Assembly: GCA_916988195.3 (NCBI GenBank) | Contig: CAKASQ030000012.1 | Span: 1-64,000, forward strand | From: Oscillospiraceae bacterium | GTDB taxonomy: Bacteria > Bacillota > Clostridia > Oscillospirales > Oscillospiraceae | Length of the DNA stretch: 64,000 nucleotides | Direction of reading: 5' to 3' | Shown: positions 1 through 64,000 of the stretch, in pieces | How positions within the stretch are numbered: the stretch's first letter is position 1 | Layout: each line of letters starts with the position of its first letter | The notes under the pieces: generated by a model | Seen by the model: only the letters and a program-made list of their open reading frames with translations | Databases searched by the model: none | Told to the model about the DNA's origin: nothing | Made by a program: the position numbers and the translations under genes

Positions 1-213
1 ATCTGACCGACTTTCAGATAGTCACGACCCATGCGGCTCATGTCCTTGATACACAGATACTCCACATTCCCGGCTTCAACCTCTTTCATCATTGCTAAAA
101 ATCCGGGACGGTCAAAGCAGGTGCCGCTAATGCCATCGTCCGTGAAATGGACAAGGTTTGTAAAGCCCTGCCGTGCGGCGAACTCCTCCAACATTGCCTT
201 TTGAGATGGAATT
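1..213 (-). pseudogene. Serine recombinase remnant, N-terminal domain, broken 5' end
   Basis: The minus strand encodes part of a resolvase-type catalytic domain with the ISG-x-x-F/Y-x-RPG-type block and the KDMSRMGRDYLKVGQ motif. These match the equivalent part of the intact large serine recombinase at 10063-12144. The reading frame begins at about 213 with residues QKAMLEEFAARQGF; upstream of this a stop codon and small insertions/deletions break the expected start. Degenerate similarity to a recombinase N-terminus (an ALY-like start and an NSIS motif in other frames) seems to continue to about 285. The gene runs out of the window on the left, so its C-terminal state is unknown. It is probably a non-functional relic. 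Confidence 0.7.
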
Positions 214-335
214 TGTCAAGGGGCTTTTCTGCAAAACACAATGTTTCTGAAAATAGCGTTCAAAATATATGCAGAGCCGTTAGTCCGCAAAGGATGCGAA
301 TTATCGGCTCAATGGTTTTCTTTTATTTGTAATCA

Positions 336-698
336 TTACTTTTCCAATTCCAGATATTCTTGTCCCATGAAGAAGATTTTCAATTCGTTTTGATCTACTT
401 CTATCTCAAATTCTACACTACTATTTCCCTGTGTAACACAGATTATATCCGAGTAAGAAAAACTATAATATGCGTCACCGCAGGATAGACCCGAATCGGG
501 CATATCTTTACTCACAGCAAGTTCCCCGTTTTCTTGAAAGGTAAATATCTCCTCAGCATTTGCATCCTTCCATGTGCCAATAATATCTTTTTCGTTCTGA
601 ATGCGATTTACTTTACCAACACATACAATGGCAAGTATAACTGCACCAACAGTCAAAGCAATGCCTGCAACTCTCTTTACCAGTTTCTTTTTACGCAA
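336..698 (-). CDS. Small membrane-anchored extracellular protein, last gene of ABC operon
   Basis: The 120-residue protein has a Lys/Arg-rich start and one hydrophobic segment at about residues 10-28, typical of an uncleaved anchor or signal sequence. It is followed by a polar domain with GTWKDANAEEIFTFQENGEL, which resembles the strand-rich start of small lipocalin-like domains in Firmicutes. There is no lipobox cysteine. It lies 42 bp downstream of the ABC permease on the same strand, so it is probably co-transcribed and may act outside the cell with the transporter. I do not recognise a named family. An inverted repeat (GAGCCG/CGGCTC, about 272-309) lies just past its stop codon. Confidence 0.7.
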   Translation of the reverse strand: MRKKKLVKRVAGIALTVGAVILAIVCVGKVNRIQNEKDIIGTWKDANAEEIFTFQENGELAVSKDMPDSGLSCGDAYYSFSYSDIICVTQGNSSVEFEIEVDQNELKIFFMGQEYLELEK

Positions 699-740
699 TT
701 TCTATTACCTCTGTTTCAGTTGCTTTGTTAGATTGAATGA

Positions 741-3245
741 TTACATATTGCTCAATTTCAGTTCCTCTACAATTTCCACCTTTGATACGCTTCTAACAGC
801 AAACAGCATAGCGATACATACCATAGCGCCGACAGCCATAACTGCAAGAGCATAAATACCGCCGTTCATATAAAAAGCAAATGGTGTCATACCCGACGAT
901 ATGAAGTAGTAGATAGCACAATGAATCAAAAAGCTCACAGGCAACGCAAGAACCAATGCTTTTACGCCGTACAAAACAGCTTCGAGCAATAGCGTACATT
1001 TTAATCCTTTGGCAGTCATACCAACAGAACGCAGAACAGCAAATTCGCTTCTTCTCAAATGAATCGTATTCGAGATAGTGTTACAAACATTCAAGCTGAT
1101 AATAACCGTCATCAGGATCGAGAACAGGCAGATTACCAGTTTTGCAATCGTATATACCTGTCTGGAATTATTCGTTGCGGCTGCAATGTCCACAGTTTGC
1201 GGAAATCCTCTGTCAGCCAGACATTCCATTGCTTCTTTATGCTGTGCTGTCTGTATTCTCATTTCCACATAGGCGTTATCATCTATCAGCAAGTTAAAAT
1301 AACTTAAAGGCACGATGAGGACAGCTCGATCTCTCACAAACATGGATTGGATATTTGCATTTTCTTCTGAAACGATTTCTTCCACGATAATCGGCAAGGC
1401 ATCCTCGGATGCCCCCAGCGGAATGATTTCTGTTCCCGGTTCAATAAGAAACGGTGAGCCTGCAATTACCCGATTTTGTGCCGAATTATAGTATCCCATA
1501 GTCTGATTGAGCAAAATTCCATGATTGAAATTTGTCACATCCAGACTGAATCCATTTTCATCGCAAAAAGAGACAAAATGTTCTTCGTCCAATCCTACGA
1601 CATATACCTCTGCTTTCGTACCATTGATAAAATATCCTTGCATATCAGGATTGATTTGTTCCTGCGAAAATTCAGCGGTCATATATCGCTGAAAAGAATA
1701 GGAAACATCCGCAGTGATATTTTCATCCGATAATGCCCCGATTGCGACAGGAATATCTTTGTATTGAATCATCGAAATCACATCAGTATAACAGGAACCG
1801 TCCTCCTTCATATCCAAGGATGTCTGATAAAGCATAAAATCAGAGAAACTATATAAGGAAAGGGCAATTACCACCGACAAGAAAATAGAGCCGGTAATCG
1901 CTCGGAAGCGTTTTGGATTACGCTTAATATTTTTTGCTGCTAACGAACCATAAATGCCAAAAACCAAAGAAACGATTTTTCCGTCACGGAATTTCTTTCT
2001 TGATACCGCATTGTTAGACTGGCGGATCGCTTCAATAACTGTAATTTTAGCTGCTTGCTTCACAGGCTTTCTACTTCCGAAGTACAAAGAAGCAATGCCG
2101 GATAATCCGCTGACGAGCAGGATCAATCCGTTTACCTTCAAGGACAGTTCTACGATGCCAAAAGTGAATGTTTCTCCAAAAGCTGCCCTGACCACACTTA
2201 ATAACAGAGCAGATAGCAGGATACCAACAACCAATCCAAAGGGTATGCTCACCACTCCCAAAAGGAAGGCTTCTAAATATACGCTAAGGCGTTTTTGCCC
2301 TTTTGTGGCTCCAATACTGGATAGCATTCCCATCTGCTTAATTCGTTCCTGTAAGGAAATGGAGAGGGCGTTGCTGATCATTGAAGCAGATGCAGCCATC
2401 AAAAGACAAACGACCATGACCACCAAAGCAATCAGTTTTGCAGCTCCTTTACCCCCGGTAATTCCATGATAGACTAACAATTCCGAATGAAACTTTGCTA
2501 CATGACTGTCTACTGCCGCAGCCACTTCTTCGGCTTCTGTATAGATCGAATTGGATAAATTCTTTGCCTTGACATACGCAGCAAAATCGGATGCCGTTTT
2601 GTCAACACCTGCAAAGGCATTATAGTTTGCTGCGATTTTTGAGTCATTCACATCTGACAGAATACCAACAACTACATACGCTTTCTCTTTTGTTGGAACG
2701 AAGCTTTCTTCTTCGCCCCTATAATTTGTCAGCCCGGAAAGCTGGGCATTATATTCATCCCAAATTCTTGAACCAAGAGTTAAAGAAATCGTATCTCCAA
2801 TCTCTGTATTCATGTTGTTTTTCTTCAAAAAAGATTCTGAAATAACAATCTCATTTTCATCTTGCGGGAAACGCCCTGCAAGCAAATACTGATTTAACGA
2901 AAATCTTTGGGTAAAGTTCTCGTCAATCTCGCCAACGGAGAGCATTGTACTGTTGGATTTCTCCCCGTAAAAACTGTTTCCGGCAAAGCGGAGAAGCGAA
3001 ACTTCGCCTACATTGTTTTGACTATATAGCTCTTGAACCTGCTCCCAAGTCAAATCCTCCATGTAGTAGTCATAATCGCCACCATACACTTTTTCTTTCT
3101 CTTTCAAAAAATCAACCAACGACCATCCCCCACAGAGAATAGCGGTTATCATACTGATTGACAAAAGAATGGTTAAAAGTGTGAGTAGGGTACGCTTTTT
3201 ATTCGACAACAGATTCCTGAGTGTAAGCATGAAAATCATATTCAT
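741..3245 (-). CDS. ABC transporter permease with two FtsX domains
   Basis: The 834-residue membrane protein has a first transmembrane helix at about residues 18-40, a large extracytoplasmic domain to about 265, three helices ending near 400, then a second half with the same plan (helix, large external domain, three helices at the C-terminus). This is the duplicated FtsX/MacB_PCD layout of Gram-positive antimicrobial-peptide or lipid exporters. Its start ATG overlaps the stop of the ATPase gene by one base (TGATG), giving translational coupling. The adjacent two-component system suggests induction by a cell-envelope stress or peptide. The substrate cannot be told from sequence. Confidence 0.9.
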   Translation of the reverse strand: MNMIFMLTLRNLLSNKKRTLLTLLTILLSISMITAILCGGWSLVDFLKEKEKVYGGDYDYYMEDLTWEQVQELYSQNNVGEVSLLRFAGNSFYGEKSNSTMLSVGEIDENFTQRFSLNQYLLAGRFPQDENEIVISESFLKKNNMNTEIGDTISLTLGSRIWDEYNAQLSGLTNYRGEEESFVPTKEKAYVVVGILSDVNDSKIAANYNAFAGVDKTASDFAAYVKAKNLSNSIYTEAEEVAAAVDSHVAKFHSELLVYHGITGGKGAAKLIALVVMVVCLLMAASASMISNALSISLQERIKQMGMLSSIGATKGQKRLSVYLEAFLLGVVSIPFGLVVGILLSALLLSVVRAAFGETFTFGIVELSLKVNGLILLVSGLSGIASLYFGSRKPVKQAAKITVIEAIRQSNNAVSRKKFRDGKIVSLVFGIYGSLAAKNIKRNPKRFRAITGSIFLSVVIALSLYSFSDFMLYQTSLDMKEDGSCYTDVISMIQYKDIPVAIGALSDENITADVSYSFQRYMTAEFSQEQINPDMQGYFINGTKAEVYVVGLDEEHFVSFCDENGFSLDVTNFNHGILLNQTMGYYNSAQNRVIAGSPFLIEPGTEIIPLGASEDALPIIVEEIVSEENANIQSMFVRDRAVLIVPLSYFNLLIDDNAYVEMRIQTAQHKEAMECLADRGFPQTVDIAAATNNSRQVYTIAKLVICLFSILMTVIISLNVCNTISNTIHLRRSEFAVLRSVGMTAKGLKCTLLLEAVLYGVKALVLALPVSFLIHCAIYYFISSGMTPFAFYMNGGIYALAVMAVGAMVCIAMLFAVRSVSKVEIVEELKLSNM

Positions 3246-3925
3246 CAGCGTATCACCTCATCCCTCACAAGTCTGCCATCCTGAATTTCCAGAATACGGT
3301 CTGCCTGCATTGCGATTTCACGGTCATGGGTAATCAGGATCATTGTCTGGCGATAGACTTCATTGGATTCACGCAGAAGTTTCATAATATCCCTTGTGTT
3401 CTCCGTGTCCAGATTTCCCGTTGGCTCATCCGCAAGGATAATCGCAGGTGCGTTAATCAACGCTCGTCCGATTGCCACTCTTTGTTGTTGACCGCCGGAT
3501 AACTGACTTGGCAGGTGCTTTCTACGCTTTACCAGTTTGAGTGTGGATAGCAGTTCTTTCAAACGCTCCTGATTGATTTTACGCCCATCCAATCGAATCG
3601 GCAGCGTGATATTTTCCTCGACAGTCAAAACCGGGATCAGATTATAAAACTGATAGACAAGCCCAACCTGCCTTCTTCTGAATACAGCCAATTCATCTTC
3701 ATTTTGCTCATAAACATCCTGTCCATCCACAAATACTTTTCCCGAAGTCGGTCTGTCAACACCACCTAAAATGTGCAACAGGGTAGACTTGCCAGACCCA
3801 GATGCTCCAATGATTGCAACAAACTCTCCTTTATCGACGGAAAAAGAAACATCTGACAAAGCATGGACAGGAGCATTGTCCATTTCATAGGTTTTGCAGA
3901 TATTCTCTACTCTTAATATCTCCAT
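3245..3925 (-). CDS. ABC transporter ATP-binding protein (MacB/LolD type)
   Basis: The protein has a Walker A motif GASGSGKSTLLHILGG, the Q-loop region, the signature LSGGQQQRVAIGRAL, Walker B IILADEPTGNLD and a switch histidine in ITHD, in the order of the MacB/LolD/BceA subfamily. I chose the ATG at 3925 (MEILRVENICKTY) because GGAGGA lies seven bases upstream; an in-frame upstream start at 3952 has no such site. The 226-residue length fits the family. It powers the FtsX permease encoded immediately downstream and lies about 100 bp after the histidine kinase gene, within the same apparent operon. Confidence 0.93.
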   Translation of the reverse strand: MEILRVENICKTYEMDNAPVHALSDVSFSVDKGEFVAIIGASGSGKSTLLHILGGVDRPTSGKVFVDGQDVYEQNEDELAVFRRRQVGLVYQFYNLIPVLTVEENITLPIRLDGRKINQERLKELLSTLKLVKRRKHLPSQLSGGQQQRVAIGRALINAPAIILADEPTGNLDTENTRDIMKLLRESNEVYRQTMILITHDREIAMQADRILEIQDGRLVRDEVIR

Positions 3926-4025
3926 AAAAAGTTCCTCCATATATTTTTGCAATTCAGTATAGCAAAGCCAAGTGACTGCTTCATTACTTTTTCATTACAA
4001 AAATGTCACTTAAAAAGGGGCTGCA

Positions 4026-5033
4026 TTAAGCAGTCCCCCGATAAAAGCAGATTTCAAATTTTGCACCGCCTGACTCCCGATTTTTCGCTTGGATGACACC
4101 ACCCTGATTGACAATGATCGTCTTTGCCAGAGCCAACCCCAAACCGGCATTACCGATTGTAGAGCCACTTCCTTGATAAAATCGGTCAAATAAATGGGGG
4201 ATGTCTTTTTCCTGAAAACCTGTTCCGCTATCCTCTATAATGATCTGTGTCAAAAGAGGTCTTTCTATTGCCTTGATTTCGATAGTGCTGCCCTCTGGTG
4301 AATGTTCGATACAGTTTTTGATTACATTCCCCAAGGCTTCAGCAGTCCAATCAGTATCAAGAGATAGTTTTAATTCTGCCGGAATCACTTGCGTGATTGT
4401 CTGCATTTTTAATTCTGCCGCAATCTCCAGAGGACGAATTGCTTTTTCTACCACATCTTTTAAGTATACCGCCTGTGGCTTTAGAGTAATCGTTCCTGCA
4501 TCCAGCTTGGATATTTTCAGAAGTGTGGCTATCAGCCACTCCATTCTTGATAAGAGCATAGTCTGTTCGCGGATCAGCTCATACCTTTCTTCGTCAGTCA
4601 GTTCCTCATTACACAGAGAAGCATTTAAGATATTCAGCGATGTCAAAGGTGTTTTTAATTGATGTGAAATATCGGCTAAAGCATTTGCCAAATTACCTTT
4701 CTCCATTTTCAGAGCTTCTGCCTGTTCAATAAGCCGTCTTGTCATCTTGGATATTTCATCATGTAAAACAGATAACTCACCTTCTTGAAACTGCCCAAAA
4801 GAAATTTTTTCATCTCCATGTAACAGCCTATCAATATGCAAACTAAAATCAGCAATTTTCTTGTATCTCTGATATGTGAAAAAGAGGGAAACTGCACTGG
4901 ATGAAATGATAGCCGACAGAACAATCCACACAGCTTTGCTATCAACGATAATGCCAATGCCGCCCCAAAATAGAATAAGAATACTGCTGACAACAATTTG
5001 CCTTTTAACTTCTTTATTTCTGATAAAGTCCAT
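4026..5033 (-). CDS. Sensor histidine kinase with short two-helix sensor
   Basis: Two hydrophobic helices at about residues 12-31 and 34-52 are separated by only a few residues, so there is almost no external sensor domain. Such kinases usually sense within the membrane or through a partner ABC transporter. The HisKA box is DISHQLKTPLTSLNIL (phosphorylated His near residue 124), followed by an N-box (NVIKNCIEHSPEG) and G boxes (DSGTGFQEKDIPHLFDRFYQG, GLGLALAK). The ATG at 5033 follows the regulator stop by one base (TGATATG) with GGTGGG upstream, indicating coupling. Its target is the response regulator encoded just before it. Confidence 0.93.
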   Translation of the reverse strand: MDFIRNKEVKRQIVVSSILILFWGGIGIIVDSKAVWIVLSAIISSSAVSLFFTYQRYKKIADFSLHIDRLLHGDEKISFGQFQEGELSVLHDEISKMTRRLIEQAEALKMEKGNLANALADISHQLKTPLTSLNILNASLCNEELTDEERYELIREQTMLLSRMEWLIATLLKISKLDAGTITLKPQAVYLKDVVEKAIRPLEIAAELKMQTITQVIPAELKLSLDTDWTAEALGNVIKNCIEHSPEGSTIEIKAIERPLLTQIIIEDSGTGFQEKDIPHLFDRFYQGSGSTIGNAGLGLALAKTIIVNQGGVIQAKNRESGGAKFEICFYRGTA

Positions 5034-5034
5034 A

Positions 5035-5703
5035 TCAACCCACCTTATAGCCAAGCCCACGAACGGTAATTATGATTTCCGGCTCCTGCGGATTGGTTTC
5101 AATTTTGTCACGTAGCCTTTTCATATAGACAGTCAATGTATTATCATTGATAAACTCCCCAGTAGTGTCCCATAAAAGCTCCAACAATCTTCTGCGAGAA
5201 AGGACAATACCTTTGTTACGCAAAAAGACTAACAGCAACTTATATTCCATAGCAGACAACAAAATCTCTTTCCCATTCTTTGATACGGTTGCTTGATTTG
5301 TGTCCACAACTAAGTCGAGGTAACTGATAATGTTTTGTGTGTTCTTAGTTCTCCTTAATACGCTGTTGATCCTTGAAAGCAGTTCTCTTGGTCTGAACGG
5401 TTTGCTGATATAATCGTCAGCCCCCATATCTAACCCAGCCACAACACTATATTCATCATCAGAAGCCGTTAAGAAAATAACTGGCATAGTTCCTCTTTCT
5501 TTAATTGCAGAACAAACAGAAAAACCATTTCCGTTTGATAATTGAATGTCCACCAAGGCTATATCGTATTGGTCGCTATCCAATTTTTCTATTGCTTCTT
5601 TTTGACCGGGAGCATTTTCGATTTTGAACCCTTCATTTCCTAAATAGTCTGATAATGAGGATACGATACTTTGGTCATCCTCCACTAATAACAATTTACT
5701 CAT
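5035..5703 (-). CDS. OmpR/PhoB-family response regulator
   Basis: Residues 1-120 form a receiver domain with the acidic pair EDD, phospho-acceptor Asp52 in ALVDIQLSNG, a T/S at FLTAS and Lys in SKPFRPREL. Residues 130-222 form the winged-helix DNA-binding domain, ending RGLGYKVG. The start ATG at 5703 has AAGGAG upstream and overlaps the preceding small gene by four bases (ATGA). It probably controls its own operon, which contains the kinase, ABC ATPase, permease and a small exported protein. Confidence 0.94.
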   Translation of the reverse strand: MSKLLLVEDDQSIVSSLSDYLGNEGFKIENAPGQKEAIEKLDSDQYDIALVDIQLSNGNGFSVCSAIKERGTMPVIFLTASDDEYSVVAGLDMGADDYISKPFRPRELLSRINSVLRRTKNTQNIISYLDLVVDTNQATVSKNGKEILLSAMEYKLLLVFLRNKGIVLSRRRLLELLWDTTGEFINDNTLTVYMKRLRDKIETNPQEPEIIITVRGLGYKVG

Positions 5704-5912
5704 CGTGTGTTCTCCTTGTTGTCAGCTATAAATTCATTTTTATTTTGTTTATATCTTCCATCAGCCGGCTTTTGGGCATCTTGGGGAATTAGCCATGCAC
5801 GAGGTAGCCGAACAATTCCATCAATGCGATTCTCCTCACACAGCTTTTGAACACGACGCACCGATATTCCCCAAAGTTTAGCCGCATCCTGTACTGTCAT
5901 GTATTCAAACAT
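5700..5912 (-). CDS. Small helix-turn-helix (excisionase/MerR-like) protein
   Basis: The 70-residue protein starts MFEYMTVQDAAKLWGISVRR, a winged helix-turn-helix of the kind found in excisionases and short MerR-like regulators. A Lys-rich tail follows. GGAGGT lies before the ATG at 5912, and the gene overlaps the response-regulator start by four bases, making it the first gene of the two-component/ABC operon. It could be a regulator of the operon or an accessory DNA-binding protein inherited with the mobile island. Its function is unknown. Confidence 0.8.
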   Translation of the reverse strand: MFEYMTVQDAAKLWGISVRRVQKLCEENRIDGIVRLPRAWLIPQDAQKPADGRYKQNKNEFIADNKENTR

Positions 5913-5942
5913 AGTTTACCTCCGCATCAAATAGTTATATAT

Positions 5943-5971
5943 ATTATATACGCACAAACGAACAATATCAA
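5943..5971 (-). promoter_or_regulatory. Sigma-A-type promoter of the HTH/two-component/ABC operon
   Basis: On the minus strand TTGATA and TATAAT are separated by 17 bases, with the -10 box about 30 bases before the first start codon at 5912. It is the only strong promoter-like sequence ahead of the five-to-six-gene operon. Confidence 0.75.
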
Positions 5972-6313
5972 TGGGCTGTTTGTAAACACTTAAACACTAA
6001 CTGTGTACGAATTAACTCGGCGCTAACAATTTCCGTCATCCTGTTTCGGATATTATTTATTTTTCCACCCAACCCATTCTGTCCGGGCAGCTACCTTTAA
6101 TTTTTTGTTACGCCTCCTCTGCTGCGAGCAACTCTACCAAAACCGAAGGACCATATTTTCAGACTGCCGAGCGACCTCGACTGGTGCCAAACGATTTTGC
6201 TGAGGCGATAGAAAATAGAATTGCAATGTACTATAATAAAGGTGTGAAATTTTCCCTCGCTTCTGTAAGATTGTCCGCCAGATCCATAGTACATAGGTGA
6301 GGAGGTGGATACC
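5972..6313. other. Intergenic region between divergent operons
   Basis: This stretch of about 340 bases is A+T-rich and has no convincing gene; a minus-strand reading frame in it has no ribosome-binding site and only runs antisense into the sigma-factor gene. A TATAAT at 6232-6237 could serve the sigma-factor gene, but no good -35 box lies at the right distance, so an unusual or activator-dependent promoter is possible. Confidence 0.5.
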
Positions 6314-6874
6314 TTGTTAGAGGATGTGAAGATCATTGAACTGTTCTTTGCTCGTACTGAGCAGGCAATAGCTGAACTTGCTGCAAAATACGGTTCAACT
6401 TGCAAAAGAATTGCAAACAACATTTTGAAATGCGAACCCGACGCAGAAGAATGTGTAAATGATACATACCTTGCTGCGTGGAATGCAATTCCTCCAGAAA
6501 GACCTGACCCACTCAGAACCTATATTTTTCGTATTACCCGCAATATCGCTACCGCAAAATACCACGCAAATACTGCACTAAAGCGAAACAGTTACTATGA
6601 TGTTGCACTTGATGAGTTGGAAGAGTGCCTAACTTCTGCATCTACTATTGAACAGGAAGTGGATGCAAAGGAGCTGTCACAGGAAATTGATCGTTTCCTT
6701 GACAGCTTGGATCAGGAAAGCAGGGTTATGTTTGTAGCAAGGTATTGGTACTCAGATAGCATTACAGAAATTGCAAAGAGGCTTCGTACAACAAATAACA
6801 ATGTGTCTGTTCGCCTTTCCCGAATCAGAAGCAAACTTAAAAATCATTTACAGAAAGCGGGGTATGATTTATGA
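6314..6874 (+). CDS. RNA polymerase sigma factor, sigma-70/ECF-like
   Basis: The protein has a sigma region 2 around ECVNDTYLAAWNAIPPERPD and FRITRNIATAKY, and a C-terminal region 4 helix-turn-helix (DSITEIAKRLRTTNNNVSVR) followed by RIRSKLKNHL. There is no region 1 or 3, as in short sigma factors. I place the start at the TTG at 6314 because GAGGAGGTGG lies five bases before it; the in-frame GTG at 6305 lies inside that site. It overlaps the next gene by four bases (ATGA), the usual arrangement of a sigma factor with its membrane-bound regulator. The genes it controls are unknown. Confidence 0.88.
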   Translation: MLEDVKIIELFFARTEQAIAELAAKYGSTCKRIANNILKCEPDAEECVNDTYLAAWNAIPPERPDPLRTYIFRITRNIATAKYHANTALKRNSYYDVALDELEECLTSASTIEQEVDAKELSQEIDRFLDSLDQESRVMFVARYWYSDSITEIAKRLRTTNNNVSVRLSRIRSKLKNHLQKAGYDL

Positions 6875-7539
6875 CACGAAAGAACATCTCTGACGCCGTT
6901 GGTGGCATTGGTAGCCGTCATATCGAAGAAACGGCGAGTTATCAGGCAAAGAAACAAAAAAGCATTTGGCTGAAATTTGGGGCAATTGCTGCGTGTCTCT
7001 GTCTAATCGTGGTGGGAGTGTTTAGTATGGGATTATTCGGCAAAAGTACAGAAACAGCTACATTAGGTGATGGAACTACCATATCTTTCACTAAAGCAGA
7101 TACGGTAGCCTCTGCTCTGAGTTTGAACTTGCAAGCACGAGCATTGACCAAAGATGAGGTTCAGACTATTTTCGGTGATCTTCCGATTTCCGGAGATGCC
7201 CTCTTTACCTTGGACGATGTAGCATTTGTTGGCTTTGATGGTCATTACAGCGATATGAAATTTGTTGTTTCGCTGTCTGGGAACAATCTTATGGATACTA
7301 CCGTAATTGGCAAGGGAAATGTATCTATGGTTGGAGATACGCCAGTTAAAGCTGGCTACTTCGTTACAAATGCAAACAGCGAAGGAATTAAGACTGTGAT
7401 CTATTACGCCTATATCACATTTGATAACTATTCCATCTATATCGAAAATGCAGGCGGAGAAAGTGAAAGAGAGGCTGTTCGAGCGGAACTGATGGCAGCA
7501 CTTGATAAGTTGTTGGAAAACTCTTTTGATTTTAAGTGA
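6871..7539 (+). CDS. Single-pass membrane protein, probable anti-sigma partner
   Basis: The 222-residue protein has a cytoplasmic N-terminus of about 35 residues, one transmembrane helix (WLKFGAIAACLCLIVVGVFS, about residues 32-51) and an extracytoplasmic domain of about 165 residues. Translational overlap with the upstream sigma-factor gene and the topology suggest an anti-sigma regulator that releases the sigma factor on an external signal. The N-terminus has no recognisable zinc-binding anti-sigma motif, so the role rests on context only. Confidence 0.7.
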   Translation: MTRKNISDAVGGIGSRHIEETASYQAKKQKSIWLKFGAIAACLCLIVVGVFSMGLFGKSTETATLGDGTTISFTKADTVASALSLNLQARALTKDEVQTIFGDLPISGDALFTLDDVAFVGFDGHYSDMKFVVSLSGNNLMDTTVIGKGNVSMVGDTPVKAGYFVTNANSEGIKTVIYYAYITFDNYSIYIENAGGESEREAVRAELMAALDKLLENSFDFK

Positions 7540-7560
7540 TAGAATTCGATTAAATATTGC

Positions 7561-7598
7561 AAGCACCGGTATGGAAAACCCATACCGGTGCTTATTTT
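7561..7598 (+). terminator. Rho-independent terminator of the sigma-factor operon
   Basis: A 14-bp perfect stem (AAGCACCGGTATGG and its complement, 7561-7574 with 7580-7593) with a five-base loop is followed by TATTTTA. It lies 22 bases after the stop codon of the membrane-protein gene. Confidence 0.9.
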
Positions 7599-7672
7599 AC
7601 GCTTGACGTATAGGGATTATCTCCATCCCCCTATGTCACAGACTTCACCTGAAGTTTCAACCTCCAGCACTT

Positions 7673-9370
7673 TTAACGTTCCATATCTCTGTTTTTCATC
7701 TTACGCTCAAGCCGCTCCGATCGCCGCCTTTGCCGCAGTTCTCGATCCATTGTCTTTTCCTGTGCATATTCGTCAAGATAGCCAGACACATCCCGTAGGC
7801 CACTCTCCATCAACCACCAACTGAACTTGTCGCCATAAGCCGCTTCAATGCGTTGGGCTGCTGCTTTCTCTCTGTCAGGTCGAAGTGCCTTCCGCTCCAG
7901 ATAAAGCTGCAAGGAATCAAAGCCGGAAGCTTGCTCTTTCAGCTCGGCATACTCAGACAATGCAGCCTCCAGCTCTCCGGCATACTTATTCTCCTGCGCC
8001 TCAAGCCGTTTGAGATTATCTTCATAGCGGTCAATCTGGCGCTGGAAGATATCGCTTGTGGCGTCCTCTGGGTATTCCAGAGAATGAAGCAGCATAGCCT
8101 TTTCGCTTTTTAGCTCCTCTAACTTTTCCGTCAACTCGGCTATTTTGGAGGCAAGCTCACGGTGCCTGACAAAGTGGATCGCAGGAAGGGATTTCTTTTC
8201 AGCCAGTAGGGACTTCCGTTCTTTGGTTGTTTCCTTTATCTGCTGCACAAGGGAGCGGTACTGTGCCAGATTTGGCTTCAGAATATTCAAGGCACCGGTC
8301 ATCTGTTTCTTGCTGCTGCGGATATGCCCTAACTGATAGCAGAAGATCAGCATATTTTCCCGCAGCTTTTCCAACGCTTCTGCAATAGCGGGCAGCGTGT
8401 TCTTCACCGCCTCCGTAATTTTCTTGAACTGCGCCTTCAGTTCCCGCAGGAGCCTGTTGTCCGCCTTGATCTGACGGTTGAGTTCGCACCTGTCGGACAC
8501 GATACCTTTCTGTTCCAAAGCACGGGCAATCACGCCCTCGTGGATGGTGGGCTGCTCGTCAATGCCTCGCTCGACAAAGCTGCGGTGGTCGATGCGCTCC
8601 TCATGACCGTATCGCTCCAAATATTTGTTTGTCACATCTGCCCATGCTTTGCGCCAGATAAGGAGCTGTTCCTCGCTGTTCCAGCGTTCAGAAATGGGAT
8701 TCTGTCTCCCGTATTTGGTGCTTTTGGGATACTTGCTGGCACGCTCATATCCATGTTCCTCAGCTGCGGATGGTGTCATATACACTTTCTTCCTGCCTAC
8801 CTTGTACTGGTACTGTTTCTCCCATCCGTCAGCCTGTGCAGCCTTAAACTCGGCAGCGGTAAAGCCCCGTTCCTCACCGTCACGGCTGCAGAGATATTCC
8901 TTCTCCGTTTTGTATTGCCATTTGCCGCTTTCATCAAGCGGGCGCACCGTCAAGAGAATGTGGGCATGTGGATTATGACCCGGTGGATCAGGATCGTGGA
9001 TTGCCAGATCGGCGCACATCCCGTCTGCGACAAATTGGTTTTGTACGAAGTCCGTCAACAGCGTCTGCCATTGCTCTAGGGACAACTCTATGGGCAGGGC
9101 TACCACAAACTCACGGGCTAAGCGGCTGTCCTTGGTTTTCTCGTTTTCCTCCACGGCGTTCCAGAGAACCTCTCGGTCTTGCCATGCGGGTGGGGCCATG
9201 TCCGGCAGGAATACCTCCTGCCACACAAGCCCCTGCTTTCGGGTGTAATCGTGCTGTACTCCGTCATAGTCATTGAGGATGTGGGAGCAGCTGAGATAAG
9301 CGGAGGCTGCACAGGCGGAGCGTCCGGCTCCCCGGCTGACCACCTTTGCCTCCAAGTGGTAAATTGCCAT
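7673..9370 (-). CDS. mobL: MobA/MobL-family relaxase (MobQ type)
   Basis: The 565-residue protein begins MAIYHLEAKVVSRGAGRSAC, typical of MobA/MobL nickases, and has the metal-binding histidine triad region HNPHAHILLT near residue 130. The first 250 residues form the relaxase domain; the rest is charged and coiled-coil-rich (about 300-540). It should nick the origin of transfer during conjugative mobilization and remain bound to the DNA. An oriT-like site with an IncQ/MobQ-type nick sequence lies about 310 bases upstream at 9681-9719, which supports this. No coupling protein or secretion genes are encoded here, so it would depend on a helper element. Confidence 0.92.
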   Translation of the reverse strand: MAIYHLEAKVVSRGAGRSACAASAYLSCSHILNDYDGVQHDYTRKQGLVWQEVFLPDMAPPAWQDREVLWNAVEENEKTKDSRLAREFVVALPIELSLEQWQTLLTDFVQNQFVADGMCADLAIHDPDPPGHNPHAHILLTVRPLDESGKWQYKTEKEYLCSRDGEERGFTAAEFKAAQADGWEKQYQYKVGRKKVYMTPSAAEEHGYERASKYPKSTKYGRQNPISERWNSEEQLLIWRKAWADVTNKYLERYGHEERIDHRSFVERGIDEQPTIHEGVIARALEQKGIVSDRCELNRQIKADNRLLRELKAQFKKITEAVKNTLPAIAEALEKLRENMLIFCYQLGHIRSSKKQMTGALNILKPNLAQYRSLVQQIKETTKERKSLLAEKKSLPAIHFVRHRELASKIAELTEKLEELKSEKAMLLHSLEYPEDATSDIFQRQIDRYEDNLKRLEAQENKYAGELEAALSEYAELKEQASGFDSLQLYLERKALRPDREKAAAQRIEAAYGDKFSWWLMESGLRDVSGYLDEYAQEKTMDRELRQRRRSERLERKMKNRDMER

Positions 9371-9400
9371 TTGCGTTCACCTCGATTCGTATTTTGTGAG

Positions 9401-9451
9401 GGGGTGGTAAAACGCCACCCCTTGGTTTCTGTTTCTCTTTGCAAAGAGAAA
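9401..9451. promoter_or_regulatory. Hairpin and 20-bp perfect palindrome in the relaxase leader
   Basis: GGGGTGG at 9401-9407 pairs with CCACCCC at 9415-9421, and a perfect 20-base palindrome (TTTCTCTTTGCAAAGAGAAA, 9432-9451) follows directly. Both lie 30-80 bases upstream of the relaxase start. The palindrome suits a dimeric repressor or the relaxase itself; the hairpin could modulate translation or transcription. The role is inferred from position only. Confidence 0.5.
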
Positions 9452-9680
9452 ATGGGCTGCATTGCTGCCCATATCTGCGATAAAGCTGCCGGTGGCAGGT
9501 TTTCGCAGGCAGGAGGCGGGCAGAGTATCTGCCGGATTGGTGCGACAAGCAGCAATCTCTGCATCAGCAGAAGCGCCGACTGCACAGGGAATGCTGACTT
9601 GCGGCATTTCCTGCCCTCTCTGGAGAAGTGTCCGATGGACAGTTCGTGAAGAGCGCACGAGCCCGACCAACGGAAGGGAT

Positions 9681-9722
9681 ACCACCGCCTGCTTCGCAGG
9701 TGGTGAGTAAGTGCGCCCTTCG
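9681..9722. other. oriT: Probable origin of transfer (oriT) with MobQ-type nick motif
   Basis: An imperfect inverted repeat (ACCACC...CCTGC loop GCAGG TGGT, 9681-9704) is followed three bases later by TAAGTGCGCCCT at 9708-9719. From memory, the RSF1010/R1162 oriT has the same layout: an inverted repeat just before a nick region reading TAAGTGCGCCCT or nearly so. The site lies upstream of a MobA/MobL relaxase gene, the expected place. The exact cleaved bond cannot be decided here. Confidence 0.8.
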
Positions 9723-9729
9723 GGAAAAA

Positions 9730-9755
9730 GAAAAAGCGACCGATAGCCGGTCGCT
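9730..9755 (-). terminator. Terminator of the DUF3847 gene
   Basis: On the minus strand AGCGACCG pairs with CGGTCGCT across a five-base loop, followed by TTTTTCTTTTT. It begins eight bases past the stop codon of the small gene at 9764-9970 and separates it from the oriT region. Confidence 0.85.
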
Positions 9756-9763
9756 CATAAAAA

Positions 9764-9970
9764 TCATCGGATTGGTTTGAATACTTCACACAAAAAATCC
9801 TCCAACTGTTCCAAAGTCATCTGTGTTGTCTGCGGTAATACTTTCTCTAAAATCGCACCTTCCTGAATCAGCCGCCGTGTCCGTGCTTTTCGCTCTTTCT
9901 GCCGGTCACGCATCTCGGCTTCTTCCAATCTGTGCTTCGCCTGTAAAAGCTTCTTTTCATTTTCTGTCAT
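9764..9970 (-). CDS. Small charged helical protein, DUF3847-like
   Basis: The 68-residue protein (starting MTENEKKLLQAKHRLEEAEM) is strongly helical and charged, with an RRLIQEGAILEKVLP segment, and resembles the DUF3847 family common next to relaxase genes in Firmicutes mobile elements. I chose the ATG at 9970, which has AAAGGAAT upstream, rather than an earlier in-frame start. Position beside oriT and the relaxase suggests an accessory mobilization or DNA-binding role, but no function is established. Confidence 0.78.
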   Translation of the reverse strand: MTENEKKLLQAKHRLEEAEMRDRQKERKARTRRLIQEGAILEKVLPQTTQMTLEQLEDFLCEVFKPIR

Positions 9971-10007
9971 AGGTTTTATTCCTTTCTGCCGTATCCGGCT
10001 GAAAACG

Positions 10008-10051
10008 CAAAGAAGGCGGCTCATGAGATTTTATTCTCACAAGTCGCCTTC
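10008..10051 (-). terminator. Hairpin terminator after the serine recombinase
   Basis: A long imperfect stem (GAAGGCG...TCTCA with its complement, 10012-10027 and 10035-10051) is followed on the minus strand by TTTGCG. It begins 12 bases after the recombinase stop codon and lies before the DUF3847 gene. Confidence 0.65.
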
Positions 10052-10062
10052 AGCGTCATTTA

Positions 10063-12144
10063 TTATGCTGTTTTCTGTTCTTGCCCGTTTTCTTTAACAA
10101 GCGGGGTATCAAGCAATACCGGTTCTTTCTCTTTTATTTGCTTCGCAGCATTGCGTTTTTTCTGCATCCTGCGGTTTGCTTCCGTCCTGCAATCATCACA
10201 ACAGTATTTTACATCTTTCCGTGTAGCGGTAAAAGTTTTTCCGCAGTTCTCACAGACACATTCCCGCTTTCGGTTTTCCGCCGCTTCCTGTCGATAAAAT
10301 TTAGTACGGCACTTCGGACTGCAAAACAGAGTATTTGACCGCTTGGATTCAAATTCTTCACCGCAGCATTTACAGATTAGCTGAAATGGCTGACCAACTG
10401 CGTGTTCACCAGCCTTGATTTTTTGGTAGCGTTCCCGACTCTTAATGCGGTGTCTGCGAAGCTTTTCCTGCCGCTTGATTTCTTCCGGTGTCAGCTCCGG
10501 TTCAGGCAGCTCAAATCGTCCGATAAATTTCAGATAAATCTCAACCTCCTGCACCCGATCCCCGTCAATCTTTTCCGGGGCGTGGACAATGATTTTTTCG
10601 ATAAACTCATTGATCATTGGAGTAGTCAGTTCCGAAAAATCGGTGTACTTCTTCGCCAGCGTAAGAAATTGCGCCGCACGGTCAGTATCTTCCTCAAAAG
10701 AGGACAGATGCGATTCTGCATCCAATACAGATGTGACAAGAGCTTTCTGCTCCGCTTCGTATTCTGCAAGCAGAGTATCAAAGCGTTCATCGGTAATGCG
10801 CCCAATGGCAAAAGATTCGTAGAGCTTTTTGATAATGGTATCAAGCTCGGCAATACGCTTACGGTCTTTGTTCAACTTGCGTTTGGTATCCTTTGCGACT
10901 TCCGCCTGTCTGATTTGAGAAGCAGAACGCACCTTTTTCATAAACTCATCCTGATTGGCGATGGCAAAGGTGCTGGCTGTTCGGATGGTTTCCAAAACAA
11001 GCTCTCTGACCGCTTTTGTCCGAATATAGTGACCGCTGCAAGCATGAGTGCGCTTTTGATGTGCCAGCGTGTAGGTGGAGCAATCGTAAAAATCAGAGGG
11101 ATAGGGATTGTTCTCCGTACCGCCTTTGGAACGGTGATTGGTCATTTTCGCTCCGCAGTCAGCACAGAACAGAAGTCCCGTCAGCGGATTGGCTTCGCCA
11201 AGCGTATCGTGGCGTCTCGGTGTCTTTCGCAGTTTCTGTGCAAGCTCCCACATTTCCTTATCTACAATCGCTTCATGGGTGTTCTCAAAGATCAGCCAGT
11301 CCTCCTGCGGATTCATAACTGGATTTTTGTCCTTGTAGGACTGCTTGTGAGAACGGAAGTTGACCGTATGCCCCATATATTCGGGCTTGGAGAGAATCTG
11401 CCCAACGATATAACCACTCCAGTTATAAGGGTTGGGAAATTCCTCTTTGCTTTTCCAAACGCCACGCCCCTGCTTTGCGGCGTAGACCGCAGGAGTTTCC
11501 ACCTTATCGTCATAGAGGATACGGGCGATGTCATAAGGACCGTTTCCCTCGATGGTCAGCCGGAAAATACGGCGGACAACCGCAGCGGCTTCCTCGTCAA
11601 TATACCAACTGTACTTATCACCCGGCATTTTCTTGTAGCCATAAATGGCACAGTTGGTGGTAGGCTTGCCGGATTCGCCTTTCACACGGATCGCTGTTTT
11701 CTGCTTGCGACTCAGATCACGAAGATACCACTCGTTCATAATGTTGAGGAACGGGGCAAACTCATTGCTGTTCTGATCGTCGCTGTCCACGCTGTTGGCA
11801 ATCGCCACAAAGTGAACATGATGCTGACGGAAGAATACCTCCGTGTAAAAGCCTGTTTGCAGATAGTCACGCCCCGCCCTGCTCATATCTTTTACAATGA
11901 CATGAGCAACTTTGCCTGCTTCAATGTCTGCAATAAGCTGTTTCCAAGCGGGACGCTCAAAATTTCCTCCACTCCAACCGTCATCGGTATAGTGCTGACA
12001 GTTCGTATAACCTTTCTGATGGGCATAGCTTTCGAGGTATTTTTTCTGATTGACAATACTGTTGCTATCACCAGTCTGGTCATCATCACGGGACAGCCTT
12101 TCATATAAAGCTGTGATTTTTCCTTCAGTCTGTTTTACGCTCAT
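10063..12144 (-). CDS. Large serine recombinase (TnpX-like) with C-terminal zinc knuckles
   Basis: The 693-residue protein has an N-terminal resolvase domain (ALYERLSRDDDQTGDSNSI; the serine in RLSRDD is the likely nucleophile; RAGRDYLQTG), a Recombinase domain (about 170-290), a zinc-ribbon region (CADCGAKM...), a coiled-coil segment (about 400-470) and two C-terminal CxxC...CxxxC knuckles, one with FCSPKC. It should excise and integrate the surrounding element by serine recombination, usually at GA dinucleotides in the Tn4451 family. It overlaps tnpW by four bases. The double C-terminal knuckle resembles those in two other proteins of this element. Confidence 0.93.
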   Translation of the reverse strand: MSVKQTEGKITALYERLSRDDDQTGDSNSIVNQKKYLESYAHQKGYTNCQHYTDDGWSGGNFERPAWKQLIADIEAGKVAHVIVKDMSRAGRDYLQTGFYTEVFFRQHHVHFVAIANSVDSDDQNSNEFAPFLNIMNEWYLRDLSRKQKTAIRVKGESGKPTTNCAIYGYKKMPGDKYSWYIDEEAAAVVRRIFRLTIEGNGPYDIARILYDDKVETPAVYAAKQGRGVWKSKEEFPNPYNWSGYIVGQILSKPEYMGHTVNFRSHKQSYKDKNPVMNPQEDWLIFENTHEAIVDKEMWELAQKLRKTPRRHDTLGEANPLTGLLFCADCGAKMTNHRSKGGTENNPYPSDFYDCSTYTLAHQKRTHACSGHYIRTKAVRELVLETIRTASTFAIANQDEFMKKVRSASQIRQAEVAKDTKRKLNKDRKRIAELDTIIKKLYESFAIGRITDERFDTLLAEYEAEQKALVTSVLDAESHLSSFEEDTDRAAQFLTLAKKYTDFSELTTPMINEFIEKIIVHAPEKIDGDRVQEVEIYLKFIGRFELPEPELTPEEIKRQEKLRRHRIKSRERYQKIKAGEHAVGQPFQLICKCCGEEFESKRSNTLFCSPKCRTKFYRQEAAENRKRECVCENCGKTFTATRKDVKYCCDDCRTEANRRMQKKRNAAKQIKEKEPVLLDTPLVKENGQEQKTA

Positions 12145-12356
12145 GATGCGCTCCTTTCAGACTGTCGGCTCATTTGTGGTGAATCTATTATACCACAAGT
12201 TCCGCCAGTTGTAACCGCTTCATTGCGAATCATCCGTAAAATTTTATCCTCCATTGTTTCTTTCTCTGTATCGCTGAATACTACTTTAACTTTATAGGTG
12301 GTGCCGCCAATGCGGCGAGTCATATAAGAAAAATTACTGTTCTCGTTTTTTGCCAT
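12141..12356 (-). CDS. tnpW: Transposon-encoded protein TnpW-like
   Basis: The 71-residue protein with NFSYMTRRIGGTTYKVKVVF and a following ETMEDKILRMIRNE helix matches, from memory, the small TnpW proteins encoded next to serine recombinases of the Tn4451 group. Its stop overlaps the recombinase start (ATGA), so both are translated together. It has GGAGGTAACT upstream. Its molecular role is not established; a recombination accessory is a guess. Confidence 0.8.
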   Translation of the reverse strand: MAKNENSNFSYMTRRIGGTTYKVKVVFSDTEKETMEDKILRMIRNEAVTTGGTCGIIDSPQMSRQSERSAS

Positions 12357-12481
12357 AGGCAGTTACCTCCGTGTTGAAATATTCATTGTTTTTTCGTATA
12401 ATAGGTTTAGTTCCGGCATGGTGTAACCATTTGCATGGTTAAAATTGAGCAAAAGGTATTAACACCCTGCCAATGCAGAAA

Positions 12482-12522
12482 TGCCCTCAAAAAGCCTTGC
12501 GGCACAAGGCTTTCCGAGGGCA
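12482..12522 (-). terminator. Long hairpin after the cysteine-rich gene
   Basis: TGCCCTC...AAGCCTTG pairs with CAAGGCTTT...GAGGGCA across a short loop, six bases past the stop of the cysteine-rich gene. There is no long T-run on the minus strand, so it may act as a weak terminator or mRNA 3' stabilizer. Confidence 0.5.
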
Positions 12523-12528
12523 AAAGCG

Positions 12529-12897
12529 TTACATCTGTTGCTGTTTTTCCCGGTACTTACGCACCCGTGCTGCGGTCTGCTTACGGCGAGCTTCTTCGGC
12601 ACAGCGCTGCGAGCAGTACACCCGTTTTCCGTCAGTTGGGAACGGCTTGCCGCACTGTTTGCAATGAGTGGTCGGTGTTTGTGTGAATACGGCTTCCAAC
12701 CCTGCATCTTCCGGCAGGACAGACTTGCGGAAATATCTGCATAGTGCGCTGTTGGTAAAACAGATCCCCAACATTGGACAGTCACAGTCCAATGGCAGGC
12801 AGCCGTACTCTTTGTCGTAGTTGGCACAGAGAGAAGTAACCAGCTTCTTAATCCGCTGCTTCTCCCTGCCCGTCAGCTCACGATAATTGTTTGACAT
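12529..12897 (-). CDS. Cysteine-rich VLP-type protein
   Basis: The 122-residue protein has an N-terminal helical segment (ELTGREKQRIKKLVTSLCAN), a cysteine cluster CLPLDCDCPMLGICFTNSALC, and a C-terminal zinc knuckle (CKQCGKPF...VYCSQRC) with a basic tail. It matches the 'cysteine-rich VLP domain' proteins common in Clostridia conjugative elements. The ATG at 12897 has AAAGGAGG upstream; an earlier in-frame start at 12948 lacks one. It probably binds metal and nucleic acid; its biological role is unknown. Confidence 0.8.
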   Translation of the reverse strand: MSNNYRELTGREKQRIKKLVTSLCANYDKEYGCLPLDCDCPMLGICFTNSALCRYFRKSVLPEDAGLEAVFTQTPTTHCKQCGKPFPTDGKRVYCSQRCAEEARRKQTAARVRKYREKQQQM

Positions 12898-12929
12898 AGG
12901 CGGTTTCCTCCTTTCATTCAGTGTCGAAA

Positions 12930-12958
12930 GTAATCTATTAACAGACAAAATAGATTAC
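12930..12958. promoter_or_regulatory. Inverted repeat between divergent genes
   Basis: GTAATCTATT (12930-12939) and its exact complement AATAGATTAC (12949-12958) are separated by nine bases, between the divergent cysteine-rich and acidic-protein genes. Size and location suit an operator for a dimeric regulator controlling both directions. Confidence 0.45.
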
Positions 12959-13056
12959 CTCCTCACTTATAGGAGAAATACAGGGTACTTAGCGGAACTG
13001 TTTTTACGGAGAATCCAAGAAATTTTCAAAAATATTTTTGAAGGGAGGTGTCTGCG

Positions 13057-13992
13057 GTGTTCGACGATCCCGAACGATATGAACATGACGGCTTTTATGA
13101 AGAAGATACTGACTATGAAGATGAATATGAAACGGACGATTCCGATTACATAGTCGATGACGAAGAAGATGAAAATACCCTTTGGGACGATGAGGAAGAA
13201 GCCGCTGATGATCTTCCTGAAAAGAAGCGAAGGAAGCGGAAGAACCAAGTTGTTCTTGCTGACAATGATACGGATACCGAAGAAACCGAATTATCTGAAC
13301 AAGCCATGTGGCAGATCGCAAAAGAAGAACAGCTCATCGAAGAACTGGAAGCCGACGCCGAGGAACATCCCTTTGAGGATGGTACTGACGAGGAAGAACC
13401 AGAGCGTAAGAAGCTCAAACGAGAACTGCGGGCAGAAGCCCTTGCACGATTGGAGGATTCCGCCAGAACACAACGGGAGTTTGAAAATGTGATTGCATGG
13501 TGGGACAGGCTGGACGCTAATCGGGAGCGCAGGGAACGCTATCACGAACTCAGCCGCAGCGGTGATGATGTTCCGCTTGACTATGGTGCATCTGCAAATG
13601 AACTCTTTTTCCCGGATATGCTAAACGATGTACTGGAAAAGCAGCTCCGAAAGGGAGATTTTCTTGACGCCATTTTTTACTGTCCTTACGACATCCATGA
13701 ACTTGTAACGGAAGAATACCTATCCAAAATCCTTTGGGAATTGAATGAGGATCACAAGGAGCTGCTCTTTCTCTGCGCTGTCCGGCTGTTTAGCTCAACA
13801 AGGATCGCTAAAATACGGAATCAAAGTGACCGGAACATCCGCAAGGTGCGTGGCACAATGCTCAAAAAGATACGAAAAAAGCTGCTTCCTGCACTTTGGG
13901 ATAAGGCAGAAAAGCAGCAGCCAATGACCTTATTGGAAAAAGATTTTTTAGAAGAAAATATGACGGAGATTGATTCTGAAGAAAAGAAATAG
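13057..13992 (+). CDS. Acidic protein with possible C-terminal sigma-region-4-like helix-turn-helix
   Basis: The 311-residue protein has an extremely acidic first third (runs of Asp, Glu and Tyr), a Lys/Arg patch (EKKRRKRKN), a middle domain with a conserved-looking VIAWWDRLDANRERRERYHE stretch, and a C-terminal region (LLFLCAVRLFSSTRIAKIRN...RNIRKVRGTMLKKIRKKL) that looks like a sigma-70 region 4 helix-turn-helix. I use the GTG at 13057 because GGGAGG lies eight bases upstream. It is the first gene of a three-gene rightward run. A transcriptional or replication regulator of the element is plausible; no established function is known to me. Confidence 0.65.
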   Translation: MFDDPERYEHDGFYEEDTDYEDEYETDDSDYIVDDEEDENTLWDDEEEAADDLPEKKRRKRKNQVVLADNDTDTEETELSEQAMWQIAKEEQLIEELEADAEEHPFEDGTDEEEPERKKLKRELRAEALARLEDSARTQREFENVIAWWDRLDANRERRERYHELSRSGDDVPLDYGASANELFFPDMLNDVLEKQLRKGDFLDAIFYCPYDIHELVTEEYLSKILWELNEDHKELLFLCAVRLFSSTRIAKIRNQSDRNIRKVRGTMLKKIRKKLLPALWDKAEKQQPMTLLEKDFLEENMTEIDSEEKK

Positions 13993-14053
13993 TATAATTG
14001 GTAATATAAATTGAAGTTATTTAGGTTACAATACATGACGGAGGGTTTTGTAT

Positions 14054-14965
14054 ATGAAGAACCTTTTTGAACGCACCAGTTCTAACTGGGTGCGGTATAG
14101 TGAATATGAATGGAGGGCGGCAGAGGACGGAACTCTGTATCTCACGCCCACCAAGACGGCGCAACCGAGTATTTATGATCCACTGGCAGAGTATCAGAAA
14201 ATTGTATTGGATGCCATCAACATAGGACGCATGGGTATGAGCAAAAAGCCGGATGCTGAAATTCAGAAGGCTATCCAGCAATTTGCGGTGAAATATGGCT
14301 TGTTTGGACTGATGACTGCGCTGCCTACCACACCAAACTTTATGGAATATGAGGCGGTGTACCTGCCGAAAAATCACTTCATCAAAGAAGAAACTATGTC
14401 CACTGAAAAATATCTGGCACTGTTCTTTCCATTTGACAAATTGGATGTGATCAAGCGTGGTATCGAGTCCATGTGGAACATTCAGAATGACCGTGTTATG
14501 ATGGCACTGGCTTTGACCATGACAGACAAGCCGATGGCTGTCAACATGAGCTTTCAGCGGGAATATGCGGAGCGATATGAATGGATGAAACAGCAGTTCA
14601 TTGACTGGGCGTTTACCTATATCAACAGTTTCCTTTATTATGAGGATTATGATACACTGAACGATGAAACCCGGCAGATGATGCAGCAGAGCATGGCAGC
14701 TTTTGGCGGCATCGCTCCAACCTATCATATAGCTCTTTTGGATAAGCCGACCATCGTTTGGGATTTTCATTCCCTGCTGCTGGGCGTACAGATGATGTTC
14801 AGTTTTATGCTGACAGACAGCGAAAACCCGATTAAGCTTTGCAGGCATTGTACCAAAGCTTTTGTCGCAAGCAGACCAAGTGCTGTATTTTGCAGCCCGC
14901 AGTGCAAGAATAAGCATAATGTTTACAAAAGCAGAGCGAGAAAAAACAGCTCCGATAAGGAATGA
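14054..14965 (+). CDS. Element-encoded protein of unknown function with C-terminal zinc knuckle
   Basis: The 303-residue protein has a long helical body without a recognised enzyme motif and ends with CRHCTKAFVASRPSAVFCSPQC followed by a basic tail, the same type of knuckle as in the recombinase and the cysteine-rich protein of this element. GGAGGG precedes the ATG at 14054. It may belong to a DUF (possibly DUF6076) family seen in Clostridia conjugative elements, but this is from memory. Membership in the same run as the acidic protein and RhuM suggests element-related cargo or regulation. Confidence 0.65.
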   Translation: MKNLFERTSSNWVRYSEYEWRAAEDGTLYLTPTKTAQPSIYDPLAEYQKIVLDAINIGRMGMSKKPDAEIQKAIQQFAVKYGLFGLMTALPTTPNFMEYEAVYLPKNHFIKEETMSTEKYLALFFPFDKLDVIKRGIESMWNIQNDRVMMALALTMTDKPMAVNMSFQREYAERYEWMKQQFIDWAFTYINSFLYYEDYDTLNDETRQMMQQSMAAFGGIAPTYHIALLDKPTIVWDFHSLLLGVQMMFSFMLTDSENPIKLCRHCTKAFVASRPSAVFCSPQCKNKHNVYKSRARKNSSDKE

Positions 14966-14982
14966 TTGGATGGTGATACATA

Positions 14983-16011
14983 ATGGCTGAAAATAAGAAT
15001 ACAAAATTGCAGATCCGAAACAGCACGGTGGATTTTCTTGTATTTACAAAGGATGCCCACGAGGAAGGTATTGAAGTTCGTGTTCAGGATCATGATGTAT
15101 GGCTGACACAAAAAGCGATTGGACAGCTTTTCGATGTAGACAGAAGCGTTGTCACAAAACATTTGAAAAACATCTATGAAAGCGGCGAATTGTCCGAGGA
15201 ATCAACTTGTGCAAATTTTGCACAAGTTGCGGATAACGGAAAAACCTATCAATATAAGTTTTATTCGCTATCTGCCATCATTGCCGTTGGCTACCGTGTC
15301 AACTCCGGCAGGGCAACACAATTCAGGCAATGGGCAACAAAAGTGCTGGATACCTTTGCGAAACAAGGGTATGTTTTAGATAAGAGCAGATTGATTAACG
15401 GTCAAATTTTCGATGAGGATTATTTTGAACACTTAATTTCCGAGATACAAGAGATTCGAGCCAGTGAGCGCCGTTTCTATCAAAAGATTACAGACATCTA
15501 TGCTACTGCCGTCGATTATTCCTTTGATAGCCAAATCACGAAAGATTTCTTTGCGACAGTACAGAATAAGATGCACTATGCCGTTCATGGAAATACCGCA
15601 GCGGAAGTCATTGTAGCAAGAGCAGACCACACAAAAGAACATATGGGATTAACCTCATGGCGCAACGCTCCTGATGGAAAAATCGTAAAAGCAGATGTGT
15701 CGATTGCAAAGAATTACTTATCCAAGGGTGAAATACAGGAGCTTAACGAGATCGTTACGATGTATTTGGACTACGCTACAAGACAGGCACGGCGGCATAT
15801 TCCCATGACGATGGCAGATTGGGCTTCCAAACTGGATGCATTCCTGCAATTCAACGATGCGGAAGTCTTACAAAACAAGGGTAAAGTCACAGCCGCAATC
15901 GCAAAAACCTTTGCGGAAAGTGAATTTGAGCAGTACCGTGTCATTCAAGATCGTCTGTATCAAAGTGATTTTGACCGTCTTGTTGCCAGCACAGAAGAAA
16001 AAAACGACTAA
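14983..16011 (+). CDS. rhuM: RhuM-family protein
   Basis: The 342-residue protein matches the RhuM family throughout: an N-terminal DNA-binding-like segment (VWLTQKAIGQLFDVDRSVVTKHLKNI), FYSLSAIIAVGYRVNS, and the C-terminal LTSWRNAPDGKIVKADVSIAKNYL region. RhuM was named from Salmonella pathogenicity island 3; related proteins travel on many genomic islands and their biochemical role is unclear. It lies 17 bases after the zinc-knuckle gene and has its own terminator. A role in element maintenance, regulation or defence is inference. Confidence 0.88.
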   Translation: MAENKNTKLQIRNSTVDFLVFTKDAHEEGIEVRVQDHDVWLTQKAIGQLFDVDRSVVTKHLKNIYESGELSEESTCANFAQVADNGKTYQYKFYSLSAIIAVGYRVNSGRATQFRQWATKVLDTFAKQGYVLDKSRLINGQIFDEDYFEHLISEIQEIRASERRFYQKITDIYATAVDYSFDSQITKDFFATVQNKMHYAVHGNTAAEVIVARADHTKEHMGLTSWRNAPDGKIVKADVSIAKNYLSKGEIQELNEIVTMYLDYATRQARRHIPMTMADWASKLDAFLQFNDAEVLQNKGKVTAAIAKTFAESEFEQYRVIQDRLYQSDFDRLVASTEEKND

Positions 16012-16017
16012 CAACAG

Positions 16018-16062
16018 AAAATCCCGTTATCAGCCATATCATAGCCGATAACGGGATTTTGT
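16018..16062. terminator. Bidirectional terminator between rhuM and tnpV
   Basis: AAAATCCCGTTATC (16018-16031) pairs perfectly with GATAACGGGATTTT (16047-16060). The A-run on one side and T-run on the other let it stop transcripts from both converging genes. Confidence 0.92.
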
Positions 16063-16434
16063 TTAAGCATATACAAGTTCGGTTAAGATAATTTCCTCCG
16101 CACGGTTGCGGATACTGTTCATATAGCGCACCCATTCCATTTGGTTAGTCGCTTTGAGTGCTTCGGTCACGCCTTCCTGCTTTGCCATAGCGGAAATGAT
16201 GTTTTCAATGCGCTCGTTGCATGCTTGATCGATTTCAGCTAAATGCTTGAACAGCGTTCCCTCCAGCACATAGTTGTTGTAGAGGATCTTACGGTACTCT
16301 TTCAGATAGCTGCGGCGCATACGCCCGTATTTGCCTATCTGATATTCGCCGTCATCCGGCAAAGTAATATTGGGAATGAAATAATCTCCCACTTGACGGT
16401 ATGTACCGCCCATTTCTTCAAAGATAGTTTTCAT
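16063..16434 (-). CDS. tnpV: Transposon-encoded protein TnpV-like
   Basis: The 123-residue protein starting MKTIFEEMGGTYRQVGDYFI, with YGRMRRSYLKEYRKILYNN and TEALKATNQMEWVRYMNSIRNRAEEII, matches TnpV proteins of Tn4451-group elements from memory. The ATG at 16434 has AAAGGAG upstream; an earlier in-frame TTG exists but has no such site. Its function is unknown. It sits at the edge of the element, next to the truncated pcfB. Confidence 0.82.
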   Translation of the reverse strand: MKTIFEEMGGTYRQVGDYFIPNITLPDDGEYQIGKYGRMRRSYLKEYRKILYNNYVLEGTLFKHLAEIDQACNERIENIISAMAKQEGVTEALKATNQMEWVRYMNSIRNRAEEIILTELVYA

Positions 16435-16505
16435 AAAATTCAGCTCCTTTTGCGTTGATTCCCAGCGGTTATAAGGCTTTTTGACTCCTTTCTTACAACT
16501 GCTTT

Positions 16506-16865
16506 TCAATTCACCACAAATGAGCCGCAGTCATCTGCATCTTTAGAACGGACAAAAACAAGAAACCGGGGAGGATCAACGGACTTATCTTTTCTTACGG
16601 CAAAGTCCACGCCATACTTCTTGGCGAGCTTTTCAAAATCACGGATACTCTCTTTGTCGATCTCAACATTCGTAGCACCCTGATTCTGTCCCAAAAGCTG
16701 TTTCACGGATTGCTTTCCATGAACGGCAGGGTCTCGTGCCTTTTTCATCTTCACTTTTTCCCGGTGCTGCAAATACTTGCGGATACCGGCAATGATAGTG
16801 CGCCCCGTCAGCTTGGTTGTGCTGATCGCCAGGTTTACTGTTCTGTTTTCAACTTCTTCCTGCAT
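16506..16865 (-). pseudogene. pcfB: PcfB-family protein, apparently C-terminally truncated
   Basis: The 119 residues match the N-terminal part of PcfB/DUF3801 proteins (QEEVENRTVNLAISTTKLTG; GKQSVKQLLGQNQGATNVE; FEKLAKKYGVDFAVRKDKS). After FVRSKDAD the sequence ends abruptly with DCGSFVVN, whereas family members I recall continue with a DALTAAF-like segment and about 40 more residues. In another frame GACTGCGGCT still reads TAA, which suggests a small deletion and then unrelated sequence. PcfB accompanies the VirD4 coupling protein in conjugative elements; the expected downstream coupling-protein gene is missing here, replaced by the tnpV region. Confidence 0.7.
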
Positions 16866-16901
16866 GATTCATCACCTCCTGCAAGCAGTAGAGTGAACAG
16901 A

Positions 16902-17213
16902 TTATCGTGCCATATCTCTGTGGTCGTAATACAGATTGCCCTTGGCAACTGCGGCATGGCTGATAATCTTGATATTGCCAGCTTTCTGGTTATCCAGAGC
17001 CTTCTGATAACCCACATCGCTCAAATACAGGCGATTTCTTTCGCCTTTCCAACCGACAGGCGATTCATCGGTCAGCACATCGAAAATAATCATGTGCTTG
17101 GTGGCGTCATCAAATCGTGCCAAGTCCATATAGGTATGTCCCTGGTACTCCTTGGCACCATCCTGAATCCGCTTTCGCTCCATCAGCTCTCCAATCGTCG
17201 AATTTCTTTGCAT
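16902..17213 (-). CDS. Conjugative-element protein of unknown function (DUF5720-like)
   Basis: The 103-residue protein starting MQRNSTIGELMERKRIQDGA contains YMDLARFDDATKHMIIFDVL and a C-terminal KIISHAAVAKGNLYYDHRD. Proteins with this pattern regularly lie just before pcfB in Tn1549-like elements; the family name DUF5720 is from memory. The ATG at 17213 has AAGGAGG upstream, so the earlier in-frame start is rejected. No catalytic motif is visible. It is likely part of the transfer-region operon. Confidence 0.72.
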   Translation of the reverse strand: MQRNSTIGELMERKRIQDGAKEYQGHTYMDLARFDDATKHMIIFDVLTDESPVGWKGERNRLYLSDVGYQKALDNQKAGNIKIISHAAVAKGNLYYDHRDMAR

Positions 17214-17223
17214 AAGAACCTCC

Positions 17224-17865
17224 TTACAGAACATCTCGGTCAGGGTTACTTTTGTGGGGAACCGAATCAGCTTTGACAGGTGCATCTTCTTTCTTCACCA
17301 TGTCATCCGGCAGGGGAAGCGCCATAATGCTGCGCCCCATGCGTACAAAAGTCTCAGGCTGATGAAAGTGTTCCTCAAACTGCTTCATCAGTTCCGGGGA
17401 CAGAGAACAAAAATCATCCTCGCCCAATCCCACAACCAGAAAATCACCGGCGATAATGTCATAAATATCGCCGTCATCATCACGCAGCGCACGGTTCAGT
17501 TCTTTGCCTACGAGTTTACCTTCGTCGTGCATCACCAGTGCAACCGGCTCATTGAACGGATAAGTTGCCTCAATATCGCCACCTACGGCTTTCTGCAAAT
17601 CCTCCAGCTCACAGCCGATCTGCACAGCCTGCGGATACATGAACGGCTTTACCAGCAACACATTCATGGTATCTGCCTGTTCTTTCTGAACCTCCCGTTC
17701 CTCGGTCGTGCCGAACGCAACACCGGTAAAGTTTTCGGAGTCCAGAATGTACTCCGAATTGTAATAAGCGGCTCTAACCTGTTCCTCTGCCGCATCGTGA
17801 GATTCTGCTTGCACCGTAACCGTTTTCTCCAAGGTTTCGGTGATCTTCACATCGTATTCTTTCAA
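17224..17865 (-). CDS. DpnD/PcfM-like plus DUF3846-like protein
   Basis: The 213-residue protein has an N-terminal DpnD/PcfM-type segment (EYDVKITETLEKTVTVQAES then RAAYYNSEYILDSENFTGVAF) and, from about residue 66, a second domain (MNVLLVKPFMYPQAVQIGCE; LNRALRDDDGDIYDIIAGDF) of the DUF3846 type. Such fusions are common in the accessory region of Clostridia conjugative elements. It lies 10 bases before the DUF5720-like gene on the same strand. Function is unknown. Confidence 0.75.
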   Translation of the reverse strand: MKEYDVKITETLEKTVTVQAESHDAAEEQVRAAYYNSEYILDSENFTGVAFGTTEEREVQKEQADTMNVLLVKPFMYPQAVQIGCELEDLQKAVGGDIEATYPFNEPVALVMHDEGKLVGKELNRALRDDDGDIYDIIAGDFLVVGLGEDDFCSLSPELMKQFEEHFHQPETFVRMGRSIMALPLPDDMVKKEDAPVKADSVPHKSNPDRDVL

Positions 17866-17895
17866 GTTTCGATACCTCCGTTTCTTTGGAAATAA

Positions 17896-17940
17896 GAAAA
17901 GCGACCATCCATGAACCTGTTACAGTTCATAAATAGTCGC
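17896..17940 (-). terminator. Terminator overlapping the end of the 175-residue protein gene
   Basis: On the minus strand GCGAC...ATGAAC pairs with GTTCAT...GTCGC and is followed by TTTTCTTATTT. The stem includes the last codons of the gene ending at 17920. It would reduce read-through into the DpnD/DUF3846 gene. Confidence 0.65.
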
Positions 17941-18447
17941 ATCCACATCGGCTAAAAGCTCGAACAAGCAAATATCGTCCAGTTCGCAAATCAGGGAACC
18001 CATGTCGAAGAAAATATCGTCCTCGCATTCCACCGTAGTAACCACGCTGCGGTGTTCGTTAAGACAAATGGCTTCTTCCTTGTCCATCGTGATCGTAGAC
18101 ATACAGGACACCACATAGAATGTCATATCTTCTGCTAACCACAGCTCCTTGCTCTGAATCGTGCGAACTTTTTCATCGCCGCTCATATCTTCTACATAGG
18201 ACAGAAGCCGCACGGCTCTGCTGTTCAGAAGTACCTTTCCCTGATAGTCGATACCCTCACCAGCAGAGGACAATACTCGATACTCGCTAATCATCTCGGC
18301 ATTTTTCTGAAACGACTTTGCCAGAAGCGCAGGAGAAATATCATCGAACTCCTCACTGTAGTTTACGAGCATATCTACCATATAATCAGGATCGCAAAGG
18401 TCGTAGAGTTCTTCCAAAGCGCCCTGAATGTTTTTGGGTGTAAACAT
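17920..18447 (-). CDS. Acidic conjugative-element protein of unknown function
   Basis: The 175-residue acidic protein (MFTPKNIQGALEELYDLCDP...) has no transmembrane segment and no motif I recognise. A middle strand-rich stretch (LWLAEDMTFYVVSCMSTIT) and a very acidic C-terminus (ECEDDIFFDMGSLICELDDI) are visible. It lies eight bases downstream of parB on the same strand, so it is probably co-transcribed with the partition genes. Proteins of this kind occur in the same place in related elements, but no role is established. Confidence 0.7.
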   Translation of the reverse strand: MFTPKNIQGALEELYDLCDPDYMVDMLVNYSEEFDDISPALLAKSFQKNAEMISEYRVLSSAGEGIDYQGKVLLNSRAVRLLSYVEDMSGDEKVRTIQSKELWLAEDMTFYVVSCMSTITMDKEEAICLNEHRSVVTTVECEDDIFFDMGSLICELDDICLFELLADVDATIYEL

Positions 18448-18455
18448 TTTTTACC

Positions 18456-19382
18456 TTACCTTTCCATTGATTTTTCTCTTTTTTTCTGCCATTGCTCCAA
18501 AAGCTGAATGATTTTATCCTCCATCTGCTTGTTGGTATAGGACTTCGGGAAGTATTTTCGCAACGAATCCGTTTTGAAGGTTACTCTGTCCAGCTCTCCC
18601 TTCTTGATTTCATTCATAATCTCGCACATCGCATCCAGCGTACACTCGCCCTCCTGTGCGAGCTTTTTAATTCGCTGTGCTTGCGAAAGGGAAGGAGCTG
18701 CTTGAGCATAATCCATTGCAGAAAGAAAATCCTTCTGTTCTTCACTTGCCAGATAGGAAAGCTCCACCGCAGGATTGAATTTGATCTGACCCGTATCTAC
18801 CATATCCAGCAGTTCCGGAATCAGTTCGGTCAGACGGATATAACGGTGTACCTGATTTCTGCTTTCTCCTGCCTCCTGACCGACTATATCCATTGCCTGC
18901 AACTTCATCCCAACTTGGGATGAAGTTAAATCGGTGCGTTGACCTTGATGTTTAATCGCATCCAGCTTCATCTTATAAGCAAATGCTCTTTCACTCGGCA
19001 GGATACTCTCCCTCTGCAAATTCGCATCAACCATCAAAATAATGGCTGCATCATCGTCCAGGTCACGAACAATCGCAGGCATGGTTTCCTTACCCGCAAG
19101 CTCCGATGCCCGGTGCCGCCTGTGACCAGAAACGATTTCATAACCACCGTCGGGGTCAGGACGGACAATCGCAGGAGTGAGAACTCCGAAATCTCGGACG
19201 CTCTCTGCCGTTTTCATCATTTCTTCATCATCAACCACACGGAAGGGGTGTCCCTCAAAGGGGTGTAGCTCAGAAAGCGGAATTTCCTGCACACGCTCCT
19301 GCTGGGCTTCAGCTCTGGATTGATCGGTGGAGAAAATATCATCGTACCCCTTCAAGCTGATGTTTGCGCCTTTTTTCTGCAT
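18456..19382 (-). CDS. parB: ParB/Spo0J-type partition protein
   Basis: The protein has the N-terminal ParB nuclease-like fold: LSELHPFEGHPFRV, the GGYEIVSGHRRHRASELAG box (the ParB CTPase GxxRxxA-type motif) and IILMVDANLQRE, followed by a helix-turn-helix region (ESRNQVHRYIRLTELIPELL). The 308-residue length is normal for element-borne ParB. It overlaps parA by 44 bases. Together they should stabilise the excised circular form of the element. Confidence 0.93.
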   Translation of the reverse strand: MQKKGANISLKGYDDIFSTDQSRAEAQQERVQEIPLSELHPFEGHPFRVVDDEEMMKTAESVRDFGVLTPAIVRPDPDGGYEIVSGHRRHRASELAGKETMPAIVRDLDDDAAIILMVDANLQRESILPSERAFAYKMKLDAIKHQGQRTDLTSSQVGMKLQAMDIVGQEAGESRNQVHRYIRLTELIPELLDMVDTGQIKFNPAVELSYLASEEQKDFLSAMDYAQAAPSLSQAQRIKKLAQEGECTLDAMCEIMNEIKKGELDRVTFKTDSLRKYFPKSYTNKQMEDKIIQLLEQWQKKREKSMER

Positions 19383-20166
19383 TGTTTAACACCTCCTTCG
19401 TCAGAATTTTATAGGCTTCGGCAACTTTGCCTTTGGGATCATGCTTGAAGATACTGGTTCCCTCTGCGCTGATTTCCTCTGCACGGACAGAGCGGGGAAT
19501 GTCGGTCTTGTAAACCTTCAGCTTTCCGCCGTAGCTCTCCCGAATCAGATTGCTGATGTCTTTGGAGTAGTTGGTGCGGCTGTCCACCATCGTCAGAAGA
19601 ATCCCTTCAATCCTCAGTTTCGGGTTGATTTGCCTCTTGACCTTGTTGATGGTTCCAAGCAGCTGTTCCAGACCCTTTGCAGGAAGGTATGCTGCCTGAA
19701 CCGGTATCAGCACATTGTCGGCAGCTGCCAACGCATTGACGGTCAGCATACCCAAAGACGGCATACAGTCAAGAAGAATGTAATCATAATTCTGTTTGAC
19801 TGTATCCAGGTATTGCCGGAGAATGGTTTCCCGGCTCATGGCATTGACCAGTGCTACCTCCATACCTGAGAGTTCGATGTTGGACGGCACCAAATCAACG
19901 CCCTCCGGATGATGAAGAATCCCTTCATCGGGAGTAATAGGGTTTTCCATCATAATCTTTCCCATCAGATCGGAAAGTGTCGGAGACAGATCATCCGGGC
20001 AGGGATTGCCCAAACTGACCGTCAGGGAAGCCTGGGGATCGGTGTCTACCAGAAGCACCTTTTTTCCTTCAAGAGCCAAGCCAACGCCCAGATTCTCGGT
20101 GGTGGTGGTCTTTCCAGTGCCTCCTTTCTGATTGACCACCGCAATGATGGTTGCTTTTTTCGACAT
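19339..20166 (-). CDS. parA: ParA-family partition ATPase
   Basis: The 275-residue protein has the deviant Walker A motif VNQKGGTGKTTTTENLG, the A' motif VLLVDTDPQAS, Walker B YILLDCMPSLGMLTVNAL, and the AAYLPAKGLEQLL and TDIPRSVRAEE segments of Soj/ParA proteins. It lies six bases after the replication-initiator gene and overlaps parB by 44 bases. Its role is ATP-driven segregation or maintenance of the element. Confidence 0.95.
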   Translation of the reverse strand: MSKKATIIAVVNQKGGTGKTTTTENLGVGLALEGKKVLLVDTDPQASLTVSLGNPCPDDLSPTLSDLMGKIMMENPITPDEGILHHPEGVDLVPSNIELSGMEVALVNAMSRETILRQYLDTVKQNYDYILLDCMPSLGMLTVNALAAADNVLIPVQAAYLPAKGLEQLLGTINKVKRQINPKLRIEGILLTMVDSRTNYSKDISNLIRESYGGKLKVYKTDIPRSVRAEEISAEGTSIFKHDPKGKVAEAYKILTKEVLNNAEKRRKHQLEGVR

Positions 20167-20172
20167 TTATCG

Positions 20173-21102
20173 TCACTCTCCTTCCTCTCGCTTCATTTTC
20201 AATTTCTTAAATCCTCCTTCCAAATATCCGTGTGACATATCGTGCCGAACAAGAGCATCGTAGTAGGTGTCTATTGTCGTCGGCGCATTGTATATCGTAG
20301 TCAGCATATACTGACGGATATTTCTAATCTTTGTGGTGTTCTCCTTGAAGCAGTCCATAACATATCGAATGTGTTCGGCATTCAGTTTCATAAACCGACT
20401 GCGGACAATTTCTGCCGGACGCTCCTCTGCACCAATGCGAATCAACGGTCGCTTCGTGCAAACTGTTTCAACGATCAACTCCAGAATGTTATCCAGCATT
20501 TCGGAATCGTAAGGGTAATCCTTCTTCAACAAATCCATACTGAGCTGATCCGAGAAATAATCAAAGTATTCTTGATACCGGTCATTCTCGTCCATCATTC
20601 CACCATTTCCGGAAGGAAAGATAGAATCAGTATCACTAAATTCAGTATTTTTAATATCAGTATTATTACATTGTGATTTCGGAAGTTCTTGAGTTGTGAT
20701 TTCCATTGTTCCAGAATTGTGATTTTCACAATTCAAGAGTTGTGAATCCACAGCAGAGATAAAGTTCTTCACATAGATCAGGTTGGGCTTTCCCAAACCC
20801 TGGCGCTTACGTTCAATCAATCCTGCTTTCTTCTCAAGTTCACTGAGCAGCTTGATAGCCTTTTGTTCAGCACAGTTCAGAGCCATCTTCGCTTCGTCGA
20901 TTGTAAAAATGATATACACTCTACCGTTTTTATCTATCCAACCATTCTTGGCAGACAGGCTCATGCGGTCAAGCAAAATGCCATACAGCATCTTGGCATC
21001 GGCAGAAATATTCCAGAACCTCTCGTTCGTGAACAACACCTTCGGAACTCGATAGAATGTGAATAGATCGGATTGCTGACCGTAAAAATAATCAAAACTC
21101 AC
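20173..21102 (-). CDS. Replication initiator A N-terminal domain protein
   Basis: The first 115 residues (FYRVPKVLFTNERFWNISAD, KMLYGILLDRMSLSAKNGW, a winged-helix segment with KAIKLLSELEKKAGLIERKR) match the RepA N-terminal family; the C-terminal half (residues 190-300) is a second helical domain often labelled DUF6017. The start is the GTG at 21102, overlapping the previous stop (GTGA) with GAAGGTGG upstream. It probably starts replication of the excised element, in an operon with parA and parB. Confidence 0.88.
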   Translation of the reverse strand: MSFDYFYGQQSDLFTFYRVPKVLFTNERFWNISADAKMLYGILLDRMSLSAKNGWIDKNGRVYIIFTIDEAKMALNCAEQKAIKLLSELEKKAGLIERKRQGLGKPNLIYVKNFISAVDSQLLNCENHNSGTMEITTQELPKSQCNNTDIKNTEFSDTDSIFPSGNGGMMDENDRYQEYFDYFSDQLSMDLLKKDYPYDSEMLDNILELIVETVCTKRPLIRIGAEERPAEIVRSRFMKLNAEHIRYVMDCFKENTTKIRNIRQYMLTTIYNAPTTIDTYYDALVRHDMSHGYLEGGFKKLKMKREEGE

Positions 21103-21233
21103 ACGGCTTCACCACCTTCTTTCTGCGGAAAACTTTCTGTTGTCAGCGGAATGCTGCGGAAAGTCGTATCCGTCTTTTCGTAAGGACATCGGGCAAAATA
21201 GTAGAAGCGGTATTCCTGTTCATACACATCCAT
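21099..21233 (-). CDS. 44-residue protein coupled to the replication initiator
   Basis: The short frame MDVYEQEYRFYYFARCPYEK... starts one base after the stop of the upstream cysteine-rich gene (TGATATG) and overlaps the initiator start by four bases. The tight coupling on both sides supports it as a real gene; a longer in-frame form starting at 21317 would overlap the upstream gene and has no ribosome-binding site. No domain is recognised. Confidence 0.55.
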   Translation of the reverse strand: MDVYEQEYRFYYFARCPYEKTDTTFRSIPLTTESFPQKEGGEAV

Positions 21234-21234
21234 A

Positions 21235-21459
21235 TCAACGAAGCCCCACTTCACGCATAACCTTCTTCGTACACCAACCAATGCACGGGTGATCTCGCCC
21301 ATAGGGACAGCCATCACATTCCGACTTGGGTTTCGGCGGCAAAGAGATTAAGTAGTAGCAATTATTTCTACCCAGACGGCAGCCCTTTCTGCCATTCGTC
21401 CAGAAGTAGCAGTAATGACAGTCGCTCGGCTTGTCTGCGGTATAAACAGGCTTGCTCAA
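21235..21459 (-). CDS. Small cysteine-rich protein, first gene of rep-par operon
   Basis: The 74-residue protein has an HYC...GRKGCRLGRNNCYYL...CDGCPYG...CIGWC cysteine pattern that could bind zinc or an iron-sulfur cluster. I chose the TTG at 21459 because GGAGGTG lies six bases before it; in-frame ATGs at 21492 and 21504 have no ribosome-binding site and lie at a terminator. It precedes the replication initiator. Its function is unknown. Confidence 0.6.
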   Translation of the reverse strand: MSKPVYTADKPSDCHYCYFWTNGRKGCRLGRNNCYYLISLPPKPKSECDGCPYGRDHPCIGWCTKKVMREVGLR

Positions 21460-21503
21460 ATAAAACACCTCCAATCTCTTGTATTTGCCCATGGGTTTGG
21501 GCA

Positions 21504-21552
21504 TAAAAAAAGAGCGCCTATCCATCCCCAATGCGGGGCAAATAGACGCTCT
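21504..21552 (-). terminator. Attenuator-like terminator inside a leader reading frame
   Basis: On the minus strand AGAGCG...GCCCCGC pairs with GGGG...CGCTCT and is followed directly by TTTTTTT. It lies just upstream of the cysteine-rich gene. A continuous reading frame starting near 21675 (MKMPFLLISPKIVPKIQLI...) passes through the hairpin, the arrangement of translation-linked attenuators upstream of antibiotic-resistance and element genes. Confidence 0.75.
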
Positions 21553-21823
21553 ATGTACATAACGATATTTAATTTTATCTGCTATAACTGCATGGTATTC
21601 AAAACATCCGCCTTTTTTGATTAGCTGGATTTTTGGCACGATTTTGGGGCTGATTAGCAGGAAGGGCATTTTCATTAGCAAGAACAGCCCGTTTTCTGCT
21701 AAAAATTAGCTGGCGATTTTGTCTTATAACAACCGTTCGATTCTGGAGGGGTTGTCAAAAATCAAATTTTGGAGTAGAATTTTATCTCATACAGTGAAAG
21801 AGCTTTTTCGTAGCTTTTTATAT
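21553..21823. other. A+T-rich leader region at the island edge
   Basis: It holds the probable leader-peptide start (ATG at 21675) and several CTAAT-containing short repeats around 21600-21710. I see no further gene here; the rightmost 100 bases look like plain non-coding sequence before the tRNA terminator. Confidence 0.4.
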
Positions 21824-21862
21824 AAGAAAAGCCGAAAACCCTTGAAAACAAAGGCTTTCGGC
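21824..21862 (-). terminator. Terminator of tRNA-Arg
   Basis: On the minus strand GCCGAAAG...CAAGG folds with its complement around TTTTC (21831-21862) and is followed by TTTTCTT. It begins about ten bases after the CCA end of the tRNA. Confidence 0.8.
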
Positions 21863-21871
21863 GTTGTTCAC

Positions 21872-21948
21872 TGGCGTCCATAAGAGGATTTGAACCTCCG
21901 ACCCCACGCTTAGGAGGCGTGTGCTCTATCCAGCTGAGCTATATGGAC
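21872..21948 (-). tRNA. tRNA-Arg(CCU), intact, CCA encoded
   Basis: The minus strand folds into a normal cloverleaf: acceptor GTCCATA with TATGGAC, D-arm AGCTCAGCTGGATAGAGC, anticodon stem CACGC/GCGTG with loop CTCCTAA (anticodon CCU), T-arm GGAGG/CCTCT-like around TTCAAAT, discriminator G and an encoded CCA. It has its own promoter (21963-21991) and terminator. It reads AGG codons. It lies at the edge of the mobile island. Confidence 0.95.
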
Positions 21949-21962
21949 GTGTCTGATATATG

Positions 21963-21991
21963 ATTATAGCCCGATCAAAGTCGAACTGCAA
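21963..21991 (-). promoter_or_regulatory. Promoter of tRNA-Arg
   Basis: TTGCAG and TATAAT with a 17-base spacer on the minus strand, 14 bases before the tRNA 5' end. Confidence 0.85.
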
Positions 21992-22033
21992 TCCCTTATT
22001 TAGTTTTTTTTGAGGTGGCCGTTGTAACGCAAC

Positions 22034-22073
22034 CTTAGGAGGCGTGTGCTCTATCCAGCTGAGCTACTGGGAC
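22034..22073 (-). pseudogene. 5' half of a second tRNA-Arg(CCU), broken at the anticodon loop
   Basis: The minus strand reads a tRNA 5' half (acceptor strand GTCCCAG, D-arm, anticodon stem CACGC and loop CTCCTAA) identical over 33 bases to the intact tRNA-Arg, then diverges into unrelated sequence, so the T-arm and the 3' acceptor strand are missing. A strong promoter (22137-22165) still drives it. This looks like an original chromosomal tRNA gene split by integration at the anticodon loop. Confidence 0.75.
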
Positions 22074-22136
22074 ATATGCATACTACGCACGATTCAGCTT
22101 CGATCGATCCGCTATCCGTCCATAGATTGCCTGCAT

Positions 22137-22165
22137 ATTGTACAATGCTTTGCCGTACTTGTCAA
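22137..22165 (-). promoter_or_regulatory. Strong promoter upstream of the broken tRNA-Arg
   Basis: TTGACA and TACAAT with a 17-base spacer on the minus strand. The next transcribed unit is the tRNA-Arg half at 22034-22073, about 64 bases downstream of the -10 box. Confidence 0.85.
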
Positions 22166-22170
22166 GTTTG

Positions 22171-22204
22171 CGCGCCGGCCTGAACGTCAGGCCGGCGCGT
22201 TTTG
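22171..22204. terminator. Hairpin after the transglutaminase gene
   Basis: CGCGCCGGCCTGA (22171-22183) pairs perfectly with TCAGGCCGGCGCG (22187-22199). It lies directly after the stop of the gene at 22206. The T-run (TTTTGCTT) is on the plus-strand side, so for the minus-strand gene it is a strong hairpin without a clear U-tail. Confidence 0.65.
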
Positions 22205-22205
22205 C

Positions 22206-24413
22206 TTATCTGCATTTTACCGGATGCAGCGCAAGGCCGAGGCGGAGGAACACACGCCTGAGCCGTCCGCTTTTCTCCAAAAGCTCATTTGTTTTCGCGT
22301 CCGAGAATGCGGCGAGCACCCCAATCTCGTCTGATTCCAGCTTATGCTGACTGAAACGCGCCTTGAGGGCAAGCTCACGGAGCGCCAGCGGCGGCTCGGA
22401 ACGATCAAGTTTACATAAAAATTCGATATGCCGCCAGTACGCAACTGCACGTTTATTGTTAGAACCCGTCCCCATCGCGGCCCTTCGCAGGCTCAGAAGC
22501 AGCAGCTGCCACGCGCACAGGGCCAGCAGCACAAACAAAACTGCCCAGATTGCGCCCAGAACCGTCTTCTCTGCCGGATTCTCCTGCGCCGTGTCCGGCT
22601 GCGCGGGCTCACTCTTGTCAGTGGTCTGCTCCGGGACATCCGGCTCGGGCTCATTGGGAGCGGCGGGCTGTGTATCGGGATTCTCCGGCACCTGCGTCTG
22701 CTCGGGTGTTTCATCCGGCTCAGAAGACGCGGTATCCTCCTGCGCGGCGGGCGTCGGGTCGAGCACCTGCCAGCCGTAGCCGTCCAGATAATACTCCACC
22801 CACGCGTGCGCGTCATCCTCCGTCACGTCCGCCCACTGACCGGCCGCCGTCTTGAAATAATACCCCGTCACATAGCGCGCCGGAATATCGGCTGCACGAA
22901 GAAGGAGCACCGTCGCTGTCGCAAAATGGACACAGTAGCCGGTATCACTCTCGCGCAGGAACCAGAGCGCAAAATCCTCCCCCTCCGGCACACGCGGGGT
23001 GTCCAGAGAATACGCCGCGGAATTTGAGACGTATTGCGCAATCCCCTGCGCAAGCTTTTGCGTCAAAAGCGCGTCTGTGTTCGTCTGAAGCGAAGTTCGT
23101 GCTCCCGAAACATACGGCTCAAGCTCCGCGCGGATCTCGTCCGGCAGCTGCGTGTAGGTCTCGTGAACGAAAGCCTCATACTGCGCGTTCCGGTCCGCAG
23201 TCTCTTCAACAAACGCGTAAGGAACGGAATACTCGGTCAGCTGGCTCGGATTTTTGATGTACGCGTCAAAGACTGCTTCTCCGCCTGTTGGCAGCTCCAG
23301 CGGCCGGTACGGAACATAGAAAATGGAGGACTTCATATCCGTCCGGATTTGCAGCTCGTTCGCCGTGTCCAATCCGAGCGTCTGCATGTCGGGCGAAAGC
23401 AACACGCCGGCGCACACCCCGGAATTTTCATAGTCTTCGTCCGTCAGCGCCGTCCAGCGGCTGTCCTCATAGACGGCCATAGAGTCTGCGCGTAGGTGAC
23501 AAGCTGCGGAAAAATCGGAATAGACCTGCATCACGTGCCGCCCGGTCTTTCTTTGCGGGCCAACTCGTTTGAGATTTACACTTGTCACGCTCGAGTCCCA
23601 CGGCCACCTGCCAAGTGTGCTTGGTGTAAACGGCGAGACGAACTCGACCTGCCCTGTTGCGGCGTTTTTACGAAAGACGGTAAGCTTTTCTGCCGTCTCG
23701 CTGACCAGCGGAGACAGGCTCTTCGACCAGTCGGAGCGGACATAGCTGTCTCGCGGGAACACGAGCGCCAGTCCGGCAATCAAAACCGCCACGGGAACGA
23801 GCAGATACAGCGCCAACCGGTGGCCGGACTGCGTGGTATCAAAGCGCAGCTTCTGCGTCAGAACGAGAAGCGTCAGCGTGCCGGTGAGCGTAAGCATCGG
23901 AAGCGTCCCGGGCTCGGTTTGCAGGATGACAAGGCAGATGATCAGGCACGGCGCGCTTGCAAGCACCACGCCAAACACGCTGCATCGTGACAGCACCGTC
24001 CAGGCCGTGATGAGTGCCAGTATCGCCGCCAGAACGCCAAGCGCCGTCGTCGCGTCCGCCCCGGTTTCCGCCGCCTCAGCCAATACCTGCGGCATGGAAA
24101 AGTGGAACGCCGCCACATAATTCTCGAAAATCCCGCCCAGAAGTCCCAATGCGCTTTCCAAAAACGCGTCATGGCAGAACCACGCAAACGCAAGCGCAGC
24201 CAGAAGAACAGCGCCGAAGCTGTAGACCGGCCGGAACACACGGAACAAAACAGCAAAAGCAATGGATGCCGCGATACACACAAGCAGAAGCGCCCAGCTG
24301 TCCGCCTGGAGACCAAATGCCGTAACCGGGCAGAAGATCGCGCCGAAGCTGATGCCAAACGCAAAGATGGCAGCGGAAACGGCCGCGCAGAAGCTTTCTT
24401 TTTCAGCAATCAT
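22206..24413 (-). CDS. Membrane-bound transglutaminase-like protein (TgpA type)
   Basis: The 735-residue protein has about six N-terminal transmembrane helices (residues 10-220), an extracytoplasmic domain with a transglutaminase-like core (GYCVHFATATVLLLRAADIP, DDAHAWVEYYLDGYGWQVLD: Cys, His and Asp triad), a Pro/Glu/Asp/Thr-rich linker, another helix (about 620-645) and a C-terminal DUF4129-like segment. This is the DUF3488-transglutaminase-DUF4129 layout. It overlaps the DUF58 gene (ATGA) and forms the third gene of a MoxR/DUF58/transglutaminase operon, thought to help protein-complex assembly at the envelope. Confidence 0.92.
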   Translation of the reverse strand: MIAEKESFCAAVSAAIFAFGISFGAIFCPVTAFGLQADSWALLLVCIAASIAFAVLFRVFRPVYSFGAVLLAALAFAWFCHDAFLESALGLLGGIFENYVAAFHFSMPQVLAEAAETGADATTALGVLAAILALITAWTVLSRCSVFGVVLASAPCLIICLVILQTEPGTLPMLTLTGTLTLLVLTQKLRFDTTQSGHRLALYLLVPVAVLIAGLALVFPRDSYVRSDWSKSLSPLVSETAEKLTVFRKNAATGQVEFVSPFTPSTLGRWPWDSSVTSVNLKRVGPQRKTGRHVMQVYSDFSAACHLRADSMAVYEDSRWTALTDEDYENSGVCAGVLLSPDMQTLGLDTANELQIRTDMKSSIFYVPYRPLELPTGGEAVFDAYIKNPSQLTEYSVPYAFVEETADRNAQYEAFVHETYTQLPDEIRAELEPYVSGARTSLQTNTDALLTQKLAQGIAQYVSNSAAYSLDTPRVPEGEDFALWFLRESDTGYCVHFATATVLLLRAADIPARYVTGYYFKTAAGQWADVTEDDAHAWVEYYLDGYGWQVLDPTPAAQEDTASSEPDETPEQTQVPENPDTQPAAPNEPEPDVPEQTTDKSEPAQPDTAQENPAEKTVLGAIWAVLFVLLALCAWQLLLLSLRRAAMGTGSNNKRAVAYWRHIEFLCKLDRSEPPLALRELALKARFSQHKLESDEIGVLAAFSDAKTNELLEKSGRLRRVFLRLGLALHPVKCR

Positions 24414-25381
24414 GCGTCCACCTCCGCGCGCGCCGCACCAATGTGATAGCGCCAGTCCGCCGCCGGGAAGCTCCGGTGCGCGATCGACGGCGTTCCGTCC
24501 CGGAGGCTCGTGTGTAAAAGCTGCCGCATCAGGTGCTCCAAATCGTCAAGCTTTGTAATCTGCGCCGACTGCGGCGCGAAGCTCTCGGGGTCCAGCCAGC
24601 AAACCGTATGCGGAAGCTCCTGCGAAAGCAGCCATGTGCTCATCCACTGTAAAAGCCCCAGCGTCCGGTCGACCGTATCGCGCGCGCCCGAAAGATCGAA
24701 GCTCAAAATGGCCTGCGAGCGAACAGGTTCAATCGGCTCGCGGACAATGAGGCTGTCTGTCTTGGCAGACACCTTCCAGTGGATATCGCGCATTGAGTCG
24801 CCCGGGCGGTAATCGCGCAGATCGTGCGTCTCGGAAAAGCCGCCCGCGGGCTTGGCGCGGTACTGCCGGGCCGTGAGCTGCGTGAGGCTTGGCGCTTCCT
24901 CCGGCGGGATTTCCTCCGGAAGAACCACAAGCTCCCCCAGCGCCGGAAGCTTGAACGGAAAGCAGAAAATCCCCAGATAATCGTACACTCTCCCCTTTTC
25001 AAGCGAGCACACATACGCGCCCGCGTGGTGCGTTGGAAGCTCGACCTGCGCGGTCTTGGAGCCGGACAGATAAATTCTCTGCCGACAGGCCGTATCTCCC
25101 ATGCAGTCAAAAATCACGCTCTCAAACCGGAACGGCGGCGAAAGGCGAAGCTTTTCCGCGCAGCCCATCCGCAGACAGGCAGGCTCTCCAAGACGGCAAA
25201 CGGACGGCATGTCCGCCTGCAAACGCAGCCGGAGCATCGGCCGAAGACTGCAAAGAAGCGAGAACCACGGTAAGATAACCGCCAGCATCAGAAGGTACCA
25301 CGAGAACCAGCCGGTATAATACGTATGAAACAGCAGCGCACCCAAAAGCGCCGCGATGTACAAAATTCTTGCGTGCAGCAT
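24410..25381 (-). CDS. DUF58-domain protein
   Basis: The 323-residue protein has two N-terminal hydrophobic helices (about residues 5-48), a middle strand-rich region and the DUF58 signature (THDLRDYRPGDSMRDIHWKV) followed by a von Willebrand A-like segment (AILSFDLSGARDTVD). DUF58 proteins pair with MoxR ATPases. It overlaps the transglutaminase gene by four bases and lies two bases after the MoxR gene. Confidence 0.92.
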   Translation of the reverse strand: MLHARILYIAALLGALLFHTYYTGWFSWYLLMLAVILPWFSLLCSLRPMLRLRLQADMPSVCRLGEPACLRMGCAEKLRLSPPFRFESVIFDCMGDTACRQRIYLSGSKTAQVELPTHHAGAYVCSLEKGRVYDYLGIFCFPFKLPALGELVVLPEEIPPEEAPSLTQLTARQYRAKPAGGFSETHDLRDYRPGDSMRDIHWKVSAKTDSLIVREPIEPVRSQAILSFDLSGARDTVDRTLGLLQWMSTWLLSQELPHTVCWLDPESFAPQSAQITKLDDLEHLMRQLLHTSLRDGTPSIAHRSFPAADWRYHIGAARAEVDA

Positions 25382-25383
25382 AG

Positions 25384-26310
25384 CTAAATTCTCGGCGCGC
25401 TCGTGGACTTTAAAATTCTATCCAGCAGCTCTTCGGCGCAGATTCCCTTGGCGTCCGCCTCGGCGGAAAGAAGCAGTCTGTGCGCGCAGGTCGAGACGAA
25501 GACGTTCTGAATGTCCTTGGGCTGGACATAATCTCTTCCCTGGACGTAGGCCACGGCCTTTGCCATCGCGCCGAGAGACAGCGTCGCTCTTGGGCTTACC
25601 CCGCGGGCGATGAGCGGGTCGGTTCTCGTTTTGCCGACGAGCGAGACAATATAGTCTGCCAGCTCGGGCTTTAAGTATACGTTCGCCGCCTCCTGCTGCA
25701 TCGTAAGCAGCTCCTCGCGCGTCACGACCTGCCGCACCTGTAAAAGCGGGTTCCCCTTCTGGCGGCCGAGCAAAATCTCCCGTTCGTCACCCGGCGCAGG
25801 ATAGCCGATCGAGAGGCGGACAGTAAACCTATCCATCTGCGAGTCCGGCAGCAGCTGCGTACCGGAAGCGCCCGTGGGGTTCTGGGTTGCGAAGACGCAG
25901 AACGGCTCGGGAATTTTGTGGCTCACACCGTCGACCGTAACCTGCCCCTCCTCCATCGCCTCGAGCAGCGCCGACTGCGTGCGGGACGTTGCGCGGTTGA
26001 GCTCGTCGGCGAGAAAGAGGTTGCAGAGAATGACGCCCGGCTGGTAGCGCATCACGCCGGTTTCCTTGTCGAAGATGCTGTAGCCTGTGATATCGCTCGG
26101 CAGAACGTCCGGCGTAAACTGCACGCGCCCGTAGTCCAGCCCCAACGCTCGGGAAAACGCGAGCGCCATCGTTGTCTTGCCGACGCCCGGGATATCCTCG
26201 AGCAGAATATGACCCCGCGCGAGAATGACCGTAAGTACCCAGACCAGCACGCGGTCCTTGCCGCAGACCGCCTTTTTGACCTCCGCGAGAATCTGACTTG
26301 CCTGATTCAC
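25384..26310 (-). CDS. MoxR-family AAA+ ATPase
   Basis: The 308-residue protein has Walker A GVGKTTMALAFSRALG, Walker B CNLFLADELNRA, the RTQSALLEAMEEGQVTVDG sensor region and ATQNPTGASGTQLLPDSQMD, all typical of MoxR/RavA-like ATPases. It is a probable chaperone acting on the DUF58 and transglutaminase partners encoded downstream. The ATG at 26310 is followed by a normal N-terminal helix. Confidence 0.94.
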   Translation of the reverse strand: MNQASQILAEVKKAVCGKDRVLVWVLTVILARGHILLEDIPGVGKTTMALAFSRALGLDYGRVQFTPDVLPSDITGYSIFDKETGVMRYQPGVILCNLFLADELNRATSRTQSALLEAMEEGQVTVDGVSHKIPEPFCVFATQNPTGASGTQLLPDSQMDRFTVRLSIGYPAPGDEREILLGRQKGNPLLQVRQVVTREELLTMQQEAANVYLKPELADYIVSLVGKTRTDPLIARGVSPRATLSLGAMAKAVAYVQGRDYVQPKDIQNVFVSTCAHRLLLSAEADAKGICAEELLDRILKSTSAPRI

Positions 26311-26335
26311 TGCTCTGCCTCCTCTGTTCTTCTAT

Positions 26336-26369
26336 CTTACGTAAACGTCTATCGTAAGTATTATACCAG
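26336..26369 (-). promoter_or_regulatory. Extended -10 promoter and operator-like repeat of the moxR operon
   Basis: On the minus strand TGGTATAAT (extended -10 box, 26360-26368) is followed by an inverted repeat CTTACG-11-CGTAAG (26336-26358) spanning the expected transcription start. No good -35 box is visible. The repeat could bind a repressor. Confidence 0.5.
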
Positions 26370-26476
26370 AAAAGTGGCGGAATAATTATGAAGATTTCCT
26401 AAAGTTTTCCGAGATTGCCGTCGGCGTCTTATGTGCTATCTTTTTGATTTTCACGAAGGTTTTTCAAAATTCAGTG

Positions 26477-26505
26477 TTTACTTTTCTTTGTTTGTGTGGT
26501 ATGGT
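26477..26505 (+). promoter_or_regulatory. Probable promoter of pfkA
   Basis: TTTACT and TATGGT with a 17-base spacer, 36 bases before the pfkA start codon. Each box matches consensus only moderately. Confidence 0.5.
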
Positions 26506-26541
26506 ATGGTTAGAAAAAATTGATAAAAGGGAGACTTTTTT

Positions 26542-27534
26542 ATGACGAATGCAGTCAAGCGAATCGGCGTGCTCACCTCCGGCGGCGACGCGCCCGGTAT
26601 GAACGCAGCCATCCGCGCGGTCGTCCGCTCGGCCATCTACCGCGGCATCGACTGCGTCGGCATCCGGCGCGGATTCAATGGACTCATCAACGGCGATTTT
26701 GTCCGTCTTGACGAAAACAGCGTCAACCACATTATAAACCGTGGTGGCACAATGCTCTATACGGCAAGAAGCGAAGAGTTCCGCACCGTAGATGGTCAAC
26801 AGCGCGCAGCTGCCACGTGCAAGCTCCTGGGCCTCGACGGCATTGTCGGCATCGGCGGCGACGGCACGTTCCGCGGCCTCAAGGAGTTTTCCAAGCAGGG
26901 CATCAGCGTCGTCGGCGTTCCGGCCACCATTGATAACGATATCGTCTGCACCGACTACACCATCGGCTACGACACCGCGGCCAACACCGCCGTCGAGGCT
27001 ATCGACCGGCTCAGAGACACCATGCAGTCGCACGAGCGCTGCTCTGTCGTCGAGGTCATGGGCAGAAACGCGGGCCATCTGGCGCTCTATGTCGGTCTGG
27101 CGGCGGGCGCAACGTCCGTACTTGTGCCGGAAAAGAAGCTCGATTTTGAGCACGACGTGATCGACTGCATCCGCGGCGCGCGCTTAAGCGGTAAGACACA
27201 TTACATGATCATCGTCGCCGAAGGCGCGGGCAGCGCGATTGAAATCGGCAAGCAGATTCACGAGACGATCGGTCTTGACCCGCGCGTGACGATTCTCGGG
27301 CACATCCAGCGCGGCGGCACACCCACAGCGCGCGACCGCGTCATGGCGACCCGCATGGGCTACCACGCGGTCAAGGTTCTGGCCGAGGGCGGAACGAACC
27401 GGCTCATCTGCTCGCAGCAGGGCAGCATGGTGGACATTGACCTTGAGGAGGGCCTCGCCATGAAGAAGGGTCTTAATGCGCAGCAATACGAAGTGCTTCA
27501 GGCGATGACCGGCTTGGAAATCGAGGGCTTATAA
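26542..27534 (+). CDS. pfkA: ATP-dependent 6-phosphofructokinase
   Basis: The 330-residue enzyme has TSGGDAPGMNAAIRAVVR, IGGDGTFRGL, PATIDNDIVCTDYTIGYDTA (catalytic Asp in TIDND) and EVMGRNAGHLAL. The Gly in GGDG, rather than Asp, indicates use of ATP rather than pyrophosphate. Length fits bacterial PfkA. GGGAGAC precedes the ATG. The enzyme phosphorylates fructose 6-phosphate in glycolysis. It is transcribed alone, with a terminator directly after it. Confidence 0.96.
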   Translation: MTNAVKRIGVLTSGGDAPGMNAAIRAVVRSAIYRGIDCVGIRRGFNGLINGDFVRLDENSVNHIINRGGTMLYTARSEEFRTVDGQQRAAATCKLLGLDGIVGIGGDGTFRGLKEFSKQGISVVGVPATIDNDIVCTDYTIGYDTAANTAVEAIDRLRDTMQSHERCSVVEVMGRNAGHLALYVGLAAGATSVLVPEKKLDFEHDVIDCIRGARLSGKTHYMIIVAEGAGSAIEIGKQIHETIGLDPRVTILGHIQRGGTPTARDRVMATRMGYHAVKVLAEGGTNRLICSQQGSMVDIDLEEGLAMKKGLNAQQYEVLQAMTGLEIEGL

Positions 27535-27544
27535 GCGCAGCTTT

Positions 27545-27579
27545 GCCGCAGGATTCTCCGGAGTCCTGCGGCTTTTTTT
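27545..27579 (+). terminator. Terminator of pfkA
   Basis: GCCGCAGGA pairs with TCCTGCGGC (27545-27553, 27564-27572) followed by TTTTTTT. Confidence 0.93.
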
Positions 27580-27593
27580 GAAAGGAGACCTGC

Positions 27594-28727
27594 ATGAAGC
27601 AGTTGATTTCACTTTTTCTCTGCGCGGCGATTCTCGCGCCGTGCCTCAGCGGGTGCCGCAAAGAAGCTGTCTCTGAGCAAGCACAGGAGCCATCCGTCTC
27701 CGAAGAGGCTCTGGAGCAAGCAATCGCTCAGCGGGCGCTTTCCCTGTGTGATCTGGCCTTTGACGGGTTTGATGCAGCAGCGCTTGGCGAGGACGGGTGT
27801 GCGGTTCTATATGCATACGAAACGTACCCGTCTTACTATCTTGAAATTTCCGCGCCGCTTCTTTCGTTCTGGGAGCAGGCGCAAGCTGGGCAGGATTGCG
27901 CCATAGAACTGGTGCGCCTGAAAGATACGCATACGCTCTCGTATCAGAAGCTGTCGGTGGAAAACGGCAAGCCCTACGCCCAGTTCCTGCGCTGTGCGCA
28001 ATATGCAGACGGCTCCGTGGCCGCATCCAATTTTGAGCGCTTCGCTGTGCAGGACTGGCAGATGACAGACACAGGTAATTTCTATTACCGCCTCTTTCCC
28101 GCCGGAGACAAGCATTACGCAGACTACCAGCTCGTTCGCACCGTGCCGCCCGATACCTCGCGCCTCTCCATGCTGGAGCAGTATGTGCTTCCGATCGATT
28201 ACTATTATGTAAATCTTCTGATCACAGACTGGTCGGAACCGGACTTTGCAGGCGTAAGCTTTAACGACCTGTTCGACCGACTCTACGCCCTGCGCTTCGG
28301 TTCTCAGCCGGACGCGTCAGATTATACGCAGGACGAGAAGACCGGTGTCTTCCGGATTCCTTCCGCCGACTTTGAACGCGTCATCCTCCCCTATTTCTCG
28401 ATTTCCGCCGAAAAGCTCCGCGCGCTGGCCGGTTACGACGAGCAGACGGACACCTACCCGTGGCGTCCGGTCCGGACAAACGACATGGAGCTTTACGACT
28501 ATCCTGCCGTTGAGCCCTATATCACCGATGTCCGCGAGAATCCGGATGGAACAATGACGCTTCTCCTTTCCTGCCTATCAACTGACATTCCGACTGACTG
28601 TATCTTCTCGCACGAGCTGACGGTTCGGACGCTTCCATCAGGTGGCTTCGAGTATATTTCCAATCATATTACCTATCAAACAGAGCTCGGCCTCCCGAAC
28701 GCCGCGCCGCGTCTTTCCGTAAAATAG
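27594..28727 (+). CDS. Lipoprotein of unknown function
   Basis: The 377-residue protein has a type II signal peptide with lipobox LSGC (Cys near residue 21) followed by a Glu/Ser-rich linker, so it should be a membrane-anchored surface lipoprotein. The rest has many Tyr and Asp residues (YPSYYLEISAPLLSFW, LFDRLYALRFGSQPD, YDYPAVEPYITDVRENPDG) but no motif I recognise. AAAGGAG precedes the ATG at 27594. It is transcribed separately from pfkA. Confidence 0.8.
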   Translation: MKQLISLFLCAAILAPCLSGCRKEAVSEQAQEPSVSEEALEQAIAQRALSLCDLAFDGFDAAALGEDGCAVLYAYETYPSYYLEISAPLLSFWEQAQAGQDCAIELVRLKDTHTLSYQKLSVENGKPYAQFLRCAQYADGSVAASNFERFAVQDWQMTDTGNFYYRLFPAGDKHYADYQLVRTVPPDTSRLSMLEQYVLPIDYYYVNLLITDWSEPDFAGVSFNDLFDRLYALRFGSQPDASDYTQDEKTGVFRIPSADFERVILPYFSISAEKLRALAGYDEQTDTYPWRPVRTNDMELYDYPAVEPYITDVRENPDGTMTLLLSCLSTDIPTDCIFSHELTVRTLPSGGFEYISNHITYQTELGLPNAAPRLSVK

Positions 28728-28747
28728 GCGCTTTCCGAAACCCGGGC

Positions 28748-28776
28748 TTGCCGCTGTCCGCGCGATATGATATGAT
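28748..28776 (+). promoter_or_regulatory. Promoter of nadE
   Basis: TTGCCG and TATGAT with a 17-base spacer, 34 bases before the nadE start codon. A second TATGAT overlaps it five bases upstream. Confidence 0.7.
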
Positions 28777-28809
28777 AGGAAAAACGAACAGAAAAAGGAT
28801 GGAACAAGC

Positions 28810-30723
28810 ATGCACTACGGTTTTATCAAGGCCTGCGCCGTCTCCCCTTCGCTGCGCGTGGCGGATTGTCCCTATAACGCCCAGATGACCATCGAGGCCA
28901 TGCGAAAGGCCGCGCAAAGCGGCTGTCAGCTTGCCGTTTTCCCGGAGCTGGGGCTCACCGGCTACACCTGCGGCGATCTTTTTTTGCAGCAGCCTTTGCA
29001 GAAGGCGGCGGAGGATGCGCTGGCTGATATTCTCAAGGCGAGCGAAGGGCTCGATCTGGTCACGCTCGTAGGGCTCCCCGTGAACGTCTCCGGCAAGCTC
29101 TATAACTGCGCGGCGGTTGTTTGCCGCGGGCAGCTCCTTGGCCTTGTGCCGAAGTCCCATATTCCGAACTACGGCGAGTTTTATGAAAAGCGGCACTACT
29201 GCGCCGCGCCCGCCGGCGTGAAAGACATCCGGTTCGCGGGGCAGCATGTGCTGTTCGGGACGAAGCTCCTGTTCCGCTGCGAAAGCATGCCAGAATTTAC
29301 GCTCGCGGTCGAAATCTGCGAGGACCTCTGGGCGCCGCTTCCTCCGAGCACGGCGCACGCTCTGGCTGGCGCAACCGTTATCGCGAACCTCTCGGCCAGC
29401 GACGAGACGGTTGGAAAGGCGGAGTATCGCGAAGCGCTCGTCTCGCAGCAGTCGGCAAGGCTTCTTTGCGCCTATCTCTACGCCGACGCGGGCCACGGCG
29501 AGTCGACGACCGACATGGTCTTCTCCGGACACAATCTGATTGCGGAAAACGGCGCGCTGCTTTCCGAGTCCCGCCCGTTTGCGGAAGGCTGCGCCTGCAC
29601 GGAGCTCGACCTCGGAAGGCTTCTTTCCGAGCGCTGCCGCAACACGAGCTTCGAACCCGTAACAGATGGATACGAGATCATCCCCTTCTCGCTTCCCGTA
29701 AAGGAGGTTCCGCTCACGCGGTATTTCTCCCCGACCCCGTTTGTTCCCGCCGACGATACGGCGCGCACCGAGCGCTGTGAGCTGATTTTGCGGATGCAGT
29801 CTGACGGCTTGGCCAAGCGCATGGAGCACGCGCACGCAAAGACTGCGGTCATCGGCATTTCGGGCGGCTTAGATAGCTGCCTTGCGCTTCTTGTCGCGGT
29901 GCACGCGATGAAAAAGCTCGGAAGCCCAATGGAGGACATTCTCGCTGTCACCATGCCCTGCTTCGGCACGACGAAGCGCACGCGCTCGAACGCGGAGATC
30001 CTTTGCCAGGAGCTCGGCGTGCAGTTTCGGGAAATTTCGATCGCCAATACCGTCCGCAGCCATTTTGCTGACATCGGCCAGAGCGAGACGAATTTTGACG
30101 TGACGTTTGAAAATGGGCAGGCGCGCGTCCGGACGCTCGAGCTCATGGACCTTGCCAACCGCACGGGCGGCCTTGTTGTCGGCACGGGCGATTTGAGCGA
30201 GCTCGCGCTTGGCTGGGCAACCTACAACGGCGACCATATGAGCATGTACGGCGTGAACGCGGGCGTTCCCAAGACTTTGGTTCGCCACATCGTACGCTAT
30301 GAAGCCGACACCGCCGCAACGCCCGCCTTGCGCGACGTCCTTCTCGACATTCTCGACACGCCTGTCTCTCCGGAGCTTCTTCCCGCGAAGGAAAACGGCG
30401 AGATCGCGCAGCAGACCGAATCCTTAGTTGGTCCCTATGAGCTGCATGATTTCTATTTATACTACGTCCTGCGCTTCGGCTTCTCGCCCGCAAAGATTTA
30501 CCATCTGTCGAAGGCCGCTTTGGGCGACCGCTATTCTGACGAGGTGCTTCTGCACTGGCTCCGGAACTTCTATCGCCGCTTCTTCCAGCAGCAGTTCAAG
30601 CGCAGCTGCCTGCCCGACGGCCCCAAGGTCGGCTCGGTCACGCTCTCGCCCAGAGGCGACTGGCGCATGCCGAGTGACGCCTGCGTGAGCGTCTGGCAGA
30701 AAGAGCTTGATACGCTTTCCTGA
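28810..30723 (+). CDS. nadE: Glutamine-dependent NAD(+) synthetase
   Basis: The N-terminal 300 residues form a nitrilase-fold glutaminase: Glu in FPELGLTGYTCGDLF, Lys in VPKSHIPNYGEFYEKR and Cys in AVEICEDLWAP. The C-terminal part is the synthetase with the PP-loop GISGGLDSCLALLVA (about residue 350) and GTGDLSELALGW. The 637-residue length is normal for the bacterial two-domain form. It converts deamido-NAD to NAD with ATP, channelling ammonia from glutamine. Confidence 0.95.
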   Translation: MHYGFIKACAVSPSLRVADCPYNAQMTIEAMRKAAQSGCQLAVFPELGLTGYTCGDLFLQQPLQKAAEDALADILKASEGLDLVTLVGLPVNVSGKLYNCAAVVCRGQLLGLVPKSHIPNYGEFYEKRHYCAAPAGVKDIRFAGQHVLFGTKLLFRCESMPEFTLAVEICEDLWAPLPPSTAHALAGATVIANLSASDETVGKAEYREALVSQQSARLLCAYLYADAGHGESTTDMVFSGHNLIAENGALLSESRPFAEGCACTELDLGRLLSERCRNTSFEPVTDGYEIIPFSLPVKEVPLTRYFSPTPFVPADDTARTERCELILRMQSDGLAKRMEHAHAKTAVIGISGGLDSCLALLVAVHAMKKLGSPMEDILAVTMPCFGTTKRTRSNAEILCQELGVQFREISIANTVRSHFADIGQSETNFDVTFENGQARVRTLELMDLANRTGGLVVGTGDLSELALGWATYNGDHMSMYGVNAGVPKTLVRHIVRYEADTAATPALRDVLLDILDTPVSPELLPAKENGEIAQQTESLVGPYELHDFYLYYVLRFGFSPAKIYHLSKAALGDRYSDEVLLHWLRNFYRRFFQQQFKRSCLPDGPKVGSVTLSPRGDWRMPSDACVSVWQKELDTLS

Positions 30724-30747
30724 TTTCATAAGTCTTTCGTTATTTTC

Positions 30748-30852
30748 GTAGGGGTCGATGCCCACATCGACTCGGCAGAAAAGTCCGGTTTTACGAAAAT
30801 CTTCGGCGAATTCGAGGCTGCACAACGGGGCGATGTGGGCATCGCCCCCTAC
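30748..30852. repeat. 105-bp palindromic repeat, copy 1
   Basis: The ends are inverted repeats of about 22 bases (GTAGGGGTCGATGCCCACAT... and its near-complement ending ...GCCCCCTAC), with CGGCGAATTCG 56 bases from the left end. The same 105-base length, ends and core offset recur at 32458-32562 and, reversed, at 51021-51125. It lies 25 bases after the nadE stop codon. There is no coding capacity; it is probably a miniature mobile repeat. Confidence 0.9.
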
Positions 30853-30935
30853 GCATCTTTTTACGCATCGTGAGCTAATATTATGTCAACTTAAATTGCA
30901 ATTTTTATATCATTGTGCACAAAAACAGGTTCTCC

Positions 30936-30964
30936 TTGACTTTCACGCTTAAACGATTTACAAT
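30936..30964 (+). promoter_or_regulatory. Promoter of the sodium-dependent transporter
   Basis: TTGACT and TACAAT with a 17-base spacer. The expected transcription start is close to 30971, where a structured leader begins. Confidence 0.85.
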
Positions 30965-30970
30965 AAAAAA

Positions 30971-31014
30971 GATGTAAAGTGCTGAAGCGGTCGAAGCTTA
31001 CATCGGCCGCTTTT
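30971..31014 (+). promoter_or_regulatory. Leader with two mutually exclusive hairpins
   Basis: GATGTAA (30971-30977) pairs with TTACATC (30998-31004), and AAGCGG (30985-30990) pairs with CCGCTT (31007-31012), the latter followed by TTTT. The two stems interleave, so only one can form at a time: an antiterminator/terminator arrangement. I do not recognise a known riboswitch class. Confidence 0.5.
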
Positions 31015-31065
31015 GCATGCGGAAAAAGAGAAAGGAACCTGCCATGTGCGCAGGACGGAACACAC

Positions 31066-32397
31066 ATGAAACACTCCAAACATACCAAGCATTTTGCCAG
31101 CCGCTGGGGCTTTATTCTCGCGTCGGTCGGCTCCGCCGTCGGCATGGCCAACGTCTGGGGCTTTCCAAACAAGCTCGGCAGCAACGGCGGCGGCGCGTTT
31201 TTGATCGTCTATCTGCTGTTCGTCTTTATTTTCAGCCATGTTGCACTCCCGGCAGAATTTGCCATGGGCCGTCATGCCGCAACCGGTACGCTCGGCGCGT
31301 ATGAAAAAGCATGGGCAACGCGTGGAAAGAAGATGGGCAAGGCCGGCGGGCTTCTCGGCTGGCTGCCGCTGGCTGGTTCTTTGTGCATTGCGATCGGCTA
31401 CGCGATCATTGTCGCGTATATTTTAAAGGCACTGGTTGACTCCGTTGTGGGTACGCTCATGACTGCGGACACAGCCAGCTGGTTCGGCTCGTTCTCCTCG
31501 GGTGATTTTTCCGTCGTCCCTTATCATGTGATCGTCGTGGTCGGCACGTTGCTGACGCTGTATCTTGGCGCGCACAGCATCGAAAAGACCAACAAGATCA
31601 TGATGCCGACGTTCTTCCTGATCTTCCTCGTGCTCGCCGTCCGTGTGGCATTCCTGCCGGGCAGCGTGGAGGGCTACAAGTTCATGTTTACCCCGCGCTG
31701 GGAAGCGCTCAAAGACCCGATGATCTGGATCTGGGCGATGGGTCAGGCGTTCTTCTCGCTGTCCGTCACGGGAAGCGGTATGATCGTCTACGGCGCATAT
31801 TTGTCAAAGGACGAGGATGTCGTTGCAATGGGCCAGCACACGGCAATTTTCGATACGATCGCAGCCATCGTCGCGGCGCTCGTCATTATCCCTGCCTGCT
31901 TCTCCTATAACTTAGACGTCGGCGCGGGCCCCAGCCTCCTGTTCGTTACGCTGCCGACCATTCTGCAGGACATTCCGCTCGGACGGCTCTTCGCGATTAT
32001 CCTCTATCTTGCGATGATTTTTGCCGGTATCAGTTCCCTCCAGAACATGTTTGAGGCCGTCGCGGAGTCCCTGCTTCATAAGTTCCCGAAGCTGAACCGC
32101 ACGGCGGTGCTTGCCATCATCTGCGTTCTTTGCCTCGGAACCGGCCTTTTCATGGAGCCGATCTCCAAGTGGGGCCCGTGGATGGATCTCGTTTCGATCT
32201 ACATCATCCCCATCGGCGCAACGCTCGGCGCGATTTCGTGGTTCTATGTCATGAAAAAGGACGAGCTGCTGACAGCTGTCAACACGGGAAGCGGCAAAAC
32301 GCACGGCGCACTCTGGTATAACGTGGGCCGCTATATCTACGTCCCCATGGCCGTTATCCTCTGCTGTGTGGCTTTGTTTATGAATATTGCGTTCTAA
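31066..32397 (+). CDS. Sodium-dependent transporter, neurotransmitter:sodium symporter family
   Basis: The 443-residue protein has about eleven transmembrane helices and the family signature in helix 1 (WGFILASVGSAVGMANVWGFP) with the unwound GSAVG/NVW segment and GGGAFLIVYL. Bacterial members of this length import amino acids or related compounds with sodium. I place the start at 31066 (MKHSKHTKHF), since longer in-frame forms lack a ribosome-binding site. A strong ribosome-binding site (AAAGGAA) sits instead before an ATG in another frame at 31044, which may form an overlapping upstream reading frame. Substrate unknown. Confidence 0.92.
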   Translation: MKHSKHTKHFASRWGFILASVGSAVGMANVWGFPNKLGSNGGGAFLIVYLLFVFIFSHVALPAEFAMGRHAATGTLGAYEKAWATRGKKMGKAGGLLGWLPLAGSLCIAIGYAIIVAYILKALVDSVVGTLMTADTASWFGSFSSGDFSVVPYHVIVVVGTLLTLYLGAHSIEKTNKIMMPTFFLIFLVLAVRVAFLPGSVEGYKFMFTPRWEALKDPMIWIWAMGQAFFSLSVTGSGMIVYGAYLSKDEDVVAMGQHTAIFDTIAAIVAALVIIPACFSYNLDVGAGPSLLFVTLPTILQDIPLGRLFAIILYLAMIFAGISSLQNMFEAVAESLLHKFPKLNRTAVLAIICVLCLGTGLFMEPISKWGPWMDLVSIYIIPIGATLGAISWFYVMKKDELLTAVNTGSGKTHGALWYNVGRYIYVPMAVILCCVALFMNIAF

Positions 32398-32457
32398 CAG
32401 CTGCGTTCTTGGCGGATGTTCACCTCTACAAAATCGTTGACTTCTTCCAAGAGGTTC

Positions 32458-32562
32458 GTAAGGGTCGATGCCCACATCGCCCCGGCGGAAAAACCCGGTT
32501 TTACGGAAATCTTCGGCGAATTCGATGGTGTCCAAAGGGCCGATGTGGGCATCGACCCCTAC
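32458..32562. repeat. 105-bp palindromic repeat, copy 2
   Basis: It has the same length and terminal inverted repeats as copy 1 and shares most of the interior (CGGTTTTACG, AAATCTTCGGCGAATTCGA). It lies 60 bases after the transporter stop codon and before that gene's terminator. Confidence 0.9.
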
Positions 32563-32596
32563 GCAGATTTGAAAACCTGGACACATAATCAGATAG

Positions 32597-32631
32597 AGGC
32601 TGCATTTCTCACAGAAATGCAGCCTTTTTTT
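32597..32631 (+). terminator. Terminator of the sodium-dependent transporter
   Basis: AGGCTGCATTTCT (32597-32609) pairs with its complement (32613-32625), followed by TTTTTTT. It lies 200 bases after the stop, beyond repeat copy 2. Confidence 0.92.
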
Positions 32632-32655
32632 GTTCAAATTCCGACACATCGCGCA

Positions 32656-32684
32656 TTGACTTTAGCAGCTGAAAGTGTTAAAGT
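32656..32684 (+). promoter_or_regulatory. Promoter of the aminotransferase gene
   Basis: TTGACT and TAAAGT with a 17-base spacer, 38 bases before the ATG at 32722. Confidence 0.65.
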
Positions 32685-32721
32685 ACAACCAAATTAAATT
32701 TTGCAAAAGAAGGTATGCAGC

Positions 32722-33891
32722 ATGCAGGAAATGAGCAGACGAAACCAGCATTTCACCGACTCCGTCATTCGCCGGATGACGCGTGTGAGCCTTGACTGCG
32801 GCGCGATCAATCTGGCGCAGGGCTTCCCGGACTTCGATCCCCCGAAGGCCATGACCGACCGGCTGCGCGAGGTCAGCCAGGAGGGCCCGCACCAGTACCC
32901 GATCACGATGGGCGCGCCGAATTTCCGCCGCGCGGTCAGCCGCAAGTGCGGCAGGTTCATGGGCATTTCCATTGACCCGGATACGAACATCGTCGTGACC
33001 ATCGGCTCGACCGAGGCTATGGTCGACACCATTTTTGCGCTCACGAACCCGGGCGACAAGATCGTCATGTTCTCCCCGTATTTTGAAAACTACCGCGCGC
33101 AGGCTATCATGGCGGACTGCGAGCCTGTTTTCGTGCCGCTCGTTCCTCCGTCGTTCCATTTTGACCCGGAAGTCCTGGAGGACGCGTTCCGGCAGCACCC
33201 GAAGGCAATCCTCATCTGCAACCCCTCGAACCCCAGCGGCAAGGTCTTTACCTATGAGGAGCTGAAGTTTATTTCCGAGCTCTGCATCAAGTATGACGTC
33301 TATGCCATCATGGACGAGGTCTATGAGCACATTGTCTACGATGGCCGGCAGATGGTCTACATGGCCTCGCTTCCCGGCATGTGGGAGCGGACGGTCAGCT
33401 GTTCGAGCTTGTCGAAGACCTACTCCATTACCGGCTGGCGGCTCGGCTACGCGATCGCTCCGCAGCCCATCATGGACCGGATCAAGCAGTACCACGACTT
33501 CAACACCGTCGGCGCGGCTTCGCCTCTGATGGAGGCAGCTGTTGTGGGCCTCGAGATGCCGGATGAATACTACCGCGAGTTTGGCGACCACTACGCCCAT
33601 ATGAAGCAAATTTTCACCGGCGGCATGAAGGAGCTCGGTATCCCCTTCACGGACCCCGAGGGTACGTATTTCGTGCTGGCCGACGTGGCGCCCTATATGA
33701 AAAAGGGCCAGTCGGACGTGGAATTCTGCGTCGAGATGGCACAGAAGGTCGGCGTGGCCTGCGTGCCGGGCAGCTCGTTCTTTGACGAGGATGTCAACCA
33801 CATTGTCAGGCTCCATTTCGCGAAAAAGGACGAAACGCTCCTCGCCGCGCTCGACCGGCTGAGCAATCTGCGCAGAATCATGTGCGGCTGA
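32722..33891 (+). CDS. Class I/II PLP-dependent aminotransferase
   Basis: The 389-residue enzyme has INLAQGFPDFDPP, the NPSNPSGKVF cofactor-site motif, DEVYEHIVYDG, and the PLP lysine in SSLSKTYSITGWRLGYAI. It resembles the kynurenine/glutamine transaminase-like group of fold-type I aminotransferases; substrate preference cannot be read. The ATG at 32722 follows AAGAAGGT; an in-frame TTG at 32701 is rejected. It is transcribed alone, ending at a terminator. Confidence 0.93.
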   Translation: MQEMSRRNQHFTDSVIRRMTRVSLDCGAINLAQGFPDFDPPKAMTDRLREVSQEGPHQYPITMGAPNFRRAVSRKCGRFMGISIDPDTNIVVTIGSTEAMVDTIFALTNPGDKIVMFSPYFENYRAQAIMADCEPVFVPLVPPSFHFDPEVLEDAFRQHPKAILICNPSNPSGKVFTYEELKFISELCIKYDVYAIMDEVYEHIVYDGRQMVYMASLPGMWERTVSCSSLSKTYSITGWRLGYAIAPQPIMDRIKQYHDFNTVGAASPLMEAAVVGLEMPDEYYREFGDHYAHMKQIFTGGMKELGIPFTDPEGTYFVLADVAPYMKKGQSDVEFCVEMAQKVGVACVPGSSFFDEDVNHIVRLHFAKKDETLLAALDRLSNLRRIMCG

Positions 33892-33958
33892 GTATCCGAG
33901 TTCTACATTCTCCTAATTCGTCCATTTTTTACCGATAAATTTATATCGAATAATTTTT

Positions 33959-33995
33959 AAAAAGCTTCGTATGGTGATCCATGCGAAGCTTTTTC
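33959..33995. terminator. Terminator of the aminotransferase gene
   Basis: AAAAAGCTTCG-T-ATGG pairs with CCAT-GCGAAGCTTTTT, giving A- and T-runs on both sides; it is effective on the plus strand. Confidence 0.9.
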
Positions 33996-34085
33996 TCCTC
34001 TTTTGTGCAGTTAAATATGTTAAATTCGGCATGGGTCAGCTGCAATTGCACAAAATCCATTGGTATATCCCGTCTAAAAAGCTCA

Positions 34086-34114
34086 TTGAATTTGCGGCAC
34101 TTCTCATATATTAT
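34086..34114 (+). promoter_or_regulatory. Probable promoter of the hydrogenase operon
   Basis: TTGAAT and TATTAT with a 17-base spacer. This leaves a leader of about 260 bases before the first gene. Confidence 0.6.
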
Positions 34115-34220
34115 AAACAATATAAATACCCTGAATTTAGAAATCAACGATTTTTCTTTCAACCATCGCAAATACTGCTCCGTCCGGCCGCGCCGCTCCC
34201 ATACCGCGTCCGGGCTCCGG

Positions 34221-34297
34221 CCCGCACCGAAGCCTCCTTCTGCCATTGTCACCGAGAAATGCTGCATGTCATATCTCCGGCTTCGGTGCGGGTCTTT
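34221..34297 (+). promoter_or_regulatory. Terminator-like hairpin in the hydrogenase leader
   Basis: CCCGCACCGAAGCC (34221-34234) pairs perfectly with GGCTTCGGTGCGGG (34279-34292) across a 44-base loop and is followed by TCTTTTATT, about 85 bases before the first gene. It could act as an attenuator. The loop and flanks match no riboswitch I recognise. The rest of 33996-34378 holds no gene. Confidence 0.55.
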
Positions 34298-34378
34298 TAT
34301 TCCTTGTCGAATTCGCCTGTCCCGGCAAGCGGTCCGGTTCCGGCGACGAAATATGAAAGCTAAGGGGGAAGAACCGCA

Positions 34379-34864
34379 ATGAATGAAGCGCAATGCGCAA
34401 GAACCATGCAGATCATAGATACCCATGGGCGGGATCCCGCCGCCCTGATCGCGATTTTGCAGGATGTGCAGGCAGAAAACAGCTATCTGAGCCAGGAGAA
34501 CCTGGAGCTGATTGCCAAGGAGCTGAACGTGGCCATTTCCAAGGTCTACGGTGTGGCGACCTTTTTCGAGAATTTCTCGCTGGAGGCCAAGGGCAAGCAT
34601 CTGGTCAAGGTCTGCAACGGCACGGCATGTCATGTTCGGAAGTCGCAGCCCATCTATGACGCTGTTCATGCCTATCTCGGCCTGAGCGGCAAGCGCAAGA
34701 CGTCTGACGACGGCCTGTTTACGCTCGAGACGGTCGCATGTCTCGGCGCGTGCGGACTTGCGCCCGTCATGACGATCGATGGCGAGGTCCACGCGAAGAT
34801 GGACCCTGACCGGGCAGTGGCGCTGCTGGAAGAAATCCGGGCAAAGGAGGGCTCTGCGCAATGA
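34379..34864 (+). CDS. hydC: NuoE-like [2Fe-2S] subunit of bifurcating [FeFe]-hydrogenase
   Basis: The 161-residue protein has the thioredoxin-like [2Fe-2S] motifs KVCNGTACHVR and VACLGACGLAP of NuoE/HydC subunits, and a helical N-terminus (DVQAENSYLSQENLELIAKE, VYGVATFFENF). AGGGGGAAG precedes the ATG. It overlaps the next gene by four bases (ATGA) and forms with the next two genes a HydABC-type electron-bifurcating or NADH-linked hydrogenase in the cytoplasm, passing electrons between ferredoxin, NAD and protons. Confidence 0.93.
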   Translation: MNEAQCARTMQIIDTHGRDPAALIAILQDVQAENSYLSQENLELIAKELNVAISKVYGVATFFENFSLEAKGKHLVKVCNGTACHVRKSQPIYDAVHAYLGLSGKRKTSDDGLFTLETVACLGACGLAPVMTIDGEVHAKMDPDRAVALLEEIRAKEGSAQ

Positions 34865-36747
34865 AAATTGAAACGAGAGAGGCTTTGAACGCCCGCCGCG
34901 AGCAGGCAAAGGCATGGCTCGCCGCCGAGCAGCGCGTGATTCTCGTCTGCGCCGGTACCGGCTGTATCGCGGGCGGCGCGATGAAGGTTTATGACAAGCT
35001 TCAGGAGCTTTGCCAGGAGCGGAAGCTCAAGACCCGTGTGGCGCTGCGCGAAGAGGGCGGCAAGGACACGCTCCACTTCAAGCGAAGCGGCTGTCAGGGC
35101 TTCTGCGAGATGGGTCCGCTGATTGAGATCCAGCCCGAAGGCATTTTCTATACCCATGTCCATCCGGAGGACTGCGAGGAGATTCTCGAAAAGACCATCC
35201 TCCACGGCGAAGTTATCGAGCGCCTTCTGTACAAGCTCACAGACACCACCTACGTCAAGCACGACGATATCCCCTTCTATAAAAAGCAGAAACGCGTCGT
35301 TCTCGAGACCAGCGGCAACACCGACGCGGAAGACTTGGACGAATATTTGGCACACGACGGCTATGCGGCCTTGGAAAAAGCGCTCTTTGACATGACGCCC
35401 GCCGAGATCTGCGCGGAGGTCGTGGACTCGGGTCTGCGCGGCAGAGGCGGCGCGGGCTTCCCGACCGGCAAGAAGTGGGAAAGCGTCCGCCGGATGCCTG
35501 AGGGCAAGAAATACGTCGTCTGCAACGGCGACGAAGGCGACCCCGGCGCGTTCATGGACCAGTCCATCATGGAGGGCAATCCCCACGCGATTCTCGAGGG
35601 CATGATGATTGCAGGCCGCGCCGCAGGAAGCGACGAGGGCTACATCTACGTCCGCGCGGAGTATCCTCTGGCGGTCAAGCGCCTTCGCATGGCAATCGCC
35701 AAAGCGGAAGAAGCTGGTCTTCTCGGCGAGAATATTCTCGGCAGTGGTTTCAGCTTCCGGATCAATATCAACCGCGGCGCAGGCGCGTTCGTCTGCGGCG
35801 AAGGCAGCGCTCTGACGGCTGCGATCGAAGGCCGCCGCGGCATGCCGCGTGTCAAGCCGCCGCGTACGGTCGAGCAGGGCCTCTGGGCGAAGCCGACAAT
35901 CCTCAATAACGTCGAAACCTTTGCCTGCGTTCCCGTCATTGTCCGGCGCGGCAGCGACTGGTTCCGCACCATCGGCACAGAAAAGAGCCCCGGCACGAAG
36001 GCCTTCGCCCTTACCGGCTGTGTGGTCAACACCGGCCTTATCGAGGTTCCGATGGGTACGACGCTGCGCGAGATCATCTTCGATATCGGCGGCGGCATCA
36101 AGGACGGTAAGAAGTTCAAGGCCGTTCAGACCGGCGGCCCCGCGGGCGGCTGTCTGACGGAAGACCAGCTCGACCTCCCCGTCGACTTCGACTCCCTCAA
36201 AAAAGCAGGCGCAATCATGGGCTCCGGCGGCCTTGTCGTCATGGACGAGGATACCTGCATGGTCGAGACCGCCCGCTTCTTCATGAACTTCACCCAGAGC
36301 GAAAGCTGCGGCAAGTGCGTGCCGTGCCGCGAGGGCACCAAACGCATGCTCGAAATTCTGACGCGGATCGTGGAAAATAAGGGCTCGCTTGAGGACCTCG
36401 ACATGCTCGAGAACCTCTCCCAGACCATCCGCGAGACGGCGCTCTGCGGCCTCGGTCAGGCGGCGTGCAACCCCGTTTCCAGTACGCTCAAGGCGTTCCG
36501 CAACGAATATCTTGCCCACGTGGTCGACCACCACTGTCCGATCTGCAACGGGCCGAAGGCGCATCTGGCCATCGATCCGGAAAAGTGCAAGGGCTGCGGC
36601 AAGTGCAAGAAGAACTGCCCGATGGATGCGATTGCGGGCGAGAAGAAGAAACCGCATATCATCGATCCGTCCAAGTGCATCAAGTGCGGTGCGTGCCAGT
36701 CCGGCTGCCCATTCGATGCCATTGAGCTTGTGAAGGAGGAGGGTTAA
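34861..36747 (+). CDS. hydB: NuoF-like flavoprotein subunit of [FeFe]-hydrogenase (HydB)
   Basis: The 628-residue protein has an N-terminal thioredoxin-like [2Fe-2S] domain (VCAGTGCIAGG; SGCQGFCEMGP), the NuoF FMN/NADH-binding core (GLRGRGGAGFPTGKKWE, CNGDEGDPGAFMD), an SLBB domain, the [4Fe-4S] site SCGKCVPCREGT (about residue 480) and two C-terminal ferredoxin-type [4Fe-4S] motifs (CKGCGKCKKNCP, CIKCGACQSGCP). This order is typical of HydB of trimeric electron-bifurcating hydrogenases and of HndC. Confidence 0.95.
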   Translation: MKIETREALNARREQAKAWLAAEQRVILVCAGTGCIAGGAMKVYDKLQELCQERKLKTRVALREEGGKDTLHFKRSGCQGFCEMGPLIEIQPEGIFYTHVHPEDCEEILEKTILHGEVIERLLYKLTDTTYVKHDDIPFYKKQKRVVLETSGNTDAEDLDEYLAHDGYAALEKALFDMTPAEICAEVVDSGLRGRGGAGFPTGKKWESVRRMPEGKKYVVCNGDEGDPGAFMDQSIMEGNPHAILEGMMIAGRAAGSDEGYIYVRAEYPLAVKRLRMAIAKAEEAGLLGENILGSGFSFRININRGAGAFVCGEGSALTAAIEGRRGMPRVKPPRTVEQGLWAKPTILNNVETFACVPVIVRRGSDWFRTIGTEKSPGTKAFALTGCVVNTGLIEVPMGTTLREIIFDIGGGIKDGKKFKAVQTGGPAGGCLTEDQLDLPVDFDSLKKAGAIMGSGGLVVMDEDTCMVETARFFMNFTQSESCGKCVPCREGTKRMLEILTRIVENKGSLEDLDMLENLSQTIRETALCGLGQAACNPVSSTLKAFRNEYLAHVVDHHCPICNGPKAHLAIDPEKCKGCGKCKKNCPMDAIAGEKKKPHIIDPSKCIKCGACQSGCPFDAIELVKEEG

Positions 36748-36751
36748 ACGT

Positions 36752-38443
36752 ATGGCAAAAGGTAAAATGTACGTCGACGGTATTTGCGTGCCGTTTGACG
36801 GAGAAAAGAACGTCCTCGCGGTCATCCGCAAGGCCGGAATCGACATGCCGACGTTCTGCTATTACTCCGAGCTTTCTACCTTCGGCGCATGCCGTATGTG
36901 CGTGGTAGAAAACGAACAGACCGGTAAAATCGACGCCTCCTGCTCCATGGAGCCGCGCGACGGTCTGCGTATCCGCACGAACACCGAGCGGCTGCTCAAG
37001 CACCGCCGGATGATTCTTTCGTTGATGCTCTCGTCCCATTGCCGCAGCTGCACTACCTGCGAAAAAAGCGGCAACTGCCGATTGCAGGAACTGGCGCTGC
37101 GCTTCGGCGTGACGAATATCCCGTTTGAAGACACCCGTCCGCATTATGCGCTGGATGAGACAAGCCCCGCGATCGTCCGTGACCCGGGCAAGTGCGTTCT
37201 CTGCGGCGACTGCGTGCGCGTGTGCGACGAATTGCAGGGCATGAGCATTCTGAACTTCGCCCACCGCGGCAGCAACGTTCAGGTTATGCCGGCATTCGAC
37301 CGCCCGATGAGCATGACCAAGTGCGTCACCTGCGGCCAGTGCGCAGCTGTCTGCCCGACCGGCGCCATCACCATCCGCAACCAGATCAACGACGCTTGGA
37401 AGGCGCTGCATGATCCGGAACTTCGCGTTGTCGTCCAGATTGCCCCTGCCGTCCGTGTTGCACTCGGCGAAGCGTTCGGCCTTGCCCCCGGCGTGAACGT
37501 GCTCGACAAGATGGTCGCCACGCTCAAGCTCATGGGCGCAGATGCGGTCTACGACACCACATTCGCGGCGGATATGACCGTCATGGAAGAGACGGCGGAA
37601 TTCCTCCAGAGACTCGAGAAGGGCGGCCCGTTCCCGATGTTTACGAGCTGCTGTCCGGCATGGATCAAGTACCTCGAGAAAGAGAATCCCAAGTATCTGC
37701 ACAATATTTCGACCTGCAAGTCCCCGATGCAGATGTTCTCCGCCATTCTCCGCGCACAGGAAAAAGAAGGCGGCAAGAAGCTCTATCACATCGCCATCAT
37801 GCCCTGCACAGCCAAAAAGATGGAGGCGGCCAGAGAAGAGTTCAAGCACGGCGACCAGCCCGATGTTGACCTCGTTCTCACCACGCAGGAGCTCATCCGC
37901 ATGATCAAGGAAGCCGGTATCCGCTTCAATGAGCTGCCCGACGAAGCGCCCGATATGCCCTTCGGTCTTGGCACCGGCGCAGGCGTCATCTTCGGCGCGA
38001 CCGGCGGCGTAGCAGAGGCAGTTGTCCGCCGCGTTATGGAGAGCGAGTCCCGCAACACCCTGCAGGCCATCGCCTACTCCGGCGTTCGCGGCATGGAGGG
38101 CGTCCGCGCGGTCGAGCTGCCCGTCGGCGAAAAGACCATCCGTGTCGGTGTTGTCCACGGCCTCAAGAACGCGAGAACGCTCATTGCGAAGATGGAAGCC
38201 GGTGAAGAGCACTTTGATCTCGTCGAAGTCATGACCTGTACAACCGGCTGTGTCGGCGGCGCGGGTCAGCCCATCGGCAGACGCGAGCAGAAATACGCCA
38301 GAGCCGAGGGTCTGTATGAAGCAGACCGCAAGACGCTCATCAAGTCCTCGCAGCACAACCCGATTCTCAAAGCGCTCTATGAAAAGCTCACGCCCGAGCG
38401 CGCGCACGAGCTGCTGCACGTCTACTACCCGCAGCCGGAATAA
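36752..38443 (+). CDS. hydA: [FeFe]-hydrogenase catalytic subunit (HydA)
   Basis: The 563-residue enzyme has an N-terminal [2Fe-2S] domain (CYYSELSTFGACRMC), the His-ligated cluster region (KHRRMILSLML...CRSCTTC), two [4Fe-4S] motifs (CVLCGDCVRVCDE, CVTCGQCAAVCP) and the H-cluster signatures TSCCPAWIKY, MPCTAKKMEA and VMTCTTGCVGGAGQP. The proton-relay cysteine in TSCC is present. The third signature differs from the usual ACPGGC. It starts four bases after hydB with GGAGGAGGG upstream. It reduces protons to hydrogen, regenerating NAD and ferredoxin during fermentation. Confidence 0.96.
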   Translation: MAKGKMYVDGICVPFDGEKNVLAVIRKAGIDMPTFCYYSELSTFGACRMCVVENEQTGKIDASCSMEPRDGLRIRTNTERLLKHRRMILSLMLSSHCRSCTTCEKSGNCRLQELALRFGVTNIPFEDTRPHYALDETSPAIVRDPGKCVLCGDCVRVCDELQGMSILNFAHRGSNVQVMPAFDRPMSMTKCVTCGQCAAVCPTGAITIRNQINDAWKALHDPELRVVVQIAPAVRVALGEAFGLAPGVNVLDKMVATLKLMGADAVYDTTFAADMTVMEETAEFLQRLEKGGPFPMFTSCCPAWIKYLEKENPKYLHNISTCKSPMQMFSAILRAQEKEGGKKLYHIAIMPCTAKKMEAAREEFKHGDQPDVDLVLTTQELIRMIKEAGIRFNELPDEAPDMPFGLGTGAGVIFGATGGVAEAVVRRVMESESRNTLQAIAYSGVRGMEGVRAVELPVGEKTIRVGVVHGLKNARTLIAKMEAGEEHFDLVEVMTCTTGCVGGAGQPIGRREQKYARAEGLYEADRKTLIKSSQHNPILKALYEKLTPERAHELLHVYYPQPE

Positions 38444-38467
38444 CATTCCGTTCCCATCCCATACAGG

Positions 38468-38497
38468 AGAAGCTCCCGCAATGCGGGAGCTTCTTCT
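38468..38497 (+). terminator. Terminator of the hydrogenase operon
   Basis: AGAAGCTCCCGC pairs with GCGGGAGCTTCT around AAT, followed by TCTAC. It lies 24 bases after the hydA stop. Confidence 0.8.
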
Positions 38498-38510
38498 ACA
38501 ATTTGAAGAG

Positions 38511-38580
38511 AGCCGCCGGATAAAATGGATTTGAAATTTATTTTGCGCCTGTGGGCGCAAAGCTCTGCGAGGCTTTTGAG
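38511..38580. repeat. Dispersed repeat family B, copy 1
   Basis: The sequence starts AGCCGCCGGATAAAATG and contains TTTTGCGCC/GGCGCAAA as a stem, then CTCTGCGAGGCTTTT. The region at 51772-51840 matches it along its length with scattered substitutions, some of them compensatory in the stem. It lies between hydA and surE. The remaining part to 38731 shows no gene. Confidence 0.7.
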
Positions 38581-38731
38581 CAGTGCAACATGTTGCGAGG
38601 CTGAGACGGCATTTTGGAATTGTCACACTACCTGGCGATTCTGCTTTTTGTTGGGAAAATGGAGGATTTGTCGAAATTGCGGCTTGTGGGTGGGCCTTCG
38701 GTATGATAAGATAGGCGGAAAAGGAGTGTTC

Positions 38732-39469
38732 ATGATGAAAAAGCTGAAAATATTGATTGCAAACGACGACGGGATCCGCTCAGAGGGCATTGCCCGGCTG
38801 GCAAAGGCCGCGAGTGAGTTTGGAGACGTCTGGGTGGCCGCGCCCGAGCATCAGTGCAGTGGTATGTCCGTCCGACTGACGATTGCCGGTATGCCGGAGA
38901 TGGCAGTCTACCGCTACGATTTCCCAGTTCCGGTGCAGGCCGCGTGGAGCGTTGACGGAACGCCTGCGGACTGCGTAAAGGTTGCGCTGCGCTCGCTGCT
39001 CGGCTTCCGGCCGGATGTTGTTCTCTCCGGGGTCAACGACGGCATGAACGCAGGACACGACGTGTGCTACTCGGGAACCGTCGGCGCTGCGACTGAGGCT
39101 GCGCTCAATGGCATTCACACCATTGCCTTTTCCATGGGTAAGGCCTCTGCCGTTGATGTGGCCGAGCAGAATCTGCCCGCAATGCTCGAAGAGCTTCTGT
39201 TTGCGCCTTTGAACCCGGGCGAGCTCTGGAACGTCAACTTTCCGCCCTGCCCTGCTGCCGAGTGCAAGGGCGTTCTGCGGGGGCGTTTCCCTGAGAAGCA
39301 CTCGTTCTATGAAAACTACTACACCTGCCTGCGCGAGGAACACGGCGTACAGTATCTCGCACCTGTGCCAAAGGTTCTCACCCGCGAGGAAACACAGGAA
39401 GGAAGCGACATCCACGCCGTGCTGAACGGATATATTTCCATCGGCAAGGTGCGCTGCGCCGCTTATTGA
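38732..39469 (+). CDS. surE: 5'/3'-nucleotidase SurE
   Basis: The protein has the SurE signature: LIANDDGIRSEGIARLA with the metal-binding Asp pair, APEHQCSGMSVRLTI, GTPADCVKVAL and SGVNDGMNAGHDVCYSGTVG. The 245-residue length fits the family. AAGGAG lies before two adjacent ATGs (38732 and 38735); either can be the start. It removes phosphate from nucleoside monophosphates. A longer in-frame form starting at 38525 would run through repeat B and is rejected. Confidence 0.94.
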   Translation: MMKKLKILIANDDGIRSEGIARLAKAASEFGDVWVAAPEHQCSGMSVRLTIAGMPEMAVYRYDFPVPVQAAWSVDGTPADCVKVALRSLLGFRPDVVLSGVNDGMNAGHDVCYSGTVGAATEAALNGIHTIAFSMGKASAVDVAEQNLPAMLEELLFAPLNPGELWNVNFPPCPAAECKGVLRGRFPEKHSFYENYYTCLREEHGVQYLAPVPKVLTREETQEGSDIHAVLNGYISIGKVRCAAY

Positions 39470-39490
39470 GCTTCCATACAAGCATAAACG

Positions 39491-39525
39491 TACCGCCGAA
39501 GAGTTCGTCTCTCCGGCGGCATATT
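39491..39525. terminator. Shared terminator between convergent surE and XRE genes
   Basis: CCGCCG-A-AGA (39493) pairs with TCT-C-CGGCGG (ending 39519), followed on the plus strand by CATATTTTATC. It lies within the 56-base gap between the two stop codons. Confidence 0.7.
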
Positions 39526-40530
39526 TTATCTGCGCTTTTTCCGATAGATGGACAGTCCTGCCATCAGCGCGCCGTATAGCACACCGCCGACCGCCCAAAT
39601 GAACCAGCTGTACTGCGGCTGGCCGTTGCCGTTGGGCCCGAAGGTGTAAAAGAGGAAAATCGCCGTGACCGCGAGCCAGTAGACCGCGCTGATCGCGTCC
39701 ACGATGCGGCTTTTCGCCTTGCTCTCGCGGGTGTAGTCGCCCTGCTCCAGAAGCTTATCGACCGCGCCGCGCATGGAGCCCGCGCGCACCAAAAGCAGAC
39801 ACGCAATCCCAACGAGCAGCAATAGCGCGCAGACCGCCAGCGAATCATACCCATCACGCGTCCTTCCAACGCACATCACGGCGAAAATCGGAACCGCCGA
39901 TATAATGCAGAGCACCACGCCGATTGTCGTCAGCCGCGTGCATTCTTCCGCCTGCTCCGCCTCCTGCTGCCTTGCAAGTGCTGCTGCATCCGCGTCAAGC
40001 GCAACTGGATCGTGCTCGAGGTATTCGAATTCTTTGAGCTTCGTCCCGGAAGTTAAAAACAGTGCGACCGCCGCGGACACCATCCCGAGCAGCACGCAAA
40101 GCCCCAGTCCGCCCGCAACAGAATCCGGAATTTTTACATGAAATACAGAGCCCAGCGCGGTGAGGCCAATGAGCACGATCGGTGACCACACGCAAAGCGC
40201 CACACCAAGCGACACCCTCGGAACTGCCACCGCTTGCAGCGACAAAAACCGGCTCGCCTCCTCCCGCGTCACGCGCTTGGCCAGGGCGTTCTCCCGTACC
40301 GCCTGCTTCGGGTCATCTTGCTCCGGCGTGTCCATACCGTTCTTTAAGAGATAATCCGTGTTCACGCCGAGCAGCTCGCTTAGCTGCACAAGTTTGTCCA
40401 AGTCCGGCATCGACTGCGCACTTTCCCACTTGGAGACCGCCTGCCGCGTCACCATCAGCTTTTCTGCCAGCTCCTCCTGCGACCAGTTTTTCTGGCGGCG
40501 GAGCATCGCTATCTTTTCTGAAAAGTCCAT
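39526..40530 (-). CDS. XRE-family regulator with C-terminal membrane domain
   Basis: Residues 1-65 form a Cro/C1 helix-turn-helix (IAMLRRQKNWSQEELAEKLM, VTRQAVSKWESAQSMPDL, LLGVNTDYLLK). The rest has about six hydrophobic helices (residues 120-330), including LYGALMAGLSIYRKKRR at the end. Such membrane-tethered XRE regulators are common in Clostridia; their signals are usually unknown. It is transcribed alone, convergent with surE. Confidence 0.88.
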   Translation of the reverse strand: MDFSEKIAMLRRQKNWSQEELAEKLMVTRQAVSKWESAQSMPDLDKLVQLSELLGVNTDYLLKNGMDTPEQDDPKQAVRENALAKRVTREEASRFLSLQAVAVPRVSLGVALCVWSPIVLIGLTALGSVFHVKIPDSVAGGLGLCVLLGMVSAAVALFLTSGTKLKEFEYLEHDPVALDADAAALARQQEAEQAEECTRLTTIGVVLCIISAVPIFAVMCVGRTRDGYDSLAVCALLLLVGIACLLLVRAGSMRGAVDKLLEQGDYTRESKAKSRIVDAISAVYWLAVTAIFLFYTFGPNGNGQPQYSWFIWAVGGVLYGALMAGLSIYRKKRR

Positions 40531-40661
40531 ATTCCCTCCTGTGCCGGTTTTCCCAGCTGATTTGATGGGCTTATTTTACCATAACGCGTAGTTGCGGGCA
40601 AGAAACGAGCCTGTTCTTTTGTCAACCGGTGGTTGCGGCCGTAGATTTTCCGTGATTTTAA

Positions 40662-40696
40662 GCAAAAAGCACTCCGCAAAATTGTGCAGAGTGCTT
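40662..40696 (-). terminator. Terminator of dcyD
   Basis: On the minus strand AAGCACTC pairs with GAGTGCTT and is followed by TTTGC. It begins 19 bases after the dcyD stop. Confidence 0.8.
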
Positions 40697-40714
40697 CCTG
40701 ATATTGATTGCTGT

Positions 40715-41770
40715 TTAGAAAATGTCGCCCAGCATCTGCTGCTCGGCAAAGAGCGCCGTCGCGCCGCCGGTGTGCCAGAAGACGACGTTGCTGCCCTGTT
40801 CGACCTTGCCGGTGCGGATGTGGTCAATAAGCCCCGCCAAGGCCTTTCCGGTATAGACGGGGTCAACGAACAGCCCCTCGAGGCGCGCGAGCATCTTGAT
40901 GGCCTCGCTCGCCTTTTCGTTCGGCTGCTCATAGCCGGGCGCATAGTAATTCATATCCATGTGAAGGTCCGCGTCGCGGTCGACATGCAAGTCGCTCCCG
41001 AGGTCCGCCAGCACCTGATTGGCAAGATTCTGCACCTTCGTCAGATACGCATCATTCTTCGGGCTGACAGTGATCGAGCGGATAACCGCGTTCGAGCCAA
41101 CGAGCTTTCTGCCCGCGTGAAGACCTGCCATCGTGCCGCCGGTTCCAGTAGCGTGGTAGACATAATCTGCATTCAGGCCGAGCTCGTCCAACTGCTCCGC
41201 GAGCTCCACAAAGCCGTTCGCAAAGCCGATCGAGCCCACGTGGCTGGCTCCCCCCATCGGAACATCGTAGCACGGTGTGCCGGAGGCCGTCAATCTTGCC
41301 GCGTGCTCCGCGCCCATGACAAACGAGCGTGCCTCCGCATCGTCTTCCGTCTCGCCGGGCTCGATGTCCACGATGTGGATTTCCGCGCCCATGACCTTAT
41401 CGAGCAGCAGATTCGCGCGCACATCCTTCTCATCCGGCTGCACGACCGCCGTCAGATACAAAATCGGGTCCAGCCCGCAGCGGCGGCAGGCAGAGACCGT
41501 CTCCATCGCATGGTTCGACTGCGTCGCGCCGTAGGTCACGACCGCCTTGCAGCCCTTGGCCATTGCGTCGCCGAGCAGGAACTCAAGCTTACGTATCTTA
41601 TTGCCGCCGAAGAGGTTCATGCCGGTAAAATCATCGCGCTTGATATAGAGGTTCACGCCAAGCTCCTTCGACATGCGCTCGAGCTTATAAAACGGCGTCG
41701 GGAAAAAGCCGAGCTGCACGCGCGGCACAGGCGCAAAGAGCGCTTTTGCTTTCTGAATCGTTTCGTTCAT
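40715..41770 (-). CDS. dcyD: D-cysteine desulfhydrase / ACC deaminase-family PLP enzyme
   Basis: The 351-residue protein has YIKRDDFTGMNLFGGNKIRKLE (PLP lysine in NKIRK), TYGATQSNHAMETVSACRR and VYHATGTGGTMAGLHAG, as in D-cysteine desulfhydrases and 1-aminocyclopropane-1-carboxylate deaminases. It most likely cleaves D-cysteine to pyruvate, sulfide and ammonia; the exact substrate is not certain. It lies 47 bases downstream of the PFL-family gene and may be co-transcribed. Confidence 0.88.
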   Translation of the reverse strand: MNETIQKAKALFAPVPRVQLGFFPTPFYKLERMSKELGVNLYIKRDDFTGMNLFGGNKIRKLEFLLGDAMAKGCKAVVTYGATQSNHAMETVSACRRCGLDPILYLTAVVQPDEKDVRANLLLDKVMGAEIHIVDIEPGETEDDAEARSFVMGAEHAARLTASGTPCYDVPMGGASHVGSIGFANGFVELAEQLDELGLNADYVYHATGTGGTMAGLHAGRKLVGSNAVIRSITVSPKNDAYLTKVQNLANQVLADLGSDLHVDRDADLHMDMNYYAPGYEQPNEKASEAIKMLARLEGLFVDPVYTGKALAGLIDHIRTGKVEQGSNVVFWHTGGATALFAEQQMLGDIF

Positions 41771-41816
41771 AGGTTACGCTTCCTTTCCGGGGTAAAGATA
41801 TTGCTTTTGTGATACG

Positions 41817-43175
41817 TTAGTTCTTGAGGCTTTGCAGCGGAGCCGGGATTCTGCCTCCGCGGGCAATGAAGTCGGCGCTGGACGCGCTGTGAACCGGCAT
41901 GACGGGCGCGGAACCAAGTAAGCCGCCCATCTCGACCATGTCGCCCACCGTCTTGCCTTCGACCGGGATGATACGGACGGCAGTCGTCTTGCTGTTGACC
42001 ATGCCAATGGCCGCTTCGTCGGCGATGATGGCAGAAATCGTGTCGGCCGTGGTGTCGCCCGGGACGGCGATCATGTCAAGGCCGACCGAGCAGACGCAGG
42101 TCATCGCCTCGAGTTTATCGATCGTCAGCGTGCCGTCCAGCGCCGCGGCGATCATACCCTCGTCCTCCGAGACCGGAATAAACGCGCCGGAAAGGCCGCC
42201 CACATGGCCGGAGGCCATCACGCCGCCCTTTTTGACCGCGTCATTGAGCATTGCGAGCGCAGCCGTCGTTCCGTGCGTGCCGCAGACCGCAAGGCCCATT
42301 TCCTCGAGAATCCGCGCCACACTGTCTCCGATGGCAGGCGTAGGAGCCAGGGACAGATCGACGATGCCAAACTCGGTATCAAGCCGCCGGGCCGCCTCTG
42401 CCACGACCATCTGACCCATTCTCGTGATCTGGAACGCGGTTCTCTTGATCGTCTCGGCGACCACGTCGAATTTTTCGCCCTTGCAGAATTGCAGCGCATG
42501 GTGGACAACGCCCGGGCCGGACACGCCGACGCTTACCACACACTCGGCCTCGCCGACCCCGTGGAACGCACCCGCCATAAAGGGGTTATCCTCGACGGCG
42601 TTGCAGAACACGACGAGCTTCGCGCAGCCAAGGCCATCCTGCTCGCGCGTGAGATGCGCCGTTTCCTTGATGATTTTACCCATCCGCGCCACGGCGTCCA
42701 TATTGATACCGGCCTTCGTCGAGCCGACGTTGACGCTCGAACACACGATATCCGTCTGCGCCAGCGCCTGCGGAATTGCGCGCAGCAGCTTTTCATCGCC
42801 CGTTGTAAAGCCCTTCTGCACGAGCGCAGAGAACCCGCCGATGAAGTTCACGCCGCAGGCCTTCGCCGCCTTGTCCATCGTCAGCGCAAAGGGCACATAG
42901 TCCTCCGTCTGGCAGCTTCCGGCGACGAGCGCCATCGGTGTCACGGAGATGCGCTTGTTGACGATCGGGATACCGAACTCGCGCTCGATGGACTCGCCGG
43001 TTTTGACGAGGTTTTCGGCCTTATGGCAGATTTTATCGTAAATTTTCTCGCAGCAGCGACCCGCATCCTCGCTCGCGCAGTCCAAAAGCGAAATGCCCAT
43101 CGTGATCGTGCGGATGTCCAGATGCTGCTTGTCGATCATGTCGATCGCGTCAATGACTTTCTGTAAACTCGGCAT
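41817..43175 (-). CDS. UPF0210 (DUF711, PFL-like) family protein
   Basis: The 452-residue protein has the features of the UPF0210 family: [14 protein letters not shown] near the start, [46 protein letters not shown], and a Gly-rich C-terminal [12 protein letters not shown]. It always pairs with a small ACT-domain protein, as here, ten bases upstream. Structures resemble pyruvate formate-lyase, but no activity is established. Confidence 0.92.
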
Positions 43176-43184
43176 GGCGGCACC

Positions 43185-43454
43185 TCAGAGCTTGTACATT
43201 GCGTCAAACATGTCCTCGCGCTGAATACGGACGGAAAGCTGCTTTCCCTCCGTGCAGGTCTGGAGCCGATCGGACACTTCATCAAGCGGTTTGTCACAGC
43301 CGGACAGGTCTGTCACCAGCATCATGGTAAAAAATCCGTCCATGATCTTCTGGCTGATTTCGAGAATGTTGATATTGCAGGCAGCGAGCTCACTGCACAC
43401 ATTTGCGATAATGCCCACCTGATCTTTACCGACAATGCTGACAATTGCTTTCAT
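43185..43454 (-). CDS. ACT-domain protein (UPF0237 type)
   Basis: The 89-residue protein is a single ACT domain (VSIVGKDQVGIIANVCSELA, NINILEISQKIMDGFFTMML). It is the standard partner of the UPF0210 protein encoded ten bases downstream and may sense an amino acid. A strong promoter lies about 60 bases upstream. Confidence 0.92.
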   Translation of the reverse strand: MKAIVSIVGKDQVGIIANVCSELAACNINILEISQKIMDGFFTMMLVTDLSGCDKPLDEVSDRLQTCTEGKQLSVRIQREDMFDAMYKL

Positions 43455-43510
43455 CCTTTTCCTCCGCTTTCTTCGGCAGTCTGCAAACCTCTGCCATAAA
43501 ATATGGCTCT

Positions 43511-43539
43511 ATTATACTCATTTGTGTTCGGACCGGCAA
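43511..43539 (-). promoter_or_regulatory. Promoter of the ACT/UPF0210 operon
   Basis: TTGCCG and TATAAT with a 17-base spacer on the minus strand, 57 bases before the ATG at 43454. Confidence 0.82.
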
Positions 43540-43647
43540 GACAGTTTTTTATAAAAAATAGCCGAAATTTCAGCGTATGTTTAAAATTTTTCTGAAATTT
43601 TCCACAAATTTTACACACTTCCATGTGTACGTCTTCCATACAGAGAC

Positions 43648-43681
43648 AAACGCCCTCCGAAGTCTTCGGAGGGCGTTTTCG
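43648..43681. terminator. Terminator of the MMPL/GLUG operon
   Basis: AAACGCCCTCCGAAG (43648-43662) pairs perfectly with CTTCGGAGGGCGTTT (43664-43678). It lies five bases after the GLUG-gene stop; the A/T ends work on both strands. Confidence 0.85.
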
Positions 43682-43685
43682 ATTC

Positions 43686-46600
43686 TTATCGCAGTGCGCT
43701 GAGCACGCTGTCCGGTACCTCCGGCATCTGCGCGTCGGTAAAGGTGATGTCCGCATCAACACTGGCGCTCGCCTGTGTGAGCAGCACCTTCACAGAGCCG
43801 CCGCAGGACACCGTGAGCTTCGCAACGACATCATCTTCGATCGTGACCGCAACCTTGCTCTCGGAGAAGTCAATATCCAGATCCGCCGCGTCGGGCGCAA
43901 GGACGGAAAGCAGCTCCTCCATCGAACGGCTGTCCATCGTGACGGAATATTGGTACGTGCCGCCGTCGTGGGTCATCTCAAAGTCTCCGTTCTGGCAGAC
44001 GAGATACACCACGTCCAGAAGCTTCGCCGTTCCGGTAAGGCTCTTCGCCTCACCGGATGCTTCCTCGCCATCGGCATTCACGGCGCTTCCCGTGTCGGAG
44101 AAGAAGATGTTGAGGCCGCTCTTGTTGATGCAGTTGACCGTCACGCCGTCGACCTTCTGCCGGTAATACCGCAGCGCGTTTTTGACGACAACGGGGCCGC
44201 AGTCGACGGAAACATCCAGATCCGCCGCCAGCGTCTCGCGCGCGAAGAGGTTCGCCCAGCCGTCCAGCAGCCGGAACAGATCGCTCGTGATGACCGGAAG
44301 CTCACCGTCGGCGTAGGTCTTATCGAGGCTTTCGAGCACCTCGTCTGGCACGGAGAACCCGGCGGACGCATCAAAATCATCGAGTGTTACGGAAAGCGTA
44401 AACGGCGTCTGCGCCTTGTCCTTCATCGTTCCGGAGGCCGAAATCGTGATTTCTTCAACCTCGCCGTCATCCATGCGCACCTCGGCAGACAGCTGCTGGC
44501 TGTCGGGGAGCTTGCCGCTCGTCGTCGGCAGGAGCAGCTGCAAAAGCGTTCTCGCGCCGTCACCCTCCACGCTCACGCCGTAGACCGTCGCATCGCCATC
44601 CTTGGCGCTCGTGAAGCTCGCCTGCTTGTAAAGCGTCGTCAGGTTCGACAAAACAGCGGAATAATCCGGGAATTCGTCCGTCAGCTGATAGGCTGTGCCG
44701 TTTTCCAGCACAACGAGGTTTTCCGCGTAGTAGAGCGGCAGGTCGCCGAAGTCCACGCGCGTCACCTTATGGCCGCTCACGCTCTTCCGGGAAACGCCCG
44801 CTGACATATCCAGCGTTTCCTCGTCCACTTCCGCATCCAGCAGCAGATTCATCGACAGCTCTGCCGAACTGTTCAGCTCAGCCAACGCCTCATAGGGTGC
44901 AAATTTGCTGCGCAGCACAAAGAAGTACACCGAGACCGCCGCAGCCGCCAGCGCAAGAACCATCAGAAGCACCGTCAGCCAGACGGGGAACTTCTTCTTT
45001 TTAGGCGCTTCATCCGCTTCGCCCTCACTGCTGTCAGCCGGAACTGGCTTTGCCTTCTGCCGGCGTTTTTTCGTCTTATGAATCAGGAGGATGACCAGAA
45101 CGAGGATGCCAAAAATCAGGATCGCCAGAATCGTCCAGACCCACCAGATGTGGAGCACCGAAACGACGGCAATCTCCGCCTGCTCGCCGGTAATGTCGAA
45201 GGTCAGGTAGCTGCCGAAGGTATCCGCGTTCGCCTTTTTCCAGCCGCCGTCCTGCCGGACAAAGACGGCCAGATGTCTTGTCGACTCACTCGGAGAGAGA
45301 TAATGCACCGTATGCGTCGAAGCGCCGTCCGACTGAATCGTGATCTCCCACTGCTCGACGACCTCTTTCGTAATCGGCGCGGAGAACCAGGTATACCACG
45401 GATTGACCGACATATAGTGCCCGATCGCGTCAGACAGTCCCGCGCTGATGGGAGAAAGGCCGGAGTTTGTCTGCGCCATGGCCTGCGCAGAAAGCTGCGC
45501 GTCATCGTCATAGCTGCCGTCTACAAAGAAGACGGGCCTTCCGCTGTCCCGGCTGACCTCGCTGGGAACAGTCGTGACATAGCGGGTGTAGACGGCCGTG
45601 ACCGTCGTGTCAAAGTGCAGGTCATGCAGTTCTGTCACATCCCACGCGCCGTAGTAGCCGTCCTTCTCCGGGATTTCCGGGTAAACATCCGCGTCAAAGC
45701 TGTCGCCATAGTCAAAGGTCTGGGATTTGAGCACTGTATCGTCCGCGACGAATTTCAGCGTCATCTGCCGCATCTCATCGGGAACCGTCGCCACATCTAG
45801 AAGCGCTTCGTACGTAATCGGCTCTGCCTTGCCGGTCTGGCTCACCGTATCCAGACCCGAAAGCGTATCCGAGACAAAATAGTTTTCCGCAAAGTCACCC
45901 GCATCGCAGCCGGAGATCGCACCGGCAAACTGCGTCGCGTCCGTAATTTCCACCATGCTGTAGCAGCCGGAGACCGTGCTGGACGCGCCGGAAACGGTCT
46001 GCTCCGCGCCAGCGCCGATGATGCCGCCGACGTATTTGGCGCCTGAAAGTGTGCACTTGGCGTAGCTTTGGCGCACAGTCGCACCGGTTTGCCCTGCAAT
46101 GCCGCCGACATAATCGCCGGAATTGCTTGTGACGCTGCCAAAGCCGCTGCAATCTGTAATCAAGCCCAAATCCATACGGCCGCAGATACCGCCCGCGTAG
46201 CTGCGCTTGGACTGAACAGTGCCTTCGTTCGTGCAGTCCTGAATGACGGCCTTGAGCTCGTACTGGCGCTTATAGTCTGCCGAAAGATTGCTCGTCACGT
46301 CGTCCTCAGGGTCGTAGCTGTACTCAATCGCCATCGAGCCCGCAATGCCGCCGACGCTGATATCGCCGTCTACATAGGCGGTATTCCGGCTGTCATGCAC
46401 CTTGCCGAGCGTGATCAGGTCCACGTCAATGGCCGACGCGTCGGTAATCACGTCGCCCACATTGCTCGCCGCGTCGGAGATCGCCGTATCGAGCGTGTCA
46501 GTGATCTCGCCGAATTTCTTGTTGATCTGGCGCATATCGTCTGCCAGCTGCCCGACCGTGCCGGAGATTGCACCATTCAGGCGGCTGATCTGGCCGGAAA

Positions 46601-48017
46601 GTCCGCCGATGGCGGAGTTGAGGTTTCCAAGATCGGGAGCTGCCACAATCTGCGTATTGCCGGAGAGTAGGCCTCCAGCGGTCAGGTCACTTCCGATATC
46701 CAGTCCGCCGGGTTCCCCATCGACCGAAACACCAGCGCCTGCGCCGGAGCCATGGTCAATCGAGATAGAGCCGGGCTCGAGCGAAATATCAAGCCCCGAC
46801 CCGTGGCCGATCTCACCGTCTGCCGAGACGCTCGGCGGCGTGAGTGTAATGCCCGCAGAGCCGCTTGCGCCGCCCTGTCCGAGCAGCGAGCCGTTCGCGT
46901 CGATGTTGACCTTGAGATCGCTTACCGAGTCTGTCGCGTTCTTGACGAGATTGGACATGCTGCCAAGGCTCGAGGAAATGCCGCCCGCGCCGCCGTCCGC
47001 GTCATCCGCCGCCTTGTCGACGAGGGTGCTGAGTTCATTCAGCTGCGTCTGTAATTTAGACAGCGTGCTCTCGGAGAGCTGCATCTCAACGTACGGCTCC
47101 ATCTGCCCGCAGATACCGCCGACATCCTTCCGGCCATAGACCGCGCCGCTGTTTTCGCAGTCCGTTATATAGCCGCAGCTTCGGCCCGCGATACCGCCGA
47201 CGTTATAGCCCACATGCTGATAGCCGACAATCGCGCGGTTTTCGCTGCCCCGAATGGTTCCCGCGTTATAGCCCGCGATACCACCGGTATCGAACGAGGA
47301 AAGAAGCGCGCCGCCGGAGGTCAACTTCGTCATATCGAGTGAAAAATCAAGATTGATGTTCTCGAGCGAAAGCGCTTGATCGCCGCTGACGGTATTGACA
47401 TACGCGCCGTTCGTGCAGCTTACAATTTTGCCGCGGTTCTCGCCCGCAACGCCGCCGGTCATTTTTGTGCCCGTGACCGCACCGTTGGAGGAGGAATTTC
47501 GAATCAGGCCGTCCGCCGTGTTCTGCCCAACAAGGCCGCCCGTGGTGCTGCTTCCGGCGACATTGCCGGAGAACGAGCAATTTTCAATCGTACCTGCGTT
47601 CCGCCCCGCAAGACCGCCCGCCGCTTCGCAGGTGCTGGAGGCCTTGACGGTGCCGCTGACGTTTAAGTCTTCAATGCGCGCATCCTTTTGCACGCGCTGG
47701 AACAATCCCGCAAGGGAAAGCCCCTCGGACAGGCTCAGGCCGCTGATGGTGTGGCCGTTTCCGTGGAACGTTCCGCCAAAGCTCGCGATGGGTGAAAACG
47801 CTACGCCCTCGAGCGACACGTCCGCCTCCAGCTCAACCGTCAAGCCATCCGACCATGTATCGAGCTTGCAGCTTTCCGAGAGCGTCAAGAGGTCCTCCGC
47901 TGACGAAACAGAGATGGTTTTCTCATCTCCCTCCGCAGCCAGCGCCGTCACGGGAAGTGCAAGCAGCAGGCTCAGAACCAGAAGCAAAGAGAGAAGCTTT
48001 TTTGCGCAGTTAAACAT
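43686..48017 (-). CDS. Giant GLUG-repeat surface protein
   Basis: The 1443-residue protein starts MFNCAKKLLSLLLVLSLLLA with a signal peptide cleaved near ALAA. Residues 25-330 and 590-720 carry many GLUG repeats (GGLAGRNAGTIENCSFSGNV, GGIAGYNAGTIRGSENRAI), separated by a helical, Gly/Ser-rich stretch (330-580). Two transmembrane helices (about 959-981 and 1011-1033) flank a basic Lys/Arg cytoplasmic loop, and about 400 external residues follow. The ATG at 48017 overlaps the MMPL stop by eight bases. It is likely an envelope adhesin or assembly partner of the MMPL transporter. Confidence 0.85.
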   Translation of the reverse strand: MFNCAKKLLSLLLVLSLLLALPVTALAAEGDEKTISVSSAEDLLTLSESCKLDTWSDGLTVELEADVSLEGVAFSPIASFGGTFHGNGHTISGLSLSEGLSLAGLFQRVQKDARIEDLNVSGTVKASSTCEAAGGLAGRNAGTIENCSFSGNVAGSSTTGGLVGQNTADGLIRNSSSNGAVTGTKMTGGVAGENRGKIVSCTNGAYVNTVSGDQALSLENINLDFSLDMTKLTSGGALLSSFDTGGIAGYNAGTIRGSENRAIVGYQHVGYNVGGIAGRSCGYITDCENSGAVYGRKDVGGICGQMEPYVEMQLSESTLSKLQTQLNELSTLVDKAADDADGGAGGISSSLGSMSNLVKNATDSVSDLKVNIDANGSLLGQGGASGSAGITLTPPSVSADGEIGHGSGLDISLEPGSISIDHGSGAGAGVSVDGEPGGLDIGSDLTAGGLLSGNTQIVAAPDLGNLNSAIGGLSGQISRLNGAISGTVGQLADDMRQINKKFGEITDTLDTAISDAASNVGDVITDASAIDVDLITLGKVHDSRNTAYVDGDISVGGIAGSMAIEYSYDPEDDVTSNLSADYKRQYELKAVIQDCTNEGTVQSKRSYAGGICGRMDLGLITDCSGFGSVTSNSGDYVGGIAGQTGATVRQSYAKCTLSGAKYVGGIIGAGAEQTVSGASSTVSGCYSMVEITDATQFAGAISGCDAGDFAENYFVSDTLSGLDTVSQTGKAEPITYEALLDVATVPDEMRQMTLKFVADDTVLKSQTFDYGDSFDADVYPEIPEKDGYYGAWDVTELHDLHFDTTVTAVYTRYVTTVPSEVSRDSGRPVFFVDGSYDDDAQLSAQAMAQTNSGLSPISAGLSDAIGHYMSVNPWYTWFSAPITKEVVEQWEITIQSDGASTHTVHYLSPSESTRHLAVFVRQDGGWKKANADTFGSYLTFDITGEQAEIAVVSVLHIWWVWTILAILIFGILVLVILLIHKTKKRRQKAKPVPADSSEGEADEAPKKKKFPVWLTVLLMVLALAAAAVSVYFFVLRSKFAPYEALAELNSSAELSMNLLLDAEVDEETLDMSAGVSRKSVSGHKVTRVDFGDLPLYYAENLVVLENGTAYQLTDEFPDYSAVLSNLTTLYKQASFTSAKDGDATVYGVSVEGDGARTLLQLLLPTTSGKLPDSQQLSAEVRMDDGEVEEITISASGTMKDKAQTPFTLSVTLDDFDASAGFSVPDEVLESLDKTYADGELPVITSDLFRLLDGWANLFARETLAADLDVSVDCGPVVVKNALRYYRQKVDGVTVNCINKSGLNIFFSDTGSAVNADGEEASGEAKSLTGTAKLLDVVYLVCQNGDFEMTHDGGTYQYSVTMDSRSMEELLSVLAPDAADLDIDFSESKVAVTIEDDVVAKLTVSCGGSVKVLLTQASASVDADITFTDAQMPEVPDSVLSALR

Positions 48018-50559
48018 GACACTCTTCCTCCCTTCCGCTCTCTTCCGGAGTAACTTCCGCCGCCCCATGGTCATCGGGATCTCCGCCGTCCGGTGGGGTA
48101 TCGTCTCCCGGCGCGTCTGATTTCTCATCTGCCGAACCGGAAATGACGTTCAGGTCCACATCGCCGTCGACCATCGCGCAGATCTGGCCGCGCACATTGC
48201 CGCTGATGTGGCCGCGCACCATGCCGTTGACGAAGACCTTACCGGTAAGCGCCCGGTGCTCGCCGACGCTCACGCCCGGCATGGAGAACGAAGTCTTGTC
48301 GATGAAGGCCGTGCCGGTCAGCAGGATCTGCGGCAGGACGAGCATGACAAGGAAGATTGAAATGACCGTGCCGCGGCCTAAGCTCTCGCCGATGCCTGCG
48401 ATGACGGGCTCGGAGGTGAGGTTGCCAATGAGGAAGCCGCTGATGGCAAGAATCGAGCCCGAGGTAATGATCGTCGGGAACGCGAAGTTCAGCGTATCGA
48501 TGATCGCCTCTTTCCTCGTCATTCTCGCTTTCAGCTCCTGATAACGGCTGCCGATGACGATCGCGTAGTCGATGTTCGCGCCCATCTGGATGGAGCTGAC
48601 GACCAGATAGCCAAGGAAGAAGAGGTATTTTCCCGTGATCGTCGGGAACGAGAAGTTGATCCAGATACTGCCCTGAATGACGAGGATCAGCAGCAGCGGC
48701 ATACCGGCGGAGTTGAACGTAAAGAGCAGCACCACCAGAACGATGAGGACCGACACAATGCTCACGACCGTGTTATCAACCGCGAAGGACTTCTCGAAGT
48801 CATATTCGTTCGTCGAGTTGCCCGCCAGGAACACGTCCTCGTCCGGATAGTAGCTTCTGGCAATCTCCAGAATTTTGTCTGTAAAGTGATAGGTCTCGTC
48901 GCCGCTTACCGGAAGCGTCAGATACAGGAGCATGCGGCTGTAGGTCTCGCCCTGCAGCTGATTTTTGGCGCTCGTCATCTGCACCTCCGCGTCGTGGAGC
49001 ATGTCGGTCTGCTCGTCGCTGAGCGTCACGACGCCGGAATCCACCTTATCGCAGACGTAGAGAAACATATCGATGAGCGGCACCTTATAGGTTGCGATGT
49101 TGCCGACAAGCTCGCCGTAGCTCTCGTTTTCCGCCGCATAGGCCGCATAGACGACCTGCGCCGCCTCATAATCGAGCCCTGCGAGCTCTGCAAACTGGCG
49201 CGGAGTCAGCTTGTCTGCCAACTTGTAACCGTCGAGCGCGTCGATATTGGCAAGGCCCATCGTGTAGTCGACCTCGTCGTAGCTTTCGAGTTCCTTTAAC
49301 AGCTGTGCCTCTTTTTCATAGTCGCCCCTCGGGACAACGAGCGCCATCATATTGCTGCTCGAGAAATTGTCCTCGATCATATTTTCGGCGATCTGCGTCT
49401 CGTTGAGCTTGGGAGTCGACAGAACGCTGTAGCCGTAGGCGTACGGGCAGTCGTTCGACAGCCGGAACGCGAAGAACAGCACGACGATGAAGATGATCGG
49501 CACAATATGCCGCGTTGCGTAATCGTACGAGCCGATGAACGAAATCTTCGGCACGAAGTTTTTGTGTCCCGTCCGGTCGATGAGCGGCCCGAAGAGAACC
49601 AGCAGACCCGGCATCACAACGAACGCCGACAGAAGCGCAAAGCCGATCGACTTAATGAGACAGATGGCCATATCAGGACCGAGCCTGAACTGCATGAAGA
49701 GCATCGCGACCAGGCCGCCGATGGTGGTAAGAGAGCTTGCGCCGATTTCCGGAATGGATTTACTCAGCGCGAGAATGACCGCCTCGCGGATGGGAAGCGA
49801 CTTATGCTCCTCTTTAAAGCGGTTGCAGAAGATGATGGCGTAGTCGATGGACAGCGCCAGCTGCAAAATGCTCGTAACAGAGTTCGACACGAAGGAGATC
49901 TTGCCAAGCAGGTAGTTCGTGCCCTGATTGACGATCATGCCAACGCCGAACGTCAGGATCAGAACCGGAATCTCGCCGTAGGTCTCGGACGTGAAGAGCA
50001 GCACCGCGACAATGACGATCGCGACATAGACCATGATCATGTTGATCTCGCGCTCGATCGTCTCGGCCTGCGTATTGCCAAGGTCTGTCTTGACGTAGAT
50101 GTCCTGTCCGCTTAAGTACTCCTTGACCTTGTCAAGCGACTCGAGGCAGGCATCGTCCGTCTCGTCGTAATTGAACGTGATGCTGTAGAGCGCGGAGGCG
50201 TTATTGTAGTGGTCGGTCGTATCGTCAAAATCGATCGACTGCACGCCCTTGATCTGCTTGAGATCATCGAGCATACGCTCCGCGTCCTCGTAGGCGATAT
50301 TTGCCACCATGACCTCAGCCGTGCCATAGGTGGTGAACTCCCCGTCCATGACGTTCAGCGCCTTCTTCGTCTCGGAATCCTCCGGCAGATAGAACGTCAG
50401 ATCATTTTCAACCTCCACCCAGTTGCGGGAAAACATGGAGAAAATGACAAGAATGATGGTAATCAGGAAAAACAAATTGCGTTTGTCTACGATGAATGTT
50501 GACAGCTTGACCATAAAGCTCTCGCCGCCGGACGAAACATTCTTCGTCTGCTTTGCCAT
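48010..50559 (-). CDS. MMPL/RND-family transporter with unusual C-terminal tail
   Basis: The 849-residue protein has the twelve-helix layout of MMPL/RND lipid or hydrophobe exporters: helix 1 near residue 30, an external domain, five helices (about 175-345), a second external domain and five more helices (about 600-770). SIDYAIIFCNRFKEE and GANIDYAIVIGSRYQE are the paired helix-4 and helix-10 motifs with the acidic proton-relay residues. The last 80 residues form short repeating strands (NGMVRGHISGNVRGQICAMV) and a Pro/Asp/Glu-rich tail. GAAGGAGAC precedes the ATG. It is the first gene of the operon with the GLUG protein. Confidence 0.92.
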   Translation of the reverse strand: MAKQTKNVSSGGESFMVKLSTFIVDKRNLFFLITIILVIFSMFSRNWVEVENDLTFYLPEDSETKKALNVMDGEFTTYGTAEVMVANIAYEDAERMLDDLKQIKGVQSIDFDDTTDHYNNASALYSITFNYDETDDACLESLDKVKEYLSGQDIYVKTDLGNTQAETIEREINMIMVYVAIVIVAVLLFTSETYGEIPVLILTFGVGMIVNQGTNYLLGKISFVSNSVTSILQLALSIDYAIIFCNRFKEEHKSLPIREAVILALSKSIPEIGASSLTTIGGLVAMLFMQFRLGPDMAICLIKSIGFALLSAFVVMPGLLVLFGPLIDRTGHKNFVPKISFIGSYDYATRHIVPIIFIVVLFFAFRLSNDCPYAYGYSVLSTPKLNETQIAENMIEDNFSSSNMMALVVPRGDYEKEAQLLKELESYDEVDYTMGLANIDALDGYKLADKLTPRQFAELAGLDYEAAQVVYAAYAAENESYGELVGNIATYKVPLIDMFLYVCDKVDSGVVTLSDEQTDMLHDAEVQMTSAKNQLQGETYSRMLLYLTLPVSGDETYHFTDKILEIARSYYPDEDVFLAGNSTNEYDFEKSFAVDNTVVSIVSVLIVLVVLLFTFNSAGMPLLLILVIQGSIWINFSFPTITGKYLFFLGYLVVSSIQMGANIDYAIVIGSRYQELKARMTRKEAIIDTLNFAFPTIITSGSILAISGFLIGNLTSEPVIAGIGESLGRGTVISIFLVMLVLPQILLTGTAFIDKTSFSMPGVSVGEHRALTGKVFVNGMVRGHISGNVRGQICAMVDGDVDLNVISGSADEKSDAPGDDTPPDGGDPDDHGAAEVTPEESGREEECHV

Positions 50560-50669
50560 GTGCCTGTCTCCTTCCTGTGGAATCCGTTCGCGTTCAAAAA
50601 ACGCAAAGCGGCGACCCAGCTTCGCTTTTCATCGAAGCCGCGCCGTATCCATCTTATATCTTTGTCTGG

Positions 50670-50698
50670 ACTATACCACGTTCCGGGCAAAAAAACAA
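50670..50698 (-). promoter_or_regulatory. Promoter of the MMPL/GLUG operon
   Basis: TTGTTT and an extended -10 TGGTATAGT with a 17-base spacer on the minus strand, about 110 bases before the ATG at 50559. Confidence 0.6.
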
Positions 50699-50834
50699 GT
50701 AAAGAAAACTGCCTTGAAAAATGTTCAGAATTTTGTAACTTTTTCAGAAAATCTGCCGCAAAAATTTTGTCAGAAAATTTAGAAATGTAAAGAAAAGCAC
50801 GCGCCGGAAGATCGGCAGGATCTATCGGATATTC

Positions 50835-50863
50835 TTGACGTATCGGGCGGCGCTTGCTAGAAT
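50835..50863 (+). promoter_or_regulatory. Strong promoter ahead of a truncated regulator frame
   Basis: TTGACG and TAGAAT with a 17-base spacer on the plus strand, 32 bases before the ATG at 50895. Confidence 0.78.
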
Positions 50864-50894
50864 CGGTTATAAACAAACGAGCAGAAGGCGCACT

Positions 50895-50996
50895 ATGCCG
50901 GACGAAAATACGATATTATCGGTAGCCAAAGCGGTGCAGCTTCTGCCCTTTCTGCGCGAGGCCGCATTTGGGTATCAGGTAACAAACATTACATAA
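50895..50996 (+). pseudogene. Truncated regulator start (possible IclR-like remnant)
   Basis: The 33-residue frame MPDENTILSVAKAVQLLPFL... has AGAAGGCG upstream and a good promoter, but stops inside a palindromic repeat (50985-51014). Its first 20 residues resemble the start of an IclR-family winged helix (SVAKAVQLLPFL); the rest of a regulator is missing. It is either a decayed gene cut by the repeat or a real short peptide. The IclR match is weak. Confidence 0.4.
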
Positions 50997-51014
50997 TTCC
51001 AATTATGTAATGTT
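50985..51014. repeat. 14-bp perfect inverted repeat
   Basis: AACATTACATAATT and AATTATGTAATGTT are separated by two bases and lie six bases before 105-bp repeat copy 3. Confidence 0.8.
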
Positions 51015-51020
51015 TCGCAC

Positions 51021-51125
51021 GTAGGGGGCGATGCCCAGATTGCCCCATGAGGAAGTTACGAATTCGCCGGAGACTCTCATAAAAAAAGTGCATTCCGTCG
51101 GGTCGATGTGGGCATCGACCCCTAC
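51021..51125. repeat. 105-bp palindromic repeat, copy 3 (reverse orientation)
   Basis: It has the same length and ends as the copies at 30748 and 32458, with the core CGGCGAATTCG on the minus strand 56 bases from the right end, so this copy is inverted relative to them. The interior between the ends and the core is otherwise diverged. Confidence 0.88.
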
Positions 51126-51189
51126 GCGTATTATAGAAACTCTTGTGCAAATCAAATATTATGTAAATCATTTTGAAAAGAGGATTTTT

Positions 51190-51669
51190 ATGGACTATAC
51201 AGCAGCCGTTATTACCGCAAGCGATCTTGGAAGTCAGGGAAAGCGCATTGACACGAGCGGTCCCGCCGTCTGCAAGATGATTGAGGACGCGGGCTTCCAT
51301 GTCATCCACACTGCCATCATCCCGGACGAACAGGCAGAAATTCAAAAAATGCTCATCTATTGCGCAGACGAGCTCCACGCAAACCTGATTCTCACGACCG
51401 GCGGCACGGGCCTTTCTCCGCGCGATGTGACGCCGGAAGCCACGCTTGCCGTGCTGGACCGCGAAATCCGCGCAATCCCCGTTGCGATGTGGGTCGAGAG
51501 CCTCAAGGTTACGCCGCGCGCCATGCTCTCCCGCGCCGTCGCCGGAACGAGAGGGACAAGCCTCATCATCAACCTCCCCGGCTCTGAGAAGGCCGCAAAG
51601 GAAAATCTCTCCGCCATCATTGGCGTGCTGGAGCACGCGATGCACATGATCGCCGCTGAGGGGCACTAA
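51190..51669 (+). CDS. MogA/MoaB-family molybdenum-cofactor protein
   Basis: The 159-residue protein has the MoCF-binding motif LTTGGTGLSPRDVTPEA and LDREIRAIPVAMWVESLKVTPRAMLSR, as in MogA/MoaB proteins that adenylylate molybdopterin before metal insertion. AAGAGGA precedes the ATG at 51190. No other molybdenum genes lie in this window. A longer in-frame form starting at 51031 would run through repeat copy 3 and is rejected. Confidence 0.93.
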   Translation: MDYTAAVITASDLGSQGKRIDTSGPAVCKMIEDAGFHVIHTAIIPDEQAEIQKMLIYCADELHANLILTTGGTGLSPRDVTPEATLAVLDREIRAIPVAMWVESLKVTPRAMLSRAVAGTRGTSLIINLPGSEKAAKENLSAIIGVLEHAMHMIAAEGH

Positions 51670-51688
51670 AATCTTTCAAAAAAAGCCC

Positions 51689-51841
51689 TCGCCTCGACTG
51701 CGCGCATAATTTTGCGCCGAAGGCGCAAAATTCCACACTTGTGAGGCGGGCGGTATTTTTACGGTCAGCAAAGCCGCCGGATAACATGACTTTCCACTTT
51801 ATTTCGCCATCTGCGGATGGCGAAACTCTACGAGGTTTTCA
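51689..51841. repeat. Dispersed repeat family B, palindromic copy
   Basis: The right part (51772-51840) matches the repeat at 38511-38580; the left part (51689-51735) contains a similar hairpin (AATTTTGCGCC/GGCGCAAAATT) and a CCTCG block in the opposite orientation, so the element is a long imperfect palindrome. The region 51842-51899 has no gene. It may also serve as the mogA-like gene's terminator. Confidence 0.6.
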
Positions 51842-51899
51842 ATTATTACCATGCAAACATCACCTGAACATGCGCAGACTAAGCGCGAGGTGAAATCGC

Positions 51900-52157
51900 A
51901 TGTCCGAAAAGCAATCTTCCAAAAAGCCCGTCAACCTGCCTCCGGCCAAGAACTTCCCCTACTCCCCGAACCCAATGGTCAACCATTTCCCGGGAAACGC
52001 CGAGGACTGCTTCGATCTGGTCAACCAGTACGGCACGTATGAGATCCAGCGCACCGCCGACACGGGAAACTTCTTCCCCGCCATCGCACAGGGACTCCCA
52101 AAGGACACACACTTCAAAATCGGCCGAACGGAGCTTGATAAGCTTTCAAAGGAATAG
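51900..52157 (+). CDS. Small protein of unknown function
   Basis: The 85-residue soluble protein starting MSEKQSSKKPVNLPPAKNFP has a Pro/Asn-rich first third and RTADTGNFFPAIAQGLPKDTHFKI. GAGGTGA precedes the ATG. I recognise no domain. It lies between a repeat and a terminator, so it is transcribed alone or with the mogA-like gene. Confidence 0.7.
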   Translation: MSEKQSSKKPVNLPPAKNFPYSPNPMVNHFPGNAEDCFDLVNQYGTYEIQRTADTGNFFPAIAQGLPKDTHFKIGRTELDKLSKE

Positions 52158-52160
52158 CGC

Positions 52161-52204
52161 AAAAACGAGGTACAAAGCACCACCGCTTCGTACCTCGTTT
52201 TTTT
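52161..52204 (+). terminator. Terminator of the 85-residue protein gene
   Basis: AAAAACGAGGTAC pairs with GTACCTCGTTTTTTT around a 16-base loop. Confidence 0.9.
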
Positions 52205-52210
52205 CGATTC

Positions 52211-52552
52211 TTATTGCCACGTCTCCCAGATTTCCGGGCAGTATCCCACAGTCGCCTGCTTGCCATTGCGGATGACGGGCGTTTTTAGGAGCTTTGGATT
52301 GTCAAACACCTTGTCCTCCTTTGCCCGGCTGTCATCCATGTAGCGCATGAGGTCGATCTCTGGCGCTTTTTTGTCCCAGTCGATGAGCTGATCGATCCCG
52401 CCGACCGCGCGCAGGACGCTGTCAAACTCGCCGCCGGACATGCCGTAGCGGACAAGATCGATGGACTGATATTTGATCCTGCGCTCTTTGAACCAGCGCT
52501 CGGCCTTTTTCGTGTCGAAGCACTTATTCGCTCCAAAAATCTGGATGTTCAT
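52211..52552 (-). CDS. ArsC/Spx-family thioredoxin-fold protein
   Basis: The 113-residue protein (MNIQIFGANKCFDTKKAERW) has the Cys followed by a basic helix and the downstream RYMDDSRAKEDKVFDNPKLL and TPVIRNGKQATVGY of ArsC/Spx-like reductases. There is one active-site cysteine. GGAGGAG precedes the ATG at 52552, and a 37-residue gene ends one base before it. The physiological substrate or partner is unknown; arsenate reduction is only one possibility. Confidence 0.85.
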   Translation of the reverse strand: MNIQIFGANKCFDTKKAERWFKERRIKYQSIDLVRYGMSGGEFDSVLRAVGGIDQLIDWDKKAPEIDLMRYMDDSRAKEDKVFDNPKLLKTPVIRNGKQATVGYCPEIWETWQ

Positions 52553-52553
52553 C

Positions 52554-52667
52554 TTACTCCTCCAGCATCTCGTCCGCCTCGGCCATGGTATCGGCGGAAA
52601 AGAGGAACTCCCCTCTTGCCGAATAGACCTCAATATGACCTCTGACATACTCCATCCGATATTCCAT
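52554..52667 (-). CDS. 37-residue protein coupled to the ArsC-like gene
   Basis: The short frame MEYRMEYVRGHIEVYSARGEFLFSADTMAEADEMLEE has AAAGGAGC ten bases before its ATG and ends one base before the next start, which supports translation. The strand-strand-helix composition looks like a tiny independent domain. No family is recognised. Confidence 0.6.
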   Translation of the reverse strand: MEYRMEYVRGHIEVYSARGEFLFSADTMAEADEMLEE

Positions 52668-52755
52668 CTCAGCATCGCTCCTTTTGCTTTCTGGAGATAG
52701 AATATCATATTACCTGTCCAATAATTCGGACTTTCTAACCCGGCTTCATATTTTC

Positions 52756-54165
52756 TCAGAACCGGCCCTCAGCCTCGCTGCGCCAGAGTGCTGTTACTTT
52801 CAGGCTTTCTTCCACGCGGGTGTTTTCGTCAATGACCGTGCCGTCCTCTGCGACCCAGCCGAAGAACTCGTCGTCATCGCAGTGTGCCTCAAACATCGGG
52901 TCATAATAGCTTCCCGTCTCGTAGACCGCCACGTCGACCTCCAGCGACCCCTTTTCCGTCTGGAAAATCACATAGCTGAAGCCGTCGGAATTTTTCGCGT
53001 TGTAATCGCCGTAGAAAAACAGCTTGAGCTCGCGCAGGCGGCGCTCAATGAGTCCGTCATAAATTTCCGTACCGGACTTTGTCGTCACGTGGCACCAGAT
53101 GCCGAACGCGGAGGCAAATTCATTGGTGGTGTATCTGCCGGAAATCAGAAGATTTGCAAGCCGGCTCGGGTTCTTCTCGCTCATCCAGTAGTCACCGTTG
53201 TTGTATGTAAAGGAGATGAGCGCGTCGTATTCGTTCGTTGATAACCGGATGTTGTTTTTATCGAGGAACGCATCCAGCTTCTTTTCAAACCCCTGCAGCC
53301 GCTTGCGAAGCAGATGGTCCGCCTGCTTTTCGGTGATGCCGTCGGGGTACTCGTCCTTCTCGCAGTAGCTGCCGTAGCCGATGGAATACTGCTGATAGTC
53401 CCAATAGGCCATCGCCGTAAATCCCTCGCGCGCCTTGATGAACTCGACGCCGTCGTCCGTCGTGCGAAGCTCGATGGGCGTGTCGTCGTCTAAGTCCCCG
53501 GGGTCGTCCCCACTATCGGTGCTGTCGCCGGTCTGGTCGATCCGGAAAGCGTAGATTCGGCTGACGATGGTCGACAGCTCCGCGCGGGTCAGGAAGCCCT
53601 CCGGGCGGAACGTGCCGTCCGGATAGCCGCCGATGATGCCGATCTCGCTCAGTGCGTGGGCAAAATCGTCGTTTGTATCGGTAAATTTCTGCGTCAGGTC
53701 CTGCCGCGTTGCACCGAGCGCGCGCGCCGTGACCTTTGCGGTGAGAATGCGGCTCATATTGATATCGAGGTCAGTGATCTCGCCTCGCTCGAGCATTCCG
53801 GCCTCCAGGGCAAAGTTGAGATAGCCTCTCGCCCAGTGGCTGGCGGCCTGCTCGGGTTCTGCGTAGCCCGCGGCCAGAATGATCATCTTGAGCGCCTGAC
53901 CGGTCGTGACCTTGTCCTCCGGGCGGAACGTGCCGTCCGGGAAGCCGCCGATGATGCCGTTCCGGTAGAGGTACATCACATCGTCGTAGTACCAGCTCCC
54001 CGGCGCAACGTCTGGAAATACCGTTTCCAGCTGCTCTTCCTCCCAGAAATATTCCTGCTGCTCCGCGTCGTACCAATTCTCCTCATCGGCCGCGCAGACT
54101 GCTGCAGACAAGGCGGCAAGCAGCATAATGCTCAGGACAAGACGAAGGACCCATCGCTTCGACAT
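52756..54165 (-). CDS. S-layer-homology surface muramidase with InlB-like C-terminus
   Basis: The 469-residue protein has a signal peptide (cleaved near VCAA), two clear SLH repeats (FPDVAPGSWYYDDVMYLYRN, GIIGGFPDGTFRPEDKVTTG; GIIGGYPDGTFRPEGFLTRA) with a degenerate one between them, a linker, a phage-type GH24 lysozyme domain (FIKAREGFTAMAYWDYQQYS, SIGYGS, YDALISFTYN) with its catalytic Glu in AREGF, and a C-terminal InlB-type strand unit (FFGWVAEDGTVIDENTRVEE). It should bind cell-wall polymers through SLH and cut peptidoglycan, probably in wall remodelling. Confidence 0.9.
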   Translation of the reverse strand: MSKRWVLRLVLSIMLLAALSAAVCAADEENWYDAEQQEYFWEEEQLETVFPDVAPGSWYYDDVMYLYRNGIIGGFPDGTFRPEDKVTTGQALKMIILAAGYAEPEQAASHWARGYLNFALEAGMLERGEITDLDINMSRILTAKVTARALGATRQDLTQKFTDTNDDFAHALSEIGIIGGYPDGTFRPEGFLTRAELSTIVSRIYAFRIDQTGDSTDSGDDPGDLDDDTPIELRTTDDGVEFIKAREGFTAMAYWDYQQYSIGYGSYCEKDEYPDGITEKQADHLLRKRLQGFEKKLDAFLDKNNIRLSTNEYDALISFTYNNGDYWMSEKNPSRLANLLISGRYTTNEFASAFGIWCHVTTKSGTEIYDGLIERRLRELKLFFYGDYNAKNSDGFSYVIFQTEKGSLEVDVAVYETGSYYDPMFEAHCDDDEFFGWVAEDGTVIDENTRVEESLKVTALWRSEAEGRF

Positions 54166-54225
54166 CCGCGCACGCTCCTTTCTGAATGCTCCGGAAACAC
54201 CGGAGTCAGTTACAAAATTGCTACA

Positions 54226-54254
54226 ATTATAGCAGAAAGAATGACAAAATGCAA
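54226..54254 (-). promoter_or_regulatory. Promoter of the SLH-muramidase gene
   Basis: TTGCAT and TATAAT with a 17-base spacer on the minus strand, 60 bases before the ATG at 54165. A CTCCGG/CCGGAG hairpin lies in the leader. Confidence 0.7.
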
Positions 54255-54279
54255 CCTCCCGGGAATATTTTCCGGGAGG
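54255..54279 (-). terminator. Terminator hairpin of the hydrolase gene
   Basis: CCTCCCGG pairs with CCGGGAGG around a nine-base loop, ten bases after the hydrolase stop codon. It overlaps the -35 side of the next promoter. The minus strand lacks a T-run. Confidence 0.6.
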
Positions 54280-54288
54280 CTGTTTTTC

Positions 54289-55200
54289 TCAGAGTCTCTG
54301 CTCCATCCATGAGAGAATGTCCGCGTAGACCTCCGTCCGGTTGGTCTCGTTGAGCATCTCGTGCCGTCCCTCGGGATAGAGGCGGATGGTGACGTTTTTG
54401 AGCCCCGCGCGCTTGAACGCGTCGATGCAGCGAAGGACGCCCTCTCCCATCGCGCCGACGGGATCCTGCATGCCGGAGACAAAGAGCACAGGAAGCGCTT
54501 TGTCCATCTTCTCAAGGTTCTCTTTCCGTTGGTTCATCGAGATCCCCGTCAGCATGTCGCGCGTGAGACCGACCGTCGCGTCAAAGCCGCAGAGCTCATC
54601 CGCCGTGTACGCGTCGACGACCGCTTCCTTCGAGCAGATCCAGTCGTTCGCCGTCCGGTTGGGCTTGAACTTTTTATTGTACGCGCCGAACATCAGCTCC
54701 TTCAAAAGCCCGCTGCACCCGGTCTCGCCCACGCGCAGCTGCTCGAGCTTGCAGAGCGCAAGTCCTGCCTTGAGCGCCATTTCGGGCTGCCAGCCGGTGC
54801 CGGAAATGATCGCGCCCGCGAGTTCTCCGGGATAGGTATACAGATACGTGCGCAGCAGGAACGAGCCCATGCTGTGCCCCAGCATGAGATACGGAAGGCC
54901 CGGATAGCGGCGCTTCATCTCTTCAAAGAGCGTCCGCTCGTCTTTGACCGCCGCCATCCAGCCGCCATGAAAATACCCATACGTGCCGCCTTCCTCCACA
55001 GAAAGGCCATGCCCCATGTGATCGTCCGCACAGACGACAAAGCCGCGTTCGGTCAGAAAATTTGCGAAATGGTCGTAGCGTCCGATATGCTCGGCAATAC
55101 CGTGGATGATCTGCACCACCGCGCGCGGCGCAGTCTCCGGCGTCCAGAGCGCGCAGTGGATGCGGCCCGCGCCGTTCGAGGGAAGATAGAATTCCTCCAT
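54289..55200 (-). CDS. Alpha/beta hydrolase, lysophospholipase/monoacylglycerol-lipase type
   Basis: The 303-residue protein has the oxyanion segment VVQIIHGIAEHIGRYDHFA, nucleophile motif LMLGHSMGSF, an acidic residue in VLFVSGMQDPVG and the catalytic His in YPEGRHEMLNE. This is the HsIP (serine aminopeptidase S33-like) lysophospholipase family. No signal peptide is seen, so it is cytoplasmic. Confidence 0.92.
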   Translation of the reverse strand: MEEFYLPSNGAGRIHCALWTPETAPRAVVQIIHGIAEHIGRYDHFANFLTERGFVVCADDHMGHGLSVEEGGTYGYFHGGWMAAVKDERTLFEEMKRRYPGLPYLMLGHSMGSFLLRTYLYTYPGELAGAIISGTGWQPEMALKAGLALCKLEQLRVGETGCSGLLKELMFGAYNKKFKPNRTANDWICSKEAVVDAYTADELCGFDATVGLTRDMLTGISMNQRKENLEKMDKALPVLFVSGMQDPVGAMGEGVLRCIDAFKRAGLKNVTIRLYPEGRHEMLNETNRTEVYADILSWMEQRL

Positions 55201-55285
55201 AAAATCGCTCCTTTCGGGAATGAGTCCAAATTATCGTACATGCTGTCTGCTATGATAGCCTTGATAACAAAAGGAGGTACCCATT

Positions 55286-55471
55286 ATGCAGACAGGCCGT
55301 GTGATTTCATTATACCCGCAGCGCAAGCTCCCAGTCAAAGCGCCCGCGCGTCCGTCAAGAAAAGCTGTCCGCGCGTTTCGAACGGCAGCCGCCATCGTCG
55401 ATCTCACTGTCACCGCCGCAATCGGCGTCGGCGTTCTGGTGTGCTTCGGGCTGGTCTTTACCATGCTCTAG
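55286..55471 (+). CDS. Small single-pass membrane protein
   Basis: The 61-residue protein has a basic N-terminal half (RKLPVKAPARPSRKAVRAFR) and one C-terminal transmembrane helix (AIGVGVLVCFGLVFTML). AAAGGAGGT precedes the ATG, which supports translation. It lies convergent with the LysA-like gene. No family is recognised. Confidence 0.68.
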   Translation: MQTGRVISLYPQRKLPVKAPARPSRKAVRAFRTAAAIVDLTVTAAIGVGVLVCFGLVFTML

Positions 55472-55490
55472 GCTGACAAAAAACCTGGCG

Positions 55491-56732
55491 CTATTCCACA
55501 TCGAAGCTTGCCATCAATTCGTCCATCGTTTGCCGCTTTCGGATGCAGCGCACCGCGCCGTTTTCAATCAAAAACTCCGCGCAGCCGAGGCTTCCGCCGT
55601 AATTACTTCCAAAGCTCCGCCCGTCCGCGCCGGTATCCAGAATCGCGACGCACTCGCCGAGCTTCAACTCCGGCAGAACGAAGCTCCCGGAAAAATGGTC
55701 ACGCAGATCAGACATTGCCCCCGCTACGTGCACCAGCTGCTTTCCCCGGCTCTCCGGCGCAAGCGGCGCGATGAGCCTATGGCTCGCTCCGAAGGCGATC
55801 TCCCGTAAAAGCTGCGCGCAGTCTGCGTCTAAAATGACAAGCGGCGTTTGCTGCCGTTTGACGGCGAGCACCCGTGAAACAAGCACGCCCGCCTTCGCCG
55901 CCATCAGCCGCCCTTCGGCTAAAATCAGCTTCGGCGTTACTCCCGCGGGCACCAGAATCATCTCATAGCTTCTTCGCACACGCTTGGAGACCGCCGTCAG
56001 ATCCGGCGCATTGTCCGACGGACGGTAGCCCACGCCAAGTCCGCCCGAAATCAAAATACTGTCCACCGCAAGATCGAGCTCCCGCTTGATCCGGACTGCC
56101 AGATGGAACAGCATTTCCTGCACTGCAAAAAAGCGCAGCGGCTCGAACTCCTGATCGCGCAGGAATGCCGCAAGGCCGATGGACTCCACACCGCTCGCCT
56201 GGAACCGGCGGCACATGGAGACCGTCTCATCCGCGTTCATGCCGAGCTTGCTCTTTTCAAAGTCCCAGACGGTCCGCCCATCCATTTGCAGGCTCCCGCC
56301 GGGGTTGACGCTGAGAAGAACATGCTCCGGCGGAACGGACGGCAGCGCGTGCGGCGCGTCAATGAGATACGCCGCCCCAATTCTCCGGGCATAAGCGCCT
56401 GCGTGAGCATCCTCCGCCATGGGCGCGTAGATCATTTGCGCCCCGTCAATGTCCGCATAGCGCGAAAGCCGGAGCTCTGCCTCGCTTCCGCAGAGGATCT
56501 GACAGCCCGCGTCCGCCAGCACGCGCAGAATCGCCGGGTTCGGGTTCATCCTCACCGGAAAGCAGAGCTCAAAGCCGTCGTTCCACGAAAACGCCAGCCG
56601 AAGGTCCATACACGCCTTGTGAAAGCTTTCCGCGTCGTAGAGATAAAACGGCGTCGGCTGCTCCTGCAATAGCTTTTTCAGGAGCCTCGCGGGCGGAAGG
56701 CCGTCCGGATTTTTGTCCTTTTTCGCTGTCAT
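55491..56732 (-). CDS. LysA/ornithine-decarboxylase-fold protein lacking catalytic residues
   Basis: The 413-residue protein aligns along its length with diaminopimelate decarboxylases (TPFYLYDAESF; NPNPAILRVLADAGC; GGLGVGYRPSDNAPD; SNYGGSLGCAEFLIENG). But the PLP lysine position (usually YAVKAN) reads FPVRMN, the HIGS motif is missing (GLAAFLRDQEFEPL), the EPGR site reads AEGR, and the CESGD active-site loop reads AMSDLRD. It is therefore probably a pseudoenzyme. It overlaps coaX by four bases, suggesting coupling. Confidence 0.85.
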   Translation of the reverse strand: MTAKKDKNPDGLPPARLLKKLLQEQPTPFYLYDAESFHKACMDLRLAFSWNDGFELCFPVRMNPNPAILRVLADAGCQILCGSEAELRLSRYADIDGAQMIYAPMAEDAHAGAYARRIGAAYLIDAPHALPSVPPEHVLLSVNPGGSLQMDGRTVWDFEKSKLGMNADETVSMCRRFQASGVESIGLAAFLRDQEFEPLRFFAVQEMLFHLAVRIKRELDLAVDSILISGGLGVGYRPSDNAPDLTAVSKRVRRSYEMILVPAGVTPKLILAEGRLMAAKAGVLVSRVLAVKRQQTPLVILDADCAQLLREIAFGASHRLIAPLAPESRGKQLVHVAGAMSDLRDHFSGSFVLPELKLGECVAILDTGADGRSFGSNYGGSLGCAEFLIENGAVRCIRKRQTMDELMASFDVE

Positions 56733-57496
56733 CTCTTGTTCTTCTCATAGAGGATCCGCAGGCCCTTTAAAAGAAGGTCCCGGTCATAGTGAATCTGCGT
56801 CCGGCACATCGGAAGCACGAAACGCGAAATGCCGCCGGTTGCAATGACGGTTGCCTTCATGCCGAGCTCCTCTTCCATGCGCGTGACCATGCCGTCGATC
56901 ATGCATGCCGCGCCGAGCATAATGCCGCTTTGCATGCACTCGGTCGTGTTGCGGCCGATGGCGTGCTTCGGCGCCTCCAGGCTGATACCGGGAAGCTGCG
57001 AGGTTCTGGTGGTCAGCACCTCGGACGAAACCTTTACGCCCGGGCAGATGCTACCGCCGAGGAGCGTTCCTGACGCGTCGACAGCCATCATCGTCGTCGC
57101 CGTTCCCATATCAATGATGATCAGCGGCGCCGGGTAGTCCCGCAGCGCAGCCACCGCCGCAACAACAAGGTCGCTTCCGACCTGTCCGGGGTTTCCGCCC
57201 GCGATGTTGAGCCCCGTCTTGAGCCCCGGGCCGACTACCATGGGCGTTCTTCCGGTGAGCTTCATAACTGCCGTCCGCAGCGAGTTCAGAACCGGCGGCA
57301 CGACGGACGAGATGATCACGCCCTCAATTTCCTCCGCCCGCAGATCGTAGAGCGCGAGCACACCCTTGAGATCCATCCAGTACTGGTCGGATGTTTTGAC
57401 AAGATCGGTCGCCAGCCGCAGCTCGTGGAGGATTTTCTCCCCCTCGACGCAGCCGATGACAATATTCGTATTGCCGATGTCGATCGCTAACAGCAT
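56729..57496 (-). CDS. coaX: Type III pantothenate kinase
   Basis: The 255-residue protein starts LLAIDIGNTNIVIGCVEGE (ASKHA-fold phosphate loop), and has VISSVVPPVLNSLR, GSDLVVAAVAALRDYPAP, IIDMGTATTMMAVD and an ATGGISRFVLPMC segment, all as in CoaX. It phosphorylates pantothenate, the first step of coenzyme A synthesis, and is insensitive to CoA feedback. It overlaps the LysA-like gene and follows the phosphoesterase gene. Confidence 0.94.
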   Translation of the reverse strand: MLLAIDIGNTNIVIGCVEGEKILHELRLATDLVKTSDQYWMDLKGVLALYDLRAEEIEGVIISSVVPPVLNSLRTAVMKLTGRTPMVVGPGLKTGLNIAGGNPGQVGSDLVVAAVAALRDYPAPLIIIDMGTATTMMAVDASGTLLGGSICPGVKVSSEVLTTRTSQLPGISLEAPKHAIGRNTTECMQSGIMLGAACMIDGMVTRMEEELGMKATVIATGGISRFVLPMCRTQIHYDRDLLLKGLRILYEKNKR

Positions 57497-57532
57497 ATGT
57501 TTCCTCCAAAACTGCCAGATGGCAGTTATTTT

Positions 57533-57994
57533 TTATTCCGGCAGCTCCTTGAGCTCACACGTAAACGTCCCGTCCGTTATCTCGATCACGCCGTAGCGCC
57601 CGCTTCTTGCCGCGCCGGGGTTCATGTACCATACACCGCTGTCCTGTTCCAGAAACGGCCGGTGCGTGTGGCCAAAAAGCGCGATATCTGCGCCCGCGCG
57701 GTCCGCCTCGAGCTTGAGGCGGGACATGCCCGATTTCACGCCGAACAGGTGCCCGTGCGTGAGGAACAGGCGCACGCCGCCGAGCTCCGTTAAAATCGTC
57801 TCGGGAGCCTGCGCGCCAAAGTCGCAGTTTCCCCTAACCATATAAAAATCAATCAGATCGAGCGCGTAGGAAAGCTCCTCCGCGTCCGAGACGTGGTCTC
57901 CCAGATGCAGAATCACATCCGGGTCTTCCAGTATCGCCGCGTCATACATCGCACCGATCGCGCGGTGCGAATCGGAAAGCACAAGAATTTTCAA
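57533..57994 (-). CDS. YfcE-family metallophosphoesterase
   Basis: The protein has the phosphoesterase motifs LVLSDSHRAIGAM, VILHLGDHVSD, MVRGNCDFGAQ, FLTHGHLFGVK and ALFGHTHRPF (metal-binding Asp, His and Asn). The TTG at 57994 (LKILVLSDSHR) is my choice because AGGTGA lies eight bases upstream; an in-frame ATG at 58012 has a site only two bases away. Family members hydrolyse phosphodiesters; the substrate is unknown. It is first in an operon with coaX. Confidence 0.9.
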   Translation of the reverse strand: MKILVLSDSHRAIGAMYDAAILEDPDVILHLGDHVSDAEELSYALDLIDFYMVRGNCDFGAQAPETILTELGGVRLFLTHGHLFGVKSGMSRLKLEADRAGADIALFGHTHRPFLEQDSGVWYMNPGAARSGRYGVIEITDGTFTCELKELPE

Positions 57995-58059
57995 AATCGG
58001 TTCACCTATCATAGCCTCCCTGCATACAATACACAAGAACTTCTTTCAGGAGGCGGAAT

Positions 58060-58305
58060 ATGGACAACAATCATTGCGATTACGCCGGGTTTTCCTTTAC
58101 GAAGCAGCAGCTTGCCGCCGTACTGTCCACGCCCGAGGGCAGGCAGCTTCTGACGCTTCTCAGCCGCGACGGCGGAAGCGCGCTTTCTCAGGCAGCGCAG
58201 GCGCTCAAAAACGGAGACGCGGAGCTTGCCAAAAGCCTTGTCAGTCCCATGCTGGAATCCAGCGAGGCGCAGGCGCTCATTGCGAAAATCAACGAACAGG
58301 CATGA
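58060..58305 (+). CDS. Small soluble protein, first of three-gene cluster
   Basis: The 81-residue helical protein (MDNNHCDYAGFSFTKQQLAA...) has GGSALSQAAQALKNGDAELA and SSEAQALIAKINEQA. AGGAGG precedes its ATG. It overlaps the next gene by four bases (ATGA). It has no recognised family. The cluster of three lies divergent from the coaX operon. Confidence 0.75.
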   Translation: MDNNHCDYAGFSFTKQQLAAVLSTPEGRQLLTLLSRDGGSALSQAAQALKNGDAELAKSLVSPMLESSEAQALIAKINEQA

Positions 58306-58682
58306 GTGAATTTTCCTTCGAACAGGCCATCGGCGCAATGCTGCAGGACCCGGAGCAGATGCAGAAAATCTTCGCGCTGGCGCAGTCTCTGGGCTTTTCT
58401 CCGCCCGCCGCGCAGCAAGCACCTCCCCCGCCGCCCGAGCCGCCCGTTTCTCATCCGCCTACGCCAAAGCAGGAAGCTTCGCCGCCGGACGACCGGCAGC
58501 AGGCGCTTGGCGAGCTTTTGCAAAAGGCGGGCAAGCTCGACCGCAGGCAGGAAAATCTTTTGAACGCGCTCAAGCCATTTTTGAAGCCCGAGCGCCGCGA
58601 AAAAATCGACCGCGCCATGCAGGCCGCCAGAATCTCGCGTCTGGCAGGCGCAGCGCTGCGCGGCCGCGATCAGAAAGAGTAG
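58302..58682 (+). CDS. Small protein with proline-rich centre, second of three-gene cluster
   Basis: The 126-residue protein has an N-terminal STI1-like helix pair (FEQAIGAMLQDPEQMQKIFA), a proline-rich stretch (QQAPPPPPEPPVSHPPTPKQ) and a C-terminal helical domain (NLLNALKPFLKPERREKIDR, ISRLAGAALRG). It overlaps the previous gene. No named family is known to me; the C-terminal repeat-like pattern is reminiscent of small Clostridia proteins. Confidence 0.75.
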   Translation: MSEFSFEQAIGAMLQDPEQMQKIFALAQSLGFSPPAAQQAPPPPPEPPVSHPPTPKQEASPPDDRQQALGELLQKAGKLDRRQENLLNALKPFLKPERREKIDRAMQAARISRLAGAALRGRDQKE

Positions 58683-58697
58683 ACAGGAGGGATGCGC

Positions 58698-59081
58698 ATG
58701 TATAACCGATATACGCCCTCGCCGGACGGAACGTTCCAGCGCACCGTCGTCCCCGACGCACCGACCGACAAGCATTCTGCCCCGACTCCGCCGACGGAGC
58801 CGCCCCGCATGGAGCGCCCCATACCAAATCCGCCGGACATTCAGGCGAAACCTTCTGGGCGGGAAGCATCCTGCGTGAGCTCTCCCGCACTGCAAAAGCC
58901 GCCTCCGCCGCCAGCGCCTTCCAGCTGTCCCCCGGATCGGCCGCTAAGACGGCTCCTGCCGCCGGGGCTCGACGCAGGAGATCTGCTGGTGCTGCTGATT
59001 TTGCTGCTGGTGCTCATGGAGACGGACGAGGATGACAGCCTGACGCTGCTGCTCACCGTCGCCGCCGTTATGCTTCTGTAG
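58698..59081 (+). CDS. Proline-rich small protein with two C-terminal hydrophobic segments
   Basis: The 127-residue protein has a Pro-rich N-terminal 90 residues and two leucine-rich hydrophobic stretches (GDLLVLLILLLVLMETDEDD, SLTLLLTVAAVMLL) separated by an acidic turn: a helical hairpin. I use the ATG at 58698, five bases after GGAGGG, rather than the one at 58692. Its end overlaps the next, opposing gene by 14 bases. It may be a membrane partner of the two preceding proteins. Confidence 0.65.
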   Translation: MYNRYTPSPDGTFQRTVVPDAPTDKHSAPTPPTEPPRMERPIPNPPDIQAKPSGREASCVSSPALQKPPPPPAPSSCPPDRPLRRLLPPGLDAGDLLVLLILLLVLMETDEDDSLTLLLTVAAVMLL

Positions 59082-59841
59082 CAAACGGCTCTGTGCCGTC
59101 CGGGAGGCAGAATACGCCCTCAAGCGACTCGTCATTTTCCGGGAACACTTCGAGTCCGGTCTGCTCCATCAGGTAGACCAGATCGTCGCCGCTTGTCATC
59201 GTCTGCTTACATAAAAGCCCGCTGCTGAGGCTCACCCAGTAGTCCTGCAAAACGCTTCCGTCCTGCGCGCTGACATAGATGCAGTCGGCGGCCTGCTCGG
59301 ACAGGGTCACGAATGCGGCCTGTTCGATTTGCGATTTGCTGTAATCCTGAATACTCTCGTAGGTCGGAATTCCCGCAAGGTTGTCTGTGCGCATCCCGGC
59401 GCCGCGCGCCATCTGCACGGGCGCTTCGTCGTCATACCAGACATAGAGCGTCGTCGCGTCGGCAAGAATCGTCTTTGTCTCCAGCTCGTCCGTGATCTGC
59501 GCCTTGACAAGCTCGCCTCTAACCCAGAGCTCCGCCGTCTGCGTGCGCTGGATATCACCGGAAGTGATGACGATCTGCATGCTCTGATGGTAGCTCGACG
59601 GGCGGGCAACGCTTTTTTTCAGCACGCTCTGCACATTCTCCCGCGTGAGCTCTGCAACGCTGGCCTCCGGCTGCTCTTCATCCGGCGCTTGCTCCTGCGC
59701 GGGAGGGTCCGGGAGAATGATCGTCTGCGTGCTTTCGCTTTTTCTGCCGCTGAAAAAGAAGACGAGCAGAATTGCGATCACCGTCACAGCAGCGGTGGCC
59801 GCGAGAAGCAGCGGTTTTAAGTTTTTATGCTCCTGCTCCAA
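59068..59841 (-). CDS. Membrane-anchored protein of unknown function
   Basis: The 257-residue protein has one N-terminal transmembrane helix (LLLAATAAVTVIAILLVFFF), a Pro/Glu/Gln-rich linker and an external domain (SSYHQSMQIVITSGDIQRTQ; TLYVWYDDEAPVQMARGAGM; YWVSLSSGLLCKQTMTSGDD), which looks like a strand-rich lipoprotein-type fold. The TTG at 59841 is chosen because AAAGGAGG lies before it; earlier starts would overlap the epimerase gene. It lies 29 bases downstream of the epimerase gene. Confidence 0.7.
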   Translation of the reverse strand: MEQEHKNLKPLLLAATAAVTVIAILLVFFFSGRKSESTQTIILPDPPAQEQAPDEEQPEASVAELTRENVQSVLKKSVARPSSYHQSMQIVITSGDIQRTQTAELWVRGELVKAQITDELETKTILADATTLYVWYDDEAPVQMARGAGMRTDNLAGIPTYESIQDYSKSQIEQAAFVTLSEQAADCIYVSAQDGSVLQDYWVSLSSGLLCKQTMTSGDDLVYLMEQTGLEVFPENDESLEGVFCLPDGTEPFATEA

Positions 59842-59870
59842 AGCGCGCCTCCTTTCGTCCGGTTCTATGC

Positions 59871-61022
59871 TTATTCTGCGCAGAAATCCGCAGGCTTTTC
59901 TTCCCGCATGCCAAAATGCCACAAAATTGCGTCCGCAATGCGCGCGCTGGCATGGCCGTCGCCGTAGGGGTTGACGGCCTTCGCCATTTTCGCATAAGCC
60001 TCCGGGTCATCGAGCAGCTCAGACGCGAGCTTCACGATCGTATCTTTATCCACACCCGCGAGCTTCGCCGTTCCGGCGGCGATGGCCTCTGGCCGCTCGG
60101 TCTCCCGGCGCATGACAAGCACGGGCTTTCCAAGCGCCGGCGCTTCCTCCTGAAGGCCGCCGGAGTCGGTCATAACCATGTAGCAGCGGGACATCAGGTT
60201 GTGCATCTGCTCCACATTCACAGGGTCAATGAGGTGAATTCGCTCGTGCCCGCCCAAAATCGGGAACGCGCACTCGCGCACCACGGGGCTCAAATGCACC
60301 GGATACACGACCTCCACGTCCGGATGGCTGTTTACAACCTCCAAAATTGCGTGCATGATGTCCTGCATGGGCTGGCCGTAGTTCTCCCGGCGGTGGCAGG
60401 TCACAACAATGACACGCTTTCCCGTAAAGTCGAGGCTGTCCAGCTCCGGAATATCGAACCGGAAATCCTGATTTACCGTATAGCGCATCGCGTCGATGGC
60501 CGTGTTGCCGGTAATGAACACGTCTCCCATGACCGCCTCGCGCCGGAGATTCTCCGCGTTCGCCTTCGTGGGCGAAAAATGAAGATCCGCGATATCGCCA
60601 ACGAGCGTCCGGTTCATTTCCTCCGGGAAGGGCGAGTATTTGTCCCACGTGCGAAGACCGGCCTCGACATGGCCGACCTTCACCTGATGGTAAAATGCCG
60701 CCAGGGCTCCTGCAAATGTCGTGGACGTGTCGCCGTGCACCAAGATAAGGTCCGGCTTCTTTTCCTCGAAGACCTTTTCCATCCCGAGAAGCGTCTTCGT
60801 CGTGATCGTGGAGAGCGTCTGCCGCTTTTCCATGATATTGAGGTCAAAGTCTGCCTTGAGGTCAAAGATTTCCATCACGGAGTCCAGCATCTCGCGGTGC
60901 TGGCCGGTCAGGCAGACGTAGGATTCGATTTCCTTGCGGCGCTCAAGCTCCTTGACGAGAGGCGCCATTTTGATGGCCTCCGGCCGTGTGCCGAAGACGG
61001 ACATGACTTTAATTTTCTGCAT
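59871..61022 (-). CDS. wecB: UDP-N-acetylglucosamine 2-epimerase (non-hydrolysing)
   Basis: The 383-residue enzyme has FGTRPEAIKMAPLVKELERR, LVHGDTSTTFAGALAAFYHQ, GHVEAGLRTWDKYSPFPEE and TDSGGLQEEAPALGKPVLVM, as in WecB/MnaA. It interconverts UDP-GlcNAc and UDP-ManNAc for wall-teichoic-acid-like or other secondary polymers, fitting the TagO/WecA gene upstream. GCAGGAGGA precedes the ATG at 61022, which overlaps the previous gene by 14 bases. Confidence 0.95.
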   Translation of the reverse strand: MQKIKVMSVFGTRPEAIKMAPLVKELERRKEIESYVCLTGQHREMLDSVMEIFDLKADFDLNIMEKRQTLSTITTKTLLGMEKVFEEKKPDLILVHGDTSTTFAGALAAFYHQVKVGHVEAGLRTWDKYSPFPEEMNRTLVGDIADLHFSPTKANAENLRREAVMGDVFITGNTAIDAMRYTVNQDFRFDIPELDSLDFTGKRVIVVTCHRRENYGQPMQDIMHAILEVVNSHPDVEVVYPVHLSPVVRECAFPILGGHERIHLIDPVNVEQMHNLMSRCYMVMTDSGGLQEEAPALGKPVLVMRRETERPEAIAAGTAKLAGVDKDTIVKLASELLDDPEAYAKMAKAVNPYGDGHASARIADAILWHFGMREEKPADFCAE

Positions 61023-62130
61023 GTTTTTCCTCCTGCGAAGCGGAAGACGCATCTTCCGGCTGATTGGGCTGTTCGGACTTCTGCTCCTGCGTCGGCTCCT
61101 TCGCGCCGAAAATCGCGCGCATGCCGATCGCACCGACGACGAAGATCGCGCCAATTAAAATCAGCGCCTTGAGTTCGCCCGACGACGTAAGCAGCACAGC
61201 GGCCAATCCCAGAATGCCCGCCAGCATATAGGAAATCGCGACAGCCTGCTTCTGCGAAAAGCCCATGTCGATGAGCCGATGGTGGACATGACCGCGATCC
61301 GCTTTCATGGGGTTCTGCCCCTTTGCAATGCGGCGCAGGAAGGCAAAGCAGATATCAAAAATCGGCACGCCGAGAATGAGAAACGGCACGGCAAAGGAGA
61401 TGATCGCGTACATCTTAAAGAGGCCGGTCACGGAAAGCGTCGCGAGAATGTAGCCCAAAAATGTTGCGCCCGTGTCTCCCATGAAGATTTTTGCCGGGTT
61501 CATGTTGTAAGGAATGAAGCCGAGGCATGCGCCAAAGAGCGCCGCAAGCACGACGGCGACATTCGTCTCGGCGACCATGAGCGCGATGACCGTGATCGAG
61601 GCCGTAGAGATAGCGGACACACCGACCGCCAGACCGTCGAGGCCGTCGATGAGGTTCACCGCGTTTGTGATCGCGACGATCCAGATGATCGTGATTGGAT
61701 ACGACCACCAGCCAAGATTCAGATACGTCATGCTCGAAAAGACGTTGGGGTTCGAGACAAACTGGATGACGCAGCCATGATAGACAGCAATACCGGCAGC
61801 CAGAATCTGAACGATGAGCTTCGGCAGTGCGTTCAGCGCCATGATATCGTCCATCACGCCCAGCACGACGATCATCGTCGCCCCAAGCAAAATTCCCTGC
61901 ATCTGCCGGTCGATGTTCGCGAAGACCAGAACCGACAGCAAAAACGCCAGAAAGATGGCAAGGCCGCCCAAACGCGGAATCGGCACCTTGTGCATGCGCC
62001 GGTTGTCCTTCGGAACGTCGATGGCGCCAACCTTATAGGCGAGGCTTTTGACCATCGGCGTCGACAAAAACGACACCACTGCCGCCACACCCATGGCCAG
62101 CAGCATAGTAATCGCCGTATCGGTGTTCAT
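61009..62130 (-). CDS. Undecaprenyl-phosphate GlcNAc-1-phosphate transferase (TagO/WecA type)
   Basis: The 373-residue membrane protein has about eleven helices and the family motifs GVMDDIMALNALPKLIVQIL (Mg-binding Asp pair), ITNAVNLIDGLDGLAVG, FMGDTGATFLGY and ADRGHVHHRLIDMGFSQ. It transfers GlcNAc-1-phosphate to undecaprenyl phosphate, the first step of wall-polymer assembly. The C-terminal tail is Gln/Glu-rich. It overlaps wecB. Confidence 0.94.
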   Translation of the reverse strand: MNTDTAITMLLAMGVAAVVSFLSTPMVKSLAYKVGAIDVPKDNRRMHKVPIPRLGGLAIFLAFLLSVLVFANIDRQMQGILLGATMIVVLGVMDDIMALNALPKLIVQILAAGIAVYHGCVIQFVSNPNVFSSMTYLNLGWWSYPITIIWIVAITNAVNLIDGLDGLAVGVSAISTASITVIALMVAETNVAVVLAALFGACLGFIPYNMNPAKIFMGDTGATFLGYILATLSVTGLFKMYAIISFAVPFLILGVPIFDICFAFLRRIAKGQNPMKADRGHVHHRLIDMGFSQKQAVAISYMLAGILGLAAVLLTSSGELKALILIGAIFVVGAIGMRAIFGAKEPTQEQKSEQPNQPEDASSASQEEKHAEN

Positions 62131-62144
62131 ACGTCACACTCCCA

Positions 62145-63137
62145 TCAGCGGGCAACAAAGCCCACCTTTTTGTATACTTTACGAAGCGTCTTGTTGGCAA
62201 GATACGATGCCTTCTCCGCGCCCTCTTTGTAGATGGACTCGAGATATGCCTTGTCGCCGAGCAGCTTTTCCGTCTCCTCGCGGATCGGGCGCATGAGCTC
62301 CACGACCGCTTCACCGACGGCGGGTTTGAACACGCCGTAGCCCTGCCCTGCAAACTCGGCTTCCGCCTCGGCCATCGTCTTGCCGGTTGCCGCGCAGTAG
62401 ATCGTCAGCAGATTCGAAACGCCGGGCTTATTCTCCCGGTCATAGCGCACCGCCGTCTCGCAGTCGGTCACGGCGCGCTTGAATTTGCGCATAATGTCCT
62501 CGGGCTTATCCATCATGTAGACGCAGCCGTCGGGGTCGGATTTTGACATTTTGTTTTCCGGCGAGCCAAGGCTCATGATGCGCGCGCCCATCTTCGGGAT
62601 GAAGGGCTCAGGCAGCGTGAAGGTGTCGGGGAAGGAATTATTAAAGCGCGTGGCAATGTCGCGGCAGAGCTCGACATGCTGCTTCTGGTCTTCGCCCACG
62701 GGGACAAGGTCCGCCTGATAGACGAGGATGTCCGCCGCCATGAGAACAGGGTACGTGAAAAGACCGGCCGTAATGTTGTCCGCGTGCTGCTGAGACTTCA
62801 TCTTGAACTGCGTCATGCGCGAGAGCTCGCCGAACTGCGTGTAGCAGCCCAAAACCCAGCTCAATTCCGCGTGCGCGGGCACGTGGGACTGGATGAACAT
62901 GATGTTCTTCTTGGGATCCAGACCGCAGGCAATGTACTGCGCGAGCTGCTCGAGGCTTCTTCTTCTGAGGTCCGCCGGAACCTGCCGCACGGTGATCGCG
63001 TGCATGTCCACGATGCAGTACAGGCAGTCATACTCGTCCTGCAGCGCGACCCAGTTTTTGATTGCGCCCATATAAGAGCCCAGCGTCAGATCGCCGCTCG
63101 GCTGAATGCCCGAAAAGATGCGTTTTTTCTGTTCCAT
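62145..63137 (-). CDS. trpS: Tryptophanyl-tRNA synthetase
   Basis: The 330-residue class I synthetase has IFSGIQPSGDLTLGSYMGAI (HIGH-like region), QADLVPVGEDQKQHVELCRD and the KMSKS loop in ENKMSKSDPDG. Length fits bacterial TrpRS. It attaches tryptophan to tRNA-Trp. It lies 14 bases upstream of the TagO gene on the same strand and is divergent from gltX. Confidence 0.96.
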   Translation of the reverse strand: MEQKKRIFSGIQPSGDLTLGSYMGAIKNWVALQDEYDCLYCIVDMHAITVRQVPADLRRRSLEQLAQYIACGLDPKKNIMFIQSHVPAHAELSWVLGCYTQFGELSRMTQFKMKSQQHADNITAGLFTYPVLMAADILVYQADLVPVGEDQKQHVELCRDIATRFNNSFPDTFTLPEPFIPKMGARIMSLGSPENKMSKSDPDGCVYMMDKPEDIMRKFKRAVTDCETAVRYDRENKPGVSNLLTIYCAATGKTMAEAEAEFAGQGYGVFKPAVGEAVVELMRPIREETEKLLGDKAYLESIYKEGAEKASYLANKTLRKVYKKVGFVAR

Positions 63138-63176
63138 ATTGTAACCTTCTTTGCGTAAATTTCCATAGTTGAGGTT

Positions 63177-63205
63177 ATCTTATCACAAAGCTGCAAATTT
63201 CGCAA
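63177..63205 (-). promoter_or_regulatory. Promoter of trpS
   Basis: TTGCGA and TAAGAT with a 17-base spacer on the minus strand, 40 bases before the trpS ATG. Confidence 0.75.
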
Positions 63206-63221
63206 TCCGTCATTGACGGAT
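63205..63221. promoter_or_regulatory. Perfect palindrome between divergent trpS and gltX promoters
   Basis: ATCCGTCA and TGACGGAT flank one central base. It overlaps the -35 box of the gltX promoter and touches that of trpS, so a bound protein could control both. Confidence 0.5.
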
Positions 63222-63241
63222 GCGCAAAAAAACTATATATT
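63213..63241 (+). promoter_or_regulatory. Promoter of gltX
   Basis: TTGACG and TATATT with a 17-base spacer, 36 bases before the gltX ATG. Confidence 0.8.
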
Positions 63242-63277
63242 ATGGAGGATAGAACTTAAGATATGGAGGAATCCAAG

Positions 63278-64000
63278 ATGGATTTTTTTGAAGAGATGGA
63301 AGCGCGCATCCCGAAGGGCGAAGCACGCACCCGTTTTGCGCCCAGTCCCACGGGCTATATGCATGTCGGCAACCTGAGAACGGCACTCTATACCTGGCTC
63401 ATCGCCCGCCACTTCGGCGGCAAGTTCATTCTCCGCATTGAAGACACCGATCAGGGCCGTCTCGTGGACGGCGCGGTCGACGTGATCTACAAGACCATGG
63501 CAGAATGCGGCCTGACGCACGATGAAGGTCCGGATGTCGGCGGCCCCGTGGGTCCCTATGTCCAGTCGGAGCGGCGCGACCTCTTCGGCAAATACGCCAA
63601 GCTCCTCTGCAAAAAGGGCGGCGCATACTACTGCTTCTGCCAGAAATCTGAAGAAGAACCCGCGGACGAATCGGACAGCAAGGAGATCAAAAAGCACGTC
63701 TGCGCCTGCCGGGATCTCCCGCTTGCCGAAGCAGAAGCGAGAGTTGCCGCCGGAGAGCCCTTTGTCATCCGCCAGCGCATCCCGCAGGAGGGCACAACCA
63801 CGTTCCACGACGTGTCGTTCGGCGACATTACGGTCGAAAACAAGGAGCTCGAGGATCAGGTGCTTCTGAAATCCGACGGTCTTCCCACGTATAACTTTGC
63901 AAATGTCGTCGACGACCATCTCATGGGCATTACCCACGTCGTGCGCGGCAGCGAGTATCTCTCCTCTGCGCCCAAGTACAATCTTCTCTACGAAGCCTTC
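63278..64000 (+). CDS. gltX: Glutamyl-tRNA synthetase, N-terminal part (runs off window)
   Basis: The first 241 residues are present: [20 protein letters not shown] (HIGH-like), [20 protein letters not shown], a zinc-binding-like YYCFCQKS...HVCACRDL insertion and [19 protein letters not shown] with the tail of the catalytic fold. GGAGGA precedes the ATG at 63278. The KMSKS loop and anticodon-binding domain lie beyond position 64000. The frame has no stop within the window. It charges tRNA-Glu (and possibly tRNA-Gln) with glutamate. Confidence 0.95.

Follow-up and report, generated by a model that had tools for sequence, protein, structure and literature searches.

The open reading frame at 55491..56732 on the minus strand of the window, the 64,000-nucleotide stretch of DNA analysed here, encodes a 413-residue protein with the fold of the LysA2 branch of PLP-dependent decarboxylases and without their catalytic residues, according to the ORF call, Pfam and NCBIfam profiles, relatives of solved structure and a phylogenetic tree. 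We consider it fairly probable, if by no means certain, that this protein, termed pseudo-LysA in the following, is a dead pseudoenzyme derived from LysA2, probably dimeric and non-catalytic, with a binding or regulatory role.

All 413 codons are open, and the frame contains neither a stop nor a frameshift that would mark a pseudogene. Its ATG lies four bases within the end of coaX, and the full-length overlapping frame described in a preceding sequence-only reading was thus confirmed. Pfam recognizes both the barrel (PF02784; 50.8 bits, 2e-13, cut-off 23.4) and the C-terminal sheet domain (PF00278; 43.9 bits, 3e-11, cut-off 23), and the best relatives with solved structures are diaminopimelate decarboxylases (e.g., 2p3e, 3.7e-28, residues 18–407). 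Against the lysA model TIGR01048 the protein scores 170.5 bits, below the cut-off of 297.9, and five further members of its clade reach 75–184 bits.

The catalytic positions were identified by alignment, using their roles in ornithine and diaminopimelate decarboxylases. Position 61, that of the Schiff-base lysine for PLP, is an arginine (codon AGG, 56550..56552, minus strand). At position 272, where a glutamate pairs with the pyridine nitrogen in the decarboxylases, there is an alanine, and the EPGR motif reads AEGR. The cysteine of CESGD, which in those enzymes reaches across the dimer, is replaced by Ser341. The window protein does retain Arg275, Tyr378 and the glycine loop on the phosphate side. 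With lysine, glutamate and cysteine lost, pseudo-LysA would be unable to catalyse the PLP-dependent reaction that its relatives perform. The only other LysA-fold member of the genome is encoded on contig 58; it is a canonical LysA, and its motifs are intact (YASKA, HVGSQ, EPGR, CCESGD). The sequence-only reading had held that the absence of a proper lysA would argue for an active protein; with such a gene present, this test favours inactivity.

In searches covering 400 genomes of the bacterial family to which the window belongs, three kinds of LysA could be distinguished: canonical LysA1, the LysA2 branch and the pseudo-LysA family. The LysA2 proteins, characterized by the motifs FAVKATPTP, HAFLASN, ELGR and CENND, keep lysine, glutamate and cysteine and have neither HIGS nor the proline of EPGR. 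They share with pseudo-LysA the two-domain fold, a common origin, the glycine loop, Arg275, the interface charges discussed below and about 33% identity; they differ in retaining Lys61, Glu272 and Cys341, and none of the loci read has a LysA2 gene behind coaX. This comparison also sorts the landmarks that the sequence-only reading had listed as replaced. The replacement of the Schiff-base lysine by arginine and the loss of the cysteine were borne out by the alignments. The HIGS motif (AAFLRDQ in the window protein) and the EPGR proline are likewise replaced, but neither substitution signals inactivity; because lysine-bearing LysA2 proteins also lack both, only the losses of lysine, glutamate and cysteine count in this respect. 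Outside the pseudo-LysA locus the lysine was present in all sampled LysA1 (22/22) and LysA2 (36/36) sequences and in the four fusion proteins described below (4/4, after removal of L013, a misfiled pseudo-LysA member). Of the other low-scoring LysA-like genes considered as members, three truly belong to the pseudo-LysA family, and the remainder are different kinds of decarboxylase that keep the lysine.

Pseudo-LysA is found in at least 19 genomes from about a dozen genera of the family (G000, G001, G002, G018, G069, G113, G116, G120, G130, G155, G157, G176, G185, G194, G209, G212, G257, G296 and G328) at the same site between yfcE, coaX and a hydrolase gene; this count is a lower bound, since the score does not tell the weakest-scoring members apart from LysA2. 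A LysA2 or canonical LysA protein that retains the lysine occurs in 14 of the 16 carrier genomes searched, and its absence from the other two (G002 and G176) says little, as most genomes are incomplete assemblies. The active type differs between carriers, being LysA1 in some, LysA2 in others and both in the genus g68. Among 15 non-redundant members of the pseudo-LysA clade, the cysteine is lost in all, the Schiff-base lysine in 14 and Glu272 in 12. The lysine is replaced differently from lineage to lineage, most often by R, followed by W, M, H, S, F, C and A. The exception, encoded behind coaX at L061:6401-7663 (G155), keeps the lysine, HxH and the glutamate and has serine for the cysteine; to judge from these residues, PLP binding may persist in this protein, which could represent an intermediate. 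A single broken copy was seen, at L067:5970-7241 (G018), which contains a TAG stop. The loss of PLP catalysis with preservation of the fold, as claimed from the sequence of the window gene, is thus well supported and common to the whole clade.

In the phylogenetic tree, all pseudo-LysA sequences form one clade (UFBoot/SH-aLRT 100/97), whose sister group consists of lysine-keeping fusions of DUF5662 and LysA (98/94), with LysA2 outside. On account of the long branches, individual members were also placed separately, and the window protein (97/99), L064 (98/99) and L251 (88/71) again joined the fusions, as did L061 in a quick tree (96); the common origin is therefore not just a product of long-branch attraction. 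Together with the shared site, these placements support a single origin of the family. The differing replacements and the lysine of L061 imply that the lysine was lost more than once, or once with a reversal, two histories between which a tree with such long branches does not choose. The fusions proper (L075, L076 and L077, in G139, G049 and G200, all of genus g48) are ORFs of 601–606 residues that combine DUF5662 (PF18907) with a lysine-keeping LysA2-type decarboxylase. With the unfused L074 they form the clade nearest to pseudo-LysA, with the motif FPVKATP or FAVKATP, and three of these four share P59, a mark of the pseudo-LysA family. Unlike pseudo-LysA, they keep the lysine and lie in other gene surroundings, and three of the group carry the N-terminal DUF5662.

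In the window, pseudo-LysA is preceded by yfcE, coding for a YfcE-like calcineurin-type phosphoesterase and the first gene of the conserved set (57533..58036, minus strand; PF12850, 5e-28), and by its upstream operon partner coaX, coding for type III pantothenate kinase (56729..57496, minus strand; PF03309, 5e-62). It is followed by a gene for an alpha/beta hydrolase of the Hydrolase_4 type (54289..55200, minus strand; PF12146, 1.8e-47). Further along, at window positions 52756-54165, a protein with two S-layer homology stretches (PF00395) and a phage-type lysozyme domain (PF00959) is encoded, which is conserved near the locus in several relatives. A search with PADLOC found no defence role for the window locus. 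The order yfcE, coaX, pseudo-LysA recurs with distances of −35 to +45 bases between coaX and the gene in 14 loci, and yfcE lies upstream in 15 of the 16 loci with a readable region, as well as in L249, L251 and L252. YfcE is a more constant neighbour than CoaX, which directly precedes pseudo-LysA in 14 of 19 genomes. In three species of g68 the gene begins about 12–15 bases after yfcE, and a coaX with about 60% identity to that of the window is located elsewhere in the genome; here coaX has gone from the yfcE locus and the pseudoenzyme has stayed (G069, G212 and G296). In three of four related g68 genomes, all CoaX types found were more distant (about 42%). In G018, too, coaX lies elsewhere; in G185 it was not found, which means little for an assembly that is 81% complete. 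Conversely, pseudo-LysA is cleanly absent from this fixed site in several relatives: in G273, G362, G078 and L115, coaX is followed by the alpha/beta hydrolase directly or after a short gap. Among 80 named CoaX loci obtained by scanning contigs with CoaX, not one contained pseudo-LysA. As each of the two genes occurs in some genomes without the other next to it, their coupling is one of operon neighbourhood and not of an obligate pair. Of the suggested link to CoA supply, the position after coaX in most carriers stands, but the g68 arrangement leaves the link weak.

Divergence within the family is high, with a median identity of 26% among pseudo-LysA proteins compared to 69% among LysA2, which evolves ten times more slowly. 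This might indicate that a disused LysA2 copy behind coaX is slowly drifting to loss and owes its fold to leftover similarity. Such a relic would be in keeping with the very long branches, the scattered distribution with relatives that cleanly lack the gene, the stop in the G018 copy and the dN of 0.78 between the two measurable species of the window's genus, where dS is saturated (about 1.85). Indeed, fast evolution, repeated absence from an intact site and the TAG codon of G018 indicate that the gene is dispensable. However, dN/dS of pseudo-LysA among the three g68 species (G212, G069, G296) is only 0.036–0.043, compared to 0.031–0.046 for LysA2, 0.055–0.116 for LysA1, 0.018–0.045 for CoaX and 0.021–0.041 for YfcE. 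The g68 protein is held as tightly as a live enzyme and, with catalytic residues lost, frame intact and purifying selection, is a selected pseudoenzyme; the selection part of this definition comes from g68. In the window's genus, the frames are open and full length in all three species or their readable parts despite a dS of about 1.8. With some 390 codons, about 0.9 substitutions per site and lineage, and 4–5% of random changes producing a stop, a neutral copy should by this rough estimate have acquired some tens of stops, which speaks against neutral drift; selection on the window's own copy is suggested by these intact frames. Decay also fits poorly with the retention of structure-bearing residues while catalytic ones were lost. 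A relic is therefore possible for the window copy, not for g68, and as a general explanation we rate it as unlikely.

The pattern of retention points to conservation of the fold and of the dimer interface. Of the 142 columns invariant in LysA2, those with glycine or proline are kept in 29 of 38 cases and the others in 45 of 104 (Fisher p 6e-4). The median retention of the 66 polar invariants in the clade is 30%. On the basis of motifs and their spacing, four charged residues of the window protein (K162, D345, D125 and K292) are assigned to positions that form salt bridges across the dimer in ornithine decarboxylase, K162 corresponding to Lys169. These charges are retained in 73–87% of the members, a figure for which no formal probability is claimed, as the four positions were chosen after K162 had been noticed. 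In ornithine decarboxylase the salt bridges are Lys169-Asp364 and Asp134-Lys294 (PMC3543441). Judged from its interface charges, pseudo-LysA is likely to be a dimer, as fold type III PLP decarboxylases are in head-to-tail arrangement; mouse antizyme inhibitor, however, has the same four salt-bridge residues, yet is a monomer (PMC3543441).

A retained interface could also serve mixed dimers with active LysA, through which pseudo-LysA would tune the formation of lysine or diaminopimelate. In trypanosomatids, AdoMetDC and DHS are activated by catalytically dead paralogues (PMC5201418, PMC3663545), and the fold, the interface charges and the occurrence of an active LysA in almost every carrier would suit such a partner. 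Nevertheless, we find this explanation unlikely: the cross-subunit cysteine is missing from every member, so that a mixed dimer would damage the site of the active subunit, the differing LysA types of the carriers leave no fixed partner, and pseudo-LysA never adjoins lysA in the loci read. The protein might also have remained an enzyme with altered chemistry, using PLP without the Schiff-base lysine or performing a PLP-free reaction in the old barrel, as the glycine loop, Arg275 and Tyr378 of the window protein and the lysine, histidine and glutamate of L061 might indicate. This appears distinctly improbable, because the lysine position varies freely and the clade shares no newly conserved group of polar residues, such as one shared active site would require. 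In the alignment, the only columns conserved in the clade and not in LysA2 are P59, L140 and L187; residues unique to the group, which the sequence-only reading had proposed to look for, are limited to these three; no conserved pocket or surface specific to the clade was found, nor any sign of a new shared active site. Finally, an ordinary diaminopimelate decarboxylase that obtains its lysine from another position is hardly credible, although diaminopimelate decarboxylases are the nearest relatives by sequence. The lysA score is far below the cut-off, lysine, glutamate and cysteine are all lost, and a proper lysA is present elsewhere in the genome. Another pocket lysine, which would have contradicted the claimed loss of catalysis, is not conserved across the clade, the sole conserved lysine being K162, the presumed dimer-interface residue.

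We therefore prefer to see in pseudo-LysA a selected, non-catalytic binding protein. A copy of a LysA2-type diaminopimelate decarboxylase would have been placed once behind coaX in an ancestor within the family, where it kept its two-domain fold and, judged by charge conservation, its dimer interface, and lost the residues required for PLP chemistry. The protein would be made together with YfcE and CoaX, and the dimer may bind a small ligand or another protein and in this way regulate another activity, in the manner of antizyme inhibitor. The latter, too, is a catalytically dead homologue within this fold class; it no longer binds PLP and acts by binding protein (PMC3170320, PMC3543441), an example of this fold type being used for protein binding without catalysis (PMC3170320). 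It differs in being eukaryotic, derived from ornithine decarboxylase and acting through antizyme, which it binds in place of the decarboxylase, and the likeness is proposed in mode only. Bacteria of the kind that carry pseudo-LysA are not known to have an antizyme. By this analogy, a binding or regulatory role of pseudo-LysA may reasonably be proposed. A more specific version, in which the dead, translationally coupled dimer acts as a metabolite sensor or binds YfcE or CoaX, so regulating CoA formation or another function of the operon, with a pocket retuned in each lineage, is rather doubtful. PLPBP/YggS is also a non-catalytic protein with a fold type III barrel (PMC9605639, PMC6522883), but it has a single domain and binds PLP, whereas the window protein has two domains and no PLP lysine and does not belong to that family.

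In eukaryotes, antizyme inhibitor is a known case of a dead PLP-decarboxylase homologue (PMC3170320, PMC3543441), and no report of a bacterial clade of such proteins was found in the open-access papers searched. With its many independent lysine losses, a lysine-keeping sister group and one lysine-keeping member, the pseudo-LysA clade offers a natural series from enzyme to binding protein. For genome annotation it provides a warning, as these genes would receive the name lysA by homology, though their carriers have another lysA. For the biology of the family, a dead descendant of LysA beside a CoA gene, kept under strong selection in one group of species, suggests that some gut-type bacteria use this protein for binding instead of catalysis.
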